From Trichocoleus sp. FACHB-46 (GTDB lineage Bacteria > Cyanobacteriota > Cyanobacteriia > FACHB-46), in the NCBI RefSeq assembly GCF_014695385.1, contig NZ_JACJOD010000031.1, positions 1-64,000 on the forward strand: a stretch of DNA of 64,000 nt, in the 5' to 3' direction. Below, piece by piece: positions 1 through 64,000 of the stretch. Made by a program: the position numbers and the translations under genes. The notes under the pieces are model-generated. The model was given only the letters and a program-made list of their open reading frames with translations. It had not been told where the DNA came from and made no database searches. Numbering within the stretch: position 1 is the stretch's first letter; each line of letters begins with the position of its first letter.

Positions 1-96
1 GGTGCTATCTTGGCTTTCAAACTATTTTCTTTTCTAGGTGCGGGGGCCGACTGATTCGGTGCGCTTCCGCGCCCCTTCTCTCTCGACCGCTTAGCC

Positions 97-126
97 AATA
101 TAACGAAGTCCACATAAGACTGTCAA
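97..126 (-). promoter_or_regulatory. Strong sigma70-type promoter reading off the left edge
   Basis: On the minus strand a perfect -35 TTGACA (121-126) is followed after 18 bases by TATATT (97-102), or after 17 by TTATAT. The predicted transcript starts near 88-90 and runs out of the window. Its first part is GC-rich and can fold, followed by a tract resembling CACCTAGAAAA, which reminds me of rRNA operon leaders. That identity is an inference; only the promoter is visible. Confidence 0.55.
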
Positions 127-241
127 GGGGTGGGGGAAAGTTTTTTGGGAAAATTTCAAAGGCTCTCTGTGTCGAGGTTTGCGTGACAATAGTACAGAAG
201 AGATGCCAGAATGCATCGTGCTTGCGCAGAAGGGGGAGTTT

Positions 242-1135
242 GTGAATTTTCAGTCGGTTATTGCTACTCTGCATCAGTTTTGGAGCGATCGCGGTTGCTT
301 GATCGTCCAGCCCTACGACACAGAAAAAGGCGCTGGAACTAAAAGCCCGCATACCTTTTTGCGGGCTATTGGACCAGAGCCTTGGTCAGTTGCTTATGTT
401 GAGCCCTGTCGTCGGCCTGGAGATGGGCGCTATGGAGAAAATCCAAATCGAGTGCAGCATTATTATCAGTATCAAGTGCTGATTAAACCCTCGCCAGACA
501 GCATTCAAGAAATCTATCTAGATTCTTTAAGAGCGTTAGGTATTCATCCAGAGGAGCATGACATCCGTTTTGTAGAGGATAACTGGGAAGATGCAGCAGT
601 TGGAGCCTGGGGTGTTGGCTGGGAAGTCTGGCTAGATGGCATGGAGGTGACACAGTTTACTTACTTTCAGCAGTGCGGTGGTATTGATTGCCGCCCTGTT
701 TCCGTTGAGATTACTTATGGTTTAGAACGATTAACGATGTACCTTCAAGGGGTAAACTCAATTTTCGACATTCGTTGGAATGATGAGCTGACCTATGGAG
801 ATGTACACCTCCAAGGAGAGGTTGAGAACTCGACTTACAACTTCGAGGCTTCAAACCCAGAACTACTGTTCACGCTGTTTGAGTTGTATGCGCAGGAAGC
901 AGAACGACTAATGCAGCAGGAGCTAGTTTTGCCTGCATTCGATTACGTCTTGAAGTGTTCTCACACATTCAATTTATTGGATTCTAGGGGAGTTATTTCT
1001 GTTACTGAACGTACGCGGTATATCCTAAAGATTCGCAATTTGGCACGGCAGGTAGCTCAGCTTTATTTAAAGCAGCGAGAGGCATTGGGATTTCCGCTAC
1101 TAGAATTTCAAAAGACTAAAGTGTCTTCACTCTAA
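242..1135 (+). CDS. glyQ: Glycyl-tRNA synthetase alpha subunit
   Basis: GlyQ is the catalytic subunit of the alpha2beta2 glycyl-tRNA synthetase, which charges tRNA-Gly with glycine in the cytoplasm together with GlyS (not in the window). The class II core is visible: residues [16 protein letters not shown] (motif 2 region) and [11 protein letters not shown] (motif 3). The GTG at 242 gives the usual N-terminus [19 protein letters not shown] and the usual length of 297 residues, and it follows AGGGGGAG at 231-238. A TTG at 179 in the same frame would only add a non-conserved extension. The gene stands alone, divergent from the promoter at the left edge. Confidence 0.97.
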
Positions 1136-1288
1136 GTATTAAAAGATTAAAAGTAGTCTTTAGCACTTGAGAATTTTCTGTTTCGGAGAGGTCTTCAGGT
1201 TCGACGTTGAGCCAACTTCTATGCTTAGCTATCTACTGTCACTATAGTGATAGACCTAGAGCTATTACTGAAGCATAAAGGAAAACAA

Positions 1289-1765
1289 ATGTCGGGATTG
1301 AGCGAATTCCTGGAACCAATTGCTGCTTGGTTCCGCAGTCTGGGTATTCCTGAGCCCGTTGTGCATTGGGGGCATCCTGCCATGATGGGCATCGTAGTTG
1401 TTGCCATGGGTAGTGCTGTTGGCATCACCGGATGGCGCAGCCGACTAGCAACTGATTTTACGATCGCAGACCAAAGCCGCAATGCACATCCTAAGATTGC
1501 TGGTTGGATGTTTTTGTTTATGGCTTTGGGTTTTACGGGTGGTGTTCTATCACTAGTGATGCAACAGCAGCCAGTTCTTGAAAGCCCTCACTTTTGGACG
1601 GGCTTGGTGGTGTTGAGCTTGTTAGCTTTTAACGGTGTAATTGCTCTCGCAGGTTTTGGTGGTAACAAATCACTGCGTACAGTTCACGCTTTGCTAGGGA
1701 GCATTGCCTTGTTGCTGATGCTGGTTCATGCGGGGTTAGGTTTGAAGTTAGGGTTATCAATCTAG
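1289..1765 (+). CDS. DUF4079 family membrane protein
   Basis: A 158-residue protein with four predicted membrane helices and histidines at or near their ends (VVHWGHPAMM, NAHPKIAGW, ESPHFWTG, TVHALLG, LVHAGLG). This is the pattern of DUF4079, found in cyanobacteria and plastids and resembling a small cytochrome-b561-like bundle. Haem binding is a possibility inferred from the histidines only. The ATG at 1289 follows AAAGGA; an upstream in-frame GTG at 1247 is less likely. The gene ends 15 bases before comEC and may be cotranscribed with it. Confidence 0.8.
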   Translation: MSGLSEFLEPIAAWFRSLGIPEPVVHWGHPAMMGIVVVAMGSAVGITGWRSRLATDFTIADQSRNAHPKIAGWMFLFMALGFTGGVLSLVMQQQPVLESPHFWTGLVVLSLLAFNGVIALAGFGGNKSLRTVHALLGSIALLLMLVHAGLGLKLGLSI

Positions 1766-1780
1766 TTCAGGAGGCGATTG

Positions 1781-4138
1781 ATGACCCTAGCGGGTATTAT
1801 TCTATGTTTTGCTTACATTCTGGGATTGTTGATAACTACAATCCCAGGCGGCGGTTATTTATTGCTGGGGCTGGGCATTGTAGCAGCCTTGCTAGCTCGC
1901 CAACGTTTTGCTATTCCGCCCGCGATCGCCCGTTCGTTACGTTTACCAGAAAGTTGGCAACTAAAATGGAATCCTAAAGTTTGTATAGCTGCTGGATTGG
2001 TGGGGCTTTTAGCCAGCCTATACTTTCAAGCCCGTACACCCTATCCAGCGGCAAACGATGTCAGCAAACTGATTAGCTCCTCATCGGTTAATTCAGAGCA
2101 GATTGTGACTGTTCAAGGAAAGGTCATCGGCTCACCGCGCCTGACTCGGAGTGGGCGATCGCAGTTTTGGATGAAAGCAACCCAGGTCAGTCAGGTAATT
2201 GTTCCAGCACAAGTAGCTAACTCCAACCAAGCGGTTAGTGGCAACCTGTATGTAACGCTGCCTTTGTTACAGGGAACAGGTCTGCGATCCGGACAAGCGA
2301 TCGCAGTTACAGGTAAGTTATACGAGCCGAAGCCTGCTCAAAATCCAGGAGAGTTTGACTTTCGTGCCTATCTGGCGCAAGAAGGGGGATTTGCCGGTCT
2401 CAGCGGTCGTCAAATTAGTTTGACACCAGGGACGCCCATTCCTCAGTGGGGCTGGTGGGCGATTCGTCAAAAAATCATTCAAACACAGGTACGCTGGCTA
2501 GGCAGTCCTGAAGGACCGCTAGTTAGTTCTATGGTGCTGGGCAGTCGTGCAGTTGATTTGCCTTATGACATCAAAGATCAGTTCGCCAAAATCGGTTTGG
2601 CCCATGCGCTAGCGGCTTCAGGATTCCAAACTTCGCTCATTTTAGGATTAGTTCTAGTCTTAACTCGGCGCTTTCCAGCGCGGATGCAAATAATTTCTGG
2701 GACAGGGGCGCTAGCTATATTTGTAGGTTTAGCAGGTTTACAACCCGCTGTGCTGCGAGCAGCTTTGATGGGATTTGCAGCTCTGGTTGCTTTAGGAACC
2801 CAAAGAAAAATCAAGCCTTTAGGTTCTTTATTGGTTGCAGCGACGTTTCTACTGTTATGGAACCCGCTGTGGATTTGGGACTTAGGGTTTCAATTAAGCC
2901 TGTTAGCCACCTTAGGTTTATTGGTCACTGTCCCGCCTGTGATTAAGCGGCTAGATTGGCTCCCTCCTGCGATCGCAACTTTAATTGCGGTGCCAATTGC
3001 TGCTTATTTATGGACTTTACCTTTGCAACTTTATGCTTTTGGGTTGGTTTCTCCCTACAGCATTGTGGTGAATTTTCTAACGACTCCATTGATTTCAATT
3101 ATTAGTATTGGTGGCGTTGTTAGTGCCTTAGCTGCCTTGGTTTGGCCTTTAGCCGGAAGTGCGATCGCTTGGTTGCTTTACTACCCTACTCATGGGCTGA
3201 TCGCCATTGTCGATTTCTTTAGTCGATTACCGGGTAATTCCATTGCGGTAGGAACTATTTCTACGTTGCAACTCGCCGTTTTGTATGGCCTGATTTGTCT
3301 TGCTTGGCTACAGACCTGGTGGCAGCGGCGCTGGTGGGCAGCAGGTCTGATTGCTGTTGGCTTAATTGTGCTACCCGTCTGGTATAGCTACACAACCTTG
3401 TTTCGGGCAACTGTCCTAGCGACATCTGGAGAACCCATCTTAGTAGTTCAAGACCAAAGTCGCGTTGGCTTGGTGAACAGTGGCAACGAAGCGATCGCTA
3501 GTTTAACAGTGTTGCCATTCCTGCAAAAGCAAGGAATTAATCAAGTCGATTGGGCTGTGGCTACAGACACTCAGCATAATCATCAAGGCTGGTCTCAAAT
3601 TGTAGATCAGCTGCCAATTAAAGCTTTTTATACAAGCGCCGCCTCTAAAGTTAGGGCTAGCGATCGCCCACCTGCCATAGCGTCTGACCAGAAGGCTGTG
3701 CCTCTCCCTAGCCTAGCTGCCCAAAAGCATTACCAGCTCTTAGCTTCAGGTCAAACAATTCAAATTGGTTCTACTGCTGTACAACCTGTCAGTACTGATT
3801 TAGCTGTCTGGGCCTTTAAGCTGTACGACCAGCCGTGGATCTGGCTAAGCCATCTCAAGAGCAGTGAACAGAACGCTTTGGTAGAGTCAGGCCAATTAGC
3901 TCCAGCACAGGTACTTTGGTGGACTGGCGAACCCTTAACAAATAGCTTATTAAAAGCGATTCAGCCGCAAATCGCGATCGCCTCTGCTACCTCCATTGAT
4001 CCAGATACGTTGGCCCAGCTCCGCCAGAAGAAGATTGAGGTTTACTGGACTGGGCGAGATGGAGCTTTGCAGTGGCAACCGAATCAAGGCTTAACTAGGA
4101 CTCTAGAATCTACAGAAAACGAGGTTCCTCTACTGTAG
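1781..4138 (+). CDS. comEC: ComEC/Rec2-type DNA uptake channel
   Basis: ComEC forms the inner-membrane channel for single-stranded DNA in natural transformation. The 785-residue protein has an N-terminal membrane pair, an OB-like domain (SEQIVTVQGKVIGSPRLTRS), the Competence multi-helix domain (LAHALAASGFQTSLILGL, counterpart of the HLLAVSGLH motif), and a C-terminal region in the position of the beta-lactamase-like domain. That last domain is degenerate: near residues 594-602 it reads DTQHNHQGW where active members have a HxHxDH-type metal site. The ATG at 1781 has AGGAGG six bases upstream; a TTG one codon earlier is less likely. The other competence genes are not in the window. Confidence 0.88.
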   Translation: MTLAGIILCFAYILGLLITTIPGGGYLLLGLGIVAALLARQRFAIPPAIARSLRLPESWQLKWNPKVCIAAGLVGLLASLYFQARTPYPAANDVSKLISSSSVNSEQIVTVQGKVIGSPRLTRSGRSQFWMKATQVSQVIVPAQVANSNQAVSGNLYVTLPLLQGTGLRSGQAIAVTGKLYEPKPAQNPGEFDFRAYLAQEGGFAGLSGRQISLTPGTPIPQWGWWAIRQKIIQTQVRWLGSPEGPLVSSMVLGSRAVDLPYDIKDQFAKIGLAHALAASGFQTSLILGLVLVLTRRFPARMQIISGTGALAIFVGLAGLQPAVLRAALMGFAALVALGTQRKIKPLGSLLVAATFLLLWNPLWIWDLGFQLSLLATLGLLVTVPPVIKRLDWLPPAIATLIAVPIAAYLWTLPLQLYAFGLVSPYSIVVNFLTTPLISIISIGGVVSALAALVWPLAGSAIAWLLYYPTHGLIAIVDFFSRLPGNSIAVGTISTLQLAVLYGLICLAWLQTWWQRRWWAAGLIAVGLIVLPVWYSYTTLFRATVLATSGEPILVVQDQSRVGLVNSGNEAIASLTVLPFLQKQGINQVDWAVATDTQHNHQGWSQIVDQLPIKAFYTSAASKVRASDRPPAIASDQKAVPLPSLAAQKHYQLLASGQTIQIGSTAVQPVSTDLAVWAFKLYDQPWIWLSHLKSSEQNALVESGQLAPAQVLWWTGEPLTNSLLKAIQPQIAIASATSIDPDTLAQLRQKKIEVYWTGRDGALQWQPNQGLTRTLESTENEVPLL

Positions 4139-4179
4139 AATGGGTAAATCCCTCTAAAATAAATAGAGACCAAACCTCT

Positions 4180-4264
4180 GGAGAGGTGGCAGAGTGGTTG
4201 AATGCGGCAGACTCGAAATCTGTTTTGGGGCGACTCAACGGGGGTTCGAATCCCCCCCTCTCCG
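4180..4264 (+). tRNA. tRNA-Ser (anticodon CGA)
   Basis: The 85-base sequence folds as a class II tRNA. Acceptor arms GGAGAGG (4180-4186) and CCTCTCC (4257-4263) pair, with discriminator G. The anticodon loop CTCGAAA lies at 4212-4218 with CGA at 4214-4216. A long variable arm and a T-arm with GGTTCGAATCC follow, as expected of tRNA-Ser reading UCG. CCA is not encoded. It sits 41 bases after comEC. Confidence 0.97.
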
Positions 4265-4337
4265 TTGACAACAGCAGAAATACCGGATGGCTAGCTGAAT
4301 CAGCTGAAAAAAGGGTTGGAACTTTCCGGTATCGATC

Positions 4338-4850
4338 ATGCTGAGAGAATTAAGTTCGATTGCACTGTTAACCCCCGCTTTGCTGAGCGTAGAAGGCCTG
4401 AGTTTTGCTGACAAGAGTCAGGCGCTCAACCTGCCCCAGCTCGATTCCTCACTTAAAGATTTGGTCTGCCAAAATAACTGGAACCGAGCCATTAAGGCAA
4501 TGGGACCCCGGATCGGCAATCCTCAAATTACATCCCAAGATCGGCAGCAACTGATTGAATTTCGTCATCAACTGCAAGACTGGCAAGCGGCAGGAGCAAA
4601 GGTTTCTGAGCTTCCTGGTTGTGAGGGAGTCGCTGTATCGGTAGATGGACCTACAATCGAATACTCAGCATCCACTAGTTTGGATTTTGAAGCAGGATTG
4701 GAGTCAGTTGTAGCCATGCGCTCTCTACCGAAAGGATATATCGGGTATGCGGGCCTCTCCCAAGCAGCTGACTCGGTCGATCGCAGTTGTCGCGTAATTG
4801 ACGCTAGAGGCAAAAGAATTGATCTGAGCGTTTTATGCGACGGACAGTAG
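4338..4850 (+). CDS. Hypothetical exported protein
   Basis: A 170-residue protein that I do not recognise beyond its likely cyanobacterial distribution. The first 22 or so residues are hydrophobic (IALLTPALLSVEG) and could be a signal peptide or anchor. The rest is soluble, with four cysteines (LVCQNNW, LPGCEGV, DRSCRVI, SVLCDGQ) that could form two disulfides outside the cytoplasm. It starts 73 bases after the tRNA and converges with the methyltransferase gene. Confidence 0.6.
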   Translation: MLRELSSIALLTPALLSVEGLSFADKSQALNLPQLDSSLKDLVCQNNWNRAIKAMGPRIGNPQITSQDRQQLIEFRHQLQDWQAAGAKVSELPGCEGVAVSVDGPTIEYSASTSLDFEAGLESVVAMRSLPKGYIGYAGLSQAADSVDRSCRVIDARGKRIDLSVLCDGQ

Positions 4851-4890
4851 CCAATTGGGCTCATGCTCTAGTGCCTTAATTTAATCTAGG

Positions 4891-4945
4891 CGATCGCTCC
4901 CCTCCTATATTTTTGTCTCAGGAATTAGGGGCGATCGTTTCTTTT
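4891..4945 (+). terminator. HIP1-containing hairpin between convergent genes
   Basis: CGATCGCTCCCCT (4891-4903) pairs with AGGGGCGATCG (4927-4937), leaving a two-base bulge. TTTCTTTT follows at 4938-4945. It lies between the convergent genes ending at 4850 and 4996, a natural terminator position. The 23-base loop is longer than usual. Confidence 0.5.
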
Positions 4946-4995
4946 AGTTGCAAGGAAATGAATCTGATATTGATGACTATTGCGTATAACCCTGC

Positions 4996-5613
4996 TTATC
5001 CTTTGATGGCGACTCCCTTGTACATGTAACCGCCTATTTTAGGAAGAGTAGTGACGTAAAACTTGTCTAATTTCAAGATTTCGAAGTGGTTCGCTTCAAC
5101 CAACTGCTGAATCTGGCGATTGAGGTGACAACCATCTCCAATCACTTTTTGTAGAGGCGTAAGGCGATTTTGCCAGACCTGAACTTGGGGGTCTTCGCTC
5201 AATCCATGCTCAACAAAGAAAAACTTGCCCGATGGCTTGAGCACCCGATGAATCTCCTGCAAAGCTTGATCCACTTTGGCAATGCTGCATAAAGTCCAGG
5301 TACTCACCACACTGTCAAACGTATTATCCGCCATTGGCAAATTCTCACCATTTAATAGGCGATGATCTACGGCAATCGCCGTAGATTGAATACGTTTTTG
5401 CGCCAAAGCACTAACACCTGGATTCACATCCACCGTTGTAATTTTCTGAATTTGGCAGGGATAGTATTGCAGATTTAATCCAGTGCCAAAGCCGATTTCT
5501 AAAACTTCTCCTTCTACTTCAGCCAATAGTTCTTGCCGATACTGCGCCAAAGCGGGGTGAGACATACCCCAATCGAGGAGTCGTGGAAAAATCACTTGTG
5601 AGTAAAACCGCAT
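4996..5613 (-). CDS. Class I SAM-dependent methyltransferase, METTL7-like
   Basis: A 205-residue methyltransferase with the SAM-binding motif I VLEIGFGTGLNLQYYP (near residues 37-52), an acidic ribose-binding strand (ITTVDVNPG), a D-rich motif II (DNTFDSVVSTWTLCSI) and a post-motif HRVLKPSGKFFFVEHG. The GDGCHLNR segment near residue 160 resembles the METTL7/thiol methyltransferase subgroup of UbiE-like enzymes. The substrate cannot be told. The ATG at 5613 is the first in-frame start. The gene stands alone. Confidence 0.8.
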   Translation of the reverse strand: MRFYSQVIFPRLLDWGMSHPALAQYRQELLAEVEGEVLEIGFGTGLNLQYYPCQIQKITTVDVNPGVSALAQKRIQSTAIAVDHRLLNGENLPMADNTFDSVVSTWTLCSIAKVDQALQEIHRVLKPSGKFFFVEHGLSEDPQVQVWQNRLTPLQKVIGDGCHLNRQIQQLVEANHFEILKLDKFYVTTLPKIGGYMYKGVAIKG

Positions 5614-5767
5614 ATTAATATCTCCTCAATTTCCTGCACTTTTCTTTTTCTTAACAGATACCAAACTGTTTCTCAGCAAAAACTCAGTCTGATAGGTCTT
5701 AATACACAAATAAGCCCAGTCTTGTCTGGGGCGATCGCACTTTTGTCCTGACTAGTTGGAGAGTTTC

Positions 5768-6109
5768 ATGAAAGCTAATTACCTAACCACTTTGGCCGCT
5801 GTTGCAACCCTGAGCTTCGGTGCTCTTGTTGGCTGCTCCTCAGACACCAGCACCACTCCTACCAATGGTGGCACCGCAACTGAAGCTAGCCCTGCTGTAA
5901 CCGAAGCCAGCCCCGCTGCTGGTGCGGCTGATAGCACTGCCAAGCCTGCTGAAGCTGAGAAAGCAGCTGAAGATGCTTCCAAAGCGGCTGATAAGGCAGC
6001 TGATGCTGCTAAGGATGCTGACAAAGCTGCTGACACTGCCAAAGACGCCGCTAAAGATGCTTCTGCTGCAAGTGACGATGCTGCCAAGACAGACGCTGCT
6101 AAGCAGTAA
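5768..6109 (+). CDS. Ala/Lys/Asp-rich lipoprotein with LEA-like repeats
   Basis: A 113-residue lipoprotein. The signal peptide ends in the lipobox LVGC, so the mature protein starts at Cys20 or so. A Thr/Ser/Pro/Ala-rich linker follows. The last 55 residues are made almost only of A, K, D, E and S in a repeating pattern (AADKAADAAKDADKAAD, TAKDAAKDASAASDDAAK), close to the 11-residue amphipathic repeat of group 3 LEA proteins and predicted to form a helix or coiled coil. The ATG at 5768 follows GGAG; a TTG at 5756 is a weaker alternative. A terminator follows. A stress or envelope role is inference. Confidence 0.75.
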   Translation: MKANYLTTLAAVATLSFGALVGCSSDTSTTPTNGGTATEASPAVTEASPAAGAADSTAKPAEAEKAAEDASKAADKAADAAKDADKAADTAKDAAKDASAASDDAAKTDAAKQ

Positions 6110-6236
6110 TTGAGCGAGTTTAACGCTACTTGTTGAGTACCTGTTACCTAGAAGATTAACTCTGAGGCTTGATCCTGTAACCAGAGCTTCAGAGATTACA
6201 TTCTGACTTCAATTAATCAGAGATTGCTAAACACTT

Positions 6237-6269
6237 TTAGGACGCAACATCTTGCGCCCTAAATTTTTT
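6237..6269 (+). terminator. Rho-independent terminator of the lipoprotein gene
   Basis: TTAGGACGCAA (6237-6247) pairs with TTGCGCCCTAA (6252-6262) apart from one A/C mismatch. The loop is four bases, and TTTTTT (6264-6269) follows. Confidence 0.8.
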
Positions 6270-6275
6270 GGGAGT

Positions 6276-7811
6276 TTATGAGCGCCGCCAAGCGAGCCAA
6301 GTCGAGAACAATTTTTTTATAGTAGGAGTTAGACGGGCGCGGTTGTAGGCATCTGCAGCTTTGCGAATTACTTCTGCTTGAGTGGGATAAGGATGGATGG
6401 TATTGGCGATCGCCCCCAATCCCAAATTTCCTACCATCGCCAAGGTTACTTCACTGATCATCTCCCCGGCATGGCGAGCCACAATCGTTGCACCCACAAT
6501 TTTGTCAGTTCCTTGCTTGACATGGATCTTGGCAAATCCAGCGGTTTCTCCATCTACGATCGCGCGATCGATTTCCTCTAAAGGAACCAAGTAAGTATCT
6601 AGGTTAATACCTTGGGCTTCAGCCTGCGGCTCATACAAACCAACATGAGCCACCTCTGGATCGGTATAAGTCACCCAAGGCATGGTGAGCGAGCTCAGTT
6701 TTTTGCGTCCTAGAAACAGAGCATTCTGAATCACGATGCGAGCCGCCGCATCAGCAGCATGAGTAAACTTCCAATCCATACAAATATCACCCGCTGCATA
6801 AATGCGAGGATTGGTGGTTTGTAGGCGGTCATTCACCCACACCCCTTGAGTTTTGTCATACTTCACGCCTACCCGTTCCAAATCTAAGCCTTCGACTCTA
6901 GGAACTCGGCCCGCCCCTACCAAAATTTCATCTACAACGATTGAGTCAGGTTGGCCATTGCTCTCGTAATAAATGACTTTACCTGCACTGCTCACTTCAA
7001 CTCGCTGAATTTGAGCTGACAACAATAATTGAATGCCTTCGTTGATGAAAGTTTGTTGAATTATCTCAGCCGCATCTGCATCTTCGCGATCGAGGAGGTG
7101 ATCGTTCTTGTGCAACACCACCACTTCAGACCCTAGCCGCTGAAATGCCTGGGCTAGCTCACAACCGATAGGTCCACCTCCGACAACTGCCAACCGTTGC
7201 GGACGCTGAGTTAAGCGAAAAACAGTTTCGTTGGTCAAGTAGCCTGCTTCTGCCAATCCTGGGATCGCAGGCTCAACGGCGCGAGTCCCAGTAGCAATCA
7301 CAGCTTGTTTAAACCGCAGCGTTTGACCTGCTACTTCCGCTGTATTGGAGCTGGTAAACTTAGCGGTGCCATAGAAAACATCAACTCCTAGCTGTTGAAA
7401 GCGTTGAGCTGAATCATGGTAGCTAATCTCGGCCCGCACTCGTCGCAACCGCTCCATCACGGTAGCAAAATCAACTTCCAGATTTTCTGGTATCTGAATG
7501 CCATGCTGTCCTGCCGCTTTCAAGTCAGCAACTGCCCGAGCAGAGCGAATCATACACTTCGAGGGAACGCAGCCCACATTGAGGCAATCGCCCCCCAACA
7601 AGTGCTTTTCTACCAGTGCAACTTTTGCTCCTAAGCCTGCCGCTCCAGCGGCTGTCACTAGCCCTGCCGTTCCTCCCCCAATGACCACTAAGTTGTAGCA
7701 AGCAGCCGGTTGCGGATTAGTCCAATGGTCAGGCCGTACCTGATTCACTAAAGCTTCGTTATACTCATCCATCGGTAGCACTTTTACCGACTCAACGCTT
7801 GGCTGAGACAT
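6276..7811 (-). CDS. FAD-dependent pyridine nucleotide-disulfide oxidoreductase (MerA/Lpd-like)
   Basis: A 511-residue flavoprotein with an FAD-binding GGGTAG (45-50), the redox pair GGDCLNVGCVPSK (Cys76 and Cys81), an NAD(P)-binding VVGGGPIGCELAQAF and a dimer-interface HPYPTQAEVI. It is often named mercuric reductase-like. It lacks both the N-terminal HMA domain and the C-terminal vicinal cysteines of true MerA, so mercury reduction is unlikely. An extra 38 residues precede the FAD fold. It overlaps the upstream TVP38-type gene by 20 bases, so the two form an operon; a membrane-linked redox role is inference. Confidence 0.85.
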   Translation of the reverse strand: MSQPSVESVKVLPMDEYNEALVNQVRPDHWTNPQPAACYNLVVIGGGTAGLVTAAGAAGLGAKVALVEKHLLGGDCLNVGCVPSKCMIRSARAVADLKAAGQHGIQIPENLEVDFATVMERLRRVRAEISYHDSAQRFQQLGVDVFYGTAKFTSSNTAEVAGQTLRFKQAVIATGTRAVEPAIPGLAEAGYLTNETVFRLTQRPQRLAVVGGGPIGCELAQAFQRLGSEVVVLHKNDHLLDREDADAAEIIQQTFINEGIQLLLSAQIQRVEVSSAGKVIYYESNGQPDSIVVDEILVGAGRVPRVEGLDLERVGVKYDKTQGVWVNDRLQTTNPRIYAAGDICMDWKFTHAADAAARIVIQNALFLGRKKLSSLTMPWVTYTDPEVAHVGLYEPQAEAQGINLDTYLVPLEEIDRAIVDGETAGFAKIHVKQGTDKIVGATIVARHAGEMISEVTLAMVGNLGLGAIANTIHPYPTQAEVIRKAADAYNRARLTPTIKKLFSTWLAWRRS

Positions 7812-8535
7812 CAGTTCCTCCTTCAGAAATTCCGTCTAAAGCTTTTTGGGCAACTTGAGTGACGTAAATGGTGACAACTACAGTGGCAACTAAGCCCACA
7901 CTGTAGAAGATCAATTCCGCTGGGGAGCGCGATCGCCCTGTAGTTTTGGTAGCTAAAGTTGCCAAATCACCCAACAGGGATCCAATGTAAACATACATAA
8001 TAGTGGGTGGCAGCATGCCCAAGCAGCCCAATCCATAATCTCGAAGAGAGACTTGCGTAATGCCAAAAACATAGTTCAACAATACAAATGGGAAGGCAGG
8101 AGAGAGTCGAGTCAACAGCACAATTTTGAGCCCCTCCCGTGCCACTGCTTGATCTACGGCGTTAAATTTGGCATGACCTTCAATCTGCTGAGCTACCCAT
8201 CCTCTCGCTAAATATCTGCCGACTAGGAAAGCCGCGATCGCTCCCAACGTGGCTCCTACAAAGGCATAGATGGAACCAAAAACGACCCCAAATAACACCC
8301 CTGCTCCTAGCGTGAGTAAAGAGCCTGGAATCAAGCACAGAGCTGCAAAAATATAAATGCAAATAAAGGCGATCGGTGCCCAAACACCTAAATTCTGAAT
8401 TTTCTCTAGAGCTATTGCCAATGAAGCTGACAAATTTAAATATTTAATCTCCTTTAAAAGAGCAACTACTACAATCAGCACACCAGCAAATTTGAACCCT
8501 AGAATCAATCTTTTCCTCAGCAGCTCTCGACTCAT
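7792..8535 (-). CDS. TVP38/TMEM64 (VTT/DedA-like) membrane protein
   Basis: A 247-residue protein with five or six membrane helices. It has the VTT-domain signatures: a glycine-rich pair of half-helices (LIPGSLLTLGAGVLFG), a central GRYLARGW, and LTRLSPAFPFVLLNYVFGIT before a final helix. Family members act in membrane and lipid homeostasis; the exact substrate is not known. It is the first gene of a two-gene operon with the FAD oxidoreductase, a pairing I believe occurs in other cyanobacteria. Confidence 0.85.
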   Translation of the reverse strand: MSRELLRKRLILGFKFAGVLIVVVALLKEIKYLNLSASLAIALEKIQNLGVWAPIAFICIYIFAALCLIPGSLLTLGAGVLFGVVFGSIYAFVGATLGAIAAFLVGRYLARGWVAQQIEGHAKFNAVDQAVAREGLKIVLLTRLSPAFPFVLLNYVFGITQVSLRDYGLGCLGMLPPTIMYVYIGSLLGDLATLATKTTGRSRSPAELIFYSVGLVATVVVTIYVTQVAQKALDGISEGGTDVSAKR

Positions 8536-8652
8536 AATTTATTTACTTCAAAAAAGCTGAGCAGATGTTAAAGATAAATTTTATTCCCGCAACGCTTGAG
8601 GTCAAGCCTGATAGGATTGGGTGAAAAATTATCCTCACATATCTTCCAATTC

Positions 8653-9366
8653 ATGTTAGGTCATAAACAATTCAAGGCTTTATCAGTTGCATTCTCTTTT
8701 ACAATTCTCACTTTTTCATTTTCTAGCCAGCCTGCGATCGCGCAACTAAAAGTTGGTAGTTTGAGCGAAATTGAAGGAGATATCACCTGTGGTCGTGGAA
8801 CTGGTGGAACCCTAGCCTATGCAGAAACCAAAAACTATTTAGTTTACATTTGTGGTGCAGAGGATGATCCCACTGCTCCGCGCTTCTACCGTAGCCGTAC
8901 GAGAAATGGTGGCCCAGGGTTGAACCTAGAAGCCGTTAATTATGATCCTCGGCAATTACGCTATTTCGAGTTTAGAAACGACGACTACACCTATATTTTG
9001 CAAATTCCCACCTCCCGAATTCCTAACCCCGTGCTAGCAGTTGAATTTCCCAATGGGAAACGGGTTGAAGAGAGAGTAACCAGATATTTAGCTCGAACTG
9101 ACGTAAGTACCCCAAGTCAAGGAGTTTGCTCATTCATTACTAGTAATTCTGTCAATATTCGGAGTGGCCCTAGCACCACTTATTCCGTGCTGACCCAGCT
9201 CAATCGCGGTCGTGTAGTCAGGGCACTGAATCGGCGGGGCAACTGGGTCAAGCTGGCAGGAGTTGAAGACCCAACCACCGAACGGGTACGCCCGATCAAT
9301 GGCTGGGTTTCCAATGCATATATCAACGGCTGTTCAGAAGATCAGTTTGACCGATGGCGGAGGTAG
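8653..9366 (+). CDS. Exported SH3b-domain protein
   Basis: A 237-residue protein with a signal peptide ending near PAIAQ (about residue 30) and a middle region with no recognised fold. The C-terminal bacterial SH3 domain starts at about residue 155 (SVNIRSGPSTTYSVLTQLNRG, then NWVKL and INGWVSNAYI). SH3b domains usually bind cell-wall peptides. The ATG at 8653 places the signal peptide at the N-terminus; an upstream TTG at 8596 would put 19 residues in front of it. No clear ribosome binding site is seen. Confidence 0.75.
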   Translation: MLGHKQFKALSVAFSFTILTFSFSSQPAIAQLKVGSLSEIEGDITCGRGTGGTLAYAETKNYLVYICGAEDDPTAPRFYRSRTRNGGPGLNLEAVNYDPRQLRYFEFRNDDYTYILQIPTSRIPNPVLAVEFPNGKRVEERVTRYLARTDVSTPSQGVCSFITSNSVNIRSGPSTTYSVLTQLNRGRVVRALNRRGNWVKLAGVEDPTTERVRPINGWVSNAYINGCSEDQFDRWRR

Positions 9367-9417
9367 TAGGCGATATATCAATGAAGAGATGAGAAGCGAT
9401 CGCCACAGTTGCCTCGT

Positions 9418-10284
9418 TTACTCCTGAGGATTGACCGCAGAGAATAAAGCTGAGTAGTCTGCTTCGGCTAAACTCATCTTCTGAGCAATCTCTAAAATTG
9501 TTTGGACTCCTGCCAAACTGCTTACATTTAATCCTGCTAACTGAGCTGCTCCTAAGAACAAATTCATATCTTTCAGCAAATGCTTCGTGGGGAAATTGGG
9601 ATTGGTGTAATTACGCTCCACCATGCGGGGTAACTTCTTGTCGAATGTCGGTGCGTACAAAGCACTATCCCGCAAAATGTTCATGAAAGTTTCCACATCC
9701 ACGCCTTGCCGCATCACAAAGCCTAGACTCAAGGCAAAAGCCGTAGTCAACGAGCCAATTAATTGATTGAGCGCTAACTTGAGAGCCGCTGCACTTCCCA
9801 CCTCGCCGATCAACTGCGGCTCTGGCCCTAGGTGTTGCAAGAGACTCAGCCAACGTTGGAACAGCTCTGGTGAACTTCCCACCATGATGATCAATTTACC
9901 TGCCTGCGCCTCTGGAATGCTGCCCAGCACAGGTGCTTCCAGATAGCTGCCTCCCGCCGCCTCAACTTCTACCGCGATCGCACAACTCTCCGTCGGGGCG
10001 ATCGTGCCCATTTGAATGATGGTACGTCCTGCCAAGGCTGAGCGTGTTTCTGGTGATAAAACCACAGCCTGGATTGCAGGAGCATCTGTCAACATCAGCA
10101 ACACACAATCTGCTTGTTGCAATACCTCTACTGGGGACTGAGCGATCGCAGCTCCAGCCTGTTGTAACGGCTCTAGTTTCTCTGGAGTACGGTTATAAAC
10201 AATGACCGACAGATCAGCAGCCAACAGCCGCTCTGCCATCGGCAAACCCATCAAGCCTGTGCCAATAAACCCGACTGTTACCAC
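9418..10284 (-). CDS. NAD(P)-dependent beta-hydroxyacid dehydrogenase family protein
   Basis: A 288-residue protein of the 3-hydroxyisobutyrate dehydrogenase/GLYR1 family. It has the N-terminal Rossmann motif GFIGTGLMGLPMAERLL, an Arg-type (NADP-leaning) VYNRTPEKL after the second strand, the substrate-binding APVLGSIPEAQAGKL, and the catalytic lysine in AALKLALNQL. Members reduce short semialdehydes such as glyoxylate or succinic semialdehyde, or oxidise beta-hydroxyacids. The exact substrate cannot be read here. The ATG at 10284 starts directly at the Rossmann fold. Confidence 0.85.
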   Translation of the reverse strand: MVTVGFIGTGLMGLPMAERLLAADLSVIVYNRTPEKLEPLQQAGAAIAQSPVEVLQQADCVLLMLTDAPAIQAVVLSPETRSALAGRTIIQMGTIAPTESCAIAVEVEAAGGSYLEAPVLGSIPEAQAGKLIIMVGSSPELFQRWLSLLQHLGPEPQLIGEVGSAAALKLALNQLIGSLTTAFALSLGFVMRQGVDVETFMNILRDSALYAPTFDKKLPRMVERNYTNPNFPTKHLLKDMNLFLGAAQLAGLNVSSLAGVQTILEIAQKMSLAEADYSALFSAVNPQE

Positions 10285-10388
10285 TGCATTCCTCCACTTG
10301 TTCAGCGATCGTCGTTCTGATTCCCCATTAATACTACTGACTAGCGATCGCTCCCTGTCATCTGTCGGCTAATTTCTCTATAGCCTAA

Positions 10389-12419
10389 TCAACTGAGTGA
10401 ATTTTGCTTCTCTACATTTGAAACAAAAACTTTCACAAAAGGAGTTTCAGAAATGACTTGCTCCTGCCAAGCTAAGTTCTGAGCACCTAAATTTTGGGGT
10501 TGATAAGTTGGAATAGTAGACAGCACGGCACAAAGTTGTTCGTCTGGAAACTCCGGTGGCGCTAGACGAGACTCGTTTTTGACTCCAACAGATTTCATTT
10601 GAAAGCTAGATGAGCTTTGCTCATCCATTAGTACCCACAAGGGATATTCCCAGTCATCACCCCCTAAAGCCAAGCCAACCGAACGACATTGATGTTGCTG
10701 GATTAAGGCGATCGCTGCTCTGTAGGGGGCTTGCAATTCCTTACGTGCTCCGCTGAAGTAAGCTTCTGAACGTGACAAAGTCAGAATTGAAGCAGATTGT
10801 TCATCGGAACGATTAGGCAAAGCCAGGAGAGGATGTCTCATAGGCGTAAGGGCATATAGGATCGCCATGAATGCTAAAAGTACTAAGAATGCTCTACGCA
10901 GCTTCAAGGGTGCGATGCGATGTAGACAATAAGCAATTAAAGGAACATTCAATACAAACAAAGGTAAAAGTAAGCGATTTCCCCAAATCTGCCATTTCAA
11001 TAGCAAACAGAAACTTAAAAAACTAACTAAATTAGCAATCGACAACATCAATAAATCTAGACTTTTGGTGCCTCGACTTAGGCTTTTCCAGCCAAAAATT
11101 AAGATAATCCAACCTAAAATTATTAACAGAAGATGGATAGGATTACCAACATAATCCTCATGCGGAGCTAGAACTTTAAGCAATGCTAAAGGAAGTTGTG
11201 ATACATCCTCAGCTAGAGGAGTAGGAGAATAGTTAAACCTTGGATCGTTAACATCAACTTGCAAAACGCTCTGATGAATGAAAGCAATTAACTGCCAAAA
11301 TCCTGGAATTGGCAAGTTGATGGCTAAATATTTTAGGATATTAGAAGGAATTTGAGGCACACCTAAGACCTCGTTCCTAGTTCCAAACTCTGGCCCCATC
11401 CAGCTGTCAAATAGCAAGTAATTTCTCCAGTAACTAGGCAGTGATAAGCCTAGGCTAGCTACGGAAATTAAAATGAAGCTTAAAGCAGTTAATCCAAACT
11501 GGATAATTACTTTTTTAAGCGTAGTAGGGTACTTTAAATTCTTATAAGCTAAGTTGCGAACCAGAAGAATAACCATTAGAGAAAAACCAAACACAAAGGC
11601 TGTTGGCTTAGCCAGAACACTTAATCCCAAAGATGCAGAAATCCAAAAATAGTCATGCGCTTTATAATCTTTTGTTCTAAAAATAAAGTAAACCAAGCAA
11701 ACCAGCCAATAAGTAAGAGTTAAATCAGTTTGGGGGGTGGTAGCCTGCATAATAGCCATTGGCAGACTGGCACAAACCAACATAGTGAGCCATTTGGCAG
11801 CAGGCTGAGTTAATTTCTCAGCAATCAGGGAATTACCTCCTATAATTCCTAAAAATGCTAACCATTGAACACAGCTAGCGAAGCGATCGCTACGAGCTAA
11901 TATTTGTAGTTGAGCAACCAAGTATCCTGTCCCGGGAGGCAAAGAAATTTGACGTATGTTATTGGTTGGATAGTAAGCAACTGTTTGATTTTGCAGCCAA
12001 TGCATAACTCGTGGTAAGTGGTAAGTCATAGCATCCCAATTATTAGGTGCCGCAATCAGAGCAGTAGCTAATGTAAGGCCAAGAACACTGAACACCGTAA
12101 AAATAGAAATTAAGTTATCACAATCGGACAATCGCCAATTTAGATTTTGAAGTTTAAGCGGCTGTAGCGATCGCCGCTTAAACTTCAAACCCACCAATGC
12201 AGTGTTTAAAGCTAAAAGCAAGCTCCAAAAGCTGGCAACAGAGCTAGTTTCTAGAGAGTGGTTAAAGCTTAAAGCCTCAGTCAAAACTACAATCAATATT
12301 CCGTAAATGATAGACGATTTAATGAATGCATCTCTTAAACATAGACGCTGACCAGGCTCAAGAGAAATAAAAATAAGAACTGTGCTTAAAAAATTGAATG
12401 CAAGCAGCAAAATCAACAT
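10389..12419 (-). CDS. GT39/ArnT-like membrane glycosyltransferase
   Basis: A 676-residue protein with about twelve membrane helices and a soluble C-terminal domain from about residue 540. After the early helices there is a loop with WDAMTYHLPRVMHWLQ, the Asp-containing first periplasmic loop typical of PMT/ArnT-type GT-C enzymes, followed by ISLPPGTGYLVAQLQI. Such enzymes move sugars from polyprenyl-phosphate donors to lipids, proteins or polysaccharides outside the membrane. Donor and acceptor are unknown. The region is more AT-rich than its neighbours. Confidence 0.75.
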   Translation of the reverse strand: MLILLLAFNFLSTVLIFISLEPGQRLCLRDAFIKSSIIYGILIVVLTEALSFNHSLETSSVASFWSLLLALNTALVGLKFKRRSLQPLKLQNLNWRLSDCDNLISIFTVFSVLGLTLATALIAAPNNWDAMTYHLPRVMHWLQNQTVAYYPTNNIRQISLPPGTGYLVAQLQILARSDRFASCVQWLAFLGIIGGNSLIAEKLTQPAAKWLTMLVCASLPMAIMQATTPQTDLTLTYWLVCLVYFIFRTKDYKAHDYFWISASLGLSVLAKPTAFVFGFSLMVILLVRNLAYKNLKYPTTLKKVIIQFGLTALSFILISVASLGLSLPSYWRNYLLFDSWMGPEFGTRNEVLGVPQIPSNILKYLAINLPIPGFWQLIAFIHQSVLQVDVNDPRFNYSPTPLAEDVSQLPLALLKVLAPHEDYVGNPIHLLLIILGWIILIFGWKSLSRGTKSLDLLMLSIANLVSFLSFCLLLKWQIWGNRLLLPLFVLNVPLIAYCLHRIAPLKLRRAFLVLLAFMAILYALTPMRHPLLALPNRSDEQSASILTLSRSEAYFSGARKELQAPYRAAIALIQQHQCRSVGLALGGDDWEYPLWVLMDEQSSSSFQMKSVGVKNESRLAPPEFPDEQLCAVLSTIPTYQPQNLGAQNLAWQEQVISETPFVKVFVSNVEKQNSLS

Positions 12420-12476
12420 TTTAGCTCATCAACAACAGTGGCTATTTTCGCCTATAGTATATCGATGACTGATATT

Positions 12477-12509
12477 AAAAAACCCCCTAAGCGATCGCTC
12501 AAGAGGTTT
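12477..12509 (-). terminator. Terminator with a HIP1 octamer at the stem tip
   Basis: Read on the minus strand, AACCTCTTGAGC folds back on GCTTAGGGGGTT around the GCGATCGC palindrome and is followed by a T-run (the A-run at 12477-12482). It lies 28 bases after the stop of the Hpt gene. Confidence 0.6.
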
Positions 12510-12537
12510 AATATGCATTTTGAGTGGTTAATTTTTA

Positions 12538-13503
12538 CTACTTAGCAGCTTTAAGCAGTAGCTCGGCAATCTCAGTCAATTGCTGTTTATTGAAAGCCTG
12601 AATTAGCGCTTTAGCAGTAAGTCTGGGTTCCATAAACATAGCTGGAGCAGTAGATTCAGGAATATAGCGCACAGGTTCTGGCACTGCGGCAAGACGACGT
12701 AGCTGTTGACTAGGTGCTACTTCATCTGCTCTGCCTGTCTGGACCAAAGCACTCGCTTCTTTTAGCTCCTTAATTACTAGAGGCGCTAGAACTTGATAGG
12801 AGTTCTTAGGATTGGCGATCGCGGCTTGAGCCGTTTTGACTAAGTTCTGCCAAGCATTAACTCCTTTGCCCAATTGCAACAAGCGAGCACACAAAGCTTG
12901 TAACTGTTGGCGGCTAGCAGCTGATTCTTTTTGCTTAAACAATTGCAGCATCTGCTTCAGGCCTACTGTAACCTGGGCAGTCAAATTATTGGCTGAATTT
13001 GCAGATTGAGCCTGAGGTTGAGCAGAAGCTTTAGGTTTGGCAGACTGAGCAGCTGCAACAGTCGATTTGATGTCCACACCAATAAGGCGATTCAGATAGT
13101 CTTGCAGCTCGCTAAACGCGGGTTCTGACTCTTGCAAAATCTGGTCGGCATCTTCATCTCTCAGACCAAATGGCCCTTGAAGGCAATCAACTAATTCCTT
13201 TAAAGCATCAAAACCTTTAAGGAAAAACGATTCTAGTTGTTGATCAACGGTGAGGGGGTGCTCTTGTAATAACTTAAAAGAGTCTTCTAGGCGATGGCCT
13301 ATTTTGTGAATGCTGGTGAAGCCTAGCATTGCTGCCCCCCCTTTGATGGAGTGGGCTGCGCGAAATAGCTCATTCAATCGCTCTGAATCTGCCACTGTAG
13401 AGCGTAAATCCAGCAGCCCGCTTTCCAGAGTTTCGAGGTGTTCTTTTGCCTCTTCAATGAAGTAACCTAAGATTTGCTGCTGCTTTTGCTTCTCCATTTG
13501 CAT
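12538..13503 (-). CDS. Hpt-domain phosphotransfer protein
   Basis: A 321-residue protein with an N-terminal Hpt helical bundle (residues 8-115) carrying the phosphoacceptor motif AAHSIKGGAAMLGF (His51). A Q/S/A-rich linker and a C-terminal helical region of no recognised family follow. It lacks CheA catalytic domains, so it relays phosphate between a hybrid kinase and a response regulator, or is a CheA remnant-like partner; none is encoded nearby. The ATG at 13503 has GAGGGA six bases upstream. An in-frame GTG at 13605 would add 34 residues without support. Confidence 0.8.
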   Translation of the reverse strand: MQMEKQKQQQILGYFIEEAKEHLETLESGLLDLRSTVADSERLNELFRAAHSIKGGAAMLGFTSIHKIGHRLEDSFKLLQEHPLTVDQQLESFFLKGFDALKELVDCLQGPFGLRDEDADQILQESEPAFSELQDYLNRLIGVDIKSTVAAAQSAKPKASAQPQAQSANSANNLTAQVTVGLKQMLQLFKQKESAASRQQLQALCARLLQLGKGVNAWQNLVKTAQAAIANPKNSYQVLAPLVIKELKEASALVQTGRADEVAPSQQLRRLAAVPEPVRYIPESTAPAMFMEPRLTAKALIQAFNKQQLTEIAELLLKAAK

Positions 13504-13764
13504 GGCAGAGTCCCTCAATGTGACGATTTTATCCCTGCTAGATCCCAACGAAAAATCGGCAAACTGATCCTCGGCCCAGCTCAAAGGCTGAACTACTAGA
13601 GTCACGATTCTTGCCGAACCGCACCTCAGATCAATTGCCGCTCAATCTGTTATCAAAATAGCTGGGAAACGTAACCAATCGGCTTGGTGCCAATACCGAA
13701 CTTTGTGTGGAGAATAGGATAAGAGATTCCAGTTCTCCGTATTTTATACAGGTCAAATTTGACA

Positions 13765-14178
13765 ATGCAGAAACCTAGTACTTACGCAGGTGGTTGCCAT
13801 TGTGGGGCAGTTCGCTTCCAGGTCAAGGTCGCTCGGCATGAAGCTGTTGACTGTAACTGCTCAATTTGTCGCAAAAAAGGATTTCTCCATTTGATTGTGC
13901 CGCCGGAAGACTTTACGTTGCTAGCTGGCTCTGAGGAACTAACAACGTATACCTTTAATACGAGTACAGCCAAACATCTGTTCTGCCGTACCTGCGGGAT
14001 TCATGCCTTTTATCGGCCTCGCTCTCATCCCAACGATTTTGATGTGAATGTACGCTGTCTTGACGGTGATGTGTTGGCAAAGTTTCAAATTACACCGTTC
14101 AATGGCAGCCAGTGGGAGGAAAATATTGACCAGCTGCACTCAGAGTTAAACTCAGACACGAACATTTTTGGTCGTTAA
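13765..14178 (+). CDS. GFA/CENP-V family zinc protein
   Basis: A 137-residue protein of the glutathione-dependent formaldehyde-activating (GFA) fold. All zinc ligands are present: Cys11 and Cys13 (GGCHCGAVRF), Cys30, Cys32 and Cys35 (DCNCSICRKKG), and Cys74 and Cys77 (LFCRTCGIH). Most members have no proven activity, so formaldehyde metabolism should not be assumed. The ATG at 13765 is preferred over a TTG two codons earlier. The gene stands alone. Confidence 0.85.
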   Translation: MQKPSTYAGGCHCGAVRFQVKVARHEAVDCNCSICRKKGFLHLIVPPEDFTLLAGSEELTTYTFNTSTAKHLFCRTCGIHAFYRPRSHPNDFDVNVRCLDGDVLAKFQITPFNGSQWEENIDQLHSELNSDTNIFGR

Positions 14179-14270
14179 CCTACATTTGTTAAGCTCGATT
14201 GCTAGCTTAAGCCTTCCAGCCTTTCAGGTAAGATAAAGAACGGAAGTTCTGGGCAGAGGAGAGGGTTAGT

Positions 14271-14993
14271 TTGCCTACGCTTGGCGTTAACATTGACCAC
14301 ATTGCCACGATTCGACAAGCGCGTCGGACGGTGGAGCCAGATCCGGTGGCGGCGGCTGTTTTAGCAGAGTTAGCTGGGGCTGATGGCATTACCGTTCACT
14401 TGCGCGAAGATCGACGGCACATTCAAGATCGAGATGTGCGGCTGTTGCGACAGACTGTACGCACTCACTTGAATCTGGAAATGGCGGCAACCGATGAAAT
14501 GGTGGCGATCGCCCTCGACATCAAGCCCGACTATGTGACCTTAGTTCCGGAACGGCGGGAAGAGGTGACGACGGAGGGTGGCTTGGAGATCGCAGGCCAG
14601 CAGGAGCGCATGGCGCAAGTGGTAGCCCAGTTACAAAATGCTGGAATTCCAGTGAGCTTATTCATTGATGCTGATCCTGCTCAAATTCAAGCTTCCACAG
14701 CCGTTGGTGCCAAATTTATTGAGTTGCATACAGGCCGCTATGCAGAAGCTCATGGTGAAGTGAGCCGAGCCAAAGAGCTAGAAGTTCTGGCAGAGGGGTG
14801 TCGGCAGGCGATCGCCGCAGGGCTGCGGGTGAATGCTGGGCATGGCCTCACTTACTGGAATGTTTATCCAGTAGCTTGCTTAGAAGGCATGGAAGAACTC
14901 AACATTGGGCACACCATCATCAGCCGAGCTGCACTCGTGGGGTTAGAGCGAGCCGTGCGGGAGATGAAGCAGGCCATGCGCGGAGAGCTATAG
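14271..14993 (+). CDS. pdxJ: Pyridoxine 5'-phosphate synthase
   Basis: PdxJ condenses 3-amino-2-oxopropyl phosphate with 1-deoxy-D-xylulose 5-phosphate to pyridoxine 5'-phosphate, the last ring-closing step of DXP-dependent vitamin B6 synthesis. The 240-residue TIM barrel shows [48 protein letters not shown] and NAGHGL. The start is a TTG at 14271, supported by AGGAGAGG at 14257-14264 and by the family N-terminus [12 protein letters not shown]. It is followed after 46 bases by ycf54. Confidence 0.96.
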
Positions 14994-15039
14994 GCCAACA
15001 ATTTTCAACTAAGTAATTTAAGAACGGGAATTATTCGAG

Positions 15040-15369
15040 ATGCAAACCTACTATTACCTCGTCGCTAGCCAGCGTTTTTTATTCGAAGAAGAACCCTTTC
15101 ATGAAGTTCTAGAAGAGCGGCATCGCTATTATCGCGAACAAGAAAAGGAAATTGATTTTTGGTTGGTGAAACAACCTGCATTTCTAGAAGCTCCAGAGCT
15201 GGCACCGGTGAAGGCGAAGTGCCCTCAGTCTCCGGTTGCGGTGATTTCTACGAATCCTCAATTCATTACTTGGCTTAAACTGCGTTTAGAGTTTGTTTTG
15301 ACAGGAGAGTTTCAGGCTCCTAGCACCTCTATCCCTGACCCGCTTGCTTCTCTAGCATCGGTATCCTAA
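15040..15369 (+). CDS. ycf54: Ycf54, accessory factor of the Mg-protoporphyrin ester cyclase
   Basis: A 109-residue protein with the highly conserved Ycf54/DUF2488 sequence (TYYYLVASQRFLFEEEP, EQEKEIDFWLVKQPAFLE, ISTNPQFITWLKLRLEFVLTG with small gaps). Ycf54 is needed for assembly and activity of the aerobic cyclase that forms the isocyclic ring of chlorophyll. The C-terminal 15 residues are variable. It lies downstream of pdxJ in the same direction, possibly in one transcript. Confidence 0.93.
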   Translation: MQTYYYLVASQRFLFEEEPFHEVLEERHRYYREQEKEIDFWLVKQPAFLEAPELAPVKAKCPQSPVAVISTNPQFITWLKLRLEFVLTGEFQAPSTSIPDPLASLASVS

Positions 15370-15434
15370 ACTCCACTCAACAACGGAATTGTTGTCCCGT
15401 TTCTCTACTAGGCATGCTTGAGGTTTTTATACTG

Positions 15435-16127
15435 ATGAAGCGATGTCCCTCTGTTTTACTGCTTTCGATCCTGCTAGCTGCTATGGAAGTAGTGGTTGGA
15501 GGCGGTGCGATCGCTCAGACTCGCTACTCAGCATGCCAACCCCCTAATGCCGCAGAGTATCTTCTCTTAGTGCCTGGCTCCGCAGCAGACAAACAAACCC
15601 AGTTAAAGCGAGTTTTGCCTGCTACAGCTGATTTGACAGTTTGCAATTACCAGAACCAAGTGGTCACTCGTGTGAGTGGGTTTAGTAGCTTGGGCATTGC
15701 TAATGCTTGGGCACAGTATCTTAAGGAAGTAAACGGCTTCGATGCGACTGTTGCCCGTCCTGCTGAAGCTCAAGCAACAAGACCTCCAGCACCTGAAATT
15801 CAACTACAGCCAACAAGTCCGAATTTAGCAAATCCAAATCCCAATAATTCAGCTTACAGTCCCCGACCCTTAGGGACAGGTTATGCAGTTTTAGTTGATT
15901 ATTTCGATCAACCGGAAATTGCTGCTCAAGTCCGACAGCTACTGAGCCAGGATGTGGGCTTGGTTTCTTATGGGCAAAAACCTTATTTATTAGCAGGCTA
16001 TACCACCAACCAAACGACTGCAAACGCTACGCTACAAACTTTGAGCGATCGCGGTTTTTGGGTCATGTTGGTAGATAGCCGTCGGGTTGTCTTGCTCAAA
16101 CCTACAGTTATGATTTCAGCGGAATAG
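15435..16127 (+). CDS. Hypothetical exported protein
   Basis: A 230-residue protein with a signal peptide (hydrophobic stretch LLLSILLAAMEVVVGGGAIAQ). It has two similar alpha/beta segments, one near residues 35-105 (EYLLLVPG, VTRVSGFSSLGIANAWAQYL) and one near residues 150-230 (YAVLVDYFDQPEIAAQVRQLL, YLLAGYTT, ANATLQTLSDRGFWVMLVD). A Pro/Asn-rich linker separates them. The layout recalls paired SPOR-like domains, but the family is not recognised. An ATG at 15414 would add seven residues. Confidence 0.6.
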   Translation: MKRCPSVLLLSILLAAMEVVVGGGAIAQTRYSACQPPNAAEYLLLVPGSAADKQTQLKRVLPATADLTVCNYQNQVVTRVSGFSSLGIANAWAQYLKEVNGFDATVARPAEAQATRPPAPEIQLQPTSPNLANPNPNNSAYSPRPLGTGYAVLVDYFDQPEIAAQVRQLLSQDVGLVSYGQKPYLLAGYTTNQTTANATLQTLSDRGFWVMLVDSRRVVLLKPTVMISAE

Positions 16128-16169
16128 GTCAGGGTAGCGAGCGACTAAACCATGCGCTCACACCCACTC

Positions 16170-16637
16170 CTATACGCCTCGACCTAACATCGGTACGGCA
16201 AACCAAGAAATCGCGACGCCCAGCGCTGAACCCACGAAAACTTGCACAGGAGTATGGCCTAACAACTCTTTCAAGCGGGCTTCTGTAAACTCGTATTGTT
16301 CGTGCAGGACTTCATCAATAATTTGATTCAAAATCCGCGCTTGTTTACCCGCAGCTTGGCGCACACCAGCCGCGTCGTACATCACAATAATGGCGAAGAT
16401 AAAGGCGATCGCAAACTCTGGTGTAGCCCAGCCTACGATTTGGCCTACGCCAGTTGCCAGAGCTGAAACTAGAGCAGAGTGGGCACTAGGCATACCGCCC
16501 GTCTCTACAAGAGCGCGAATATTTAACTTGCGATTTTTGGCAAGTTCAACGATCACTTTTAAGACCTGAGCTACAAGACAAGACACAAGCGCAACGATCA
16601 GCACCCGGTTGTCTAGGATGTCGGCAAAGTCCTGCAT
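16170..16637 (-). CDS. Divergent PAP2 (DUF212) family membrane protein
   Basis: A 155-residue protein with four membrane helices and the DUF212 signature GGMPSAHSALVSALATGVG (residues 47-65), a variant of the PAP2 phosphatase motif, followed by MYDAAGVRQAAGKQA. The family is shared by cyanobacteria, Firmicutes and plants. Lipid phosphatase activity is presumed from the fold, not proven. It is the last of a leftward group folD-crtE-DUF212; a role near isoprenoid metabolism is suggested only by position. Confidence 0.85.
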   Translation of the reverse strand: MQDFADILDNRVLIVALVSCLVAQVLKVIVELAKNRKLNIRALVETGGMPSAHSALVSALATGVGQIVGWATPEFAIAFIFAIIVMYDAAGVRQAAGKQARILNQIIDEVLHEQYEFTEARLKELLGHTPVQVFVGSALGVAISWFAVPMLGRGV

Positions 16638-16680
16638 GTTGGTTTGCTTGGGTTAGAGAACGTCGATCAGATTTTGGATG

Positions 16681-16719
16681 TTGGATTTTAGATTTAGCAC
16701 TAGAAAATCTAAAATCCAA
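16681..16719. repeat. Inverted repeat of the GGATTTTAGATTT dispersed type
   Basis: A 15-base arm (16681-16695) is perfectly complementary to 16705-16719 with a nine-base loop. It lies between crtE and the DUF212 gene. AT-rich TTGGATTTTAGATTT repeats are common intergenic elements in cyanobacteria; the single copy here cannot prove the family. Confidence 0.75.
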
Positions 16720-16737
16720 AATACGGCAACAAGAGGC

Positions 16738-17664
16738 TTAATGGGTACGAGCAGTGATGAAGTCTGCGATCGCCATCAGTGGTTGAGCTTTGGCACCGTA
16801 GGTAGCCAACTCTGCTTTGGCCGATTCCACCAGTCGCTGAGCTTGGTTTCTAGATTCTTCAATTCCCCAAAAGCTGGGATATGTGGCTTTTTGAGCTTGG
16901 AGATCCTTGCCTGCGGTTTTACCCAACTCTTCCTGGGTCGCCGTGATATCCAACACATCATCGACGATCTGGAAAGCTAAACCGATGTTTTGGGCGTAGC
17001 AAGACAGCCGTTGCAGATCGGCCTCTGCGGCTCCTGCTAGCAAAGCCCCGGAAATGACAGATGCCTCTAGTAAAGCGGCAGTCTTATGGTTGTGAATGAA
17101 ATTGAGAGTTTCCAGAGAGACATCAGAGCGTCCTTCGGACTCTAGATCTACGACTTGGCCTCCCACTAATCCAGCCGCCCCGACCGCTCGACCTAAACGA
17201 GCAATTACTTTGAGAACCTGTTCAGCGGGGACATTGCGAGTTTGAGTGGCAATAAATTCAAAGGCATAGGCAAGAAGTCCGTCACCTGCCAAGATCGCAA
17301 TGTCTTCACCGTAAACTTTGTGGTTGGTCAACTTACCCCGTCGATAATCATCGTTATCCATTGCGGGGAGGTCATCGTGGATCAGGGACATGGTGTGCAC
17401 CATTTCCAAGGCGCAGGCGGTTGGCATTGCCATGTCTGCTGTGCCGCCGAGCAAGGTGCAAGTCGCTAGACACAAAATCGGGCGTAAGCGCTTTCCTCCT
17501 GCCATCAAGGAGTAACGCATGGCCTCATAAATCTTTTCAGGGTAAACGACCTCAATAGAATGGTCGAGTGCTGCTTCAACCTGAACTTGCCATTCGCTCA
17601 GATAGGCTGATAGATCAAAAGGGGATTGCGGTTGGGACAAATGTGTTTCATCAGTCAAGACCAT
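16738..17664 (-). CDS. crtE: Geranylgeranyl diphosphate synthase
   Basis: CrtE makes the C20 precursor of carotenoids, the chlorophyll phytyl tail and phylloquinone from IPP and allylic diphosphates. The 308-residue protein has the first aspartate-rich motif [16 protein letters not shown] (Asp97-98), the second QIVDDVLD, and GGKRLRP for diphosphate binding. The ATG at 17664 has GGAGAGAG upstream; one at 17688 adds eight residues and lacks a site. It follows folD by 89 bases and may be cotranscribed. Confidence 0.95.
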
Positions 17665-17753
17665 CCCTAGCTCTCTCCTACTCGTCATCTCAGGTTTTCT
17701 TCATCACAACTGGTTAGATTGCTAAAGGCTGCGCCATTCAGCTTCTATACATT

Positions 17754-18647
17754 CTACGGGGCTTGTTGCACGCCTTGATGACGTTGGATATAACTCCACA
17801 CAGTATTTTGCAGTAACATGGCCACAGTCATGGGACCAACCCCACCCGGAACGGGGGTAATGGCACTGGCAACGGTCTTAACCGAGTCAAAGTGGACATC
17901 TCCGACTAAGCGGCTCTTGCCCTCAGCATTGGTGACGCGGTTAATCCCCACATCAATCACGACGGCTCCTGGCTTCACCATGTTAGCCGTAATCATTTCT
18001 GGACGACCGACCGCAGCGACGACAATATCGGCATTGCGAATCACTGAAGCGAGATCTGGCGTTTTGGAGTGGGCGATCGCGACTGTGGCATCGGCTTCGA
18101 GTAGCATCAGCGCGATTGGTTTGCCGACCAAAATACTGCGACCAATTACTACGGCATGTTTGCCTTTGGGATCGATTTGATATTCTTTCAACAGCTCCAT
18201 CACACCCGCAGGTGTGCAACTGCGAAGCCCTGGCTCACTCCGAACCAAGCGACCCAAGTTGACTGGATGCAAGCCATCGGCATCTTTGTCAGGGTCGAGT
18301 TGGTTCAGCAGCGCCACACCATCCAAATGCTCTGGCAGGGGTAGCTGAATCAGAATGCCATCCACTCGCTCATCGTGGTTTAGTGCTTGAATGATTTGCT
18401 CTAGCTCTGCTTGGGTCGTAGTCGCAGGTAAATGCTGGCCAAAAGAAGCCATGCCTACATTTGTGCAAGCTTTTTCTTTGCCTCGCACATAGGCAGCACT
18501 GGCAGGGTTGTCGCCCACCATCAGCACTGCTAAACCTGGAGGGCGACCGTACTGAGCTTGAAGCGACTGAATTTGTTGAGCCAGCTCTGCTTGAATTTTT
18601 TGAGCGAGAGCTTTACCGTCGATGAGTTGAGCGCCGTGAGATTGCAT
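17754..18647 (-). CDS. folD: Methylenetetrahydrofolate dehydrogenase/cyclohydrolase
   Basis: FolD oxidises 5,10-methylene-THF with NADP and hydrolyses the product to 10-formyl-THF, feeding purine and fMet synthesis. The 297-residue protein shows [16 protein letters not shown] (catalytic Tyr and Lys), [26 protein letters not shown], the NADP-binding [17 protein letters not shown], and [16 protein letters not shown]. The ATG at 18647 is chosen over the preceding TTG. It is the first gene of the leftward group with crtE and DUF212. Confidence 0.97.
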
Positions 18648-18817
18648 CAAAGTTTAAGAAACATCTGTAGTCTAAAGCTGTTCCAAACATTTGTATCGAT
18701 GCTAGAACAGTGGAGTTATTTGCTTTCTTAGTGTCTCAGATTTGGTTCATCCTGTAATCGTCCACCTCAAATTTCACTTCATTTAGTTAGGCGATCGCGC
18801 GGCCATCTAGGAGTATT

Positions 18818-19210
18818 GTGACCATGCTAGGGAAGATTCAGGCAATTCGACTTAGTGCTTTGATGCTCGTGGCGGGTGTGGTAGGTTGCAGTCCCTTGCC
18901 TCGATCAGGGGCTGGAATGCTCATCCTCAGGCCCAATGTTGATGTGACAAATATTCAGGCATTGCAGCAAGAGCAACAACTGGATCGCGTTGTCCACATC
19001 CAAGGCAAGGTAGTACGACAAGTGCCTTTAGTGCAAAAGCAAGCTTACGAGATTAAAGACCGAACGGGCAGCATCTGGATTGTGACGCAAAAGCAAGCGC
19101 CTAAATCCGGTGAAGCGGTATTAGTCAAGGGCAAAGTCCGTTACCAACAAATTCCCATCGGGAGTCAGGATTTAGGAGAAGTGTATGTTGAGGAGCAAAC
19201 CAAGCTATAG
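18818..19210 (+). CDS. Small lipoprotein with an OB-like fold
   Basis: A 130-residue protein with a lipoprotein signal (LSALMLVAGVVGCSP, lipobox VVGC). The mature part runs LDRVVHIQGKVVRQVPLV, AYEIKDRTGSIWIVT, GEAVLVKGKVRYQ, a strand pattern typical of OB-fold (nucleic-acid-binding or BOF-like) domains. Its ligand is unknown. AGGAG at 18809-18813 is four bases from the GTG at 18818 and ten from the ATG at 18824, so either could be the start. Confidence 0.65.
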   Translation: MTMLGKIQAIRLSALMLVAGVVGCSPLPRSGAGMLILRPNVDVTNIQALQQEQQLDRVVHIQGKVVRQVPLVQKQAYEIKDRTGSIWIVTQKQAPKSGEAVLVKGKVRYQQIPIGSQDLGEVYVEEQTKL

Positions 19211-19236
19211 GCTTGCTACCGTGATTCATAATCGCC

Positions 19237-19722
19237 ATGACTGCTAATTCAGCCCCATCGGAAAACCAGGCAGTGTCGGGAACTGTCAATGACGCTCGTC
19301 GCGCTGTCGCGATCGCCATTCTGTATCGAGACAATCAATTTTTGCTACAACTACGAGATGACATTCCTGGCATTCCCTACCCTGGCTACTGGGCCTTTTT
19401 TGGGGGTCACTTAGAACCGGGTGAAACTCCAGAGGAAGCCATACAACGAGAATTACTGGAAGAAATTGGCTACCAACCGCCCGCATTAACAAAATTTGGC
19501 ATTTATGCGGACGATAAGGTGGTACGGCATGTATTTCAGGGACCACTAACGGTTGGGATAGAGGCTCTAGTTTTGGGTGAGGGTTGGGATTTTGGTTTCT
19601 TTACCATCGAAGATATTAAACGAGGTGATCGCTACTCTGAAATTGCTCAGCAAGTCCGTCCGCTTGGCCCGCCCCACCAGAAAATTTTGCTCGATTTCCT
19701 GTCACATCCGTGCAATCCCTAG
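19237..19722 (+). CDS. Nudix hydrolase
   Basis: A 161-residue protein with a complete Nudix box, GGHLEPGETPEEAIQRELLEEIGY (GX5EX7REUXEEXGU), the Mg-binding helix that hydrolyses nucleoside diphosphates linked to another group. The region before it, AVAIAILYRDNQFLLQLRDD, is the usual first strand pair. The substrate cannot be determined. It starts 26 bases after the lipoprotein gene on the same strand. Confidence 0.88.
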   Translation: MTANSAPSENQAVSGTVNDARRAVAIAILYRDNQFLLQLRDDIPGIPYPGYWAFFGGHLEPGETPEEAIQRELLEEIGYQPPALTKFGIYADDKVVRHVFQGPLTVGIEALVLGEGWDFGFFTIEDIKRGDRYSEIAQQVRPLGPPHQKILLDFLSHPCNP

Positions 19723-19779
19723 CAACGCTCTTGCTTCAGTTCTGCTACAGTTTCTAGAGCCACATAGTTCCAAAGATTC

Positions 19780-20523
19780 ATGAAGTCGCGATCGCTGCAA
19801 CCGCAACTGGCGAATCTACCCAACTATAAAGTTCGAGAAAGCCATAAAGCGAAGCATGTCAACCTCAAAATCTCGCCCCATCACGGCTTAGAGGTTGTTG
19901 TCCCCAAAGGATTTGATCACCGTCGTATTCCCGAAATTTTACAAAAAAAACAAAAGTGGATTGATAAGATTGCTCGGCAATTTGAAGCGCAGCAAGAGTT
20001 TTTAACTCCCACTGCTGCTGATCAGGGAGTGACTGAGATTGTGTTACAGGCGATCGCGGAGACTTGGCGAGTGGAGTATGTCCCCACCTCTAATCCTCAC
20101 GTTGTCGTAACAGAAAAGCCAGGACAGCAATTACAGGTGAGAGGGGCCATTACCCATACAGACCTCTGCCACAAAGCATTGTGCAAATGGCTCGCTCACA
20201 AAGCTCGCACTCATCTGGTGCCTTGGTTACGAACGGTTAGTCACGAAGTTCAGCTACCGTTTGAGCAAGCTTCGGTCAGAGGCCAAAAAACTCGTTGGGC
20301 TAGCTGTTCCCAAAACAAGATGATTAGCCTCAACTACAAGCTGCTATTTCTACCTCCAGAAGTGGTGTGCTATGTGTTTGTGCACGAGTTGTGCCACACC
20401 ATCCACATGAATCACTCTGCTGCGTTTTGGCAATTAGTGGGCGAAAAAGATCCAAATTATGAGCAGTTGGATGCTGAATTGCACAACATTTGGCGCTATG
20501 TGCCTGTGTGGGTAGAGCATTAA
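19780..20523 (+). CDS. YgjP-like (DUF45/WLM-related) zinc metallopeptidase
   Basis: A 247-residue protein of the YgjP/M48-like group. The zinc site VFVHELCHTIHMNHSAAFW (HExxH with a third His) is near residue 205, and RGQKTRWASCSQNKMISLNYKL, which is conserved in this family, precedes it. The N-terminal domain (KHVNLKISPHHGLEVVVPKG) is the usual beta part. Members are predicted cytoplasmic peptidases of unknown substrate. It overlaps the end of the convergent downstream gene by four bases. Confidence 0.88.
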   Translation: MKSRSLQPQLANLPNYKVRESHKAKHVNLKISPHHGLEVVVPKGFDHRRIPEILQKKQKWIDKIARQFEAQQEFLTPTAADQGVTEIVLQAIAETWRVEYVPTSNPHVVVTEKPGQQLQVRGAITHTDLCHKALCKWLAHKARTHLVPWLRTVSHEVQLPFEQASVRGQKTRWASCSQNKMISLNYKLLFLPPEVVCYVFVHELCHTIHMNHSAAFWQLVGEKDPNYEQLDAELHNIWRYVPVWVEH

Positions 20524-20936
20524 TACGACGCCATAATACTAATAACAGAGAACATTAGTAGGCCGCTGATACCAATTGCTATCCCAATCCATGTGGTTCT
20601 TTGGTCAAACTTTAAGAAGTTGGCTAGCATTTTCTTGGCTTTTAGATCGTTCTGAATTTCAGGCTGTTTAGTCAACTCAGCTAGAGGTTTGACGTAGTTA
20701 TAGCCTGTGGAATAAAAGGGGCCAACGTCAGGTTTCCTGCGAATTCTTTCGTAAATTCCAGGGTGGAAATTCTCAAAATAAGCTAGAAGATTTTTGTACC
20801 GTTTTGCATAGACCATATTCAAGCCTGTTGCAGCAGCTACGGTGAGAGCCACAGGAATAAGAGCAGCAACAGAGATTCTGGATTGACCAATATAAACTTG
20901 CTTTTTTAAGATTGATGTGAGTATTAAGTAGTCCAT
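20520..20936 (-). CDS. Hypothetical membrane protein
   Basis: A 138-residue protein (from the ATG at 20936) with one hydrophobic segment near residues 20-40 (ISVAALIPVALTVAAATGLN) and a second at the C-terminus (WIGIAIGISGLLMFSVISIM). A charged soluble stretch of about 70 residues lies between them. No family is recognised. A GTG at 20990 would add 18 residues. No ribosome binding site stands out. Confidence 0.5.
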   Translation of the reverse strand: MDYLILTSILKKQVYIGQSRISVAALIPVALTVAAATGLNMVYAKRYKNLLAYFENFHPGIYERIRRKPDVGPFYSTGYNYVKPLAELTKQPEIQNDLKAKKMLANFLKFDQRTTWIGIAIGISGLLMFSVISIMASY

Positions 20937-21135
20937 AAAGTTTTTGATCGTACTTGCAAAGATATAGTGTTGGCGATCGCAATACTGCACTCTCAGAAAT
21001 CATTTTGTCCATTGCAAAGCAATTAAATAATATAAGATTCATGAGTACAGTTTTAATGAGGATGCAATAGTGAAATTAGCTTTGCTTTGTTGGCTTGCAT
21101 CAAGCAGTAAGCGATCGCGCTCAAACTCTTTCAAC

Positions 21136-22818
21136 CTAACGAGGCCAAACTTGAACAGCAATCTCGGCTAATTTATGTCCACGTCGCTGAATTTCGGATG
21201 CGTTCCAAGCATTTACATTTCTAAAATATTGGTTCAGAGCAAAGCTACTCTTCTCACTCAGGTATTCTAATTTTTCCGCAAATGGCTTATTTGAGAGTTC
21301 AGGATTGTAGGCAGTAAGAGTTAGATTCCCTAGAGTGTGCAGCCATTTTTCATATTGCTCGTTAGCATTAGCTCCAAGCATAGCCCGCCATTCATCCGTC
21401 AATGTTTGAGGCATTATGTGCTCGACAGAGAGACTCTCCGTTTTTATTTGCTCCTTCGATAAATTTTCAGCAAGGCTTTCTAATATGAGTTTTACTCGAT
21501 CGTTGCGTCTATCTGTATATAATCTTTCTTCAACAATACTGCGCCTTAATGAGTCATCATCAGGCCAAACTTGAGTTAGTTGTAAACCTAGTAAAACTTG
21601 ACGCAATGTACTTACTAAGTCACCAGACCAGCGCTCTTTTATTTCACGATACAAAGTATTAAAAACCTTATCCAATGCGTTAGATGGCATACCGCATAGC
21701 AGGCGACGTACAAAATAAGATTCAACATATCTTAGCGCTTGTTCAAACTCACCTAGCGATATATGTTTGTTTTTATAGTCATGGTGAAGGTTTAGGAGTA
21801 GAGGATAGCAAGTTGTAAAATCTAACCTCTTAAACCTATTGAACCATCTAAATAGTTTGGGTTCTTTTTCAGTTTCAGGGAAGTGGACTCGACGGTAGTA
21901 GTCCGCAAATTCAAGAACCTGCTTAAGTTCCTGCAAGGCATCAAGTTGTTTATTCTCAAAGGCTTGCTTAAAAACCTGATAGACTTGGTTTTGTTTAAGA
22001 GAAACTCCATCTTTGCGAAGATATTGCCAGAAGGCCAAGGTTAACTCATCTAGGTATCTACCTCTTGCTACTGCTTTAAATCCTTCTTGCAAAGGCAGCC
22101 AAGAATCAGAATAAATCTCATCATGTTTTTCTTTTGGTATCTGTAAAAAGAAGTAGTTGCGAATTAAATCTGCTTGTGTGAGTGGCGCTCCCTTATAATT
22201 TAGACTTTCAAAAATTAAATAAGGATTGTCATCATCGTTTAACGTAATGCTAACTAGTGTCAAACGTTCCAGGATTACAGTCTTGAGTTTTGATAAGTTA
22301 AGAGGAGTATCAGGATCTGCTGATTCACCCTTTTCCAGCTTATTCAGAAAGAATAGATAAGCTTCATCAATTCGCCCACGCTTTTCGGGTTCCTTGGCTT
22401 GAACAATTTGCTGGTAGAAGCTGGAGTCGGCCTGAGTTGGCAAAACTTTATATCGATCGTCTCCCTTCTTAAACTTATTGATCAAATAGTATTCATGTAG
22501 CTCCTCAGCCAGTTCAGAACCTTGTTTCTTTAAGAGATCCCTTAGTGCAATAAGTAATAGTGTCAGAGTTATTAAACGTTGTTGTCCATCAATCAAGAGA
22601 TAAGGAGAGATACCATCAGCAGTTCCCGGCTCTGCAAGAGTAACAATAGGTCCAAGAAAATGATACTCTTCTACACCATCACTGTATAAACTCATTAGGT
22701 CATCCCAAAGAGTTTCCTAATTGCCTTTTTCCCATGAGTATGGTCTTTGGAAAAGAGGAACCTTAAACTGTTTACTACCCTCTAAAAGATTACGAAAGCT
22801 TGTTTCAGATGCTTTCAT
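21136..22818 (-). pseudogene. DUF262-DUF1524 (GmrSD-like) nuclease gene with an in-frame amber codon
   Basis: Read from the ATG at 22818, which has AGGGAG seven bases upstream, the frame gives the classic DUF262 N-terminus FKVPLFQRPYSWEKGN. It then meets TAG (22717-22719) at codon 34 and continues in the same frame, ETLWDDLMSLYSDG, to a stop at 21136. The body has the nucleotide-binding DGQQR (77-81 of the full frame) and a DUF1524 HNH region: EHIMPQ (His467), LGNLTLT and NKPFAEK. Fused DUF262-DUF1524 proteins include type IV restriction enzymes that cut modified DNA. A restart at ATG 22695 would make a 519-residue protein lacking QRPYSW. A Trp (TGG) or Gln (CAG) codon is the likely ancestor. 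The rest shows no further lesion, so the change is recent, tolerated, or a sequencing error. Confidence 0.85.
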
Positions 22819-23131
22819 TCGATTGCTCCCTAAGCTTAAGAAAAAATTTAAAACTACCCACGCTTCTCATCTTTATAACACTAGATTAAGTGTCTGTCGG
22901 TGTGACCAAATCACTCTCATACGGAAATAGAATGAGCATTTATTCCAGTAAGTGAAATTCTGACAGACTTGCAGAGCGAATTTATCAAGCGATCCCGCTC
23001 GGAGAATTCTTGCAAGGTAATATTGATTCGAGTTGTGCGACTTGAAACTTGAAGGCGATCGCCAGCTAATTACAACGAGGGGGAAACCCTTGCGCTAAAG
23101 TCAGTAAAGGCTAGTGCGTATTGTTGAATTT
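22819..23131. other. Intergenic region, nothing further seen
   Basis: This AT-rich 313-base gap separates the divergent DUF262 gene and mutS. It must hold both promoters. I see no RNA gene, repeat or conserved short frame, only the AGGGAG at its left end that serves the DUF262 start. Confidence 0.4.
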
Positions 23132-25807
23132 ATGACCGTGTCTCCCGCTGCATCTGCTGTTCCTGACCCCACCAATGGCTTGCCAGAGCGACTAGCCAAG
23201 CACACCGTTCGCTATGCCGATCATCGCTCTGTGAATCGGGAAGAGTTGACCCCGATGTTTCGGCAGTATGTGGACGTGAAAGACCAGTATCCCCATGCCA
23301 TTCTGCTGTATCGAGTAGGCGACTTTTTTGAGTGCTTTTTCCAAGATGCGATCGCCGTGGCGCGGGAATTGGAACTAGTGCTGACGAGCAAAGAAGGGGG
23401 CAAAGAGGTGGGGCGGGTGCCAATGTCTGGCATTCCTCACCATGCCCTTGATCGCTACTCTGCCCAGCTTGTGGAGAAAGGCTACGCGATCGCCATTTGT
23501 GACCAAGTCGAAGATGCTTCAGAAGCACAGGGTTTAGTACGACGAGAAGTCACCCGCGTCCTCACTCCTGGCACCGTAATCGAAGATGGCATGCTGAATG
23601 CCCGTCGCAACAACTTCTTAGCCGCAGTCGTGATTGCAGGCAGTCATTGGGGCTTAGCCTATGCCGATATTTCTACTGGAGAATTTTTAACCGCACAATC
23701 CAGCGAACTGGATCAACTGACCCAGGAATTGATGCGGTTGCAACCTTCAGAAGTGCTGCTTCCCACTAACGCACCTGATCTGGGCGGGCTGTTGCGTCCC
23801 GGCGAAACTTCCGAACATCTGCCTGATTGCTTGCCAACTCAGTTTTGCTACACTCTGCGATCGCAAACCCCGTTCACGATTGGGGAAGCCAAGCCTAGGT
23901 TGATGCAGCAGTTTAAGGTGCGATCGCTGGAAGGCTTGGGCTGTGAGCATTTGCCATTGAGTATTCGGGCGGCGGGGGGCTTGCTGGAGTATCTGGAAGA
24001 CACGCAGAAGGAAACTCAAATTCCGCTGCAATTCCTCCGCACCTATACCCTGACCGACTACTTAATTTTGGATCATCAAAGTCGGCGCAATTTAGAAATT
24101 ACTCAAACCGTTAGGGATGGCACGTTTCATGGCTCTTTGTTGTGGGCCTTGGATGAGACAGTAACAGCGATGGGTAGTCGCACGTTGCGTCGTTGGTTAC
24201 TACAGCCATTACTAGACATCAAAGGGATTCAGGCCCGTCAAGACACGATTCAAGAATTGGTAGAAAATGGGGCGCTGCGAGAAGATTTACAGCGTTTACT
24301 GCGTCAAATTTACGACTTGGAGCGGCTGGCAGGACGAGCAGGTTCTGGAACAGCGAATGCACGGGATTTGGTCGCTCTTGCCGACTCCTTTGAGAAGTTA
24401 CCAGACTTGGCCAGCTTGGTGGCGACTGCGCGATCGCCTTACCTCAAGGCATTACAAACCGTACCCCCACTCCTAGAGCAGTTAGGGGAAAACCTGCACG
24501 CACATTTGGTTGATTCACCACCGCTGTACCTGACAGAAGGCAACCTAATTCGTCCGGGTGTAGAGCCACAGTTGGACACCATGCGTCAGCAATCAGAAGA
24601 TGATGTGCAATGGCTGAAAGATTTAGAGCAGCAGGAAAGAGAGCGTACAGGTATTCCGACGCTGAAGGTCAGCTACAACAAAACTTTTGGCTACTACATC
24701 AGCATTTCCCGTGCCAAGGCTGAACAAGCACCCAAAGACTACATCCGCAAGCAAACGCTGACCAACGAAGAGCGCTATATTACGCCAGAGCTGAAGGAAC
24801 GCGAAGCCCGAATGCTGACGGCCCAGGAAGACCAGAAGCGGTTGGAATACGAGATTTTCCTAGGGTTGCGATCGCAAGTTGGCGAACAAGCTGACTTGAT
24901 CCGCACGGTGGCGAAAGCGGTAGCAGCGGCAGATGTGTTGTCTGCGTTGGCAGAGATTGCGGTTTATCGCGGGTATTGCCGTCCTGAGATGGCTGTGGGT
25001 CGGGAAGTCACTATCGTTGAGGGTCGCCATCCTGTGGTGGAGCGATCGTTACCCGCCGGCTTTTTTGTGCCAAATTCAACGGAACTGGGGCAAGAAGCAT
25101 CAGGAGCAGTCCCTGATTTAGTGATTCTCACCGGACCCAACGCCAGTGGCAAGAGCTGTTATCTGCGGCAAGTGGGACTGATTCAACTGATGGCGCAGGT
25201 GGGTAGTTTTGTGCCAGCGCAGGCAGCCACGTTGGGTGTGTGCGATCGCATCTTTACCCGTGTGGGAGCGGTGGATGATCTAGCCACAGGTCAATCCACG
25301 TTCATGGTGGAAATGAACGAAACGGCGAATATTCTCAACCACGCAACGCCGCGATCGCTGGTTTTATTGGATGAAATTGGTCGAGGCACCGCTACCTTTG
25401 ATGGTCTCTCGATTGCTTGGGCCGTGGCTGAACACTTAGCTAGCGAAATTCGCGCCCGCACCATTTTTGCCACTCATTATCACGAACTGAATGAACTCGC
25501 TTCGATCCTGACTAACGTGGCGAATTATCAGGTGACGGTGAAAGAGCTACCCGACCAAATTATCTTTTTACATCAAGTGCGACCAGGAGGAGCCGATCGC
25601 TCTTATGGCATTGAAGCAGGACGCTTGGCAGGTCTCCCAGGTTCAGTGATTCAGCGGGCTAGACAGGTGATGAGCCAGATTGAAAAACATTCCCGGATCG
25701 CGATCGGACTCCGCAAAGGAAGTCAGGTAGAAAATGCGAGTCGAGAGAAAAACGGTAAATCTCCAGCGACTCAACCAACTGAACAATTGGATATTTTTGG
25801 TGCTTAG
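23132..25807 (+). CDS. mutS: DNA mismatch repair protein MutS
   Basis: MutS recognises mismatches and recruits MutL. The 891-residue protein has the N-terminal mismatch-reading motif [13 protein letters not shown] (Phe65-x-Glu67), connector, lever and clamp domains, and the C-terminal ABC ATPase with Walker A GPNASGKS (around residue 668), [13 protein letters not shown], Walker [17 protein letters not shown] and ATHYHEL. It ends in LDIFGA. The start is uncertain: the ATG at 23132 is taken; a GTG at 23114 would add six residues. Its end overlaps the convergent gene by four bases. Confidence 0.96.
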
Positions 25808-26517
25808 TTCTGCAATTTTTTGACTTCTTTATAAACACTCATGCCAATTTGAATCGCTTCATTCAGCAGTCGGCCATACTCGCTAGCTTGACTGTTGACT
25901 TCTAATGTTCTCAAGGTAAGGAGATTATTTTCAATATTGGTAAATAACTCATGACGACGGGCAATAAAGCTTTTGTGCTGTCGCAAAATTTTTTCAGTCA
26001 TTAAGGCACAAACCAAACTTTCTCTAGTTACTCGAAGTGCCTCCAAAACCTCATCTCGATTAATTAAATTTGCAGGCAAATGCCCAATCGCTGCCAATTT
26101 ATCAATAATTTCTACTGCTTTAATCACTTCGTTGTATTTGTCGACTTCATCTAGCAAGTTTGCTAGCGAAGCTAAGCCTTTTTGCTTACTCCATAGATAA
26201 AAGTTCCAACCCAACATAAGGATAAAAGCAACACTCAAGTTGATGACAAAAAACTGTAAAGCTTGCTGGATTTCCCCTCCTACTTGCGCTGGGTTTTGAG
26301 TCAGAATAAAGCCAACGGGCAGAGTAAAAACTAAGATTAAAACAAAAACAGAAACTTCTGTGAGGCAAAAGAAGAAGAGTTTTTTCGAGTCTCGCCATAC
26401 TGAAGGACGATACGTGCCGCCAAAAATTCCCCCAATAAAAATATCATTGACATCTAAGCCACTTAAATTTTCTAACTCTCCTTCGCCAATCTTCAAAGCT
26501 TTGAGATCAGATTGCAT
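25804..26517 (-). CDS. Hypothetical membrane protein with helical C-terminal domain
   Basis: A 237-residue protein of unknown family. It has two membrane helices (near residues 47-72 and 87-109), then about 125 residues of predicted helix rich in Leu, Glu and Lys ([21 protein letters not shown] and onwards) that should lie in the cytoplasm. It is the last of three membrane-protein genes read leftward (28110, 27367, 26517). Common function is suggested by order only. Confidence 0.6.
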
Positions 26518-26581
26518 GATGGCATAGCCCTTATCCTGATTAATTTCTTAGATGGTGCGATCGCAAAAAGCAATTGTAGTT

Positions 26582-27367
26582 TTAGTTCGTCAAAATCTCC
26601 AGCAGTGATTGAATCACGCTGAGGTAAAAGTTGCCCTCACGCGGGCGAAACAGCTCAAAGGCTTGTCCGGGAGCGCCGAAGAAAGGGCGTAGTGTCCAAG
26701 CTAGTTGACAACCCACAAAAGCATATAATCCTAACCAGAAGCGCAAGATATTAGTACGAGTTTTAACTGCTGGATCTACATTTTTAATAACTCTTTTCTT
26801 TGACTTTTGGTCTGCATCTACTACCACAAAATCACTTTCAGCTTTTTCCTCAACTAGAGTACCTGAGGTGACTGGAGAAAGTTCTAGCTGTTCAGACTCA
26901 GGCCGCATGATTTGATAGAGATAGGAGATGCCGATGAATCCCGTGAGGGCGAAAATTACTACATTTAATAGAATAAAGAATTGGTAATTGCGAATTGTAA
27001 TCAGAAAAAATAACGTGACAGGAGCAAAGCTAAATAAGAGTACTGCCGTAATCGAAATAGCGGTTAGTAGGAGAGCCAAGCTTTGACTAATACTTTGTTT
27101 TGAACCAAAGAAAGCATTAAAAAAGTAGAGTGTTGGCAAACAAATGATGAGTGTAATCAAATAAAGGGCAGGCAGCTTAATTGCAGAGGAAAAAACTTGC
27201 AACGGGCTAGCAAAAGCGCCAATAATTCCTCCATAGATTGCCAGAAAAATTGAACTAGAAATTAGTAAAGCCGTAATCTTGGTTTTTAGGCGAGCTTTGT
27301 GATGAATTTCATCGACAAAATTCTCGCGATCGCGAAGCAGCGTAATTAATACGGTGAAGTAGTTCAT
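26582..27367 (-). CDS. Polytopic membrane protein, paralogue A
   Basis: A 261-residue protein with about five or six membrane helices. It is clearly a paralogue of the next gene (27430-28110). Shared blocks include the N-terminus LITLLRDR, KLPALYLITLIICLPTLYFF, LLFSFAPVTLFFL and, near the end, TLRPFFGAPG and ELFR. It differs by a charged insert of roughly 40 residues (ELSPVTSGTLVEEKAES, DQKSKKRVIKN) between the last two helices, probably a cytoplasmic loop. I do not recognise a characterised family. Confidence 0.7.
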   Translation of the reverse strand: MNYFTVLITLLRDRENFVDEIHHKARLKTKITALLISSSIFLAIYGGIIGAFASPLQVFSSAIKLPALYLITLIICLPTLYFFNAFFGSKQSISQSLALLLTAISITAVLLFSFAPVTLFFLITIRNYQFFILLNVVIFALTGFIGISYLYQIMRPESEQLELSPVTSGTLVEEKAESDFVVVDADQKSKKRVIKNVDPAVKTRTNILRFWLGLYAFVGCQLAWTLRPFFGAPGQAFELFRPREGNFYLSVIQSLLEILTN

Positions 27368-27429
27368 ATTGTTATGCCAACCAACATCAATCCTGTAGTA
27401 CGTAGCCTAATTGCTTCTAAAATCTAAAA

Positions 27430-28110
27430 TCAACGCAGACCTAAAACTTCTAAAATTGATTGAATTACATTCAAGTAGAAGTTTCCCTGCATATCTCGAA
27501 ACAGCTCGAAGGGTTCTCCTGGTGCGCCAAAGAAGGGGCGTAGTGTCCACCCTAGCTGGCTGCCCACAAAAGCATAAAGAATCAGCCAAGACTGCAAAAT
27601 TTGTGTACGAGTTGCTTGCCCTGCTGAATCCTGAGGCGATAGCGCTTGGAGACTGTGATAGAGAAAGTTGATTCCTAAGAATCCAGTGATTCCAAAAATT
27701 ACGACATTGAGCAGCTTAAAGAATTGATAGTTATCAATTGTCGCTAGGAAAAATAGAGTGACTGGAGCAAAGCTAAATAGCAAAATGCTAATAATTGCCG
27801 CTGAACCTAGCAAAACTACAAAGTGTTGGCCCAAAGTTAGTTTGGAGCCAAAGATGATGTTAAAAAAGTATAAAGTTGGCAGACAAATAATCAGGGTAAT
27901 CAGGTAAAGTGCTGGTAGTTTTACTGCAGAAGATAGCGCTTGCAAAGGTCCAGCAAAAGCACCAATTACCGCTCCGTAAATGGCAAATAGAATCGAACTA
28001 GAAATTAGCAAAGAGGTGATTTTGCTATTAAGCCGAATTCCCTGACGCACCTCATCAATAAAATCTTTGCGATCGCGTAGCAGTGTAATCAGCACCGAAA
28101 AGTAGTTCAT
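27430..28110 (-). CDS. Polytopic membrane protein, paralogue B
   Basis: A 226-residue protein, the shorter partner of the tandem pair. It keeps the same start (MNYFSVLITLLRDRKDF), core (VKLPALYLITLIICLPTLYF) and C-terminal block (GWTLRPFFGAPGEPFELF). The loop between the last helices is only a short QALSPQDSAGQATRTQ. The DNA of the two copies has diverged well beyond recent duplication. The genes are 62 bases apart and probably cotranscribed. Confidence 0.7.
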   Translation of the reverse strand: MNYFSVLITLLRDRKDFIDEVRQGIRLNSKITSLLISSSILFAIYGAVIGAFAGPLQALSSAVKLPALYLITLIICLPTLYFFNIIFGSKLTLGQHFVVLLGSAAIISILLFSFAPVTLFFLATIDNYQFFKLLNVVIFGITGFLGINFLYHSLQALSPQDSAGQATRTQILQSWLILYAFVGSQLGWTLRPFFGAPGEPFELFRDMQGNFYLNVIQSILEVLGLR

Positions 28111-28190
28111 AAACTCACCCGAAAGGGGGTTCGCCTAACTACACAAGTGTTGTTGCCCATTACGGAAAAGCTGAGGCTGGTTGATAGAGA

Positions 28191-28916
28191 TTACAGCACC
28201 AGCTCGGCCAAGCCCAAGTAGTAAATACCTTCGGGGGTAATTTCAAAGCGGCAAGGCAACACTTCTAGCCCTTGAGCGACCGCTTCCCGCAAAAGTTTGC
28301 CATAGGCAGGATCGCGATCGTCACCGGGGGCAAAGTGCGTACAGTCTCCCCGATTAATAAAGTAGAGCATGACGGGTCGGACTTCTGGAAGCAACGCCGC
28401 CAGTTCACGAATATGTTTCTGGCCCCGTGTCGTCACCGTGTCTGGGAAGCGCACCAAGCGATCGCCTTCGCACCAAGTTGTGCTTTTTACTTCCAAATAA
28501 ATCGGGCGTTCTAACTTCTCACCCGTCAGCAGAAAATCCAACCGACTTTTTTCTTGACCGTAAGCCACTTCCAAGCGAATGTCGCTGTAGTCTCCCAGTT
28601 CTGGAATCAGTTTGTTTTCTAGTACCAGCTTGACGATGCGGTTGGGCATGGCAGTATTGACTCCTACCCAAGTTGGCCCATTTTCATACACCTCAATTAG
28701 TTCCCAAGTGTAGGGCAGCTTTCGCGTCGGGCTGTCACTGCGCGACACATACACCGAGCTACCCGGTTTAGAAATGCAGCTCATCGGCCCTGTATTGGGA
28801 CAGTGAGCCGTAATCACTTCACCGTTGGTCAACTCGATGTCTGCGAAGAAGCGTTTGTAGCGCTTGAGGAGAATGCCGGGGTAAAGCGTCGGGTACTGGT
28901 AGATTAAAGCGGTCAT
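28191..28916 (-). CDS. sfsA: SfsA family protein
   Basis: A 241-residue SfsA homologue, with the N-terminal OB-like part (YPGILLKRYKRFFADIELTNGE, then HCPNTGPMSC) and the nuclease-fold part (SRLDFLLTG, YLEVKSTTWCEGD, FPDTVTTRGQKHIREL). SfsA was linked to sugar fermentation regulation in E. coli and binds DNA; the fold suggests nuclease activity. The conserved N-terminus requires a start at about 28916, inside the end of the preceding DUF3095 gene: a 98-base overlap in another frame. Confidence 0.88.
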   Translation of the reverse strand: MTALIYQYPTLYPGILLKRYKRFFADIELTNGEVITAHCPNTGPMSCISKPGSSVYVSRSDSPTRKLPYTWELIEVYENGPTWVGVNTAMPNRIVKLVLENKLIPELGDYSDIRLEVAYGQEKSRLDFLLTGEKLERPIYLEVKSTTWCEGDRLVRFPDTVTTRGQKHIRELAALLPEVRPVMLYFINRGDCTHFAPGDDRDPAYGKLLREAVAQGLEVLPCRFEITPEGIYYLGLAELVL

Positions 28917-30174
28917 CTGTATGAAATTCGAGTGAACTGCCACTTTGACGCTGGTTCACTTTTCGCAACTTCATCATCTTGACATAGGCTGACCAGTTTG
29001 CTGCTTTGCGCTGGAGTCGAGCTTTCATTGCTTTCGCGGCCAGAGCATACCCCCCGTCTGCACCATCAATAAAATGTACTTGCTGCCCGTTGCGTTCAAA
29101 CACTAAGCAGGTCATCAGGGCGCGATCGGATAGGTGGATTCCGTGCACCAACTTGCCCGCTTTGTATTGAGCTTCTAGATAGCTATTCAGTTGTTCCCGC
29201 TGGTCGGCTGTGCCCGCAATCACCATCCGCAGCATGTCATCAAACTTGCGGTAATCTGTGGCTGCTGTGACAATCTGTTTGTAAGCACCCCAATCTACGT
29301 CACCCACCTTAGTCTCAAATTTCATGAAGGACCGGCCGAGAAAATTTTCTAGCTTTTCCTTCAGCAAGTACATCTGTTGGGGTAGCCAAGCTTGAGAGGT
29401 GGCCCGTGCTTTTGCTTCCGGTAACAAGTTGGAATGCTGAAACGAAAGCTGAAGACTTTTGGCAGCAACCGGATGTAAATCTGCATCCTCGCCAAAAATT
29501 TCTTGGATTTTTTGAATAACGGTTCGGTAGGTCAGGTATTGCTCTTTTTTAGAACCCATTGCCAGCACCAAAATGCTCAGCACTTCGCCCCGCTGGTTAG
29601 GAATATCTTGCCAGCGGCACTCCAGACCCGAAAAATCAGGTTGTAGTGGTTGAGTTGAGGGTTTTAGCTGATAAGGATTATTCGGGATATCCTGCTTCAC
29701 CATCTCAGTAGCGCAAGTTAAACCCCCACCCGTAAATATTCCTTGGCTGTAGTTTTCTGAGACTTGCAACTTGGCCACTTTAATTTCAAAGCCAGCAGCC
29801 AGAACGTCGGTAACTGGAACCAGCCCCACTCTGAGATCTAAGTCAAATCTTGTTTTAGCAGCCTGTTGCGTCGCTAGTAGGGCTTGCTTCGTCTGCTCCA
29901 GCAAAGCGGGAGGGATCAAAATAGAAGCTCCGTCACCCCCAAAGACAAAGGGAATCTCGTCAGATTTAGCAACGTTGAGCACAGCCACAATTGAGCAAGC
30001 ACCCAACAGATTGACATCTTTATAACGCCCTGCTTCTATGGCCTGGGTCGAACCCACAATATCTGTAATCACCACATGCCAGTCGTGGGGCAAATCCACA
30101 AAATTGTGCGGCTGGGTAATCTCGATAAACTCCTTGAGGCGCGGGAGCTTGGCATAAAATTGCTCGGTGCTCAT
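28819..30174 (-). CDS. DUF3095 protein with class III cyclase-like fold
   Basis: A 451-residue protein. The N-terminal half has the two metal-binding elements of class III nucleotidyl cyclases: VVITDIVGSTQAIEAGRY (near residue 31) and PFVFGGDGASILIP (near residue 76). An alpha/beta extension follows with IFTGGGLTCATEMVK, a C-terminal domain ending around LVHGIHLSDRALMTCLVF, and GADGGYALAAKAMKA. This matches DUF3095, often annotated as an adenylate-cyclase-like protein; activity is not shown. The last 32 codons overlap sfsA in another frame and look unlike a domain. Upstream lies a region with nested hairpins. Confidence 0.82.
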   Translation of the reverse strand: MSTEQFYAKLPRLKEFIEITQPHNFVDLPHDWHVVITDIVGSTQAIEAGRYKDVNLLGACSIVAVLNVAKSDEIPFVFGGDGASILIPPALLEQTKQALLATQQAAKTRFDLDLRVGLVPVTDVLAAGFEIKVAKLQVSENYSQGIFTGGGLTCATEMVKQDIPNNPYQLKPSTQPLQPDFSGLECRWQDIPNQRGEVLSILVLAMGSKKEQYLTYRTVIQKIQEIFGEDADLHPVAAKSLQLSFQHSNLLPEAKARATSQAWLPQQMYLLKEKLENFLGRSFMKFETKVGDVDWGAYKQIVTAATDYRKFDDMLRMVIAGTADQREQLNSYLEAQYKAGKLVHGIHLSDRALMTCLVFERNGQQVHFIDGADGGYALAAKAMKARLQRKAANWSAYVKMMKLRKVNQRQSGSSLEFHTDDRFNLPVPDALPRHSPQALQTLLRRHRVDQR

Positions 30175-30226
30175 AGGCTAACTCTGCCTTAGTTTCCGTA
30201 TAGTGGCATGACTTAAGCACCCTGAA

Positions 30227-30310
30227 GAACTGCCTGAAACAGTTCCGCATCTCCAAAGCTTGAGTGAACTCAGTTGTTATCTTTGGGTTCGGCTGCAAGT
30301 TTGGAGATGC
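30227..30310. repeat. Nested hairpins upstream of the DUF3095 gene
   Basis: GAACTG (30227-30232) and CAGTTC (30240-30245) form one small hairpin. Next to it, GCATCTCCAAA (30247-30257) is perfectly complementary to TTTGGAGATGC (30300-30310), and the stem extends through CTTG/CAAG after a one-base bulge. The enclosed loop holds a third hairpin, TGAGT-GA-ACTCA (30261-30272). The element lies 53-136 bases before the DUF3095 start, so it could be its 5' leader or a small RNA. It matches no riboswitch I know. Confidence 0.6.
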
Positions 30311-30553
30311 GATCGCTAGATCTGTAGATGAATTCAGTATGACTTTGTTTTATCAGTTCTTGTAGTGAATCTTTGGCCTAAGTTACTACGCGAAATCGCT
30401 GAGTAGTCTGTAAACCATTTACTAGAACTGTTCGCTGCAAGCATCCTTATAAGGACTGTAGTAGGGACGGCGGCGTTCCATAAGATTGATCCGGGCGGAA
30501 CTGGCCGATTCGCGATTAAATAGGGGATGCACGTTCGTTATTTGTAACTATTC
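30311..30553. other. Remainder of the DUF3095-murJ intergenic region
   Basis: With the hairpin element it makes a 379-base gap between divergent genes. It contains a perfect ten-base palindrome, CCTTATAAGG (30445-30454), but no coding frame or RNA gene that I can support. Promoters for both flanking genes must lie here. Confidence 0.4.
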
Positions 30554-32221
30554 GTGTCTGAAACTAAAAAGCCTTCTCGTTCCCTCGCTGGAATTGCTGG
30601 GATTGTGGCTGTGGCCACGATGATCAGCAAGGTATTTGGATTGGTGCGTCAGCAAGCGATCGCCGCTGCTTTTGGGGTGGGTCCTGCCGCTGGAGCTTAC
30701 AACTTTGCCTATGTGATTCCAGGGTTCTTGCTGATTTTGTTGGGTGGCATCAATGGCCCCTTCCATAGTGCGATCGTCAGTGTGCTTTCCAAGCGCAAAC
30801 AAAGCGAAGTCGCTCCCATTGTCGAAACGATCACAACTTTGGTCGGTGGGCTGCTCCTACTGGTCACCATCGGCTTGATCGTGTTTGCCGATCCGCTGAT
30901 GCATCTGGTGGCTCCCGGTTTATACATCAGCCCGGAGGTGGCCCAGGCGCAAGGGGTAACTCCAGAGCAATTTCAAGTATTGGCTCAAACTAGAGCGATC
31001 GCCGTCCAGCAGTTTCGGATCATGGCTCCGATGGCGTTGCTGGCTGGGTTGATCGGGATTGGCTTTGGCACCCTCAATGCCTCCGATCAATATTGGCTAC
31101 CCTCCATCAGCCCTTTGTTCTCTAGTGTGACCGTGCTGATCGGGATTGGCGTCTTGGCATTCCAGCTTGGCCCTCAAATTACTACCCCCCAGTACGCCGT
31201 GCTCGGAGGAATTGTATTAGCTTGGGGAACCTTGGCGGGTGGTGTCTTGCAATGGCTAGTGCAATTACCAGCACAGGCACGAGCGGGTATGGGTGGACTA
31301 AGGCTGCGCTTCGACTTCCATCGCCCCGAAGTCAAAGAAATCATCAAAATTATGGGGCCAGCGACCTTTTCCTCAGGCATGATGCAAATCAATGTCTGGA
31401 CGGATTTATTCTTTGCTTCGTTTTTGCCCCAAGCGGCAGCGGCAGTATCAGCTTTAGGTTACGCGGGGTTGTTGGTCAACACGCCTCTGGGCATTCTTTC
31501 CAACATGATTTTGGTGCCCTTGATGCCTGTGTTCTCTCGGCTCACCGATCCGGCAGACTGGCCCGAATTGAAAGGACGGATTCGGCAGGGTTTGTTGCTG
31601 ACTGCGGTAGCTATGCTGCCTCTGAGTGCCATCATGATTGCGCTGGCGTTTCCCATTGTGCGGGTGGTGTATGAACGCTACGCTTTCGATAAATCCGCCT
31701 CCCACCTTACAGCTTCTCTCTTGATTGCCTATAGCGTTGGCATGTTTGTGTATTTGGCGCGGGACGTTCTGGTGCGGGTGTTCTACGCTTTAGGAGACGG
31801 AGACACTCCCTTCCGAATTAGCATCGTTAATATCTTTTTGAACGCGGTCTTGGACTTCTTGTTAATCAAACCTTTTGGCGCGTCTGGTCTAGTCTTAGCC
31901 ACAGTTGGGGTTAACGTCACCTCCAGTATTGCTCTATTGGTGATTCTGCATCGCCGTCTACATGGCTTGCCTTGGCGAGAGCTGGGTTGGCCGATTTTAG
32001 GTCTGAGTTTGGGTAGCGCGATCGCGGGAGGATCTTCCTGGGCAACACTAAAGGCCTGCGAACAATTTCTGGGTACCGAAGGCATCATGACTCAACTGCT
32101 AGAACTCACGACAGCTGGTTCAGTCGGCTTAGCAGTATTTGCTCTATTTGCAACTCAGTTACGGTTGCCAGAAGTTGATTTATTTATCGATCGCATTCGC
32201 CAGCGTCTACTGAGGCGCTAA
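30554..32221 (+). CDS. murJ: Lipid II flippase MurJ
   Basis: MurJ (MviN) moves lipid-linked peptidoglycan precursor across the inner membrane. The 555-residue protein has about 14 membrane helices. Conserved segments are MISKVFGLVRQQAIAAAFG near the N-terminus, PGFLLILLGGINGPFHSA, VWTDLFFASFLPQ, and RVFYALGDGDTPFRISI in the second half. The start is a GTG at 30554 (SETKKPSRSL follows) without an obvious ribosome binding site. A clear terminator follows the gene. Confidence 0.94.
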   Translation: MSETKKPSRSLAGIAGIVAVATMISKVFGLVRQQAIAAAFGVGPAAGAYNFAYVIPGFLLILLGGINGPFHSAIVSVLSKRKQSEVAPIVETITTLVGGLLLLVTIGLIVFADPLMHLVAPGLYISPEVAQAQGVTPEQFQVLAQTRAIAVQQFRIMAPMALLAGLIGIGFGTLNASDQYWLPSISPLFSSVTVLIGIGVLAFQLGPQITTPQYAVLGGIVLAWGTLAGGVLQWLVQLPAQARAGMGGLRLRFDFHRPEVKEIIKIMGPATFSSGMMQINVWTDLFFASFLPQAAAAVSALGYAGLLVNTPLGILSNMILVPLMPVFSRLTDPADWPELKGRIRQGLLLTAVAMLPLSAIMIALAFPIVRVVYERYAFDKSASHLTASLLIAYSVGMFVYLARDVLVRVFYALGDGDTPFRISIVNIFLNAVLDFLLIKPFGASGLVLATVGVNVTSSIALLVILHRRLHGLPWRELGWPILGLSLGSAIAGGSSWATLKACEQFLGTEGIMTQLLELTTAGSVGLAVFALFATQLRLPEVDLFIDRIRQRLLRR

Positions 32222-32244
32222 GCAACAGACCATAACTCACGACA

Positions 32245-32273
32245 AAGGGCACGCTAGGTGCCCTTCACTTTTT
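32245..32273 (+). terminator. Rho-independent terminator of murJ
   Basis: AAGGGCAC (32245-32252) and GTGCCCTT (32258-32265) pair perfectly around a five-base loop. CACTTTTT follows. It lies 24 bases after the murJ stop and just before the convergent DUF3181 gene. Confidence 0.88.
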
Positions 32274-32277
32274 AGAC

Positions 32278-32586
32278 CTAAAGCTGATCTTGGTACTTTT
32301 CTAGGAGGTCCATGAGCGTGACTTGGCACTGCATGGGTAGGAGATCGAGTAGAGGCACTTCACGGCGGCCACCGCCCAGCTTAACTGACATGCTGCTGAG
32401 GATTTGCTGCACTCGGTTTTCATTCACTGAACTGGAGATGAGCAAAGGATAGAGTTGCTCTGCCAAGGGAGTGCTGAGGTGAGCATCGCTTAAGTAGAGG
32501 TGCCACTTGGCAATATCCATGTAGACATTTTCGCCAATATCAGCGGCGAGGGCTTCTAAAAGCTCGGTTGTATTGGTTTTTGCCAT
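32278..32586 (-). CDS. DUF3181 family protein
   Basis: A 102-residue soluble protein matching my recollection of DUF3181, a small cyanobacterial family (ELLEALAADIGENVYMDIAKWHLYL, then YPLLISSSVNENRVQQIL, and a C-terminal VPLLDLLPMQCQVTLMDLLEKY). The second half suits a helix pair. Function is unknown. The ATG at 32586 is the natural start. It reads in the same direction as the 2TM and IM30 genes upstream of it. Confidence 0.75.
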   Translation of the reverse strand: MAKTNTTELLEALAADIGENVYMDIAKWHLYLSDAHLSTPLAEQLYPLLISSSVNENRVQQILSSMSVKLGGGRREVPLLDLLPMQCQVTLMDLLEKYQDQL

Positions 32587-32683
32587 GATAATGATTTCCT
32601 AAATGCAAAATGGGGGCTAAACCAGCTAATTTAGCCAGATTCTGCCCCCATTCTAATCAAGCGATCGCCCAGACAACTTCGCT

Positions 32684-32992
32684 CTATGGTTTGGTAGACT
32701 TCGCACTCGTTTTTTTGGAATCAGCAGGAGTTCCAGCAGAAAATTGAGGGTTGTAGCCAGAGTAATCTGCGATCGCAGCAATATAAATTAGATGCACTAG
32801 CAGTCCTACAGCCCACGCTCCCGTGACCCACTTAGACCAAGGCCAAGTGGCAGCTTCTAGCGTGCGCACAAACCACATGCCAGAATTGGTCGCACCAAAA
32901 ACTGCTACGTGCATGGCAAAATTCATCCGATCATCCAGACGGCGATAAGCAGGATCGCGACGATCTGGTTGACGAGGCCAACGAGGCGGCAT
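32684..32992 (-). CDS. 2TM domain protein
   Basis: A 102-residue protein. A basic N-terminus rich in Arg and Pro (PPRWPRQPDRRDPAYRRLDDRM) is followed by two membrane helices (NFAMHVAVFGATNSGMWFVR and WVTGAWAVGLLVHLIYIAAI) and a polar tail. The order matches the 2TM family seen in bacteria, often next to sensor kinases; here its neighbours are IM30 and DUF3181. It starts 50 bases after the IM30 gene and may share its transcript. Confidence 0.7.
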   Translation of the reverse strand: MPPRWPRQPDRRDPAYRRLDDRMNFAMHVAVFGATNSGMWFVRTLEAATWPWSKWVTGAWAVGLLVHLIYIAAIADYSGYNPQFSAGTPADSKKTSAKSTKP

Positions 32993-33042
32993 AGAAAACC
33001 CTTTAGTAAGTGATTAAGCGTCAGAGTGGCTATTGTAATCGA

Positions 33043-33762
33043 TTAAGCGCTGGATGACTGGGACTGGGACTGAGAGGGTGGGAGTTTGACAGTGTTGTCT
33101 GTACCGCTGAGTAGTTGAGCTTTCATTGCAGCCAACTCGTCATCTACGGCGTCGCCGCCTTCTAAGGAAGCAAATTTCTTTTCTAGGTCGTCCGTTCCCA
33201 GTTCTGCGATCGCCTCAGACTGGGCTTCTAGTTGCAGCACCTTTTCTTCCATCCGCTCAAACGCAGACATGGCGCTACCCGTTCCCACGCGACCCAGCAT
33301 GTCATTAATCTGCTGAGAAGCTTTAGCAGAGCGAGCCCGCGCAATATACAAGTCTTTTTTGGTTTTGGCCTCAGAAATCTTGCTTTCCAAGGTCAACATA
33401 TTTTGCTTCAGCTTGGTGACAATGCCACTTTGCTGGTCTAGCTGCGATCGTAAAGCTTCGGCAGTTTCCTGATAAGACTTACGACGGGTCAAAGCCTCTC
33501 GCGCCAAGTGATCATCGCCTTTTTGCAAAGCGAGTTGCGCTCGTTGATACCACTCATTAGAGGTGGATTGCGCTTGAGCACATTGTCGTTCCGTGCGCTT
33601 TTGAGTGGCGATCGCTTGAGCAACAGCTTGTCGCATATGAATCAGGTCTTCCTGCATATCCAAGACCGTTTGCTCCAGAATCTTTTCTGGATCTTCTGCT
33701 TGCCCCACTAAGCTGTTGATGTTGGCTCGAATTACCCGCCCAATGCGGTCCAATAAGCCCAT
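33043..33762 (-). CDS. IM30/Vipp1 (PspA family) membrane-remodelling protein
   Basis: A 239-residue PspA/IM30 protein, coiled coil throughout (residues 25-190). It opens with the membrane-binding helix MGLLDRIGRVIRANINSLVG, then AEDPEKILEQTVLDMQEDL. Vipp1/IM30 is an ESCRT-III relative that maintains thylakoid membranes; PspA responds to membrane stress. The tail after the core (LLSGTDNTVKLPPSQSQSQSSSA, residues 217-239) is shorter than a typical Vipp1 extension but present, so Vipp1 or PspA remains open. Confidence 0.85.
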   Translation of the reverse strand: MGLLDRIGRVIRANINSLVGQAEDPEKILEQTVLDMQEDLIHMRQAVAQAIATQKRTERQCAQAQSTSNEWYQRAQLALQKGDDHLAREALTRRKSYQETAEALRSQLDQQSGIVTKLKQNMLTLESKISEAKTKKDLYIARARSAKASQQINDMLGRVGTGSAMSAFERMEEKVLQLEAQSEAIAELGTDDLEKKFASLEGGDAVDDELAAMKAQLLSGTDNTVKLPPSQSQSQSSSA

Positions 33763-33906
33763 ACCGATCTCCGTCCACGTTGCTACGATAGGCTTTGTGG
33801 GCCGCTAACGCATCAGCTACAAAAACGCAGTTTCAACGACCCCAGCGGAATATTAACCTCATGGTATCGCACCTTTCCGGTTCGTAAGCGAGCCGAAAGC
33901 AGGAGA

Positions 33907-35379
33907 TTAGTGCTGTTCTACCTTAGCGGGAATCCCTTGTTTTTCGAGTTCTTCTGCTAAGGCTTCTGCTTTGCCAGCCTCATCAAAGGCTCCCAATTGA
34001 ATGCGAGCACCATCTGGGAAGTTCTTCACATAGGCATCCGGAATGGCTTTTTGAGCTTCCTCCAGCGTCGCATCACCACTGTATTCAGTCACCACCTTAT
34101 AGTCATAGGCACTGTTACCCGCCGGAGCTGAGCTAGCAGTATTCTCCGCTTCCGGTTCAGCCGCTCGCGATCGCGGAGATGGAGGCTCTGGAGCAACCAT
34201 TACAGGGGCAGGCTCTACTCTGGGAGGCTCTGGAGCAGGTGCATATCGTTCAACGGGCGGCTCGGCAGCAGGCGGGTTGTAAACAGGTTGGTTATAAATT
34301 GCAGCGGGTGGAGGGGGAGGCGCGATCGATAGGGGGGGGGCCACAGGCTGCACCACATAGGGAGCTGCAGAGCGAGGAGCAGCCGCTTGGGTAGCTGGCG
34401 CAGTTGTAGTAGTTCTTCCAGCAGCAGACCCGGTGTTAGCGCTTGGAACTGCCTTCACCTTAGGCACAGCAACCGACTTGCCAGGGGTAGCGCTTACTTT
34501 TCCGGCTCCTGTATTGGCCTTCAGCGTGCTCAAGGTACCCAAGTTCAAATCGACAAATTCTTTCGAGGCCAGATTGGGTGAGTTAGGCAGGCCCACTGCT
34601 GCACTATTGGGCGTGACACTCGTAGAGTTAGTGGTTGTAGTGGATGACGTGGCATTAGGCGATCGCCCTATACCTATGGGACGCAGCACCGAAGGATTCA
34701 TCAACACGTAACCCAAGGTGGCGCTAGACAGCAAAAGCAGCAGCATTGAGCCTAAACCTAGCGGGGTGAGTAGGCTTTGCATAAAGCCCCGCTCAACTCT
34801 GGCTTCTGCTTCTTCCTCTGCCAAGCTGCGTAAAAGTTCCTCGGACGACTCCAGGTAATCATCTGGCGGCATTTGAGTAGCAGCCATGCTGATCAAGCTG
34901 TTAGTTTCAGAACTATTAGCTTCCGCATAGGCAGCGGTTGGTGCTTCTGATTCTGAGACGCGAGGTAGCACGGCTAGTTGGGAAGCAGAGTGGCTACGAG
35001 CAGAACTAAACGATGATTCAGAGCGCGGTTCCTGACTGGGTGACCAGGCTCTAGGTTCAACAGGTGGTGCAATCGGTGCCGTAGTGGATGGGCTGGCAGT
35101 AGCAGTATCAGTACTGGTGGCAACTCCCGAATTCATCGGCTGAGGCTGAGTTCTACCCCCTACTGCGCCAACTGAAATCAAATCCAAGGTCTTCCGGGCT
35201 TGCTGGCGACCTAGCCCACGAGGCGGTGGCACAGAGCGACCTGTTCGCTGACGCCGATAGCGAACCAATTCCTCTTCTAGGTGCACATCCAAACTGCCCA
35301 AGGCCGTTTGCAACACCGAATGTAAGGATTGGTTTGGCTGGGATTGATTTGGGGATTCAATCGAGGGGCGTTGATTCAT
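33907..35379 (-). CDS. SPOR-domain membrane protein
   Basis: A 490-residue protein. A long disordered cytoplasmic N-terminus rich in Ser, Ala, Pro and Thr has a short conserved-looking start (LQTALGSLDVHLEEELVRYRR). One membrane helix follows near residues 205-225 (LGLGSMLLLLLSSATLGYVLM), then a Pro-rich stretch. The C-terminal SPOR domain (NFPDGARIQLGAFDEAGKAE, then LEKQGIPAKVEQH) binds denuded peptidoglycan at division sites. The ATG at 35379 has AGGA eight bases upstream; a GTG at 35409 is less likely. A role in division or septal wall is inferred from SPOR. Confidence 0.82.
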   Translation of the reverse strand: MNQRPSIESPNQSQPNQSLHSVLQTALGSLDVHLEEELVRYRRQRTGRSVPPPRGLGRQQARKTLDLISVGAVGGRTQPQPMNSGVATSTDTATASPSTTAPIAPPVEPRAWSPSQEPRSESSFSSARSHSASQLAVLPRVSESEAPTAAYAEANSSETNSLISMAATQMPPDDYLESSEELLRSLAEEEAEARVERGFMQSLLTPLGLGSMLLLLLSSATLGYVLMNPSVLRPIGIGRSPNATSSTTTTNSTSVTPNSAAVGLPNSPNLASKEFVDLNLGTLSTLKANTGAGKVSATPGKSVAVPKVKAVPSANTGSAAGRTTTTAPATQAAAPRSAAPYVVQPVAPPLSIAPPPPPAAIYNQPVYNPPAAEPPVERYAPAPEPPRVEPAPVMVAPEPPSPRSRAAEPEAENTASSAPAGNSAYDYKVVTEYSGDATLEEAQKAIPDAYVKNFPDGARIQLGAFDEAGKAEALAEELEKQGIPAKVEQH

Positions 35380-35673
35380 TACAGGATTCCTACCATCTTG
35401 ACTAACCACAAACTTTCCAAGTGGGTGTCCCTCAACCTACGCCATCCAGGACAGCCATAAACTTTCGCAATCCGCCCTAAATTGTTTTGGTCAAAGCCTA
35501 GCTTTAATCCTCACTCAGACGCAAGCGGGTCTAGATCAACCCTAAACTAAATAGACGTGGGTGAGGGATGAGGGCGAATCAGTAGATGCATCGTATAGTA
35601 CTGCTGTTGATTCTGATCCTAAAGTAGAGAACCTTTAGAAAAGGGTATACGATTTTTTACCGAGATCGGCAGC

Positions 35674-36249
35674 ATGGCTTTTGAATCCCTTCATCATGTT
35701 TTAGGCAGCTTCGAAAATCAAGGGGGATGGCAAGAGCGACAGCAGTTCAAGCGCTTGTTGGCCTATTGGCCAGAAGTAGTGGGACTAGCGGTTGCCAGCC
35801 AGACAAAACCAGTTGCAATTCAGCGAGGCGTGCTAAAGGTAGCCACTTCTAGCCCTGCCTGGGCTCAAAACTTGATTTTTGAGCGACAACGGATTCTAGA
35901 AAAGCTCAACACTCGGCTAACCATCGAACTCACTGATATTCGTTTTTCTACCGCTCAGTGGCACAGCAGCCAGAGAGAAAATTCTGCTGTCACTTCTGGG
36001 CCAGAAGCCAACCCTTGGCAAGACCATCCTAGCCATGTAGCTAACTTCCAGGCACCCAATCAATCACCTCCCGTTCAGGCAGCAGCGCCAAAAGACCCTC
36101 AAACCGCGTTTCAAGCTTGGTCAGCGTTAGTGCAACAGCGATCGCAGCATTTACCCTCTTGTCCCCGTTGCCACTGCGCGACTCCACCGGGAGAGCTGCA
36201 GCGCTGGAGTGTTTGCGCCCTTTGTGTTGCGCAACAATGGCGAGGGTAA
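35674..36249 (+). CDS. DUF721 (DciA-like) protein with C-terminal zinc motif
   Basis: A 191-residue protein. The N-terminal 95 residues are a DUF721 domain (FKRLLAYWPEVVGLAVASQT, GVLKVATSSPAWAQNLIFER). This family includes DciA, the loader or partner of the DnaB replicative helicase in bacteria lacking DnaC. After a disordered Gln/Pro/Ala linker the C-terminus has CPRCHCATP and WSVCALC, a possible CxxC-x(n)-CxxC zinc site, not a usual part of DciA. A helicase-loading role is plausible but not shown. Confidence 0.75.
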   Translation: MAFESLHHVLGSFENQGGWQERQQFKRLLAYWPEVVGLAVASQTKPVAIQRGVLKVATSSPAWAQNLIFERQRILEKLNTRLTIELTDIRFSTAQWHSSQRENSAVTSGPEANPWQDHPSHVANFQAPNQSPPVQAAAPKDPQTAFQAWSALVQQRSQHLPSCPRCHCATPPGELQRWSVCALCVAQQWRG

Positions 36250-36725
36250 TTCGTCACGGTTATAGCTTGTGTAGATTGGGAATTCAGCTCTGCATCTGGG
36301 TATGACTAAGCAGGGGGCAACCAACTCACTGCTATCTTTGGCGTTCTCACCCAGACGAGTTACTAAGGCTTTAAGTCCTATGATGCGGCGTTGCACCTGT
36401 CAAATGGCTGAATTTACAGACTCAAATAGCAATTCAAGTTCCTTGACTTTGCTCGAGCCCTAAACTGATTTAAATGTAATTGCCTATATTTTCTCTTGAT
36501 CCCCAACTATTTTTGAGAGAAATCAGCTCGATTGAGTCAGAACCAAAAGTACTGTAAATGTATCTGGTTTTTAACAGGATTATAAAGACAATCTAAAAGA
36601 CCTTTTTTATCATGAATCGCTGAAAACCAGGTACAAAAGCGATCGCAGGTTCCCGAATCAACACTCTCAAAAAAACTTTAGCTTAAAAATTAAAGACAAC
36701 AGGTTACCTCCTAAAAAATCCTTCT
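36250..36725. other. 476-base intergenic region
   Basis: AT-rich, especially from 36470 on. It has a possible 53-codon frame (ATG 36302 to TAA 36461) with no clear ribosome binding site, probably chance. No RNA gene, repeat or terminator was recognised. The right end must hold the promoter for the gene at 36726. Confidence 0.4.
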
Positions 36726-37013
36726 ATGAGAACCATAAACCTCGAAACTTCAGCATGTCGCCACTGTCGGTATTACACTCCCGAAGGACGACGCGGCGGC
36801 TCTTGTCAGCAGCTAAATGTACCTGTTCGAGGCAGTTGGAAAGCTTGTTCCCTGGCGATCCCCCCGTTTGCGCCCTCTTGGGAGAAGTCTGAAGAGATTA
36901 TGAATTGGTCAGAGAGTACATTAATCCTAGGAGATGTGATCTCATTGGATTGTTCTCCAATTAATTTCTCAGAAAGAAAAGATGATTTGGCAGTGCGATC
37001 GCTGGCCAAATAA
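36726..37013 (+). CDS. Small Cys-rich cyanobacterial protein
   Basis: A 95-residue protein. The first 50 residues carry four cysteines in CRHCRYYTPEGRRGGSCQ and GSWKACSLAIPPFAPSWE (near residues 11-53), a spacing suggesting a zinc or Fe-S site. From memory this block is conserved in cyanobacterial small proteins of unknown function. The rest is not distinctive. The upstream CCTCC is antisense to a Shine-Dalgarno, and no good site is seen. A hairpin terminator follows at 37161. Confidence 0.65.
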   Translation: MRTINLETSACRHCRYYTPEGRRGGSCQQLNVPVRGSWKACSLAIPPFAPSWEKSEEIMNWSESTLILGDVISLDCSPINFSERKDDLAVRSLAK

Positions 37014-37160
37014 TCCCCTCTCTTCTCTAAATCGGCTCTGTAAAAATACTGAAGTAATTTCGTTTTTAGATTTGAGATTGAAGCTAAACGCATTCTCATT
37101 TCGCTGAGTTGAGATTGAAGTTTTGGTGAAATGGCTACAATTACAGACAAAAATTTGAAA

Positions 37161-37191
37161 CCGCACCTCTAAAACAAGAGTGCGGTTTTTT
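37161..37191 (+). terminator. Terminator between convergent genes
   Basis: CCGCAC-C-TCT (37161-37170) pairs with AGAGTGCGG (37177-37185) with one bulged C, followed by TTTTTT (37186-37191). It ends the plus-strand gene at 37013, and with a weaker T-tract on the other strand could also serve menB. Confidence 0.8.
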
Positions 37192-37228
37192 AAGTGGTTG
37201 AGTTTTAGAAGTTAGGCTACGGTTCGTC

Positions 37229-38062
37229 TCAAGGCAACCAAGGGTACTGGCGGAAGTTAGGTTGACGCTTTTCTAAGAACGCCTCTTTACCTTCTGCTCC
37301 TTCTTCCGTCATGTAGTAGAGCAAGGTGGCATTCCCGGCTAATTCTTGCAAGCCCGCTTGGCCGTCACAGTCGGCATTAAAGGCAGCTTTGAGGCAACGA
37401 ATCGCGATCGGACTTTTTTCCAGAATTTCCTGTGCCCATTGGATGCCCTCTGCTTCCAACTGCTCCACAGGCACCACGCAGTTGACTAACCCCATTTCTA
37501 ATGCCTGGGTCGCATTGTATTGACGGCAGAGGTACCAAATCTCGCGTGCTTTTTTTTGTCCCACCAGACGAGCTAGGTAGCTAGCGCCAAATCCGCCGTC
37601 AAAGCTGCCGACCTTGGGGCCAGTTTGGCCAAAAACAGCATTGTCTGCGGCGATGGTTAAATCACAGAGAATGTGGAGAACATGTCCGCCTCCGATCGCG
37701 TAACCCGCCACTAAAGCAATGACTACTTTGGGCATGGAGCGAATCAGACGTTGCAAGTCGAGGACGTTGAGCCGCGGCGTCCCTTCATCATCTACATAAC
37801 CGCCTTGTCCCCGCACACTTTGGTCGCCTCCAGCACAGAAGGCATATTTGCCATCCGTATGCGGCCCCGCCCCGGTGAAAAGAACGACCCCAATACGGCT
37901 ATCTTCACGGGCATTGGCAAAGGCATCATAAAGCTCAAACACCGTTTTGGGGCGAAAGGCGTTGCGCTTGTGGGGGCGGTTGATGGTGATTTTGGCGATG
38001 CCATCCGCTTTGTGATACAGGATGTCTTCGTAGGTTTTGGCAACTTGCCATTCAACTTGCAT
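37229..38062 (-). CDS. menB: 1,4-Dihydroxy-2-naphthoyl-CoA synthase
   Basis: MenB closes the naphthoquinone ring, turning o-succinylbenzoyl-CoA into 1,4-dihydroxy-2-naphthoyl-CoA, on the way to phylloquinone (the photosystem I electron carrier) or menaquinone. The 277-residue crotonase-fold protein has [14 protein letters not shown], the oxyanion and substrate loop [37 protein letters not shown], and a C-terminal [13 protein letters not shown]. The ATG at 38062 gives the family N-terminus; an in-frame start at 38134 would add 24 residues. The minus-strand partners TerB-like, menD and menF follow upstream. Confidence 0.96.
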
Positions 38063-38167
38063 AGTCTGTGCGTGAGTGTAAACAATTAGGCCATCTCTTA
38101 CCCGGAAGAAATGGCCTAGGCTCAGTGGTGCCATTTTAGAGCAATTCCACGAACGGACTCTGACAAG

Positions 38168-38764
38168 TCAGGTCTGCGAAGATGCCGATAGGCTAGTGGA
38201 AAATTGCTTGGCAATATCAACTAGGAGCGGCAGTTGATATTGTTCTGGAACCAGCAAATCTTTAATAGTGTTTAAGGCTTCTAGGTCGTCAGGTTCCAAC
38301 GAATAGCCATTTGCTAAAACCGCCACCTCAGAAGTAGACAGTGACAAACGGCTGGCGATCGCCTGCAAATACATACTCTCCCGCAAGTCTACTTCACCAT
38401 CCGCTGCGGCCATCTTGTAGCCCAAGCCGATTAGCAACACTTTTTCAGACTTGGAAAGTAGCATCGTGAGCTTGAGTAGCTCATTTGGAATGATATAAAT
38501 CTGATGCCGCTGCACGCCAGCGATCAGTTGTTGTGTCAGCTCATGGGTTTGGTCATCCAACGTCAGAAACGAGCTGAGCGTCTGCTGCAACTCTTGCTTC
38601 TCGGCATCCGCGATCGCCCGATCCACTAGCATGACGCCTAGCAACACTGTGACCAGAGCCGCCAGAAACACTAGCAAGGGATTTAATTCGTCCTGTTGCA
38701 ACTCTTGGCCCGTGATGCGGCAGAGAAGCTCTAGAGTTTCAGCGCTGATTTGTGATTGATCCAT
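38168..38764 (-). CDS. TerB-like protein with membrane helix
   Basis: A 198-residue protein. After a short soluble stretch comes one membrane helix near residues 29-48 (PLLVFLAALVTVLLGVMLVD). A TerB-like helical domain follows, with acidic metal-binding motifs GYKMAAADGEVDLRESMYL and LEPDDLEALNTI. TerB domains occur in tellurite resistance and stress signalling, but no other ter gene is present. The ATG at 38764 is preferred; a TTG at 38830 would overlap menD. It lies between menB and menD on the same strand. Confidence 0.75.
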   Translation of the reverse strand: MDQSQISAETLELLCRITGQELQQDELNPLLVFLAALVTVLLGVMLVDRAIADAEKQELQQTLSSFLTLDDQTHELTQQLIAGVQRHQIYIIPNELLKLTMLLSKSEKVLLIGLGYKMAAADGEVDLRESMYLQAIASRLSLSTSEVAVLANGYSLEPDDLEALNTIKDLLVPEQYQLPLLVDIAKQFSTSLSASSQT

Positions 38765-38816
38765 GCCTGAGAACCGTTGTTCGCCTTCAAGAGTAAACCT
38801 GGGGTGCTCAGTTTTG

Positions 38817-40559
38817 TCAATCAGCGGCAAATTTTGCTAAGTTAGCCCGCCGCCAAGCACTGTCTACCTTGCGATCGGTCCGCACCTCCAGCACTCGGAT
38901 GCCGTTTTGAGGGAGGGGGTTCAAACGCTCTATTAGCTGGGGCCAGGTTTGAATCAGTTCATACTCCACTCCATAGGCTTGGCAGAGTGGCACGAAATCA
39001 ACCGTTTGCGGTGTTGCGAAGAATTCTTCAAACACCTGCTCAAATTGGGCGATCGGCAGCATCTCGAAAATGCCACCGCCATTATTGTTGATCACAATAA
39101 TGGTCAAATGCCCTACCAGCTTGTTTCTGAGCAAAAAACCATTGGTGTCGTGGAGCAGTGCTAAGTCTCCCGTCAACAGGACGCTACTTTGATTGCCGTG
39201 CGCCATACCCAGAGCTGTAGACAATGTGCCATCAATCCCATTCGCTCCCCGATTAAAGTGAGGTTTGATTGCCGTATTGCCTGGTTTCCAGAAAAACTCC
39301 ACATCCCGGACAGGCATGCTGTTGGCGATAAATAGAGGCGTGCCGGGAGGCAAATGCTGGGACAGCAGCCAAGCAACTTTGCCCTCAAACCACGCTTCTG
39401 TATCTGACATCGTTTGGTCTAGCTTTTGCCGCACCTTCCCTTCAGCACTACACCAGTCCTTGAGGTAACTACTTACTGACTTGGACGTAGGCGGCAACAG
39501 CGGAGCCAACTGCTCGATCGCCAGTCGTAAATGAGTGGTGTGACCATGCAGCGGATCTAAATTGCGATCGCCCAGATCAACAATCCACTGCTGCGGCTGC
39601 ACCCTCTCCAGCCAGAGCCGTAGTTCCTTACTAGTCGGCATTTCCCCAATCCGAATCACCATTTCCGGGACCAATTGCTCTGCTAACTGCCGATTTCGCA
39701 GCAGCAAATCATAGGTAGAAATCAGATCAGGGTTGAGGTCTGCATAATTTCTCAGTGGTGACAACCCTTCCGCCAGCACAGGCCAACCCAACGCCGCCGA
39801 CAGTTGCGCCACCGCTGTACAGTACTGCAACGGCGATCGTGGTTGAGCAGGCCCCGCAATAATCACCCCCCGCTCACAAGCTTGCCAAGTCGCTAGCGGT
39901 AACTGAATATTTCCCACCCCAACCGCGTCAACCTCCGTCATAGGCTGCACTGCTGCAAAAAACTGAGCCAAGTCAAACTGCAATCGCCACTCCTCCACCC
40001 CCGGATCAGGAATCGGAGCCAACGGGTCACGAAACGGCAAATTGAGATGCACCGGACCCGCTACAGGCCACAGCGATCGCTCCCAAGCGTAAACCATCGT
40101 TTGGCGCAGATACTTAAGCAACCCCATCTCTAAAGCAGGTGTCGCCAACTCCGCATACCAATTGGGAAAATCCCCAAACAACTTTTGCTGATCGATTGCC
40201 TGCCCCGCATTGCAGTCGCGCAACTCTGGAGGCCGATCCGCGGTTAACACCAACAACGGCACCCGACTTTGCCGCGCCTCAATTACCGCTGGATAAAAAT
40301 TCGCCCCCGCCGTCCCCGACGTACATACCAACACCACAGGTAGCCCCGACTGTCGCGCCAAGCCCAAAGCAAAAAACGCTGCCGATCGCTCATCCAGCAC
40401 CGGAATCGCCTCAACTTCAGGGTGCTGAGCAAACGCGATCGCCAACGGTGTAGACCGAGATCCCGGACAAACCACCGCCGTTCTTAACCCTAAACGAACC
40501 AAAGTTTCCGCCAGGATAGAAGCCCAAACAGAATTTGTATTGCGGAAATCAATGGACAT
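38817..40559 (-). CDS. menD: SEPHCHC synthase
   Basis: MenD is a thiamine-diphosphate enzyme adding the succinyl semialdehyde group of 2-oxoglutarate to isochorismate, the first committed step of quinone ring synthesis. The 580-residue protein has the Pyr domain (VVCPGSRSTPLAIAFAQHPE, with catalytic Glu in LDERSAAFFALGLA) and the ThDP/Mg-binding LLTGDLALLHDTNGFLL and INNNGGGIFEMLP. Start is the ATG at 40559. It lies upstream of the TerB-like gene and downstream of menF. Confidence 0.96.
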   Translation of the reverse strand: MSIDFRNTNSVWASILAETLVRLGLRTAVVCPGSRSTPLAIAFAQHPEVEAIPVLDERSAAFFALGLARQSGLPVVLVCTSGTAGANFYPAVIEARQSRVPLLVLTADRPPELRDCNAGQAIDQQKLFGDFPNWYAELATPALEMGLLKYLRQTMVYAWERSLWPVAGPVHLNLPFRDPLAPIPDPGVEEWRLQFDLAQFFAAVQPMTEVDAVGVGNIQLPLATWQACERGVIIAGPAQPRSPLQYCTAVAQLSAALGWPVLAEGLSPLRNYADLNPDLISTYDLLLRNRQLAEQLVPEMVIRIGEMPTSKELRLWLERVQPQQWIVDLGDRNLDPLHGHTTHLRLAIEQLAPLLPPTSKSVSSYLKDWCSAEGKVRQKLDQTMSDTEAWFEGKVAWLLSQHLPPGTPLFIANSMPVRDVEFFWKPGNTAIKPHFNRGANGIDGTLSTALGMAHGNQSSVLLTGDLALLHDTNGFLLRNKLVGHLTIIVINNNGGGIFEMLPIAQFEQVFEEFFATPQTVDFVPLCQAYGVEYELIQTWPQLIERLNPLPQNGIRVLEVRTDRKVDSAWRRANLAKFAAD

Positions 40560-40574
40560 GACAGAGAGGGGTGA

Positions 40575-40812
40575 AGAGTGAGGAGTGAGGGGTTGGTAAA
40601 GGAGGAAGGGGAGTTAGAAGGAGGAAGGGAGAGGGGTCAGAAGCTAGAGGGTGAGGGAAGAGGAGCAAGGGGTGAGAAGCCAAAAGCTAACAGCCATATA
40701 GCATCTACTCACCCAAACTAAAACTCGAAACACCCACACCCAACCTCGTCTGGAGGGGGGTCTGGGGGACGCAGCCGTCCCTCAGCGGGGGTTTGGGGGC
40801 GAGTGCCCCCAA
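40575..40812. repeat. Purine-rich tract and two G-rich hairpins between menF and menD
   Basis: 40575-40680 is almost pure purine on the plus strand with repeats of GAGTGAGGAG, GAGGAAGG and similar. Two hairpins follow. CTGGGGGAC (40762-40770) pairs with GTCCCTCAG (40777-40785), with one G-T wobble. TTGGGGGC (40793-40800) pairs perfectly with GCCCCCAA (40805-40812). This kind of G-rich dispersed element is common in filamentous cyanobacteria. It could attenuate readthrough from menF into menD. Confidence 0.65.
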
Positions 40813-40835
40813 GCTCGGTTCTAGCCAGAGAACTA

Positions 40836-42281
40836 CTAAACCAATGCTTGCAACAACGCCTGCAACTTCAGCTTAATCTCCGTCAGCTCCTTCTCCGGAT
40901 CAGACCCCGCGACAATCCCTGCCCCCGCATAAAGCCTTGCAGAGCAACCATTCACCAATGCCGAGCGGATTCCTACTATAAACTCCCCATTCCCCTTGTG
41001 ATCTAGCCAACCCAAAGGAGCCGCATAGAGCGATCGCTCAAACGCTTCATAGCTGCGGATTCGCTGGCAAGCAATATCCCTAGGAGCCCCCGCCACCGCT
41101 GGAGTTGGATGCAGTTCAGCCAAAATTTGGAGCAGCGACACATCTGCTGGCACCGTGGCTCGAATCGGAGTGCGTAAATGCTGAATATTCGATAGCTGTA
41201 ACAAATGAGGAGAAAGCGATCGCCTTGGCATTAAGCCCAAACGAGAGAGAGATTGGGTCAAAAAGTCAATCACCACTTGGTGTTCCCGGATCTCCTTTTC
41301 ACTATTGAGCAATCCTCGCGCTAAATTGGCATCTTCCAAGGCAGTTTTACCCCTGGGAAAAGAACCTGCCAAGGCATCGGTCAACAGCTCTTGATCTTGA
41401 ATACTCAGTAAACGCTCAGGACTAGCACCAATAAAGTTTTGTCCCTTGCCATTACTTAAACAAAACACATAACAATCTGGATAAAAGCGTCGCAGATTGC
41501 TCAAAGAGTGAATTACATGAAACAGAGTCGGTGAAATAACATCAATTGCGTGAGCCAAAACTATTTTATTAAACTGTTTTGACTCAATTGCTTCTAGAGC
41601 AGATAAGACAGCTAGCTTGAAATATTTTGTATCTGTAATGTCTCGTTGATCAAAGATTCCTCGACCTTGAAAGTTGACCTCAGGGACTCGATATTTAATC
41701 GCAGTAATTTTTTGGAAGTCCCCCCACGCTCGATCGAGCAAGGATTCCAAGTTGGCACTAGCATCAATAGCAAAATTGGCTACTAACACATAGCGGTTAG
41801 CCTGGCAGGCAACTTGCCAGCGAGGTAAAAAAAGAGTTGAGTTAGGAAAGTAAGCCTCTTTAGTTGGAGTTTCCTCAAAAAAGGTAAAGCCACCGAAGAA
41901 ATGTGGCCCCGAGAGCGGCAAACTCAAGTCACCTGTTTTAATAGTGTTAATTAAACAGGATTCAATGAAATCTTGAGCTTGAGCAAATCGTTGAGAGCCT
42001 TCTACCTTGAGACTAGAAACCGCACCGATCGCGGCGATCGCTCGACGGCTAGACTCTCCAATTCGTTCGTCTTGCCCTCGTTTCTCAAAGTAAAAACTAA
42101 GTTGGCTTGGCTTGCTTAAGCAATGCAGTACAGCTAGCGGATCTATTGGGTCAATTTCTAAAGAAATACTTGCGATTTGGGTGCATTCTTTCTCAATTGA
42201 AACTTGTTGACAAGCTAAAAGAAATTGATAGAGATCCTTACGATCTTGAAATAGATTAGTCCGGTATGGTGTGACTGGCAT
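40836..42281 (-). CDS. menF: Isochorismate synthase
   Basis: Converts chorismate to isochorismate, the first step of the phylloquinone pathway. The 481-residue protein has the C-terminal chorismate-binding domain: FIGASPERLLSIQDQELLTD, LAGSFPRGKTALED, ELHPTPAVAGAPRDIA, and GAGIVAGSDPEKELTEIKLK. The N-terminus is variable. The ATG at 42281 gives MPVTPYRTNLF; an in-frame ATG at 42335 would add 18 residues. It is the first of the leftward quinone genes. Confidence 0.94.
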   Translation of the reverse strand: MPVTPYRTNLFQDRKDLYQFLLACQQVSIEKECTQIASISLEIDPIDPLAVLHCLSKPSQLSFYFEKRGQDERIGESSRRAIAAIGAVSSLKVEGSQRFAQAQDFIESCLINTIKTGDLSLPLSGPHFFGGFTFFEETPTKEAYFPNSTLFLPRWQVACQANRYVLVANFAIDASANLESLLDRAWGDFQKITAIKYRVPEVNFQGRGIFDQRDITDTKYFKLAVLSALEAIESKQFNKIVLAHAIDVISPTLFHVIHSLSNLRRFYPDCYVFCLSNGKGQNFIGASPERLLSIQDQELLTDALAGSFPRGKTALEDANLARGLLNSEKEIREHQVVIDFLTQSLSRLGLMPRRSLSPHLLQLSNIQHLRTPIRATVPADVSLLQILAELHPTPAVAGAPRDIACQRIRSYEAFERSLYAAPLGWLDHKGNGEFIVGIRSALVNGCSARLYAGAGIVAGSDPEKELTEIKLKLQALLQALV

Positions 42282-42590
42282 GAAAGCGAAGATAGCAATT
42301 TTTTTGAAATTGAGTTTATAAATCGTGATCAGCAAGCGTGGTATGCCCGAGGTTGTAACCTCTTCTTTCTATCTAAGCACCGCAGCGCTCGGCAGACCAA
42401 TTCCGCCTCCATACCCCCGCCCTCTCTCAAGTTCTCATTAATCAGGGCGTGAGTTCTAGGGTCAGCCAGAAAAGTTTACAGGTGAGACTAATTCATCCTT
42501 CTAGGGTAGCTAAATTGCCCAAAGAACTGACTCTAGGGTGAGTGGGCCAGAACGTCAGACCACTAAACTCAAAAGGCGTCTCAAAGTCTT
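42282..42590. other. Intergenic region between menF and the antiporter
   Basis: This 309-base region lies between divergent genes. It contains the palindrome GAGGTT-GT-AACCTC (42351-42362 by my count), which could be an operator. I see no RNA gene or coding frame. Promoters for both neighbours are expected here. Confidence 0.4.
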
Positions 42591-43913
42591 ATGAGCTCTT
42601 GGTTTGTGGATACTTACATTCTTAGTTTTCTAGTTCTTGGCTTACTTCTGCTGTTGATCACTTTAGGTTCGAGCTGGATCAACCGTTTGCCTCTCTCCTA
42701 CGCCTTGATTTACCTGGCTGTCGGTATTTTGCTAGGGCCTGGAGGTATCAACTTAGTTAAGCTGCGGCCTGAGGCTGAGTTTTTAGAGCGAGCAACTGAG
42801 TTTGTCGTGCTGATCTCGCTGTATAGCTGCGGCTTGAAGATGAATCGCCCGCTCAAACTGTGGGCCTGGAGTTCTACAGCGCGGCTGATTGGCTTTCTGA
42901 TGCCGATCTCCATTGGCGCGATCGCCCTGTTGGGGCACTGGTTTCTCAAACTCAACTGGGGCGAGGCCATTCTCTTGGGTGCCATCCTAGCTCCGACCGA
43001 CCCCGTACTCGCCTCAGAAGTGCAACTATCTGACCGAGATGACCGTAACGAGCTACGCTTCGGTTTAACGTCTGAAGGTGGCTTAAATGACGCGCTAGCC
43101 TTTCCTTTTGTCTATTTTGGGCTCCACTGGATTGAAGACGGCAACTGGGAGAGCTGGTTCAAAAACTGGGTGGCTGTAGACTTGCTGTGGGCGATCGCAG
43201 CAGGACTGGTGATGGGAATTGTGGTTGCCAAAGCAGTGGCTTGGGTTGATCAGAAAATCCAGAACTACCGGAAGGTAGACGAACTCTTTGAAGACTTTAC
43301 AGCCATCAGTACCATTCTCTTGACCTACGCCCTCACGGAAATGGTTAATGGCTACGGATTTTTGGCAGTTTTTGTTGCTGGAGTGGTAGCCCAACGCAGT
43401 TATCGCAACCCTGAAAAACCGCGTTCTCAACTGAGTTTCATTGAGCGGCTAGAGAAGCTGGCGGAAGTTGGCGTGATTTTGCTGCTAGGGTCACTGTTAC
43501 GCATCGAGCCGATTCTGCGCTTTATTGACGAAGCCCTTTTAGTGGCGGGAGCGTTAATTTTTGTCGTACGCCCAATTGGCGCTTGGATCAGCACCATTGG
43601 GGAAAAATATACCAGCCTAGTGCCTAAAGGTTCGAGACGAAATTTCCGTGAACGCTTTCGTCCTACCACTCGTTGGCTATTAGGTTGGTTTGGTATCCGG
43701 GGCGTTGGTTCCTTGTATTACCTCGCTTACGCTTACGGTAAGGGCTTGGAAGGTGAAACAGGTGAAATGATCGGTTGGATTACTTACCTAACTGTCGTGA
43801 TTTCTGTGATATTACATGGCATCAGCTCGACTCCGTTGATGAAATGGCACGACGAGAGTATTAGCGACATTTTGGAAGCCGAAGAAACGACTTCCCCGTC
43901 TTCGAGCCAATAA
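42591..43913 (+). CDS. CPA1 family Na+(K+)/H+ antiporter
   Basis: A 440-residue protein with 12 or so membrane helices. The transport core is GAILAPTDPVLASEVQ (helix with the TDP motif) and LTSEGGLNDALAFPFVY (the conserved ND pair), as in NhaP-type CPA1 exchangers. The C-terminal tail is short and acidic (ISDILEAEETTSPSSSQ), without TrkA domains. It exports Na+ or K+ in exchange for protons. The ion cannot be told. A terminator follows. Confidence 0.9.
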   Translation: MSSWFVDTYILSFLVLGLLLLLITLGSSWINRLPLSYALIYLAVGILLGPGGINLVKLRPEAEFLERATEFVVLISLYSCGLKMNRPLKLWAWSSTARLIGFLMPISIGAIALLGHWFLKLNWGEAILLGAILAPTDPVLASEVQLSDRDDRNELRFGLTSEGGLNDALAFPFVYFGLHWIEDGNWESWFKNWVAVDLLWAIAAGLVMGIVVAKAVAWVDQKIQNYRKVDELFEDFTAISTILLTYALTEMVNGYGFLAVFVAGVVAQRSYRNPEKPRSQLSFIERLEKLAEVGVILLLGSLLRIEPILRFIDEALLVAGALIFVVRPIGAWISTIGEKYTSLVPKGSRRNFRERFRPTTRWLLGWFGIRGVGSLYYLAYAYGKGLEGETGEMIGWITYLTVVISVILHGISSTPLMKWHDESISDILEAEETTSPSSSQ

Positions 43914-43918
43914 GCCTG

Positions 43919-43952
43919 AGGTTCCTGTAGGCTATGTTACGGGAGCCTTTTT
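43919..43952 (+). terminator. Terminator after the antiporter gene
   Basis: AGGTTCCTGTA (43919-43929) pairs with TACGGGAGCCT (43938-43948) with two T-G wobbles and an eight-base loop. TTTTT follows. It separates the antiporter from menA. Confidence 0.8.
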
Positions 43953-44042
43953 GACTGGAGGAGACATCCCACGCAGAGATTGCGATCGCAGGGGTGCGGT
44001 TACAGTTTGAATGGGCTTCTGGCAACGTACCAATTCTGTGGA

Positions 44043-44945
44043 ATGACTACTAAATCTGTTGCGCCATCAAACTCAGCCAATAAGCTGTGGTTCGCGGCAA
44101 TCAAACCTCCCATGTACAGTGTTGCTGTTATGCCAGTGTGGGTGGGAACTGCGGTTGCCTTTGCTGAAACCAGAGCCATTAACACTGCAATATTTATCAC
44201 TTATTTATTGGCTTCAATTTTCATTCTCGCCTGGATGAATTTGAGCAATGATGTGTTCGATTCAGAAACAGGAATTGACGCCAATAAACATCATTCTTTA
44301 GTCAATCTTACAGGTGACAAATCTCTAATTTTCTGGCTCGGAAATGCTTTCTTAGCTTTAGGAATTTTAGGTAGTTCTGCGATCGCCTGGTGGCAAAAAG
44401 ACTTCACTCTTTTAGCCATTGTGTTGGTAGGTTGTGCTTTAGGATACACCTATCAAGGCCCACCCTTTCGATTGGGTTATCAAGGTGTAGGAGAAATTAT
44501 TTGCTTTATTTGCTTCGGGCCTTTAGCCGTTTCTGCCGCCTACTACAGCCAAACTCAATCTTGGTCGAGCACTAGTTTGACTGCCTCGATCATTATTGGT
44601 ATTACTACCAGCTTGATTTTATTTTGCTCTCATTTTCATCAAGTAAAAGATGATTTGGCTGCGGGTAAGCGATCGCCCATCGTCCGTCTCGGTACTGCTA
44701 GAGGAGCACAACTAATTCCTTGGTTTTGCGGCTTTATCTACGCTTTAACACTACTATTTACCCTTTTAGGCCTGTTTCCAATTCAGACATTGCTGATCTT
44801 TGCTAGCTTGCCTTTTGCCATTCAACTGACTCGGCATGTACAGGCTTATCACAATCAACCAGACAAGGTAAGCAACTGCAAATTTATCGCTGTGGCTCTC
44901 CATTTTTGGAGCGGATTATTGTTTGGATTGGGATTTGTACTCTAA
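44043..44945 (+). CDS. menA: 1,4-Dihydroxy-2-naphthoate phytyl/prenyltransferase
   Basis: MenA attaches the phytyl (or polyprenyl) chain to dihydroxynaphthoate, releasing CO2, in the membrane. The 300-residue UbiA-family protein has the Mg-diphosphate site ILAWMNLSNDVFDSETGID and the second Asp motif SHFHQVKDDLAAGKRSP, with eight or nine membrane helices. The ATG at 44043 is the sensible start; an upstream frame from 43980 adds an unlikely leader. menC follows after three bases, so menA, menC and menE form an operon. Confidence 0.93.
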   Translation: MTTKSVAPSNSANKLWFAAIKPPMYSVAVMPVWVGTAVAFAETRAINTAIFITYLLASIFILAWMNLSNDVFDSETGIDANKHHSLVNLTGDKSLIFWLGNAFLALGILGSSAIAWWQKDFTLLAIVLVGCALGYTYQGPPFRLGYQGVGEIICFICFGPLAVSAAYYSQTQSWSSTSLTASIIIGITTSLILFCSHFHQVKDDLAAGKRSPIVRLGTARGAQLIPWFCGFIYALTLLFTLLGLFPIQTLLIFASLPFAIQLTRHVQAYHNQPDKVSNCKFIAVALHFWSGLLFGLGFVL

Positions 44946-44948
44946 AGG

Positions 44949-45938
44949 ATGCTTGCCACCCAAATTCATTCCTACCAGTTCGAGTTTCGAGCCTATCAGC
45001 GCCCATTTCGCCAGCCTTTGAAAACTAGCCAAGGGTTATGGAATGTTAGAACCGGAATTCTGCTGCGTCTAACTGACGAAACGGGCCAGGTTGGTTTTGG
45101 GGAGATTGCGCCTTTGGCTTGGTTTGGCTCCGAAACCTTCGAGCAAACATTAGTTTTTTGTCGGCAACTTCCTTCTGAAATTACTGCTGAACACATCTCA
45201 GCCATTCCATCCACCTTGCCAGCTTGTCAGTTTGGCCTTGAATCTGCTTGGTTAGCCTTAAACTTAAACAACGTCGCAGCCAAAATCCGAAATCCAAAAT
45301 CCGAAATTCCCTACAGTGCTTTGCTTCCCACTGGCCCGGACGCAGTAGAGGCTTGGCGATCGCTTTGGCAGCAGGGTTTCTACACTTTTAAGTGGAAAGT
45401 GGGAGTCGCAGCCGTGCAAGAGGAACTGGAAATTTTGCAGACCTTGTGCCAATCTCTTCCACCCCAGGCTCGTTTACGGCTGGATGCCAATGCAGGTTTG
45501 ACCCTAGAGACGGCGATCGCTTACTTACAAGCTTGCGACCAATTAGGCATTGAGTTTTTAGAGCAACCGCTGCCAGTCAATCAGTTCCAGAACATGTTGG
45601 CACTGAGCCAACAGTACTCTACTCCCTTAGCCTTGGATGAATCAGTTGCCACTCTGGCTCAACTCAAAACTTGCTATGCCCAAGGTTGGCGAGGCATTTT
45701 CGTGATCAAACCAGCGATCGCGGGGTTTCCCTCCCAATTGCGGCAATTTTGTCAAACGCACCAAATTGATGCAGTTTTTTCCTCAGTTTTTGAGACAGCC
45801 ATTGGTCGAGATATAGGTTTAAGCTTGGCAGCAGAACTCACTTCAAGCGATCGCGCTGCTGGCTTTGGTGTAACGCACTGGTTCAGCGATAGTTGGGATC
45901 AACTTTCAGATTTTGAGCAGTTATGGAACAGCCTCTAG
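44949..45938 (+). CDS. menC: o-Succinylbenzoate synthase
   Basis: MenC dehydrates SHCHC to o-succinylbenzoate. The 329-residue enolase-superfamily protein shows the catalytic residues of the barrel: TFKWKVGV (KxK lysines), RLDANAGL, EFLEQPL and ALDESV (metal ligands), and FVIKPAIAG. Near residues 112-121 the protein reads KIRNPKSEIP, encoded by two near-tandem 14-15 base units; this looks like a dispersed AT-rich repeat taken into the frame. It starts three bases after menA and overlaps menE by 16 bases. Confidence 0.93.
   Translation: MLATQIHSYQFEFRAYQRPFRQPLKTSQGLWNVRTGILLRLTDETGQVGFGEIAPLAWFGSETFEQTLVFCRQLPSEITAEHISAIPSTLPACQFGLESAWLALNLNNVAAKIRNPKSEIPYSALLPTGPDAVEAWRSLWQQGFYTFKWKVGVAAVQEELEILQTLCQSLPPQARLRLDANAGLTLETAIAYLQACDQLGIEFLEQPLPVNQFQNMLALSQQYSTPLALDESVATLAQLKTCYAQGWRGIFVIKPAIAGFPSQLRQFCQTHQIDAVFSSVFETAIGRDIGLSLAAELTSSDRAAGFGVTHWFSDSWDQLSDFEQLWNSL
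45282..45309. repeat. AT-rich tandem repeat inside menC
   Basis: AAAATCCGAAATCC is followed directly by AAAATCCGAAATTCC. The sequence resembles cyanobacterial short repeats of the AAATCCAAAATCC type found between genes, and here it adds about ten residues in frame. Confidence 0.65.
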
Positions 45939-47377
45939 CTTCTGGCCTGCTTTTGCAGCATTTACAGGCGCGATCGCAAACTGACTGGCTTATTGGTGTT
46001 GACCAAGTCAAACTCACTGATCTGGCTCAGCATTTATTCCAAGAACTCACTCAACTCATCCACCAAGGAACTACTCCTAAAATCTTTTTAGCCGAGCGAT
46101 CGCCAGAGCGGTTTCTGGCAGGATTCCTCGCTGCTTGTGCTGCTCAATGCCCTGTGTTTTTGTGCAATCCTTGTTGGGTCCAGGCGGAGTGGCAGCAGGT
46201 CTTGGATTTGGTGACACCGGATTTAATTTGGGGCGATTGTGACTCTTTAGCTCTTCCCTCAAATACTTTGGCCCCCTCAGTATTAGAGGACTTTGCTCAA
46301 GTTCCCCCCAAGTGTGGGGGGCTAGGGAGGCCAGGTTCAGACCACTCAGGTTGGATCATGATTCCGACAGGGGGGTCATCTGGGCGAATTCGCTTTGCTA
46401 TCCACACTTGGTCAACGCTGCTGGCTTCAGTGCGGGGTTGCCAGCAATATTTTGAGGTGCAGAAAATTAATTCTTACTGTGTCTTGCCGATTTACCACGT
46501 CAGCGGTTTGATGCAATTTCTACGCTCTTTTGTGTCAGATGGGAAATTGGTAGTGCAGCCCTTCAAGCAATTGGAGGCAGGAGATTATAGCTCGATTGAC
46601 CTAACTCAATTTTTCATTTCTCTGGTGCCAACTCAATTACAGCGTTTGCTAGAAAGGCAAGAATCAAGCCATTGGTTGGCCCAGTTTCACACGGTTCTCC
46701 TTGGTGGAGCGCCCGCTTGGAATGATCTGCTAGAAGCTGCTAGACGCGATCGCATTCGTCTAGCCCCCACTTATGGCATGACCGAAACCGCCTCTCAAAT
46801 CGCCACCCTTCACCCAAAAGATTTTTTGGCAGGTCATCAAAATAGTGGTCGAGTTTTACCCCACGGCAACGTCAGTATCCACAGCGAGTCTGGAGAATTG
46901 CTGCTACCCGGTCAGGTCGGCCACATCAGGATTCAAGCTGAGTCATTGACGCTGGGCTATTATCCGCAACTGTTTGAGCAACCTCAGTTTCAACCCGATG
47001 ACTTGGGCTATCTCGACCAGCAAGGCTATTTGCACATCATCGGTCGCAGCAGCCACAAGATTATTACGGGGGGCGAAAATGTTTTTCCCGCCGAGGTGGA
47101 AGCAGCGATTCGAGCGACCAACTTAGTGACTGATGTTTGTGTAATTGGCCTTCCAAATGCTCACTGGGGGCAGGTTGTGACAGCGCTTTACGTTCCTGCC
47201 TGTCAAACTACTTCGACTAATTTAAGCGATCGTTTGCAAGCACGCTTAAGCAAATTTAAGCAGCCTAAATACTGGATTTCAGTCGAGCATTTACCGCGAA
47301 ATCTCCAAGGCAAAGTCAACTACGAACAGGCTCAAGCGATCGCCCTCAAATGGTTTCAGAATCGCTCCACTGCTTAA
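45923..47377 (+). CDS. menE: o-Succinylbenzoate-CoA ligase
   Basis: MenE activates o-succinylbenzoate with ATP and CoA. The 484-residue ANL-family protein has the P-loop MIPTGGSSGRIRFAIHT, the APTYGMTETASQI motif, the hinge region LGYLDQQGYLHIIGRSSHKIITGGENVFP, and a C-terminal lysine in PRNLQGKVNY. Residues about 127-142 (VPPKCGGLGRPGSDHSG, just before the P-loop) are encoded partly by a G/C hairpin element and look inserted. The N-terminal domain is divergent. It overlaps menC by 16 bases and the convergent thioesterase gene by 32. Confidence 0.92.
   Translation: MEQPLASGLLLQHLQARSQTDWLIGVDQVKLTDLAQHLFQELTQLIHQGTTPKIFLAERSPERFLAGFLAACAAQCPVFLCNPCWVQAEWQQVLDLVTPDLIWGDCDSLALPSNTLAPSVLEDFAQVPPKCGGLGRPGSDHSGWIMIPTGGSSGRIRFAIHTWSTLLASVRGCQQYFEVQKINSYCVLPIYHVSGLMQFLRSFVSDGKLVVQPFKQLEAGDYSSIDLTQFFISLVPTQLQRLLERQESSHWLAQFHTVLLGGAPAWNDLLEAARRDRIRLAPTYGMTETASQIATLHPKDFLAGHQNSGRVLPHGNVSIHSESGELLLPGQVGHIRIQAESLTLGYYPQLFEQPQFQPDDLGYLDQQGYLHIIGRSSHKIITGGENVFPAEVEAAIRATNLVTDVCVIGLPNAHWGQVVTALYVPACQTTSTNLSDRLQARLSKFKQPKYWISVEHLPRNLQGKVNYEQAQAIALKWFQNRSTA
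46304..46321. repeat. CCCCCC/GGGGGG hairpin element inside menE
   Basis: CCCCCC (46304-46309) and GGGGGG (46316-46321) surround AAGTGT and are followed by CTAGGGAGG. The same type of element is commonly intergenic in cyanobacteria. Here it stays in frame as PPKCGGLGR. Confidence 0.65.
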
Positions 47378-47771
47378 GCCATTGCCACATCATTTCTGGC
47401 AAATTTTCTCGTTTTCTAATTGTCGGATTAATACAGACATGACGAGTATGCGCTTGGCTTAACGGGCGATCGCTGGAGCCTTCTGCAAAAATTTGGTAAT
47501 CAATTCTGAATTCTTGCTCTGAAATTAATGTTGGTGTCAGATGAATCAATTCTTGATCACCACAAAACATGGGTCGAAAAAAATCAACTTCTGCATGGGT
47601 GATGGGAATGGCGATCGCAGAGTTGCTGAAAAACTCCTTCAAATTAATTCCTGAGGCTGCCAAAGAGGCTTCATAAGCTTCATGACACATCGCCAACACA
47701 TTGGCAAAGTAGACTACACCCGCTGCATCAGTGTCTTGAAAGCGAATGGTTCGAGAATAGATAAAAGGCAT
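47346..47771 (-). CDS. menI: DHNA-CoA thioesterase (4HBT hotdog fold)
   Basis: A 141-residue hotdog thioesterase with IRFQDTDAAGVVYFANVLAMCHEAYEASL, whose Asp15 is the catalytic acid of the 4-hydroxybenzoyl-CoA-type group. It resembles the cyanobacterial 1,4-dihydroxy-2-naphthoyl-CoA hydrolase, which frees dihydroxynaphthoate between MenB and MenA. That assignment is supported by its place facing menA-menC-menE, whose last gene it overlaps by 32 bases on the other strand. Confidence 0.88.
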   Translation of the reverse strand: MPFIYSRTIRFQDTDAAGVVYFANVLAMCHEAYEASLAASGINLKEFFSNSAIAIPITHAEVDFFRPMFCGDQELIHLTPTLISEQEFRIDYQIFAEGSSDRPLSQAHTRHVCINPTIRKRENLPEMMWQWLKQWSDSETI

Positions 47772-47788
47772 TGATTTTCTAGTTCTAA

Positions 47789-48418
47789 TTAAGTGCTAAC
47801 AGACTCAGCTTGTGAAGCTTGTTGTAGATAACCTGCTGCCACACAATCCGCCACAATTTGCTCCACTAAGGGCCACAACTCCGGTGCTCCTTCCTGGACA
47901 GGCTGCATCCGCCACAACACTTGATCTGCTCTAATGCCATGCTTTTTCCAAGAAGCTCCCCCAGTTTGCTGATTGTTTAGAATCGGTTGGAGGCGATCGA
48001 GGGCAACGGCAAATTTGGCTTCTGGAGTCACTTGAGCTTCAAATTCTTCCCAGAGCGATCGCAACTCAGTTCCTTGGTCTGGAGGCAACAACCCAAATAA
48101 GCGATCGGCAGCCGCCAGTTCCCGCTCCGCTTTGCTTTGGTTACCGCTGAGGTCGTAGCAGAACGTATCACCTGCATCAATCTCGACTAAATCGTGCAGC
48201 AACAGCAATTTGACAGCGTGTAATAGATTCACGCCTGCGGGCGCGTACTCAGCCAGCACGATCGCCATCAAGGCAATATGCCAGGAATGTTCTGCGCTAT
48301 TTTCCTGCCGCGAAGCGTTGGTGAGCAACGTCTGCCGCAAAATCTGCTTTAGTTTGTCAATTTCGACAATAAAGGCAATTTGTTGAGCGAGTCGGTTGGA
48401 TGGCACAGCAAACCCCAA
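47789..48418 (-). CDS. HD-domain hydrolase (YfbR-like)
   Basis: A 209-residue HD-domain protein. ENSAEHSWHIALMAIVLAEY and LLLLHDLVEIDAGD give the H...HD...D metal set, as in the YfbR/HDDC2 5'-deoxynucleotidase family. A conserved region LLPPDQGTELRSLWEEFE follows. The natural substrate is not determined. The only in-frame start is a TTG at 48418 with no clear ribosome binding site (a GTG at 48406 is also possible), so the N-terminus is uncertain. It lies 17 bases upstream of the thioesterase gene. Confidence 0.8.
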   Translation of the reverse strand: MGFAVPSNRLAQQIAFIVEIDKLKQILRQTLLTNASRQENSAEHSWHIALMAIVLAEYAPAGVNLLHAVKLLLLHDLVEIDAGDTFCYDLSGNQSKAERELAAADRLFGLLPPDQGTELRSLWEEFEAQVTPEAKFAVALDRLQPILNNQQTGGASWKKHGIRADQVLWRMQPVQEGAPELWPLVEQIVADCVAAGYLQQASQAESVST

Positions 48419-48450
48419 TCAGTTCTAACCAGGTTTCTACCATGCCCTAG

Positions 48451-48945
48451 TTACTTCAACCAAGACTCCAACAAAGCGCCTCGCTCTTGTAAATCTTGCC
48501 GCTGGTCATCCGTTAAACCCACTCCTACACCCAGACGGCAACCTTCCACCCAAGCTCCAGCCCAACTAGTTTTGTTGAGGGTCGCCCCTCGCAGGTCCGC
48601 ATTTCTTAAATCAGCATCTTGCAACTGAGCGTAAATCAAGTCAGCTTTCACCAGGCTGCTACCGTTCAGTTTCGCTCCTGTTAAATTCGCTCGAATCAAA
48701 TTCGCTCCATCTAATGTCAAACCTGCTAGCTCCACACCACGCAAATCAGGAAACTTGACTCGACTAGGTTCAGCAAAAAAGCGCATTACACAAGCAACAT
48801 TGGCATCAGTGTTGGGCATCAGCAACATGAAGTCGGCGTAGCGAGCCAACCCCAACTGTTTCAGGATTTGCAGGCGATCGCTCACTTCCTGCTCCAGGAA
48901 ACGGTTAGAGAAGGCTAACAAATCTGATGCGGTAGTTGGCAGCAT
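48451..48945 (-). CDS. Pentapeptide-repeat protein
   Basis: A 164-residue protein. The N-terminal 65 residues are helical and unassigned. Residues 66-130 are pentapeptide repeats ([20 protein letters not shown], then [33 protein letters not shown]), which form a square right-handed beta-helix. The C-terminus ([19 protein letters not shown]) is helical. No specific function is known. The ATG at 48945 follows GAGGAG by three bases; a start at 48999 would add 18 residues. Confidence 0.85.
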
Positions 48946-49071
48946 AAGCTCCTCAAAATCTCGCGATCGGCTTTTCTCATCATTTTGCACTGGTCGCAAA
49001 TTTACTGGTTTAGTACGGATATTACTGAGGCACTAAATACGAAATTTTCTATCTAGGAAATGTAGTTACTC

Positions 49072-52000
49072 ATGTCAGACCTTTACGAGAGCAAGAACGA
49101 GCCCATGCCTATCAATAACGACGCAGTCACGGTCAACGAAGATACAGTCGTATCAATTAATGTACTTGGCAATGACAGCAGTACCGATGGTAGCTTGCTC
49201 ACTATTGTTAACTTTAGCCAAGCCACCAACGGCTCGGTTTCAAGTAATGGAGATGGAACCTTCACCTACACCCCAAACGCCAACTTCAATGGCAGTGATA
49301 GCTATACCTATATGGTCGGTTCGGGTACAGGTACTGAGAGCGCTACGGTGGCGATCACGGTTAGCCCTATCAATGACGAACCGATCGCTAGTAACGACGC
49401 TTTCACAACTAGTGAAAATACAACCATCACCATTTCTGCTCTACTAGCCAATGATTTCGATGTTGATGGTGATTTTCTCACAATTATTGACTTCACTAAC
49501 GTTGCTAATGGCGTGCTGATCGATAATGGCGACGGCAGCTTCTCCTATAGTCCCAATTTTGGCTTCACTGGTGCTGATGGCTTTAGTTACATCATTAGCG
49601 ATGGCAATGGAAATACCAGCCAAGCAAGTGTCACCATTTCAGTCGGTAATGGCTCTGGTGAAGGATTGGGTAGCATTAATGGCACACCAAATGATGACAC
49701 TCTGCCAGGCACTAATGGTAACGACACCATCTACGGCTATGGCGGCAATGACACGATTAGCCCTGGCCTAGGCTACGACTATGTCGATGGTGGCGAAGGG
49801 GAAGACACCTTAATCATTGACTACTCCTCCCTCGACTCTATGTCTGGCTACTCCTATGGCTATGGCAGTGGTTACTACTCTGGCTACAGTTACAGTGGCA
49901 ATGGCTACAGCAACATCAGCTTTAGTAACATTGAACGCTTCAACATTACAGGAACGGCAAACAACGATTATCTTTACGGTGCTGAGCTAAACGACATCCT
50001 CAATGGTAATGATGGCGACGACGAAATCTATGGTGGTGGTGGAGCTGACATCCTCAACGGTGGCAACGGCAATGACACCATTTATGGTGGTGACGGTGAC
50101 GACACTATTAACGGTGGAATTGGCAATGATGTCATTTTCAGCGGCAATGGAGCCGATACCATTGATGGCGGTGCTGGCGACGATGCTTTAAAGGATGTAG
50201 ATTTCTCTGCGGATACAACTGGCCTTAATTTCAATGACACTAATCCCATTACTGGCAACATCACTTTAGCCAACGGAACAGTTGCCACTAATGTCGAGTT
50301 CATCGATGGTTTGACTACAGGCATCGGCAACGACACCATCAACTTCAGCCGTCAACGTAACAACACCATCAACACAGGTGCTGGCGACGACATCATCAAT
50401 GCGGGGTTGGGGCAAGACTACGTCAATGGGGGTGAAGGAGAAGACACCCTCACTATTGACTACTCCTCGCTCGGCTACATGTATGGCTCTTCCTATGGCA
50501 ATGGCAATGGTTACTACTCTGACACGTACAACAGTATCAGCTTTAGCAACATTGAGCGCTTCAACATCACAGGAACTGCCAATAACGACTCTATTTTTGG
50601 TGGTTACGGCGATGATGTACTCAATGGTGGGGCGGGGGATGATCTTATTTCTGGAAGTGGCGGAGCCGATACCATTGATGGCGGTGCTGGCGACGATGCT
50701 TTAAAGGATGTAGATTTCTCTGCGGATACAACTGGCCTTAATTTCAATGACACTAATCCCATTACTGGCAACATCACTTTAGCCAACGGAACAGTTGCCA
50801 CTAATGTCGAGTTCATCGATGGTTTGACTACAGGCATCGGCAACGACAACATCAACTACAGCCGTCAGCGTAACAACACCATCAACACAGGGGCTGGTAA
50901 TGACAAAATTAACTCTGGCCTAGGATACGACTATGTCGATGGCGGCGAAGGGGAAGACACCTTAGTCATTGACTACTCCTCCCTCGACTCTATGTCTGGG
51001 TCTGGTAATTCTTACTACTATGGCTATAACAGTAGCTATTACTCTGGATATGGAGTCAATGGCTACAGCAGCATCAACTTCAGCAACATCGAGCACTTGA
51101 ATGTCACTGGAACTGCCAATAGTGACATTTTCGGAGGTGGTAGTGGCAGCGATGTTCTCAGCGGCGGGGCTGGTAATGATGTCATTTCTAGCTGTGGAGG
51201 TGCAGACCTCATTGATGGTGGTGCAGGTGAAGATGGATTAGGAGATGCAGATTTCTCTGCGAATACCACTGGACTCAGCTTCAGTGATGCAACTGCGATC
51301 GCGGGCAATATCACTTTAGCCAACGGCACAGTTGCTACCAATGTTGAGTTCATTGATGGCTTGACCACAGGCAGCGGCAACGACACCATCAACTTCAGTC
51401 GTCAGCGCAACAACATCATCAACACAGGGGCAGGCAACGACACGATCAATGCAGGTTTAGGACAAGACTTTGTCGATGGCGGCGAAGGAGAGGACACTCT
51501 CATCGTTGACTACTCCGCCCTCAACTCCATGTCCGGAGGTTCTGATTACTACAGCTCTAGAGGTGGTTACTTTGCAGGCTATGGAACCGATGGCTTCAGC
51601 AGCATCAGCCTTAGAAACATCGAGCACCTGAATGTCACTGGAACTGCCAATAATGACATTTTTGGGGGCATTGGTGGTGACGATGTTCTCAACGGTGGAG
51701 CTGGTAATGATGTGATTAGTGGGGGTGGCGGCGCTGACAAGATTGATGGTGGTGCTGGTGAAGATGCTTTGAACGATGCTGACTTCTCAACTGCCACTAA
51801 GAATCTCACTTTTGGAGATACTGGCAGCATCAGTAAGGAACTCAAGCTAGCCAATGGCACTGTTATCACCAATATCGAGTTTTTCGATGGGCTCACTACA
51901 GGTAGTGGTAATGACACTATCAACTACAGTCGTTACCGCAACAATACGATTAACACAGGTAGTGGGAACGACAACATTAATGCGGGCTTAGGAGCAGACA

Positions 52001-52626
52001 CTGTGGATGGTGGAGCAGGTGATGATCTGCTCCACATCGATTACTCCTCTCTCAGCTACATGTATGGCTACAACTACTCCAATGGTGGTGGCTATTACTC
52101 TGGCTACAGCGCCAATGGCTACAACTCCATTAGCTTTAGCAACATCGAGCGTCTCAATATCACTGGCACTATCAGTAGCGACTCCTTGTATGGCGGCGAT
52201 GGCAACGATACCCTCAGTGGTGGCTTTGGCAACGACTACATCTCCGGTGGTGCTGGTAATGACACGCTGAATGATGGAGCTGGCAGCGACACTCTCATTG
52301 GTGGCACAGGTAATGACGCGATCACCCTGACCAATGATGGTTTCTCTAACACCATTTTTTACACCAATGGTGATGGCAGCGATACAGTGAAGCAGTTCCG
52401 GAGAGGGGCAGGCGGAGACGTCATCTTCTTTAGCGGCATTGCTGCGATTGATGTCGTCAAATCTGGCAACGGCACACAACTACGGCTCAGTGATGGCATC
52501 AGCAACAACGCAGGTTTCGGCAAAGGTGCTTTACTAGTGACGTTAGCAGAGACAGCAGGCTTTGCAGCAGCCGACGTTAATATAAATCTGCTTTCAAACG
52601 ATGGAGGCCAGTTCCTATTTGCTTAG
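49072..52626 (+). CDS. RTX-type secreted Ca-binding protein with cadherin-like and tandem modules
   Basis: A 1184-residue protein without N-terminal signal. Residues 12-195 are two Tandem-95/cadherin-like repeats (GDGTFTYTPNANFNGSDSYT, then GDGSFSYSPNFGFTGADGF). From about 205 on there are calcium-binding nonapeptides (GGxGxDxUx) in five long modules. Each has DYVDGGEGEDTLIIDYSSL, a Tyr/Gly/Ser-rich variable stretch, ISFSNIERFNITGTANND, RTX repeats, LANGTVATNVEFIDGLTTG and the NNTINTGAG block. The C-terminus ends in GQFLFA, typical of type I secretion substrates in cyanobacteria; the transporter genes are not nearby. An adhesion, S-layer or matrix role is inference. A terminator follows. Confidence 0.88.
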   Translation: MSDLYESKNEPMPINNDAVTVNEDTVVSINVLGNDSSTDGSLLTIVNFSQATNGSVSSNGDGTFTYTPNANFNGSDSYTYMVGSGTGTESATVAITVSPINDEPIASNDAFTTSENTTITISALLANDFDVDGDFLTIIDFTNVANGVLIDNGDGSFSYSPNFGFTGADGFSYIISDGNGNTSQASVTISVGNGSGEGLGSINGTPNDDTLPGTNGNDTIYGYGGNDTISPGLGYDYVDGGEGEDTLIIDYSSLDSMSGYSYGYGSGYYSGYSYSGNGYSNISFSNIERFNITGTANNDYLYGAELNDILNGNDGDDEIYGGGGADILNGGNGNDTIYGGDGDDTINGGIGNDVIFSGNGADTIDGGAGDDALKDVDFSADTTGLNFNDTNPITGNITLANGTVATNVEFIDGLTTGIGNDTINFSRQRNNTINTGAGDDIINAGLGQDYVNGGEGEDTLTIDYSSLGYMYGSSYGNGNGYYSDTYNSISFSNIERFNITGTANNDSIFGGYGDDVLNGGAGDDLISGSGGADTIDGGAGDDALKDVDFSADTTGLNFNDTNPITGNITLANGTVATNVEFIDGLTTGIGNDNINYSRQRNNTINTGAGNDKINSGLGYDYVDGGEGEDTLVIDYSSLDSMSGSGNSYYYGYNSSYYSGYGVNGYSSINFSNIEHLNVTGTANSDIFGGGSGSDVLSGGAGNDVISSCGGADLIDGGAGEDGLGDADFSANTTGLSFSDATAIAGNITLANGTVATNVEFIDGLTTGSGNDTINFSRQRNNIINTGAGNDTINAGLGQDFVDGGEGEDTLIVDYSALNSMSGGSDYYSSRGGYFAGYGTDGFSSISLRNIEHLNVTGTANNDIFGGIGGDDVLNGGAGNDVISGGGGADKIDGGAGEDALNDADFSTATKNLTFGDTGSISKELKLANGTVITNIEFFDGLTTGSGNDTINYSRYRNNTINTGSGNDNINAGLGADTVDGGAGDDLLHIDYSSLSYMYGYNYSNGGGYYSGYSANGYNSISFSNIERLNITGTISSDSLYGGDGNDTLSGGFGNDYISGGAGNDTLNDGAGSDTLIGGTGNDAITLTNDGFSNTIFYTNGDGSDTVKQFRRGAGGDVIFFSGIAAIDVVKSGNGTQLRLSDGISNNAGFGKGALLVTLAETAGFAAADVNINLLSNDGGQFLFA
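50149..50335 (+). repeat. First copy of a perfect 187-bp direct repeat in the RTX gene
   Basis: Identical base by base to 50662-50848 (offset 513 bases, 171 codons). It codes for ADTIDGGAGDDALKDVDFSA to VEFIDGLTTGIGND. Flanking module DNA is similar but not identical. Confidence 0.9.
50662..50848 (+). repeat. Second copy of the perfect 187-bp direct repeat
   Basis: Matches 50149-50335 exactly and in the same frame. Corresponding segments in the later modules (near 51210-51380 and 51740-51910) have diverged. Confidence 0.9.
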
Positions 52627-52664
52627 TTCTGCTAAAAACAAGTCTGGAATTGTAATTAGCTAGT

Positions 52665-52702
52665 AAAAGAGGGGACAACGGGAAAAGTTTGTCCCCTCTT
52701 TT
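52665..52702. terminator. Bidirectional terminator between the RTX gene and crtW
   Basis: AAAAGAGGGGACAA (52665-52678) is perfectly complementary to TTGTCCCCTCTTTT (52689-52702) with a ten-base loop. Both strands carry T-runs after the stem, so it can end both convergent genes. Confidence 0.9.
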
Positions 52703-52743
52703 GCGTTCGTAACGACTGCTATTAGCATTACCTCACTTTGCGT

Positions 52744-53502
52744 TTAATCTAAGCTTTTTCTGACTGCGGCTAATCCATACCAAGGGACATCTGGATACTC
52801 GTGATGCTCCCAGTGATAACCAAAGTGATAGCAGCTAAGAAATGACCAAACACTTGAACAATTGAGGCTAGTTGCCCGATGGCGATTGGTATATCCTGCT
52901 GAAGGCTCGCGGTGAGGTAGATAAATCCCAAAGTAAAAGAGTTGCCAGGAGCTTAAAAGAAGTGGCAACAACCAAAACAACAACACATTAGCTAGGGGAA
53001 CTTGAAACCCAAATAGCAAACTGTAAAAAACAATGCTCATGCCAATTAGCAAAATCCAACTTTGCTTGCCTGACAGGTAGCTTTTCATAAAGTGAAAGTA
53101 CCAGGCCCTAATGCTTTGAGGCTCCCGATCATAAAAGTCTGGATCGCGATTGGTAGCTGGAGCGCGATGATGTAGGCGATGGTTAGCTAAAAGATCTTGA
53201 TAGGGCAGGAGGGCATAAAAAGCAGAAACTACGGTGCCAATACCCTCGTTAATTTTGCGGTTTTTGGAAATAGTTCCGTGCATTGCGTCATGAGCTGTAA
53301 TGAACAGCCCAGTATGCAAAAAAGTTCTAATTAGAATAACTGGAATTAAACCAAAAATTTGTAAGCTAGAAATATCAATCGTGAAACACCATATCAAGCT
53401 TCCTAACCATAGGCTAGTAATAGTAGCAGCGATTAAAATTCCTGCATAAGAAGCTATAGAAATCGAAGATGATTCCTTTAATCTAATATCTAAATTTTGC
53501 AT
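52744..53502 (-). CDS. crtW: Beta-carotene ketolase, CrtW type
   Basis: CrtW adds 4-keto groups to beta-carotene, giving echinenone and canthaxanthin. The 252-residue di-iron membrane enzyme has the three histidine clusters LFITAHDAMHGTIS, ANHRLHHRAPATNRDPDF, and CYHFGYHWEHHEYPDVPWY, and four membrane helices. The first His cluster and FGYHWEHHEYP distinguish it from ordinary fatty acid desaturases. The ATG at 53502 is the start; a TTG three codons upstream is weaker. Echinenone could also serve an orange carotenoid protein, but none is encoded here. Confidence 0.9.
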   Translation of the reverse strand: MQNLDIRLKESSSISIASYAGILIAATITSLWLGSLIWCFTIDISSLQIFGLIPVILIRTFLHTGLFITAHDAMHGTISKNRKINEGIGTVVSAFYALLPYQDLLANHRLHHRAPATNRDPDFYDREPQSIRAWYFHFMKSYLSGKQSWILLIGMSIVFYSLLFGFQVPLANVLLFWLLPLLLSSWQLFYFGIYLPHREPSAGYTNRHRATSLNCSSVWSFLSCYHFGYHWEHHEYPDVPWYGLAAVRKSLD

Positions 53503-53668
53503 AATATCCAATTAAAAATTCGGGCGATCGCTAAACAGCAATCCGATTCAATCAAGTTCGCTGCTGTACCGCAAACCGATCATCAAAAGCCGCTGTATCA
53601 AACTGCTAGTAAGAGCACTGACTTTGTAGGGTGCCATAGTCCATCAGCGCTCTTAGCTATTTAGGAGA

Positions 53669-53866
53669 TTAGACCCAGTTCTCTGGAGTGTCTAAGCCCC
53701 ACTCATGCTTCAGAAATTCTTGGTACATCTTTTCTCGCAGCATCATTTGCTCATACAAGCTGACTAGAAACTCCTGAGCTTGTTCACGGGACATGAGCTG
53801 AACTTGATCTGCGAAACTTCTAAGACTGAATTCTTGTTCTAAAGATAATTGGGCGGGGGAATTCAT
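53669..53866 (-). CDS. nblA: Phycobilisome degradation protein NblA
   Basis: NblA is a small adaptor bringing phycobilisomes to Clp protease during nutrient starvation. The 65-residue protein carries the family sequence LSLEQEFSLRSFADQVQLMS, REQAQEFLVSLYEQMMLREK and a C-terminal FLKHEWGLD. The ATG at 53866 has AGGAG six bases upstream; a start at 53893 would add nine residues. I found no NtcA site (GTA-N8-TAC) upstream. Confidence 0.95.
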   Translation of the reverse strand: MNSPAQLSLEQEFSLRSFADQVQLMSREQAQEFLVSLYEQMMLREKMYQEFLKHEWGLDTPENWV

Positions 53867-54050
53867 AACGGGCTCCTTGCCAAGTAAAACCAAGAGAGAG
53901 TAATAGTGAGAAAAAAGCTTTGAAGTGATTTTTGTAAACCTATGTAAACAAAGATAACAAATTATTTAGGAAACGGTTTCTATCTTCTGTAGAGTTACCT
54001 CTTTACAACTTTAGGTACAGGTATGGCACAAAGCGGCCAAGCCCAGACCA

Positions 54051-54443
54051 CTAGCGAGGTAGGGGAGTGACTGCCGCCACTTCCTCTAGTTCTGGATCTA
54101 CCACTTGCAGGTGTTGTTCTAGCAGGGCCAGATTTCGGATGTTCGATTTATAAAAGGCATCGAACAAGTCACCAATCAGCGGTATAGAACCCACTACTGC
54201 CTCCAAGCCGATGTTGAAGACCATGCGGTACAACACGGGAGAGGGCAAACTGAATCGAGCTGCCAGGAAAATGATGTAAGCCGAGAAGGCGGTGCTTACA
54301 AGATCTCCTGCCCCTGGAATTAGCCCCATAATCGGGTCTAGGCCGATTCGGAAACCGATACCCGGAATTCGAATGGCAGTGTCCATCAAGCGGCTGAGCT
54401 TACGGATACGATTGAGTGTGAGGAGACGTTCAGTGTTGTTCAT
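54051..54443 (-). CDS. DUF4112 family membrane protein
   Basis: A 130-residue protein. MDTAIRIPGIGFRIGLDPIMG and LIPGAGDLVSTAFSAYIIFLA at the front, then NIGLEAVVGSIPLIGDLFDAFYKSNIRN, are the DUF4112 signatures, with two membrane helices. The function is unknown. The gene is alone on the minus strand, with the region to its right unrelated. The ATG at 54443 is the first in-frame start. Confidence 0.82.
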   Translation of the reverse strand: MNNTERLLTLNRIRKLSRLMDTAIRIPGIGFRIGLDPIMGLIPGAGDLVSTAFSAYIIFLAARFSLPSPVLYRMVFNIGLEAVVGSIPLIGDLFDAFYKSNIRNLALLEQHLQVVDPELEEVAAVTPLPR

Positions 54444-54626
54444 ATCTTGATCGTCGCAAAGGTGACAGGCGATCGCTTGTATCAGGAGAGAGAATGCAAA
54501 TAGGGTTATTGCCTCGTCCTCGTGACTGAGTTGAGGGTGGCTGAATATGCAATTGGGTAGGCTGCACCAAAACGGCGATCGCTCTCCCTGCTTCAGTCTC
54601 AGTGCGAACTATGAGACAATCACACT

Positions 54627-54998
54627 GTGTCTGATCTCTTGCAATCTGGCGAAATTCTTTATAGTCCCGGTGGTCACTTCTGCTACCGGATTGTGGGTCC
54701 TTGCTGTCGTTTGTTTGACCGTGAGCAATTGCCTTGGCCTTGTTGCCGGTTGGAATGGCGGGGCAAAGAACCGAGTTGGCGCAGGATTGGCAAACGCTAC
54801 GTGCCTGATTTAGCCACCAAAACTCACCCTTCCTATGCAGTTGAAATTTTAGGTCAAGGTTGCTCTGGAAAAACAATTGAAATCACGCTCTACTCCGTCA
54901 AACTATCCCCTGTAGAGCAAGAATGGTGGTATGCCAGCCATAAAACCCCACAGGCTGACTTTCCGCTTGAAGCGGCTATCTCCGGTCTAGTTTCTTAA
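54627..54998 (+). CDS. Hypothetical protein
   Basis: A 123-residue soluble protein. The N-terminal part has FCYRIVGPCCRLFD and LPWPCCRLEWRG, Cys-rich and possibly metal-binding. The C-terminus (YAVEILGQGCSGKTIEITLYS, SPVEQEWWYASHK) is beta-like. No family is recognised. The start is a GTG without a clear ribosome binding site. On the opposite strand a 148-codon frame overlaps it but is less protein-like. Confidence 0.5.
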   Translation: MSDLLQSGEILYSPGGHFCYRIVGPCCRLFDREQLPWPCCRLEWRGKEPSWRRIGKRYVPDLATKTHPSYAVEILGQGCSGKTIEITLYSVKLSPVEQEWWYASHKTPQADFPLEAAISGLVS

Positions 54999-55021
54999 CC
55001 GTCTCGTTCGTGGTCTTCAAT

Positions 55022-55510
55022 CTAATGATGCAGATCCAGTAGATAGCGATCGCTCACCTGGGCAGCAACTGTTTCTAGCAAGCTGAGAGGTGCAGATGAG
55101 ACGAGTACAGAGGGATAGACAGCACTCTCCCATTCCGGATGAATGACTAAAGTACAGTCGCCTTGAGCCATCGTGGGATATTGCAATGCTGCCCGCACCA
55201 CCGCAACATCATCCAAGTGCAGCCGACCGGGAGGCGATCGCAGGGGCCAACCTGTTGCTGGATCAAAAAGGTCTGCCAAATGGCCTAGGAATTCTAGTTC
55301 TAGTGCAACTTGATGCCCAAACTGCAAAAACTGTTCACGTCCCTGGCGCTTTTGGGTTTCTGTTGCCAGAGTTCGACTCAGCATCAAGCTAGAGCATTGT
55401 TGTAGCACGACCAAAATCGACAAAATCGGCTGCGACCAATCGGGCAGCAATTGGTCAGCGTAAGTCTGAATAAATTGAGTGGGCGAATGAACTGAATATT
55501 GCATTCGCAT
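55022..55510 (-). CDS. MMADHC (CblD)-like protein
   Basis: A 162-residue protein with a conserved core LADLFDPATGWPLRSPPGRLH, LDDVAVVRAALQYP, CTLVIHPEWESAVYPSVLVSSAP. I associate this pattern with the cyanobacterial homologues of MMADHC, the human CblD protein that directs cobalamin to its two enzymes. Function in bacteria is unknown. The assignment is by recollection and should be tested. Start is the ATG at 55510; the ATG at 55504 is nearly equivalent. Confidence 0.65.
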   Translation of the reverse strand: MRMQYSVHSPTQFIQTYADQLLPDWSQPILSILVVLQQCSSLMLSRTLATETQKRQGREQFLQFGHQVALELEFLGHLADLFDPATGWPLRSPPGRLHLDDVAVVRAALQYPTMAQGDCTLVIHPEWESAVYPSVLVSSAPLSLLETVAAQVSDRYLLDLHH

Positions 55511-55650
55511 GCTAGGGATGGAATGAGAGGAGCGATCGCTTCTCCACTCTAACCGCCGTCCCTTCCAATCTAAAATTCAATTTAAACGGCAACTCCCCCA
55601 GTGGATAACCAGCGTGGGGGAGAAGGGTTTGAGCGAAAGTAGAATCGTGC

Positions 55651-56661
55651 CTAGACGAGTTTGAGGTTGGGATACTCCGCTATCATGTCGTCTGTGGTCA
55701 GAGTGTCATCCTCAGCTTGAGGAGTCCACAGAATCTCCACTGCTAGCAGTTGTTCGCTAGGGATAGCACCAATCTGGCTAAGTGCTCGTCGCAAATCTTC
55801 GGTGTTGTTGATGGCTGGGAACTGCCATTTACCTTGCGTCCCGACCAGGATGGTCACCACAATGTACTCACTGGGAGCTTGACTGGTGTTAGTCAATGCA
55901 CCACCGGGTTCAGCAACAGTCAGGGCAGATGCGTCATTGGCTGACTTCAGTTGCCTACGAGTGTTGAAGTTGGTCAGAGTTTCCTCGCCAAACTTACTGC
56001 GCTCTGCTAAAGCTAATCGATTAAACTGAGCTTCAGCCGCGCTTAGACGAGTTTGCTGACTTTCGGACCCAGCGTAGATCCAGTACTCTGGGTGACGCAG
56101 CAAGGCAAGAGAGGCTTCTTGCAGAACTTGAACCAACCCTTCCGAAGAGCTAGTATCAGCAGCTTCAGCAATGCGGTTCAGGTCAGCTTGCAGAGTTCGA
56201 GCTTCGGCCAACAAACCCACTTGCAGCTTCGCGACTGACACAGCAGGGTTGCTGGAGGAAGCATCATAGTCTAGGCTTTCGCCATCTGCGCCCGCACCGA
56301 CTCGGCGGAATGTGCTGACGAGGAAGTTGGCGATCGCAAAGAAGATCAAGATACCAAATAGGCCACTTAATCCACCCGTACCACCGAGGAACGGAATAAA
56401 GAAGAGAGGAGAAAATCCACCGCCACCACCATAACCGTATCCATACCCACCGCCATAACCACCAGGGCCAGGAGTATAGCTACGGGGAGCAGAGTAAGTG
56501 GGGCCACGACTGGGGGCTCTGAATGAACCACCGCCAATGCGTCCACCGCTACGGGCTGCCAACGCACCATCGGCATTACTCAGTGCCAGAGTCAGCACTA
56601 GGCCAACCAGAAGCACGGACTTTAAAAAAGGTTTGATTACAGAAAAAAGTTTATTACGCAT
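55651..56661 (-). CDS. DUF1517 family membrane protein
   Basis: A 336-residue protein of the cyanobacterial/plastid DUF1517 family. A signal peptide (VLLVGLVLTLALSNADGALAA) is followed by a Gly/Tyr/Arg-rich stretch (GGYGGGYGYGYGGGGGF), a membrane helix (GLSGLFGILIFFAIANFLVS), and a large soluble domain (VSVAKLQVGLLAEARTLQADL to the C-terminus LTTDDMIAEYPNLKLV). Related plastid proteins lie in the thylakoid or envelope; function is unknown. Confidence 0.85.
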   Translation of the reverse strand: MRNKLFSVIKPFLKSVLLVGLVLTLALSNADGALAARSGGRIGGGSFRAPSRGPTYSAPRSYTPGPGGYGGGYGYGYGGGGGFSPLFFIPFLGGTGGLSGLFGILIFFAIANFLVSTFRRVGAGADGESLDYDASSSNPAVSVAKLQVGLLAEARTLQADLNRIAEAADTSSSEGLVQVLQEASLALLRHPEYWIYAGSESQQTRLSAAEAQFNRLALAERSKFGEETLTNFNTRRQLKSANDASALTVAEPGGALTNTSQAPSEYIVVTILVGTQGKWQFPAINNTEDLRRALSQIGAIPSEQLLAVEILWTPQAEDDTLTTDDMIAEYPNLKLV

Positions 56662-56949
56662 AAGGCGTGCCTATCCAAGCTGACGAAAAAACAATCGGCT
56701 CCGGCTAATTCCAAACTTCAATTCAAAATTTCAATTCGGAATGTTTTTAACCAGTTCATGATACTGGTGGACAACCACCTGCCTGCAAGTTTTAGAACTC
56801 GGCTTGAGGCGGCTCACCCTTTGTCAAGAGCCGTAAACCTAGGGCACATCTATACTGTACTGTCTTACTCCGGGGGTAGGGCATCAGTCTGGAGGGAGTT
56901 ATCCGTACTCAAGCTGCCTAGGTATCGCTCCTAGTTAAAACAGCGATCG

Positions 56950-57189
56950 CTAACCGCCGCCCACAATGGTGACAATCTCCAGGCGATCGCCTTCTTGCAC
57001 TTGGGTATCTGCCCAAAACTGCCGATGCAGAATCTCACCGTTATACTCAACAGCAATCAAACGGGGGTTGAGTCCGAGTTGTTCTAACAAATTTGGTAGA
57101 AGGATAGAGCGGGAACAAGTTTGGGGTTCACCGTTCACTTGCACCGTAATGGCATCAGAAAAATTAGACAGACCAGACAGATCAGACAT
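56950..57189 (-). CDS. thiS: Sulfur carrier protein ThiS
   Basis: ThiS is the ubiquitin-like sulfur carrier whose C-terminal glycines are adenylated and thiocarboxylated to donate sulfur to the thiazole of thiamine. The 79-residue protein ends in VTIVGGG, with ITVQVNGEPQTCSRSILLPN at the start of the fold. The ATG at 57189 overlaps the end of thiE by eight bases, so the two are translationally coupled. Confidence 0.92.
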   Translation of the reverse strand: MSDLSGLSNFSDAITVQVNGEPQTCSRSILLPNLLEQLGLNPRLIAVEYNGEILHRQFWADTQVQEGDRLEIVTIVGGG

Positions 57190-58294
57190 GAGGCTTGGCA
57201 ATGCGTTCTTCGTAGGCGCGAATCGTTTGAATGCGGTGGAGCTGAGAGATGAAATATTGCGTAATTAAGGTAGGCTGATCGGCTTGCATAATGGCTCGTA
57301 CCACTGCGACCCGCTCTGCGCCAGCGGCTAGAACATCATGAATATTATTCGTGTCAACGCCACCAATTACAAACCAAGGCACTGTCGCATGTTCTTTGGC
57401 GTAGCGAACATACTCCAGACCTGCGGCGGCTTTACCTGCTTTGGTTGGCGTTTCATAAACTGGCCCCACGCCAATATAGTCAGCCCCTTCTTGAATTGCC
57501 TGTCGCATTTCGTCTGGGTTGGTGGTGGAGCGACCAATCAACCGATGCGGGCCTAACAGTTGTCGCGCCGTGGCGATCGCCATATCTTGCTGACCTAAAT
57601 GCACACCATCGGCATCTACAGCCAGGGCTAAATCTACTCGGTCATTAACGATAAATAGAGCGTTGTAATCTTGGCAAATTTGCCGCAGTTTTTTGGCATT
57701 ACTGAAGCGCACATTGTCGTCTGCGGTTTTGTCACGGTACTGCACTAGAGACAACCCACCTTGGAGGGCTGCTTCCACCGTGGCAAATAGATTCTCGGTG
57801 GGAGAAGTGACGAGGTAGAGGTGCGATCGCTCTAGGAGTTGCTGTCGTTGGGGCACCAGCAAACTACTTTCTAGGGTGTAGACGCGATAGCGCATTTGTT
57901 TGCAAGCCATCCCCATTTCCGGGGTGTAAATCTTGCCGTATTCTTCCAGCACCCGGAGGGCTTCTTCGACACGGCACAAGTTGACCTGCAGAACTTGTTC
58001 AATGCTGGAGCGCTGCTCTTCTTGCGGGTGAGTGAGTTCTGTGCCTGGATCGCCTGGTGTATCGCGAGCCGCTCGCAGTTCTGGAGCATGCCAACGCGCC
58101 AATTCCTGCCGCATTTGCTTGCACTCGTCAGTCAGCGGTGCGCTGTTGAGGCCAAATCGACACCATTCTTCGACGATCCTCAAGCCTTCACGAGCCCGAT
58201 CCAGATTGGCATCTAGAATGCGGTAGAGTGCGGGCTGCACGAGTTTACTCCCGGTAGGTCTATCGCCCATTAGAACAACCCCATTCCCATTCAT
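57182..58294 (-). CDS. thiE: Thiamine-phosphate synthase with cyanobacterial N-terminal domain
   Basis: ThiE couples hydroxymethylpyrimidine diphosphate and thiazole phosphate to thiamine phosphate. The first 150 residues (RILDANLDRAREGLRIVEEW) are a helical domain found fused in cyanobacteria. The TIM barrel follows (LVTSPTENLF, LVQYRDKTADDN, FIVNDRVDLALAVDADGVHLGQ with breaks, GADYIGVGPVYETPTKAG). The total is 370 residues, against about 210 for a plain ThiE. The ATG at 58294 follows AGGA by six bases. thiS is directly downstream. No TPP riboswitch was seen. Confidence 0.94.
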   Translation of the reverse strand: MNGNGVVLMGDRPTGSKLVQPALYRILDANLDRAREGLRIVEEWCRFGLNSAPLTDECKQMRQELARWHAPELRAARDTPGDPGTELTHPQEEQRSSIEQVLQVNLCRVEEALRVLEEYGKIYTPEMGMACKQMRYRVYTLESSLLVPQRQQLLERSHLYLVTSPTENLFATVEAALQGGLSLVQYRDKTADDNVRFSNAKKLRQICQDYNALFIVNDRVDLALAVDADGVHLGQQDMAIATARQLLGPHRLIGRSTTNPDEMRQAIQEGADYIGVGPVYETPTKAGKAAAGLEYVRYAKEHATVPWFVIGGVDTNNIHDVLAAGAERVAVVRAIMQADQPTLITQYFISQLHRIQTIRAYEERIAKPHV

Positions 58295-58630
58295 GTTTCA
58301 TCCTAGCGCCAGATTCCCCCTTCCTAGATAAAAATTTCTTGCCCGGAGAAGTCAGGTGTTTGCTAGAACTAAAACCCATTGCAAAGCACATGTGGGGGTA
58401 GGGGCAATAAAATCTTGCCATTTGTCGGTTGTTTAGTTTAACTATTCTTAAGTTTCTCAGTCAAACTTTGCAGATGGGGCAAGAGGCGGTTATTTTTAGC
58501 GGGTATCTAGGGTAAGATAGCTCCCGTTTTTATCGCTTGTTTTTTATCGCTGATTGGTGGGCTGTGTGGAGCGCCAGCGATCGCTAAATTCAACTATTGC
58601 CTTTCACCCAGTGCGGTCAAGAGGAGATTT
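58295..58630. other. Divergent thiE/beta-helix gene region
   Basis: This 336-base region lies between two divergent starts and must hold both promoters. A TAAGAT box near 58515 could be a rightward -10. GAGGAG at 58621-58626 serves the downstream gene. I found neither a TPP riboswitch nor any RNA gene. Confidence 0.4.
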
Positions 58631-61390
58631 GTGAGTATGACCCCCGACAACTATCAATCCTTGATCCAGCCCCCCAGCAGTCATGTTGGCTGGTATGCAA
58701 GTAACCGTTTGTTTTCCCACAGCTTGATGGGCGTAGGTCTGACCATTGCGGCTTGGGCAGGTTGGTCCACGGAGCCTGCGATCGCTCAGTTTGATGGGTC
58801 TGATGGGTCAATGCAGCTAGCCCAAGTGCCAGCTAGGGCCAGGGCCATGTCTAGCTTAAACTTGCTCTACGTCAATCCAGTCGCGGGGGATGACACAGTG
58901 GGCGATGGCGGTGAACGGGCTCCCTTCAAAACTATTACGCAAGCTCTCAAAGCAGCCCAACCCAACACGGTGATTGTGTTAATTCCGGGCACCTACAGCG
59001 CCCAGACTGGCGAGGTTTTTCCGCTCAAGCTGAAACCTGGTGTAACGATTCAAGGGGATACTCGCACTCGCGGCAAAGATATTTTGATTCAGGGTGGTGC
59101 TCCGTACCTCAGCCCCACCTTTGCCAGCCAGAACATTACGATTCTCGGAGTTCACCAGGCAGGTTTAGCAGGCGTTACGGTTACAAACCCCAATCCGCGA
59201 GGCTATGGTCTTTGGATTGAATCAGCCAGCCCTGTGATTCTAGAAAACACTTTTACAGGCAATACTCACGATGGCATCTCTGTAGTTGGCAGTAGTGCGC
59301 CTGTGGTGCGAGGCAACTACTTCTATGCCAATGGAGCCAATGGCATCACGATTTACGGCAACTCTCGACCCGAGGTGCGCGAGAATTTATTCATCAAAAC
59401 TGGTTTTGGCATCAATGTCGCTCAGGATGCCGCGCCAACCATCATTGGCAACCGGATTGTGCAGAACCAAGACGGGATTGTGGTTCAAGCTAACGCTCAG
59501 CCGATTATCCGGGGCAACTTAATTGAACAAAACCTGCGGGATGGCGTGGTGGCGATCGCCCAAGCTCGGCCTGATCTGGGCAGTGCAGCTGATCCTGGCG
59601 CTAATATTTTCAGCAACAATGGTCGGTTTGACATTAACAGTAGTGCTTCTAGTCAAGCAGTTTCTGCTTTCGGCAATGAACTGAGTAGCGATCGGACTAG
59701 CGGACGCATTGATTTAGCTGGCACAGCTTTAGCAAGCACGGCAAGCACAACTCCTTCGGTTAGCGTTGCCCCCACCTCCTCGCCTGCTAGCATCGCTGCC
59801 CGACCAATCACCAATTCTGACAAAAGTGCAACTATCGCTCCGTTGGAAGTGCGGGTCGAGCCTTTCAAGCCAGTCAGCACAGCTCAGGCGATCGCAACTG
59901 CTCCAACAACGCCAGCGTTACCAACTATCAAAGCTGACTTTCCTGCGTTAAAGATCTTACCCAAAGCTGCCCCTCCAGCGGAGCCAACCGTTTCTGTTAA
60001 ACCAACCACCGTTCCTACCCCAGTGGCAGCTTCAGCTCCCCCTAAATCACCTGTAGTTGAGGTTGCGGCCAAAGTACCACCCGCAGTTCCAAAACCAACG
60101 GTTGCAACTGTGTCCGAGCCGCCACCTCCTACAGCTAACGTTACCAACTCAACGGTTTCAACTTCTTTGGTTACCCCTGCGACAGTGGTAGTGGCTAACC
60201 CGCGCCCCGCAGTCACCACAACCAAACCTGTCACGACTGAACCCGTTGCGATCGCGATCGAGGTACCGACCCCCGAACCTGCGGCACCTCAGCCAGTCGC
60301 AACTCCGATTGAGGTGCCGCGTCCAAAAGCCATTAGTCCAGTGGTACAGGCAACTCAGCCATCTCAGCCATCTGTCACCAGCCCTCCTCCTGGCAGTGCG
60401 ATCGCGATTGAGGTACCACCACCTGAAGCAGCTCCCGCGATCGCTACTGCGCCATCTAAACCAACAGCCCCGGCGATCGCAACTGCTCCACCTAAAGCCC
60501 CACCGGTTCCCAGTATGACTGCCGCCGCTTTTCCCGTCCCGAGCGAGTTAAAGCCGACTAGCAAGAAGACAGAAAAGCCAGCCGCGAAGGTAGCAGCCCA
60601 GCCATCTCCCGCTTTGCGCCCTCAACCGATCGCTGCCTACTCCTTCCGAAATCGGCGACCTGTGCCACCACCCATTAGCACAGCGCCTCGCTCCAATCCA
60701 TCCAACTCCAAATCTCGCCAAGCTGCTCAGCAAATCACGTTGCCCCCCATCCCCAAATCTGGGGCCACCGCGATCGCGATTCCAGTGCCACCGCCAGAGA
60801 CAACTCGTACCAGCCCAGTCCGAGTAGCGGCTCGACCTAGTCGTAGCCTCCAGTTACCCGTTTTGCCGCCCAAGCCTGTGGTTGTTCAACCTGTCACCCC
60901 CGCGATTGTAACTGCTGCTCCTTCTACCAGCATTGAGATTCCGGTGCCTGCGCCTGAGACTAGCGCTGTTATCCCGACCATGCTTCCAGTGCCTACTTCA
61001 GCGCCAGCGATCGCGGCTATCCCTCAACCTAGCTCTCCCTCTATCAGCGGTGATGTCTTACCAGTACCGGGACCAGACATTCCGGTGGGTCGGGGAGGTG
61101 GAGATTTGCCTAGTGTTTTGGTGGCGAGTAATCCCCTAGATGGCACCAACAGCCTGCCTTTCCCGAACCAAGGTGCGGCTTTAGGGTCGCGCTACCGCGT
61201 GGTAGTAGAGGTTGAGAGTGAGGGTGAGCAAGCGGAAGTTGCCGCGATCGCTCCCAGCGCTTTTCGCACTTTATGGAATGGGCGCATGGTGATGCAGGTT
61301 GGCTCCTACAGCAATCGCGACAATGCAAACAAAATGATGCAAACCCTCAATAGCCAAGGGTTAAAGGCAGCGATCGAACCTTTAAATTGA
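58631..61390 (+). CDS. Large exported beta-helix (DUF1565), Pro-rich, SPOR protein
   Basis: A 919-residue protein. A signal or anchor segment lies near residues 30-52 ([15 protein letters not shown], cleavage near AIAQ). Residues 75-350 are a right-handed beta-helix starting with the DUF1565 motif [19 protein letters not shown] and repeated VxxNxFxxN turns. A Pro/Ala/Val-rich, disordered stretch of about 500 residues follows, with repeats of AIAIEVPxPE. A SPOR-like end ([34 protein letters not shown]) closes it. The GTG at 58631 has GAGGAG upstream; an ATG two codons later is an alternative. A wall-linked surface role is inferred from SPOR and the beta-helix. Confidence 0.8.
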
Positions 61391-62248
61391 AGATTGGCCT
61401 GCAAACACCATTTCAGCAGGCCCCGTCATATAAACCCGTTGGTCTAGCTCTGACCATTCGATTTCGAGCGGGCCACCAGGAAGCTCAATCGTGGCACGGC
61501 GATCGCAGATGTCGTTCAGCACTCCCGCAACCAGCACTGCACAAGCACCTGTCCCGCAAGCTAATGTGATACCTGCACCGCGTTCCCAGACTCGCATCTT
61601 TAAGTAGTCACGGCGCACCACTTCAATAAATTCAGTGTTGGTACGTTGGGGAAAGACGGCGTGATGCTCGAATTTAGGGCCAATAGTTTCCAGGGCGATC
61701 GCGGCTACATCTTCGACAAACGTGATGCAGTGTGGATTACCCATGCTGACACAAGTTACATCCCAAGTTTGGCCAGCCACTTCTAGGGGTTGGGCAATCA
61801 CTTTTTGGTCTGCTACAGCCAAGGTGGTTGGAATTTCTGCTGCGAGCAAATGGGGTTGACCCATATCTACTGTCACTTGGCCGCTCGCTTCAATCTTGGG
61901 TACCATCACACCTGCCAGGGTATGAATTTTGTAGGATCGGGGCAACAAAGACTCCGAACTCACGTTGGCATCAGCGGCTTCCAAATCTACCAGGAACTTA
62001 GCTAAGCACCGAATGCCATTGCCACACATTTCTGGCTCAGAACCATCCGAGTTGAAAATCCGCATTGTGTAGTCGTGGCCATCCTGATCAGGCAAAGCAA
62101 AGATCACGCCATCTGCGCCAATTCCGAAGTGGCGATCGCACCATTTCACGGCTTGTTCTGGCGTGAGGCAAGGTTCTGTGGAGGTGCGGTTATCAATCAA
62201 AATGAAATCGTTGCCTAATCCGTGGTACTTGGTAAACTCAATTCCCAT
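61382..62248 (-). CDS. dapF: Diaminopimelate epimerase
   Basis: DapF interconverts LL- and meso-diaminopimelate for lysine and peptidoglycan synthesis, using a pair of cysteines. The 288-residue protein shows [15 protein letters not shown], the first catalytic cysteine in [16 protein letters not shown] and the second in [16 protein letters not shown]. The ATG at 62248 has GGGAG upstream; an in-frame frame from 62275 adds nine residues. It is divergent from hfq and ends within the convergent gene by nine bases. Confidence 0.96.
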
Positions 62249-62336
62249 AAACTTCTCCCTTAAGGTCGCAACCACTGTAAGCTGAACTGGGCAATTTAAT
62301 GTTTAGCAATTTTCCCATAGCAAAGGATCGGAAGTT

Positions 62337-62552
62337 ATGAGCAGCGAACTAGAAACAGGTTTGCCGAGCATTCGCCAACTCCAAAACTTTATTCGAGATG
62401 GTAAAGAAGTAGAGCTAAAGCTCTTGACTGGAGATTTGCTCACAGGCAAAATTCGCTGGCAAGATCAACACTGCTTTTGTTTGAGCGATCAGTATGATCA
62501 GCCCACTTTAATTTGGCGGCAAGCGATCGCTTTCATCAAACCCAAAATGTAG
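62337..62552 (+). CDS. hfq: Cyanobacterial Hfq
   Basis: A 71-residue Sm-fold protein of the divergent cyanobacterial Hfq group (GLPSIRQLQNFIRDGKEVEL, LLTGDLLTGKIRWQD, QPTLIWRQAIAFIKP). In Synechocystis this Hfq affects type IV pili and motility and binds PilB rather than RNA in the standard way. The ATG at 62337 has GGAAG just upstream. Divergence from dapF is the usual arrangement in cyanobacteria. Confidence 0.93.
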   Translation: MSSELETGLPSIRQLQNFIRDGKEVELKLLTGDLLTGKIRWQDQHCFCLSDQYDQPTLIWRQAIAFIKPKM

Positions 62553-62597
62553 TCCGACTGCCCTCTATGGATAGGAGCCATCCTGCTACTTCTAGCT

Positions 62598-64000
62598 CTA
62601 CAGTTCGCGGAGACTATCGGGTGGCAGGAACTCCTGTAAGGTTTCGCTAACGTTCGCCTTCACCACCGGAATTTGTAACATTGGCAGTTGCAAGGCGGGA
62701 GCAATCCACTGGCGCACCTGCACCAAAGAATCTCGGTTGCCACATAGCAGCAGGCGATCGCTTACCAAAATATCGGTGTCTCCAGTAGGAAAGCGGATAA
62801 ATCGACCTTCCCGGCGGATGGCTTGCACCTGTACGTCATATTGCCCTTGTAGGTCTAACTCAGCTAATGTTTGGCCTGCCACTGGACTCTCTGCGGGCAC
62901 CATTAGCCATTGGCAAGAAGAACTTTCCTTGGGAACTGCCGCTTCTCCCCTAGCTAGCTCATCAAACGCTGCCACTTCTTCTGACTGCCCCACAATCAAG
63001 AGGCGATCGCCCGGTTCTAGAATAGTTCGCGCGTCTGGATAATCCACCTCATTACCACCCGCGCGACGAATCGCCATCAAACTGACACCTGTGAGGCGGC
63101 GTAAATCTGTTTCTTCCAAGGTCATTCCTAGCAATGGCGAATGCTCTGGCAAGCCATACCACTTGCTGTTCATATCCTGAGCTGCCACCCGCAGATCGCG
63201 CGAAATTTGGTTAGCGGTGCGCTCCGGTCGTAGCCCGTAGTAGTGGCTATTGCGAATTTGCTGCACTTCTAGCTGAATGCTGGAGAGAGGAGCGCCCATG
63301 CTAGTAAGTAAGTGAGTCGAGAGTTCTAGGCTCGCTTCAAATTCTGGCTGCACCACTTCACGCGCCCCCAGCTGGTAGAGCAATTCAATATCTTTGTCTT
63401 TATTGGCTCGCACTACCACATCTAAATCGGGCGCAATTTCTAAACAGCGTTTGAGGGATAAGCGAGTACTCATGGGGTCGGGTAGCGCGATCGCCATACC
63501 CTGCGCTTTATCCACGCCTGCTTTTTCCAACACATGCAAGCTGCCCGCATTGCCATAGACGTAGGGGATTTCGGCATCTCGGAGTTGTTGAATCCTTTGT
63601 TCCGATTGCTCAATCACCAGCACTGGATACTGGTGTTCCTGCAACAATTGCACGATGTTGCGTCCGACTCGGCCATAACCACAAACCACCACATGATTTT
63701 TTAGGGGCACCTCTTCGGAAGCTGCTAACGGTAAATCAGTTCGGTCAAGATATCGTTTCAGCCAAGGCCAAGATTCCGCCCAGACAAATAGTTGCGGCAC
63801 CAAGCGCAACAAGAAAGGGGTTACTACCAAGGTCACCGCTGTCGTGCCCAGAATCAGCAAGTAAACCCGCCGAGACACTAGCCCCAAGGCTTGTCCTTCA
63901 CTTGCCAGCACGAAAGAAAATTCACCAATTTGCGCTAACCCGAACCCAGCAATCAAAGCTGTCTTTAATGGGTAGCGAAACAGAGTGACCAGAGGTGTGA
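62598..64000 (-). CDS. CPA2/KefB-type cation antiporter with TrkA domains, 5' part cut by the window edge
   Basis: The reading frame is open to the right edge, so the N-terminal transport part is missing. The visible start is about the last three membrane helices (FRYPLKTALIAGFGLAQIGE, FSFVLASEGQ). A TrkA-N domain (NHVVVCGYGRVGRNIVQLLQ, Rossmann motif) and two TrkA-C domains follow. It belongs to the KefB/CPA2 family, exchanging K+ or Na+ for H+. The nearest in-window start (TTG at 63956) is internal and is not the true N-terminus. Confidence 0.88.
   Translation of the reverse strand, partial: TPLVTLFRYPLKTALIAGFGLAQIGEFSFVLASEGQALGLVSRRVYLLILGTTAVTLVVTPFLLRLVPQLFVWAESWPWLKRYLDRTDLPLAASEEVPLKNHVVVCGYGRVGRNIVQLLQEHQYPVLVIEQSEQRIQQLRDAEIPYVYGNAGSLHVLEKAGVDKAQGMAIALPDPMSTRLSLKRCLEIAPDLDVVVRANKDKDIELLYQLGAREVVQPEFEASLELSTHLLTSMGAPLSSIQLEVQQIRNSHYYGLRPERTANQISRDLRVAAQDMNSKWYGLPEHSPLLGMTLEETDLRRLTGVSLMAIRRAGGNEVDYPDARTILEPGDRLLIVGQSEEVAAFDELARGEAAVPKESSSCQWLMVPAESPVAGQTLAELDLQGQYDVQVQAIRREGRFIRFPTGDTDILVSDRLLLCGNRDSLVQVRQWIAPALQLPMLQIPVVKANVSETLQEFLPPDSLREL

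What the first reader, a model, noticed from the sequence alone, without database searches (positions are those of the whole stretch)
21136..22818. Amber codon splits a DUF262-DUF1524 nuclease gene right after its QRPYSW motif
With TAG at 22717-22719 ignored, the frame is an uninterrupted 560-codon DUF262-DUF1524 protein with a good ribosome binding site at the ATG 22818. The motif FQRPYSWEKGN precedes the stop and ETLWDDL follows it, so TAG replaces an ordinary residue, probably Trp or Gln. Possibilities are recent inactivation of a defence nuclease, phase-like on/off by reversion, readthrough, or restart at ATG 22695, which would lose the conserved N-terminus. A sequencing error is the simplest competitor.
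Basis: partly seen in the sequence, partly recalled or inferred. Interest (0 to 1): 0.72.

Follow-up and report, generated by a model that had tools for sequence, protein, structure and literature searches.

The report
Recent amber stop in defence nuclease
A cyanobacterium's DNA-defence enzyme gene carries one very recent stop mutation at an otherwise invariant tryptophan, most likely an ordinary inactivation, although the same genome also carries an unusual stress-type tRNA array with a tRNA that could read that stop.

Summary
The minus-strand ORF 22818-21136 is an intact 560-codon GmrSD-type (DUF262-DUF1524) gene except for TAG at 22717-22719, codon 34. All 33 other homologues compared, down to about 36% identity, have TGG (Trp) there, including the syntenic ortholog of a same-genus species (99% protein, 91% DNA identity). 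So TAG arose by one G-to-A transition. Otherwise the gene is under very strong constraint (dN/dS about 0.013; one to three missense changes on this branch). Unconstrained drift covers at most about 1-2% of the time since the split, so the lesion is very recent, an assembly error, or suppressed. Restart at ATG 22695 would delete the FQRPYSW element; the matching SspE residues are needed for defence.

The suppressor check gave a surprise. This genome, but neither same-genus relative, has a plasmid-like contig with a ~30-tRNA array. It includes a CUA-anticodon tRNA, and its promoter boxes match the TrcR-repressed trn operon of Anabaena. But TAG shows no genome-wide sign of being read: no excess of TAG-broken orthologs, no TAG avoidance, no extra backup stops. 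I favour a recent loss-of-function nonsense mutation (0.68), then assembly error, then conditional suppression, which is unproven.

The parts
21136..22818 (-). GmrSD-type (DUF262-DUF1524) single-polypeptide nuclease gene, 560 codons, interrupted
22717..22719 (-). in-frame TAG, codon 34; TGG (Trp) in 33 of 33 other homologues compared
22732..22752 (-). FQRPYSW element (codons 23-29); F23 Q24 R25 align with SspE Y30 Q31 R32
   Evidence: SspE mutants in PMC9646914
22693..22695 (-). ATG at codon 42, possible restart; product would lack FQRPYSW and begin inside helix 31-46
22576..22590 (-). DGQQR motif (codons 77-81), intact
22826..22829 (-). GGAG, likely ribosome-binding site for ATG 22818
   Evidence: direct reading

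Best explanation
A very recent nonsense substitution (G to A, Trp34 to amber) has interrupted an otherwise intact, stand-alone GmrSD-family (DUF262-DUF1524) gene in a cyanobacterium. Translation starting at ATG 22818 stops after 33 residues. Any restart at codon 42 makes a protein without the conserved FQRPYSW segment, expected to be inactive. Shown: the stop, the Trp in all relatives, the single-step route, the strong constraint until very recently. Inferred: that the protein was a DNA-modification-sensing, NTP-dependent anti-phage nuclease (from its family), and that the allele is now null or nearly so.
For: The TAG is the only lesion. The syntenic ortholog in G002 and 32 other homologues have TGG there. 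G000-G002: dN 0.0057, dS 0.44, 116 synonymous versus 7 non-synonymous codon differences, 43:2 on this branch with the stop itself one of the two, so the gene can have been unconstrained for at most about 1.4-2.3% of the branch. In the sister species without the array or the CUA tRNA, similar in-body nonsense codons also occur (TAG at Y119/318 and E49/111, TAA at H76/153), so such alleles are background in this genus. The second nonsense codon found among about 60 matches to the family, in another genus, lies elsewhere in a genome without this tRNA element. Trp34 is invariant, and the restart product loses the element whose SspE equivalents Y30 and Q31 are needed for defence.
Against: The gene shows no decay at all, as expected also if it were still translated in full or if the stop were an assembly error. 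A CUA-anticodon tRNA is present in this very genome and in neither same-genus relative; the element was found with a CUA anticodon in only 2 of 386 genomes of the phylum, so the coincidence is notable. No expression data and no reads were available.
Confidence: 0.68

Rival explanations
1. The TAG is a consensus error in a 92-contig draft assembly and the organism has TGG.
For: Lone substitution in a perfectly constrained gene at an invariant Trp; draft assembly of 92 contigs; no other genome of the same species was reachable to confirm it.
Against: Consensus substitution errors in deep short-read assemblies are rare (general knowledge), and nonsense alleles occur at a similar rate in the sister genome, a single complete contig.
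Confidence: 0.16
2. The amber codon is read conditionally: the array-borne tRNA with anticodon CUA suppresses TAG when the array is derepressed (translational stress, loss of TrcR repression), so the nuclease is made only then.
For: tRNA with anticodon CTA at L039:3362-3433, 49.5 bits, over the Rfam cut-off. The array promoter region has TTGACA plus TGTAGTAT boxes, the octamer that overlaps the -10 box of the TrcR-repressed, stress-induced trn operon of Anabaena PCC 7120 (PMC10272220). The two same-genus genomes have 40-42 tRNAs and no such element, and the ortholog in G002 reads TGG. The same CTA element occurs in three Nostoc plasmids.
Against: No TAG excess among broken orthologs (1 in G000 versus 2 TAG in G002), no TAG avoidance as terminator (121/374 versus 126/375), no extra backup stops after TAG (0.48 versus 0.46). 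The anticodon of this tRNA element varies (CTT in seven plasmids, CAT or CAA elsewhere), so decoding TAG is not its conserved role. The acceptor stem has a conserved A2-A71 mismatch (direct reading) and the charged amino acid is unknown, while position 34 is invariant Trp.
Confidence: 0.1
3. Translation restarts at ATG 22695 (codon 42) and yields a shorter, working protein.
For: The ATG lies 21 bases after the stop; the rest of the frame, with DGQQR and the HNH-type domain, is intact.
Against: The restart product lacks Q24, R25, Y27, W29 and W34, all invariant in 23 homologues, begins inside helix 31-46, and lacks the segment aligned with SspE Y30/Q31, whose mutation abolishes defence.
Confidence: 0.04

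Closest known systems
GmrSD family Type IV restriction enzymes (single-chain; BrxU, PDB 7p9k)
   Same: GmrSD_N plus GmrSD_C domains in one chain, DGQQR motif, EH..PQ and GNLTL/N motifs, same fold
   Different: Low identity (about 15%), lone gene beside mutS and a ygjP-like gene, no BREX or methylase neighbour recognised among the ORFs scanned, substrate unknown; here interrupted at codon 34
DndI of DndBCDE-DndI (PDB 9jfl) and SspE (7drs, 6jiv)
   Same: Best structural and sequence matches; N-terminal QR.YSWE and DGQQR elements align
   Different: No dnd/ssp genes recognised in the neighbouring ORFs that were scanned; whole genome not searched for them
PADLOC 'Orf5' (PDLC02693) and HEC-06
   Same: Best PADLOC profile matches over the whole length, 702 and 257 bits for the intact homologue
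   Different: Names of profiles only; no activity tested here
trn operon of Anabaena sp. PCC 7120 (26 tRNA genes, TrcR-repressed)
   Same: Dense tRNA array on a plasmid-like contig with TGTAGTAT box in the promoter region
   Different: About 30 genes, including one with anticodon CUA; expression and TrcR not tested here

Membership tests
GmrSD (DUF262-DUF1524) Type IV restriction enzyme family | GmrSD_N (PF03235) domain | tested here: met
   80.9 bits for the part after the stop, 129.3 bits for the intact homologue; cut-off 33.2
GmrSD (DUF262-DUF1524) Type IV restriction enzyme family | GmrSD_C (PF07510) HNH-type domain | tested here: met
   96.3 bits, cut-off 23; H467 and N498 invariant
GmrSD (DUF262-DUF1524) Type IV restriction enzyme family | DGQQR motif | tested here: met
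   IDGQQR at codons 76-81, invariant in 23 homologues
GmrSD (DUF262-DUF1524) Type IV restriction enzyme family | modification-dependent DNA cleavage | not testable with these tools
   needs an assay
Functional (expressed, full-length) gene | uninterrupted reading frame under the standard code | tested here: not met
   TAG at codon 34
Amber-suppressed gene | tRNA with anticodon CUA in the genome | tested here: met
   L039:3362-3433
Amber-suppressed gene | genome-wide trace of TAG reading (TAG excess in broken frames, TAG avoidance, backup stops) | tested here: not met
   (864 kb compared with the sister species)
Amber-suppressed gene | tRNA charged and active in decoding UAG | not testable with these tools
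   needs a reporter or tRNA sequencing

The most novel reading that the evidence does not exclude
A defence nuclease gated by translational stress: the amber codon keeps it off until a plasmid-borne, TrcR-type-controlled tRNA array is induced, for example by phage or antibiotic attack on translation, and its CUA tRNA lets the full-length protein be made.
Probability: 0.06. Interest if true: 0.85.

Novelty: new member of a known kind. Interest (0 to 1): 0.36.

Why it matters
As an ordinary case it shows a defence gene being lost by a single recent step after long strong selection. If the suppressor link were true, it would be a natural stop-codon switch on bacterial immunity worked by a mobile tRNA array, and would give those arrays a concrete decoding target. 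The presence of a CUA-anticodon tRNA in several cyanobacterial plasmid arrays is worth a test in its own right.

Tried and rejected
A codon- and hexamer-score scan for interrupted genes in 1.63 Mb of the genome mostly found neighbouring genes that share a frame and missed the finding's own gene, so it is weak; its stop counts (TAA 18, TAG 16, TGA 8) are in line with the genome's terminators (620, 411, 226). Ortholog comparison replaced it; most raw hits there were over-extended start sites. The other TAG-containing family member (L208, G156) was checked as a possible recurrent programmed stop and rejected: different site, poorly conserved, no such tRNA element. Duplicate intact copy: none in the genome. 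The G001 homologue (37%) is at another locus and is not the ortholog. ARAGORN's label 'tRNA-Pyl' rests on the anticodon only and is not taken as pyrrolysine. Papers on amber suppressors in cyanobacterial tRNA arrays were not found in the held library; the original report of the Anabaena trn operon was not held under the identifier I tried.

Full report
Observation. The minus-strand frame 22818-21136 encodes 560 residues with one internal TAG at 22717-22719, codon 34, in the context FQRPYSWEKGN*ETLWDDL. A GGAG lies 7 bases before ATG 22818. Pfam recognises GmrSD_N and GmrSD_C in the part after the stop, with GmrSD_N starting only at profile position 38. The intact homologue from Tolypothrix FACHB-123 matches GmrSD_N from position 2. 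There is no second copy in the genome, which is a draft of 6.56 Mb in 92 contigs.

Which codon belongs there. The same-genus genome G002 carries an ortholog at the same place, between ygjP-like and mutS genes, 99% identical in protein and 91% in DNA, with TGG at codon 34. Tolypothrix (83%) also has TGG. Across 34 loci, every other homologue down to about 36% identity has TGG; only this genome has TAG. In an alignment of 23 intact homologues Q24, R25, Y27, W29 and W34 are invariant. In the remote relatives SspE and DndI the position is a hydrophobic Ile rather than Trp (read from the alignments). So the event is a single G-to-A transition, Trp to amber.

How old it is. Between this gene and G002, dN is 0.0057 and dS 0.44; 116 codon differences are synonymous and 7 are not. 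On this branch 43 polarised synonymous changes stand against 2 non-synonymous, one of which is the stop. A gene free of constraint for the whole branch would have gathered about 333 non-synonymous changes; with one to three missense changes seen, freedom from constraint can cover at most about 1.4-2.3% of the branch. The lesion is very recent, or it is not a lesion in effect, or it is not there.

Effect on the protein. The AlphaFold model of the intact homologue (mean pLDDT 87) puts residue 34 in the first long helix, 31-46, right after the FQRPYSW loop. Foldseek's best solved matches are DndI (9jfl), SspE (7drs, 6jiv) and BrxU (7p9k). F23, Q24 and R25 align with Y30, Q31 and R32 of SspE; Y30A and Q31A abolish phosphorothioate-stimulated GTPase activity and phage resistance there (PMC9646914). 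A restart at ATG 22695 would begin at codon 42, inside that helix, and lose this element. It would keep DGQQR and the HNH-type domain, but by inference would not work.

Is the amber read? A tRNA search of the genome found 73 genes, about 30 of them packed in 3 kb of a 10.2-kb contig (C35, L039) with ParA-like and transposase-like frames, plasmid-like in content. One of them, L039:3362-3433, has anticodon CTA (49.5 bits, over the Rfam cut-off). Both same-genus genomes have 40-42 tRNAs and lack this element. The promoter region of the array holds TTGACA and several TGTAGTAT-type boxes. Exact TGTAGTAT boxes stand before the arrays of ten of twelve related plasmids examined, one more has close variants, and Kovacikia has none. 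TGTAGTAT is the octamer that overlaps the -10 box of the Anabaena PCC 7120 trn operon, which TrcR represses and antibiotics acting on translation induce (PMC10272220). So a conditional suppressor is conceivable.

Against suppression. In 864 kb aligned with G002, 513 orthologs contain one convincing in-body nonsense codon in this genome (this TAG). G002, without the tRNA, has three plausible ones, two of them TAG. TAG ends 121 of 374 genes here and 126 of 375 in G002; a further in-frame stop within ten codons follows TAG in 48% and 46% of cases. None of these shows selection by, or adaptation to, TAG reading. The sample is about 13% of the genome, so a weak effect could be missed. The tRNA element itself is conserved in flanks and acceptor across Nostocales plasmids, but its anticodon varies: CTA in this genome and three Nostoc plasmids, CTT in seven plasmids, CAA or CAT in more distant ones; in a sample of 386 genomes it appears in four. 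Its body resembles the array's tRNA-Arg(TCT) without A20 (and direct reading), and position 2-71 is mismatched. What it carries, if anything, is unknown.

Judgement. The most economical reading is a recent loss-of-function nonsense allele of a GmrSD-family gene (0.68). An assembly error (0.16) cannot be excluded without reads. Conditional suppression (0.10) deserves a test because a CUA tRNA in a stress-type array is uncommon and sits in this very genome, but no result here shows that TAG is read. Restart is least likely (0.04).

Noticed in passing
L039:2781-5745 (own genome, contig C35): Array of about 30 tRNA genes on a 10.2-kb plasmid-like contig, absent from the two same-genus genomes; promoter region with TGTAGTAT boxes as in the TrcR-repressed Anabaena trn operon.
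   Followed up: partly
L039:3362-3433; L060:3011-3082; L061:3011-3082; L064:3011-3082; equivalents in L062-L069; L222, L223, L225: A tRNA element with conserved flanks (GAAAAAGCTTACATACT ... GAATCAACAGCT) but changing anticodon (CTT, CTA, CAT, CAA, always C34) in cyanobacterial plasmid tRNA arrays; role unknown.
   Followed up: partly
L208:2719: Another GmrSD-family gene (G156, same class) with one in-frame TAG, at a poorly conserved site, in a genome without the tRNA element.
   Followed up: partly
L004:3416-4107 versus window 23055-23063: G002 carries about 690 bases between the DUF262 gene and mutS that are absent here.
   Followed up: no
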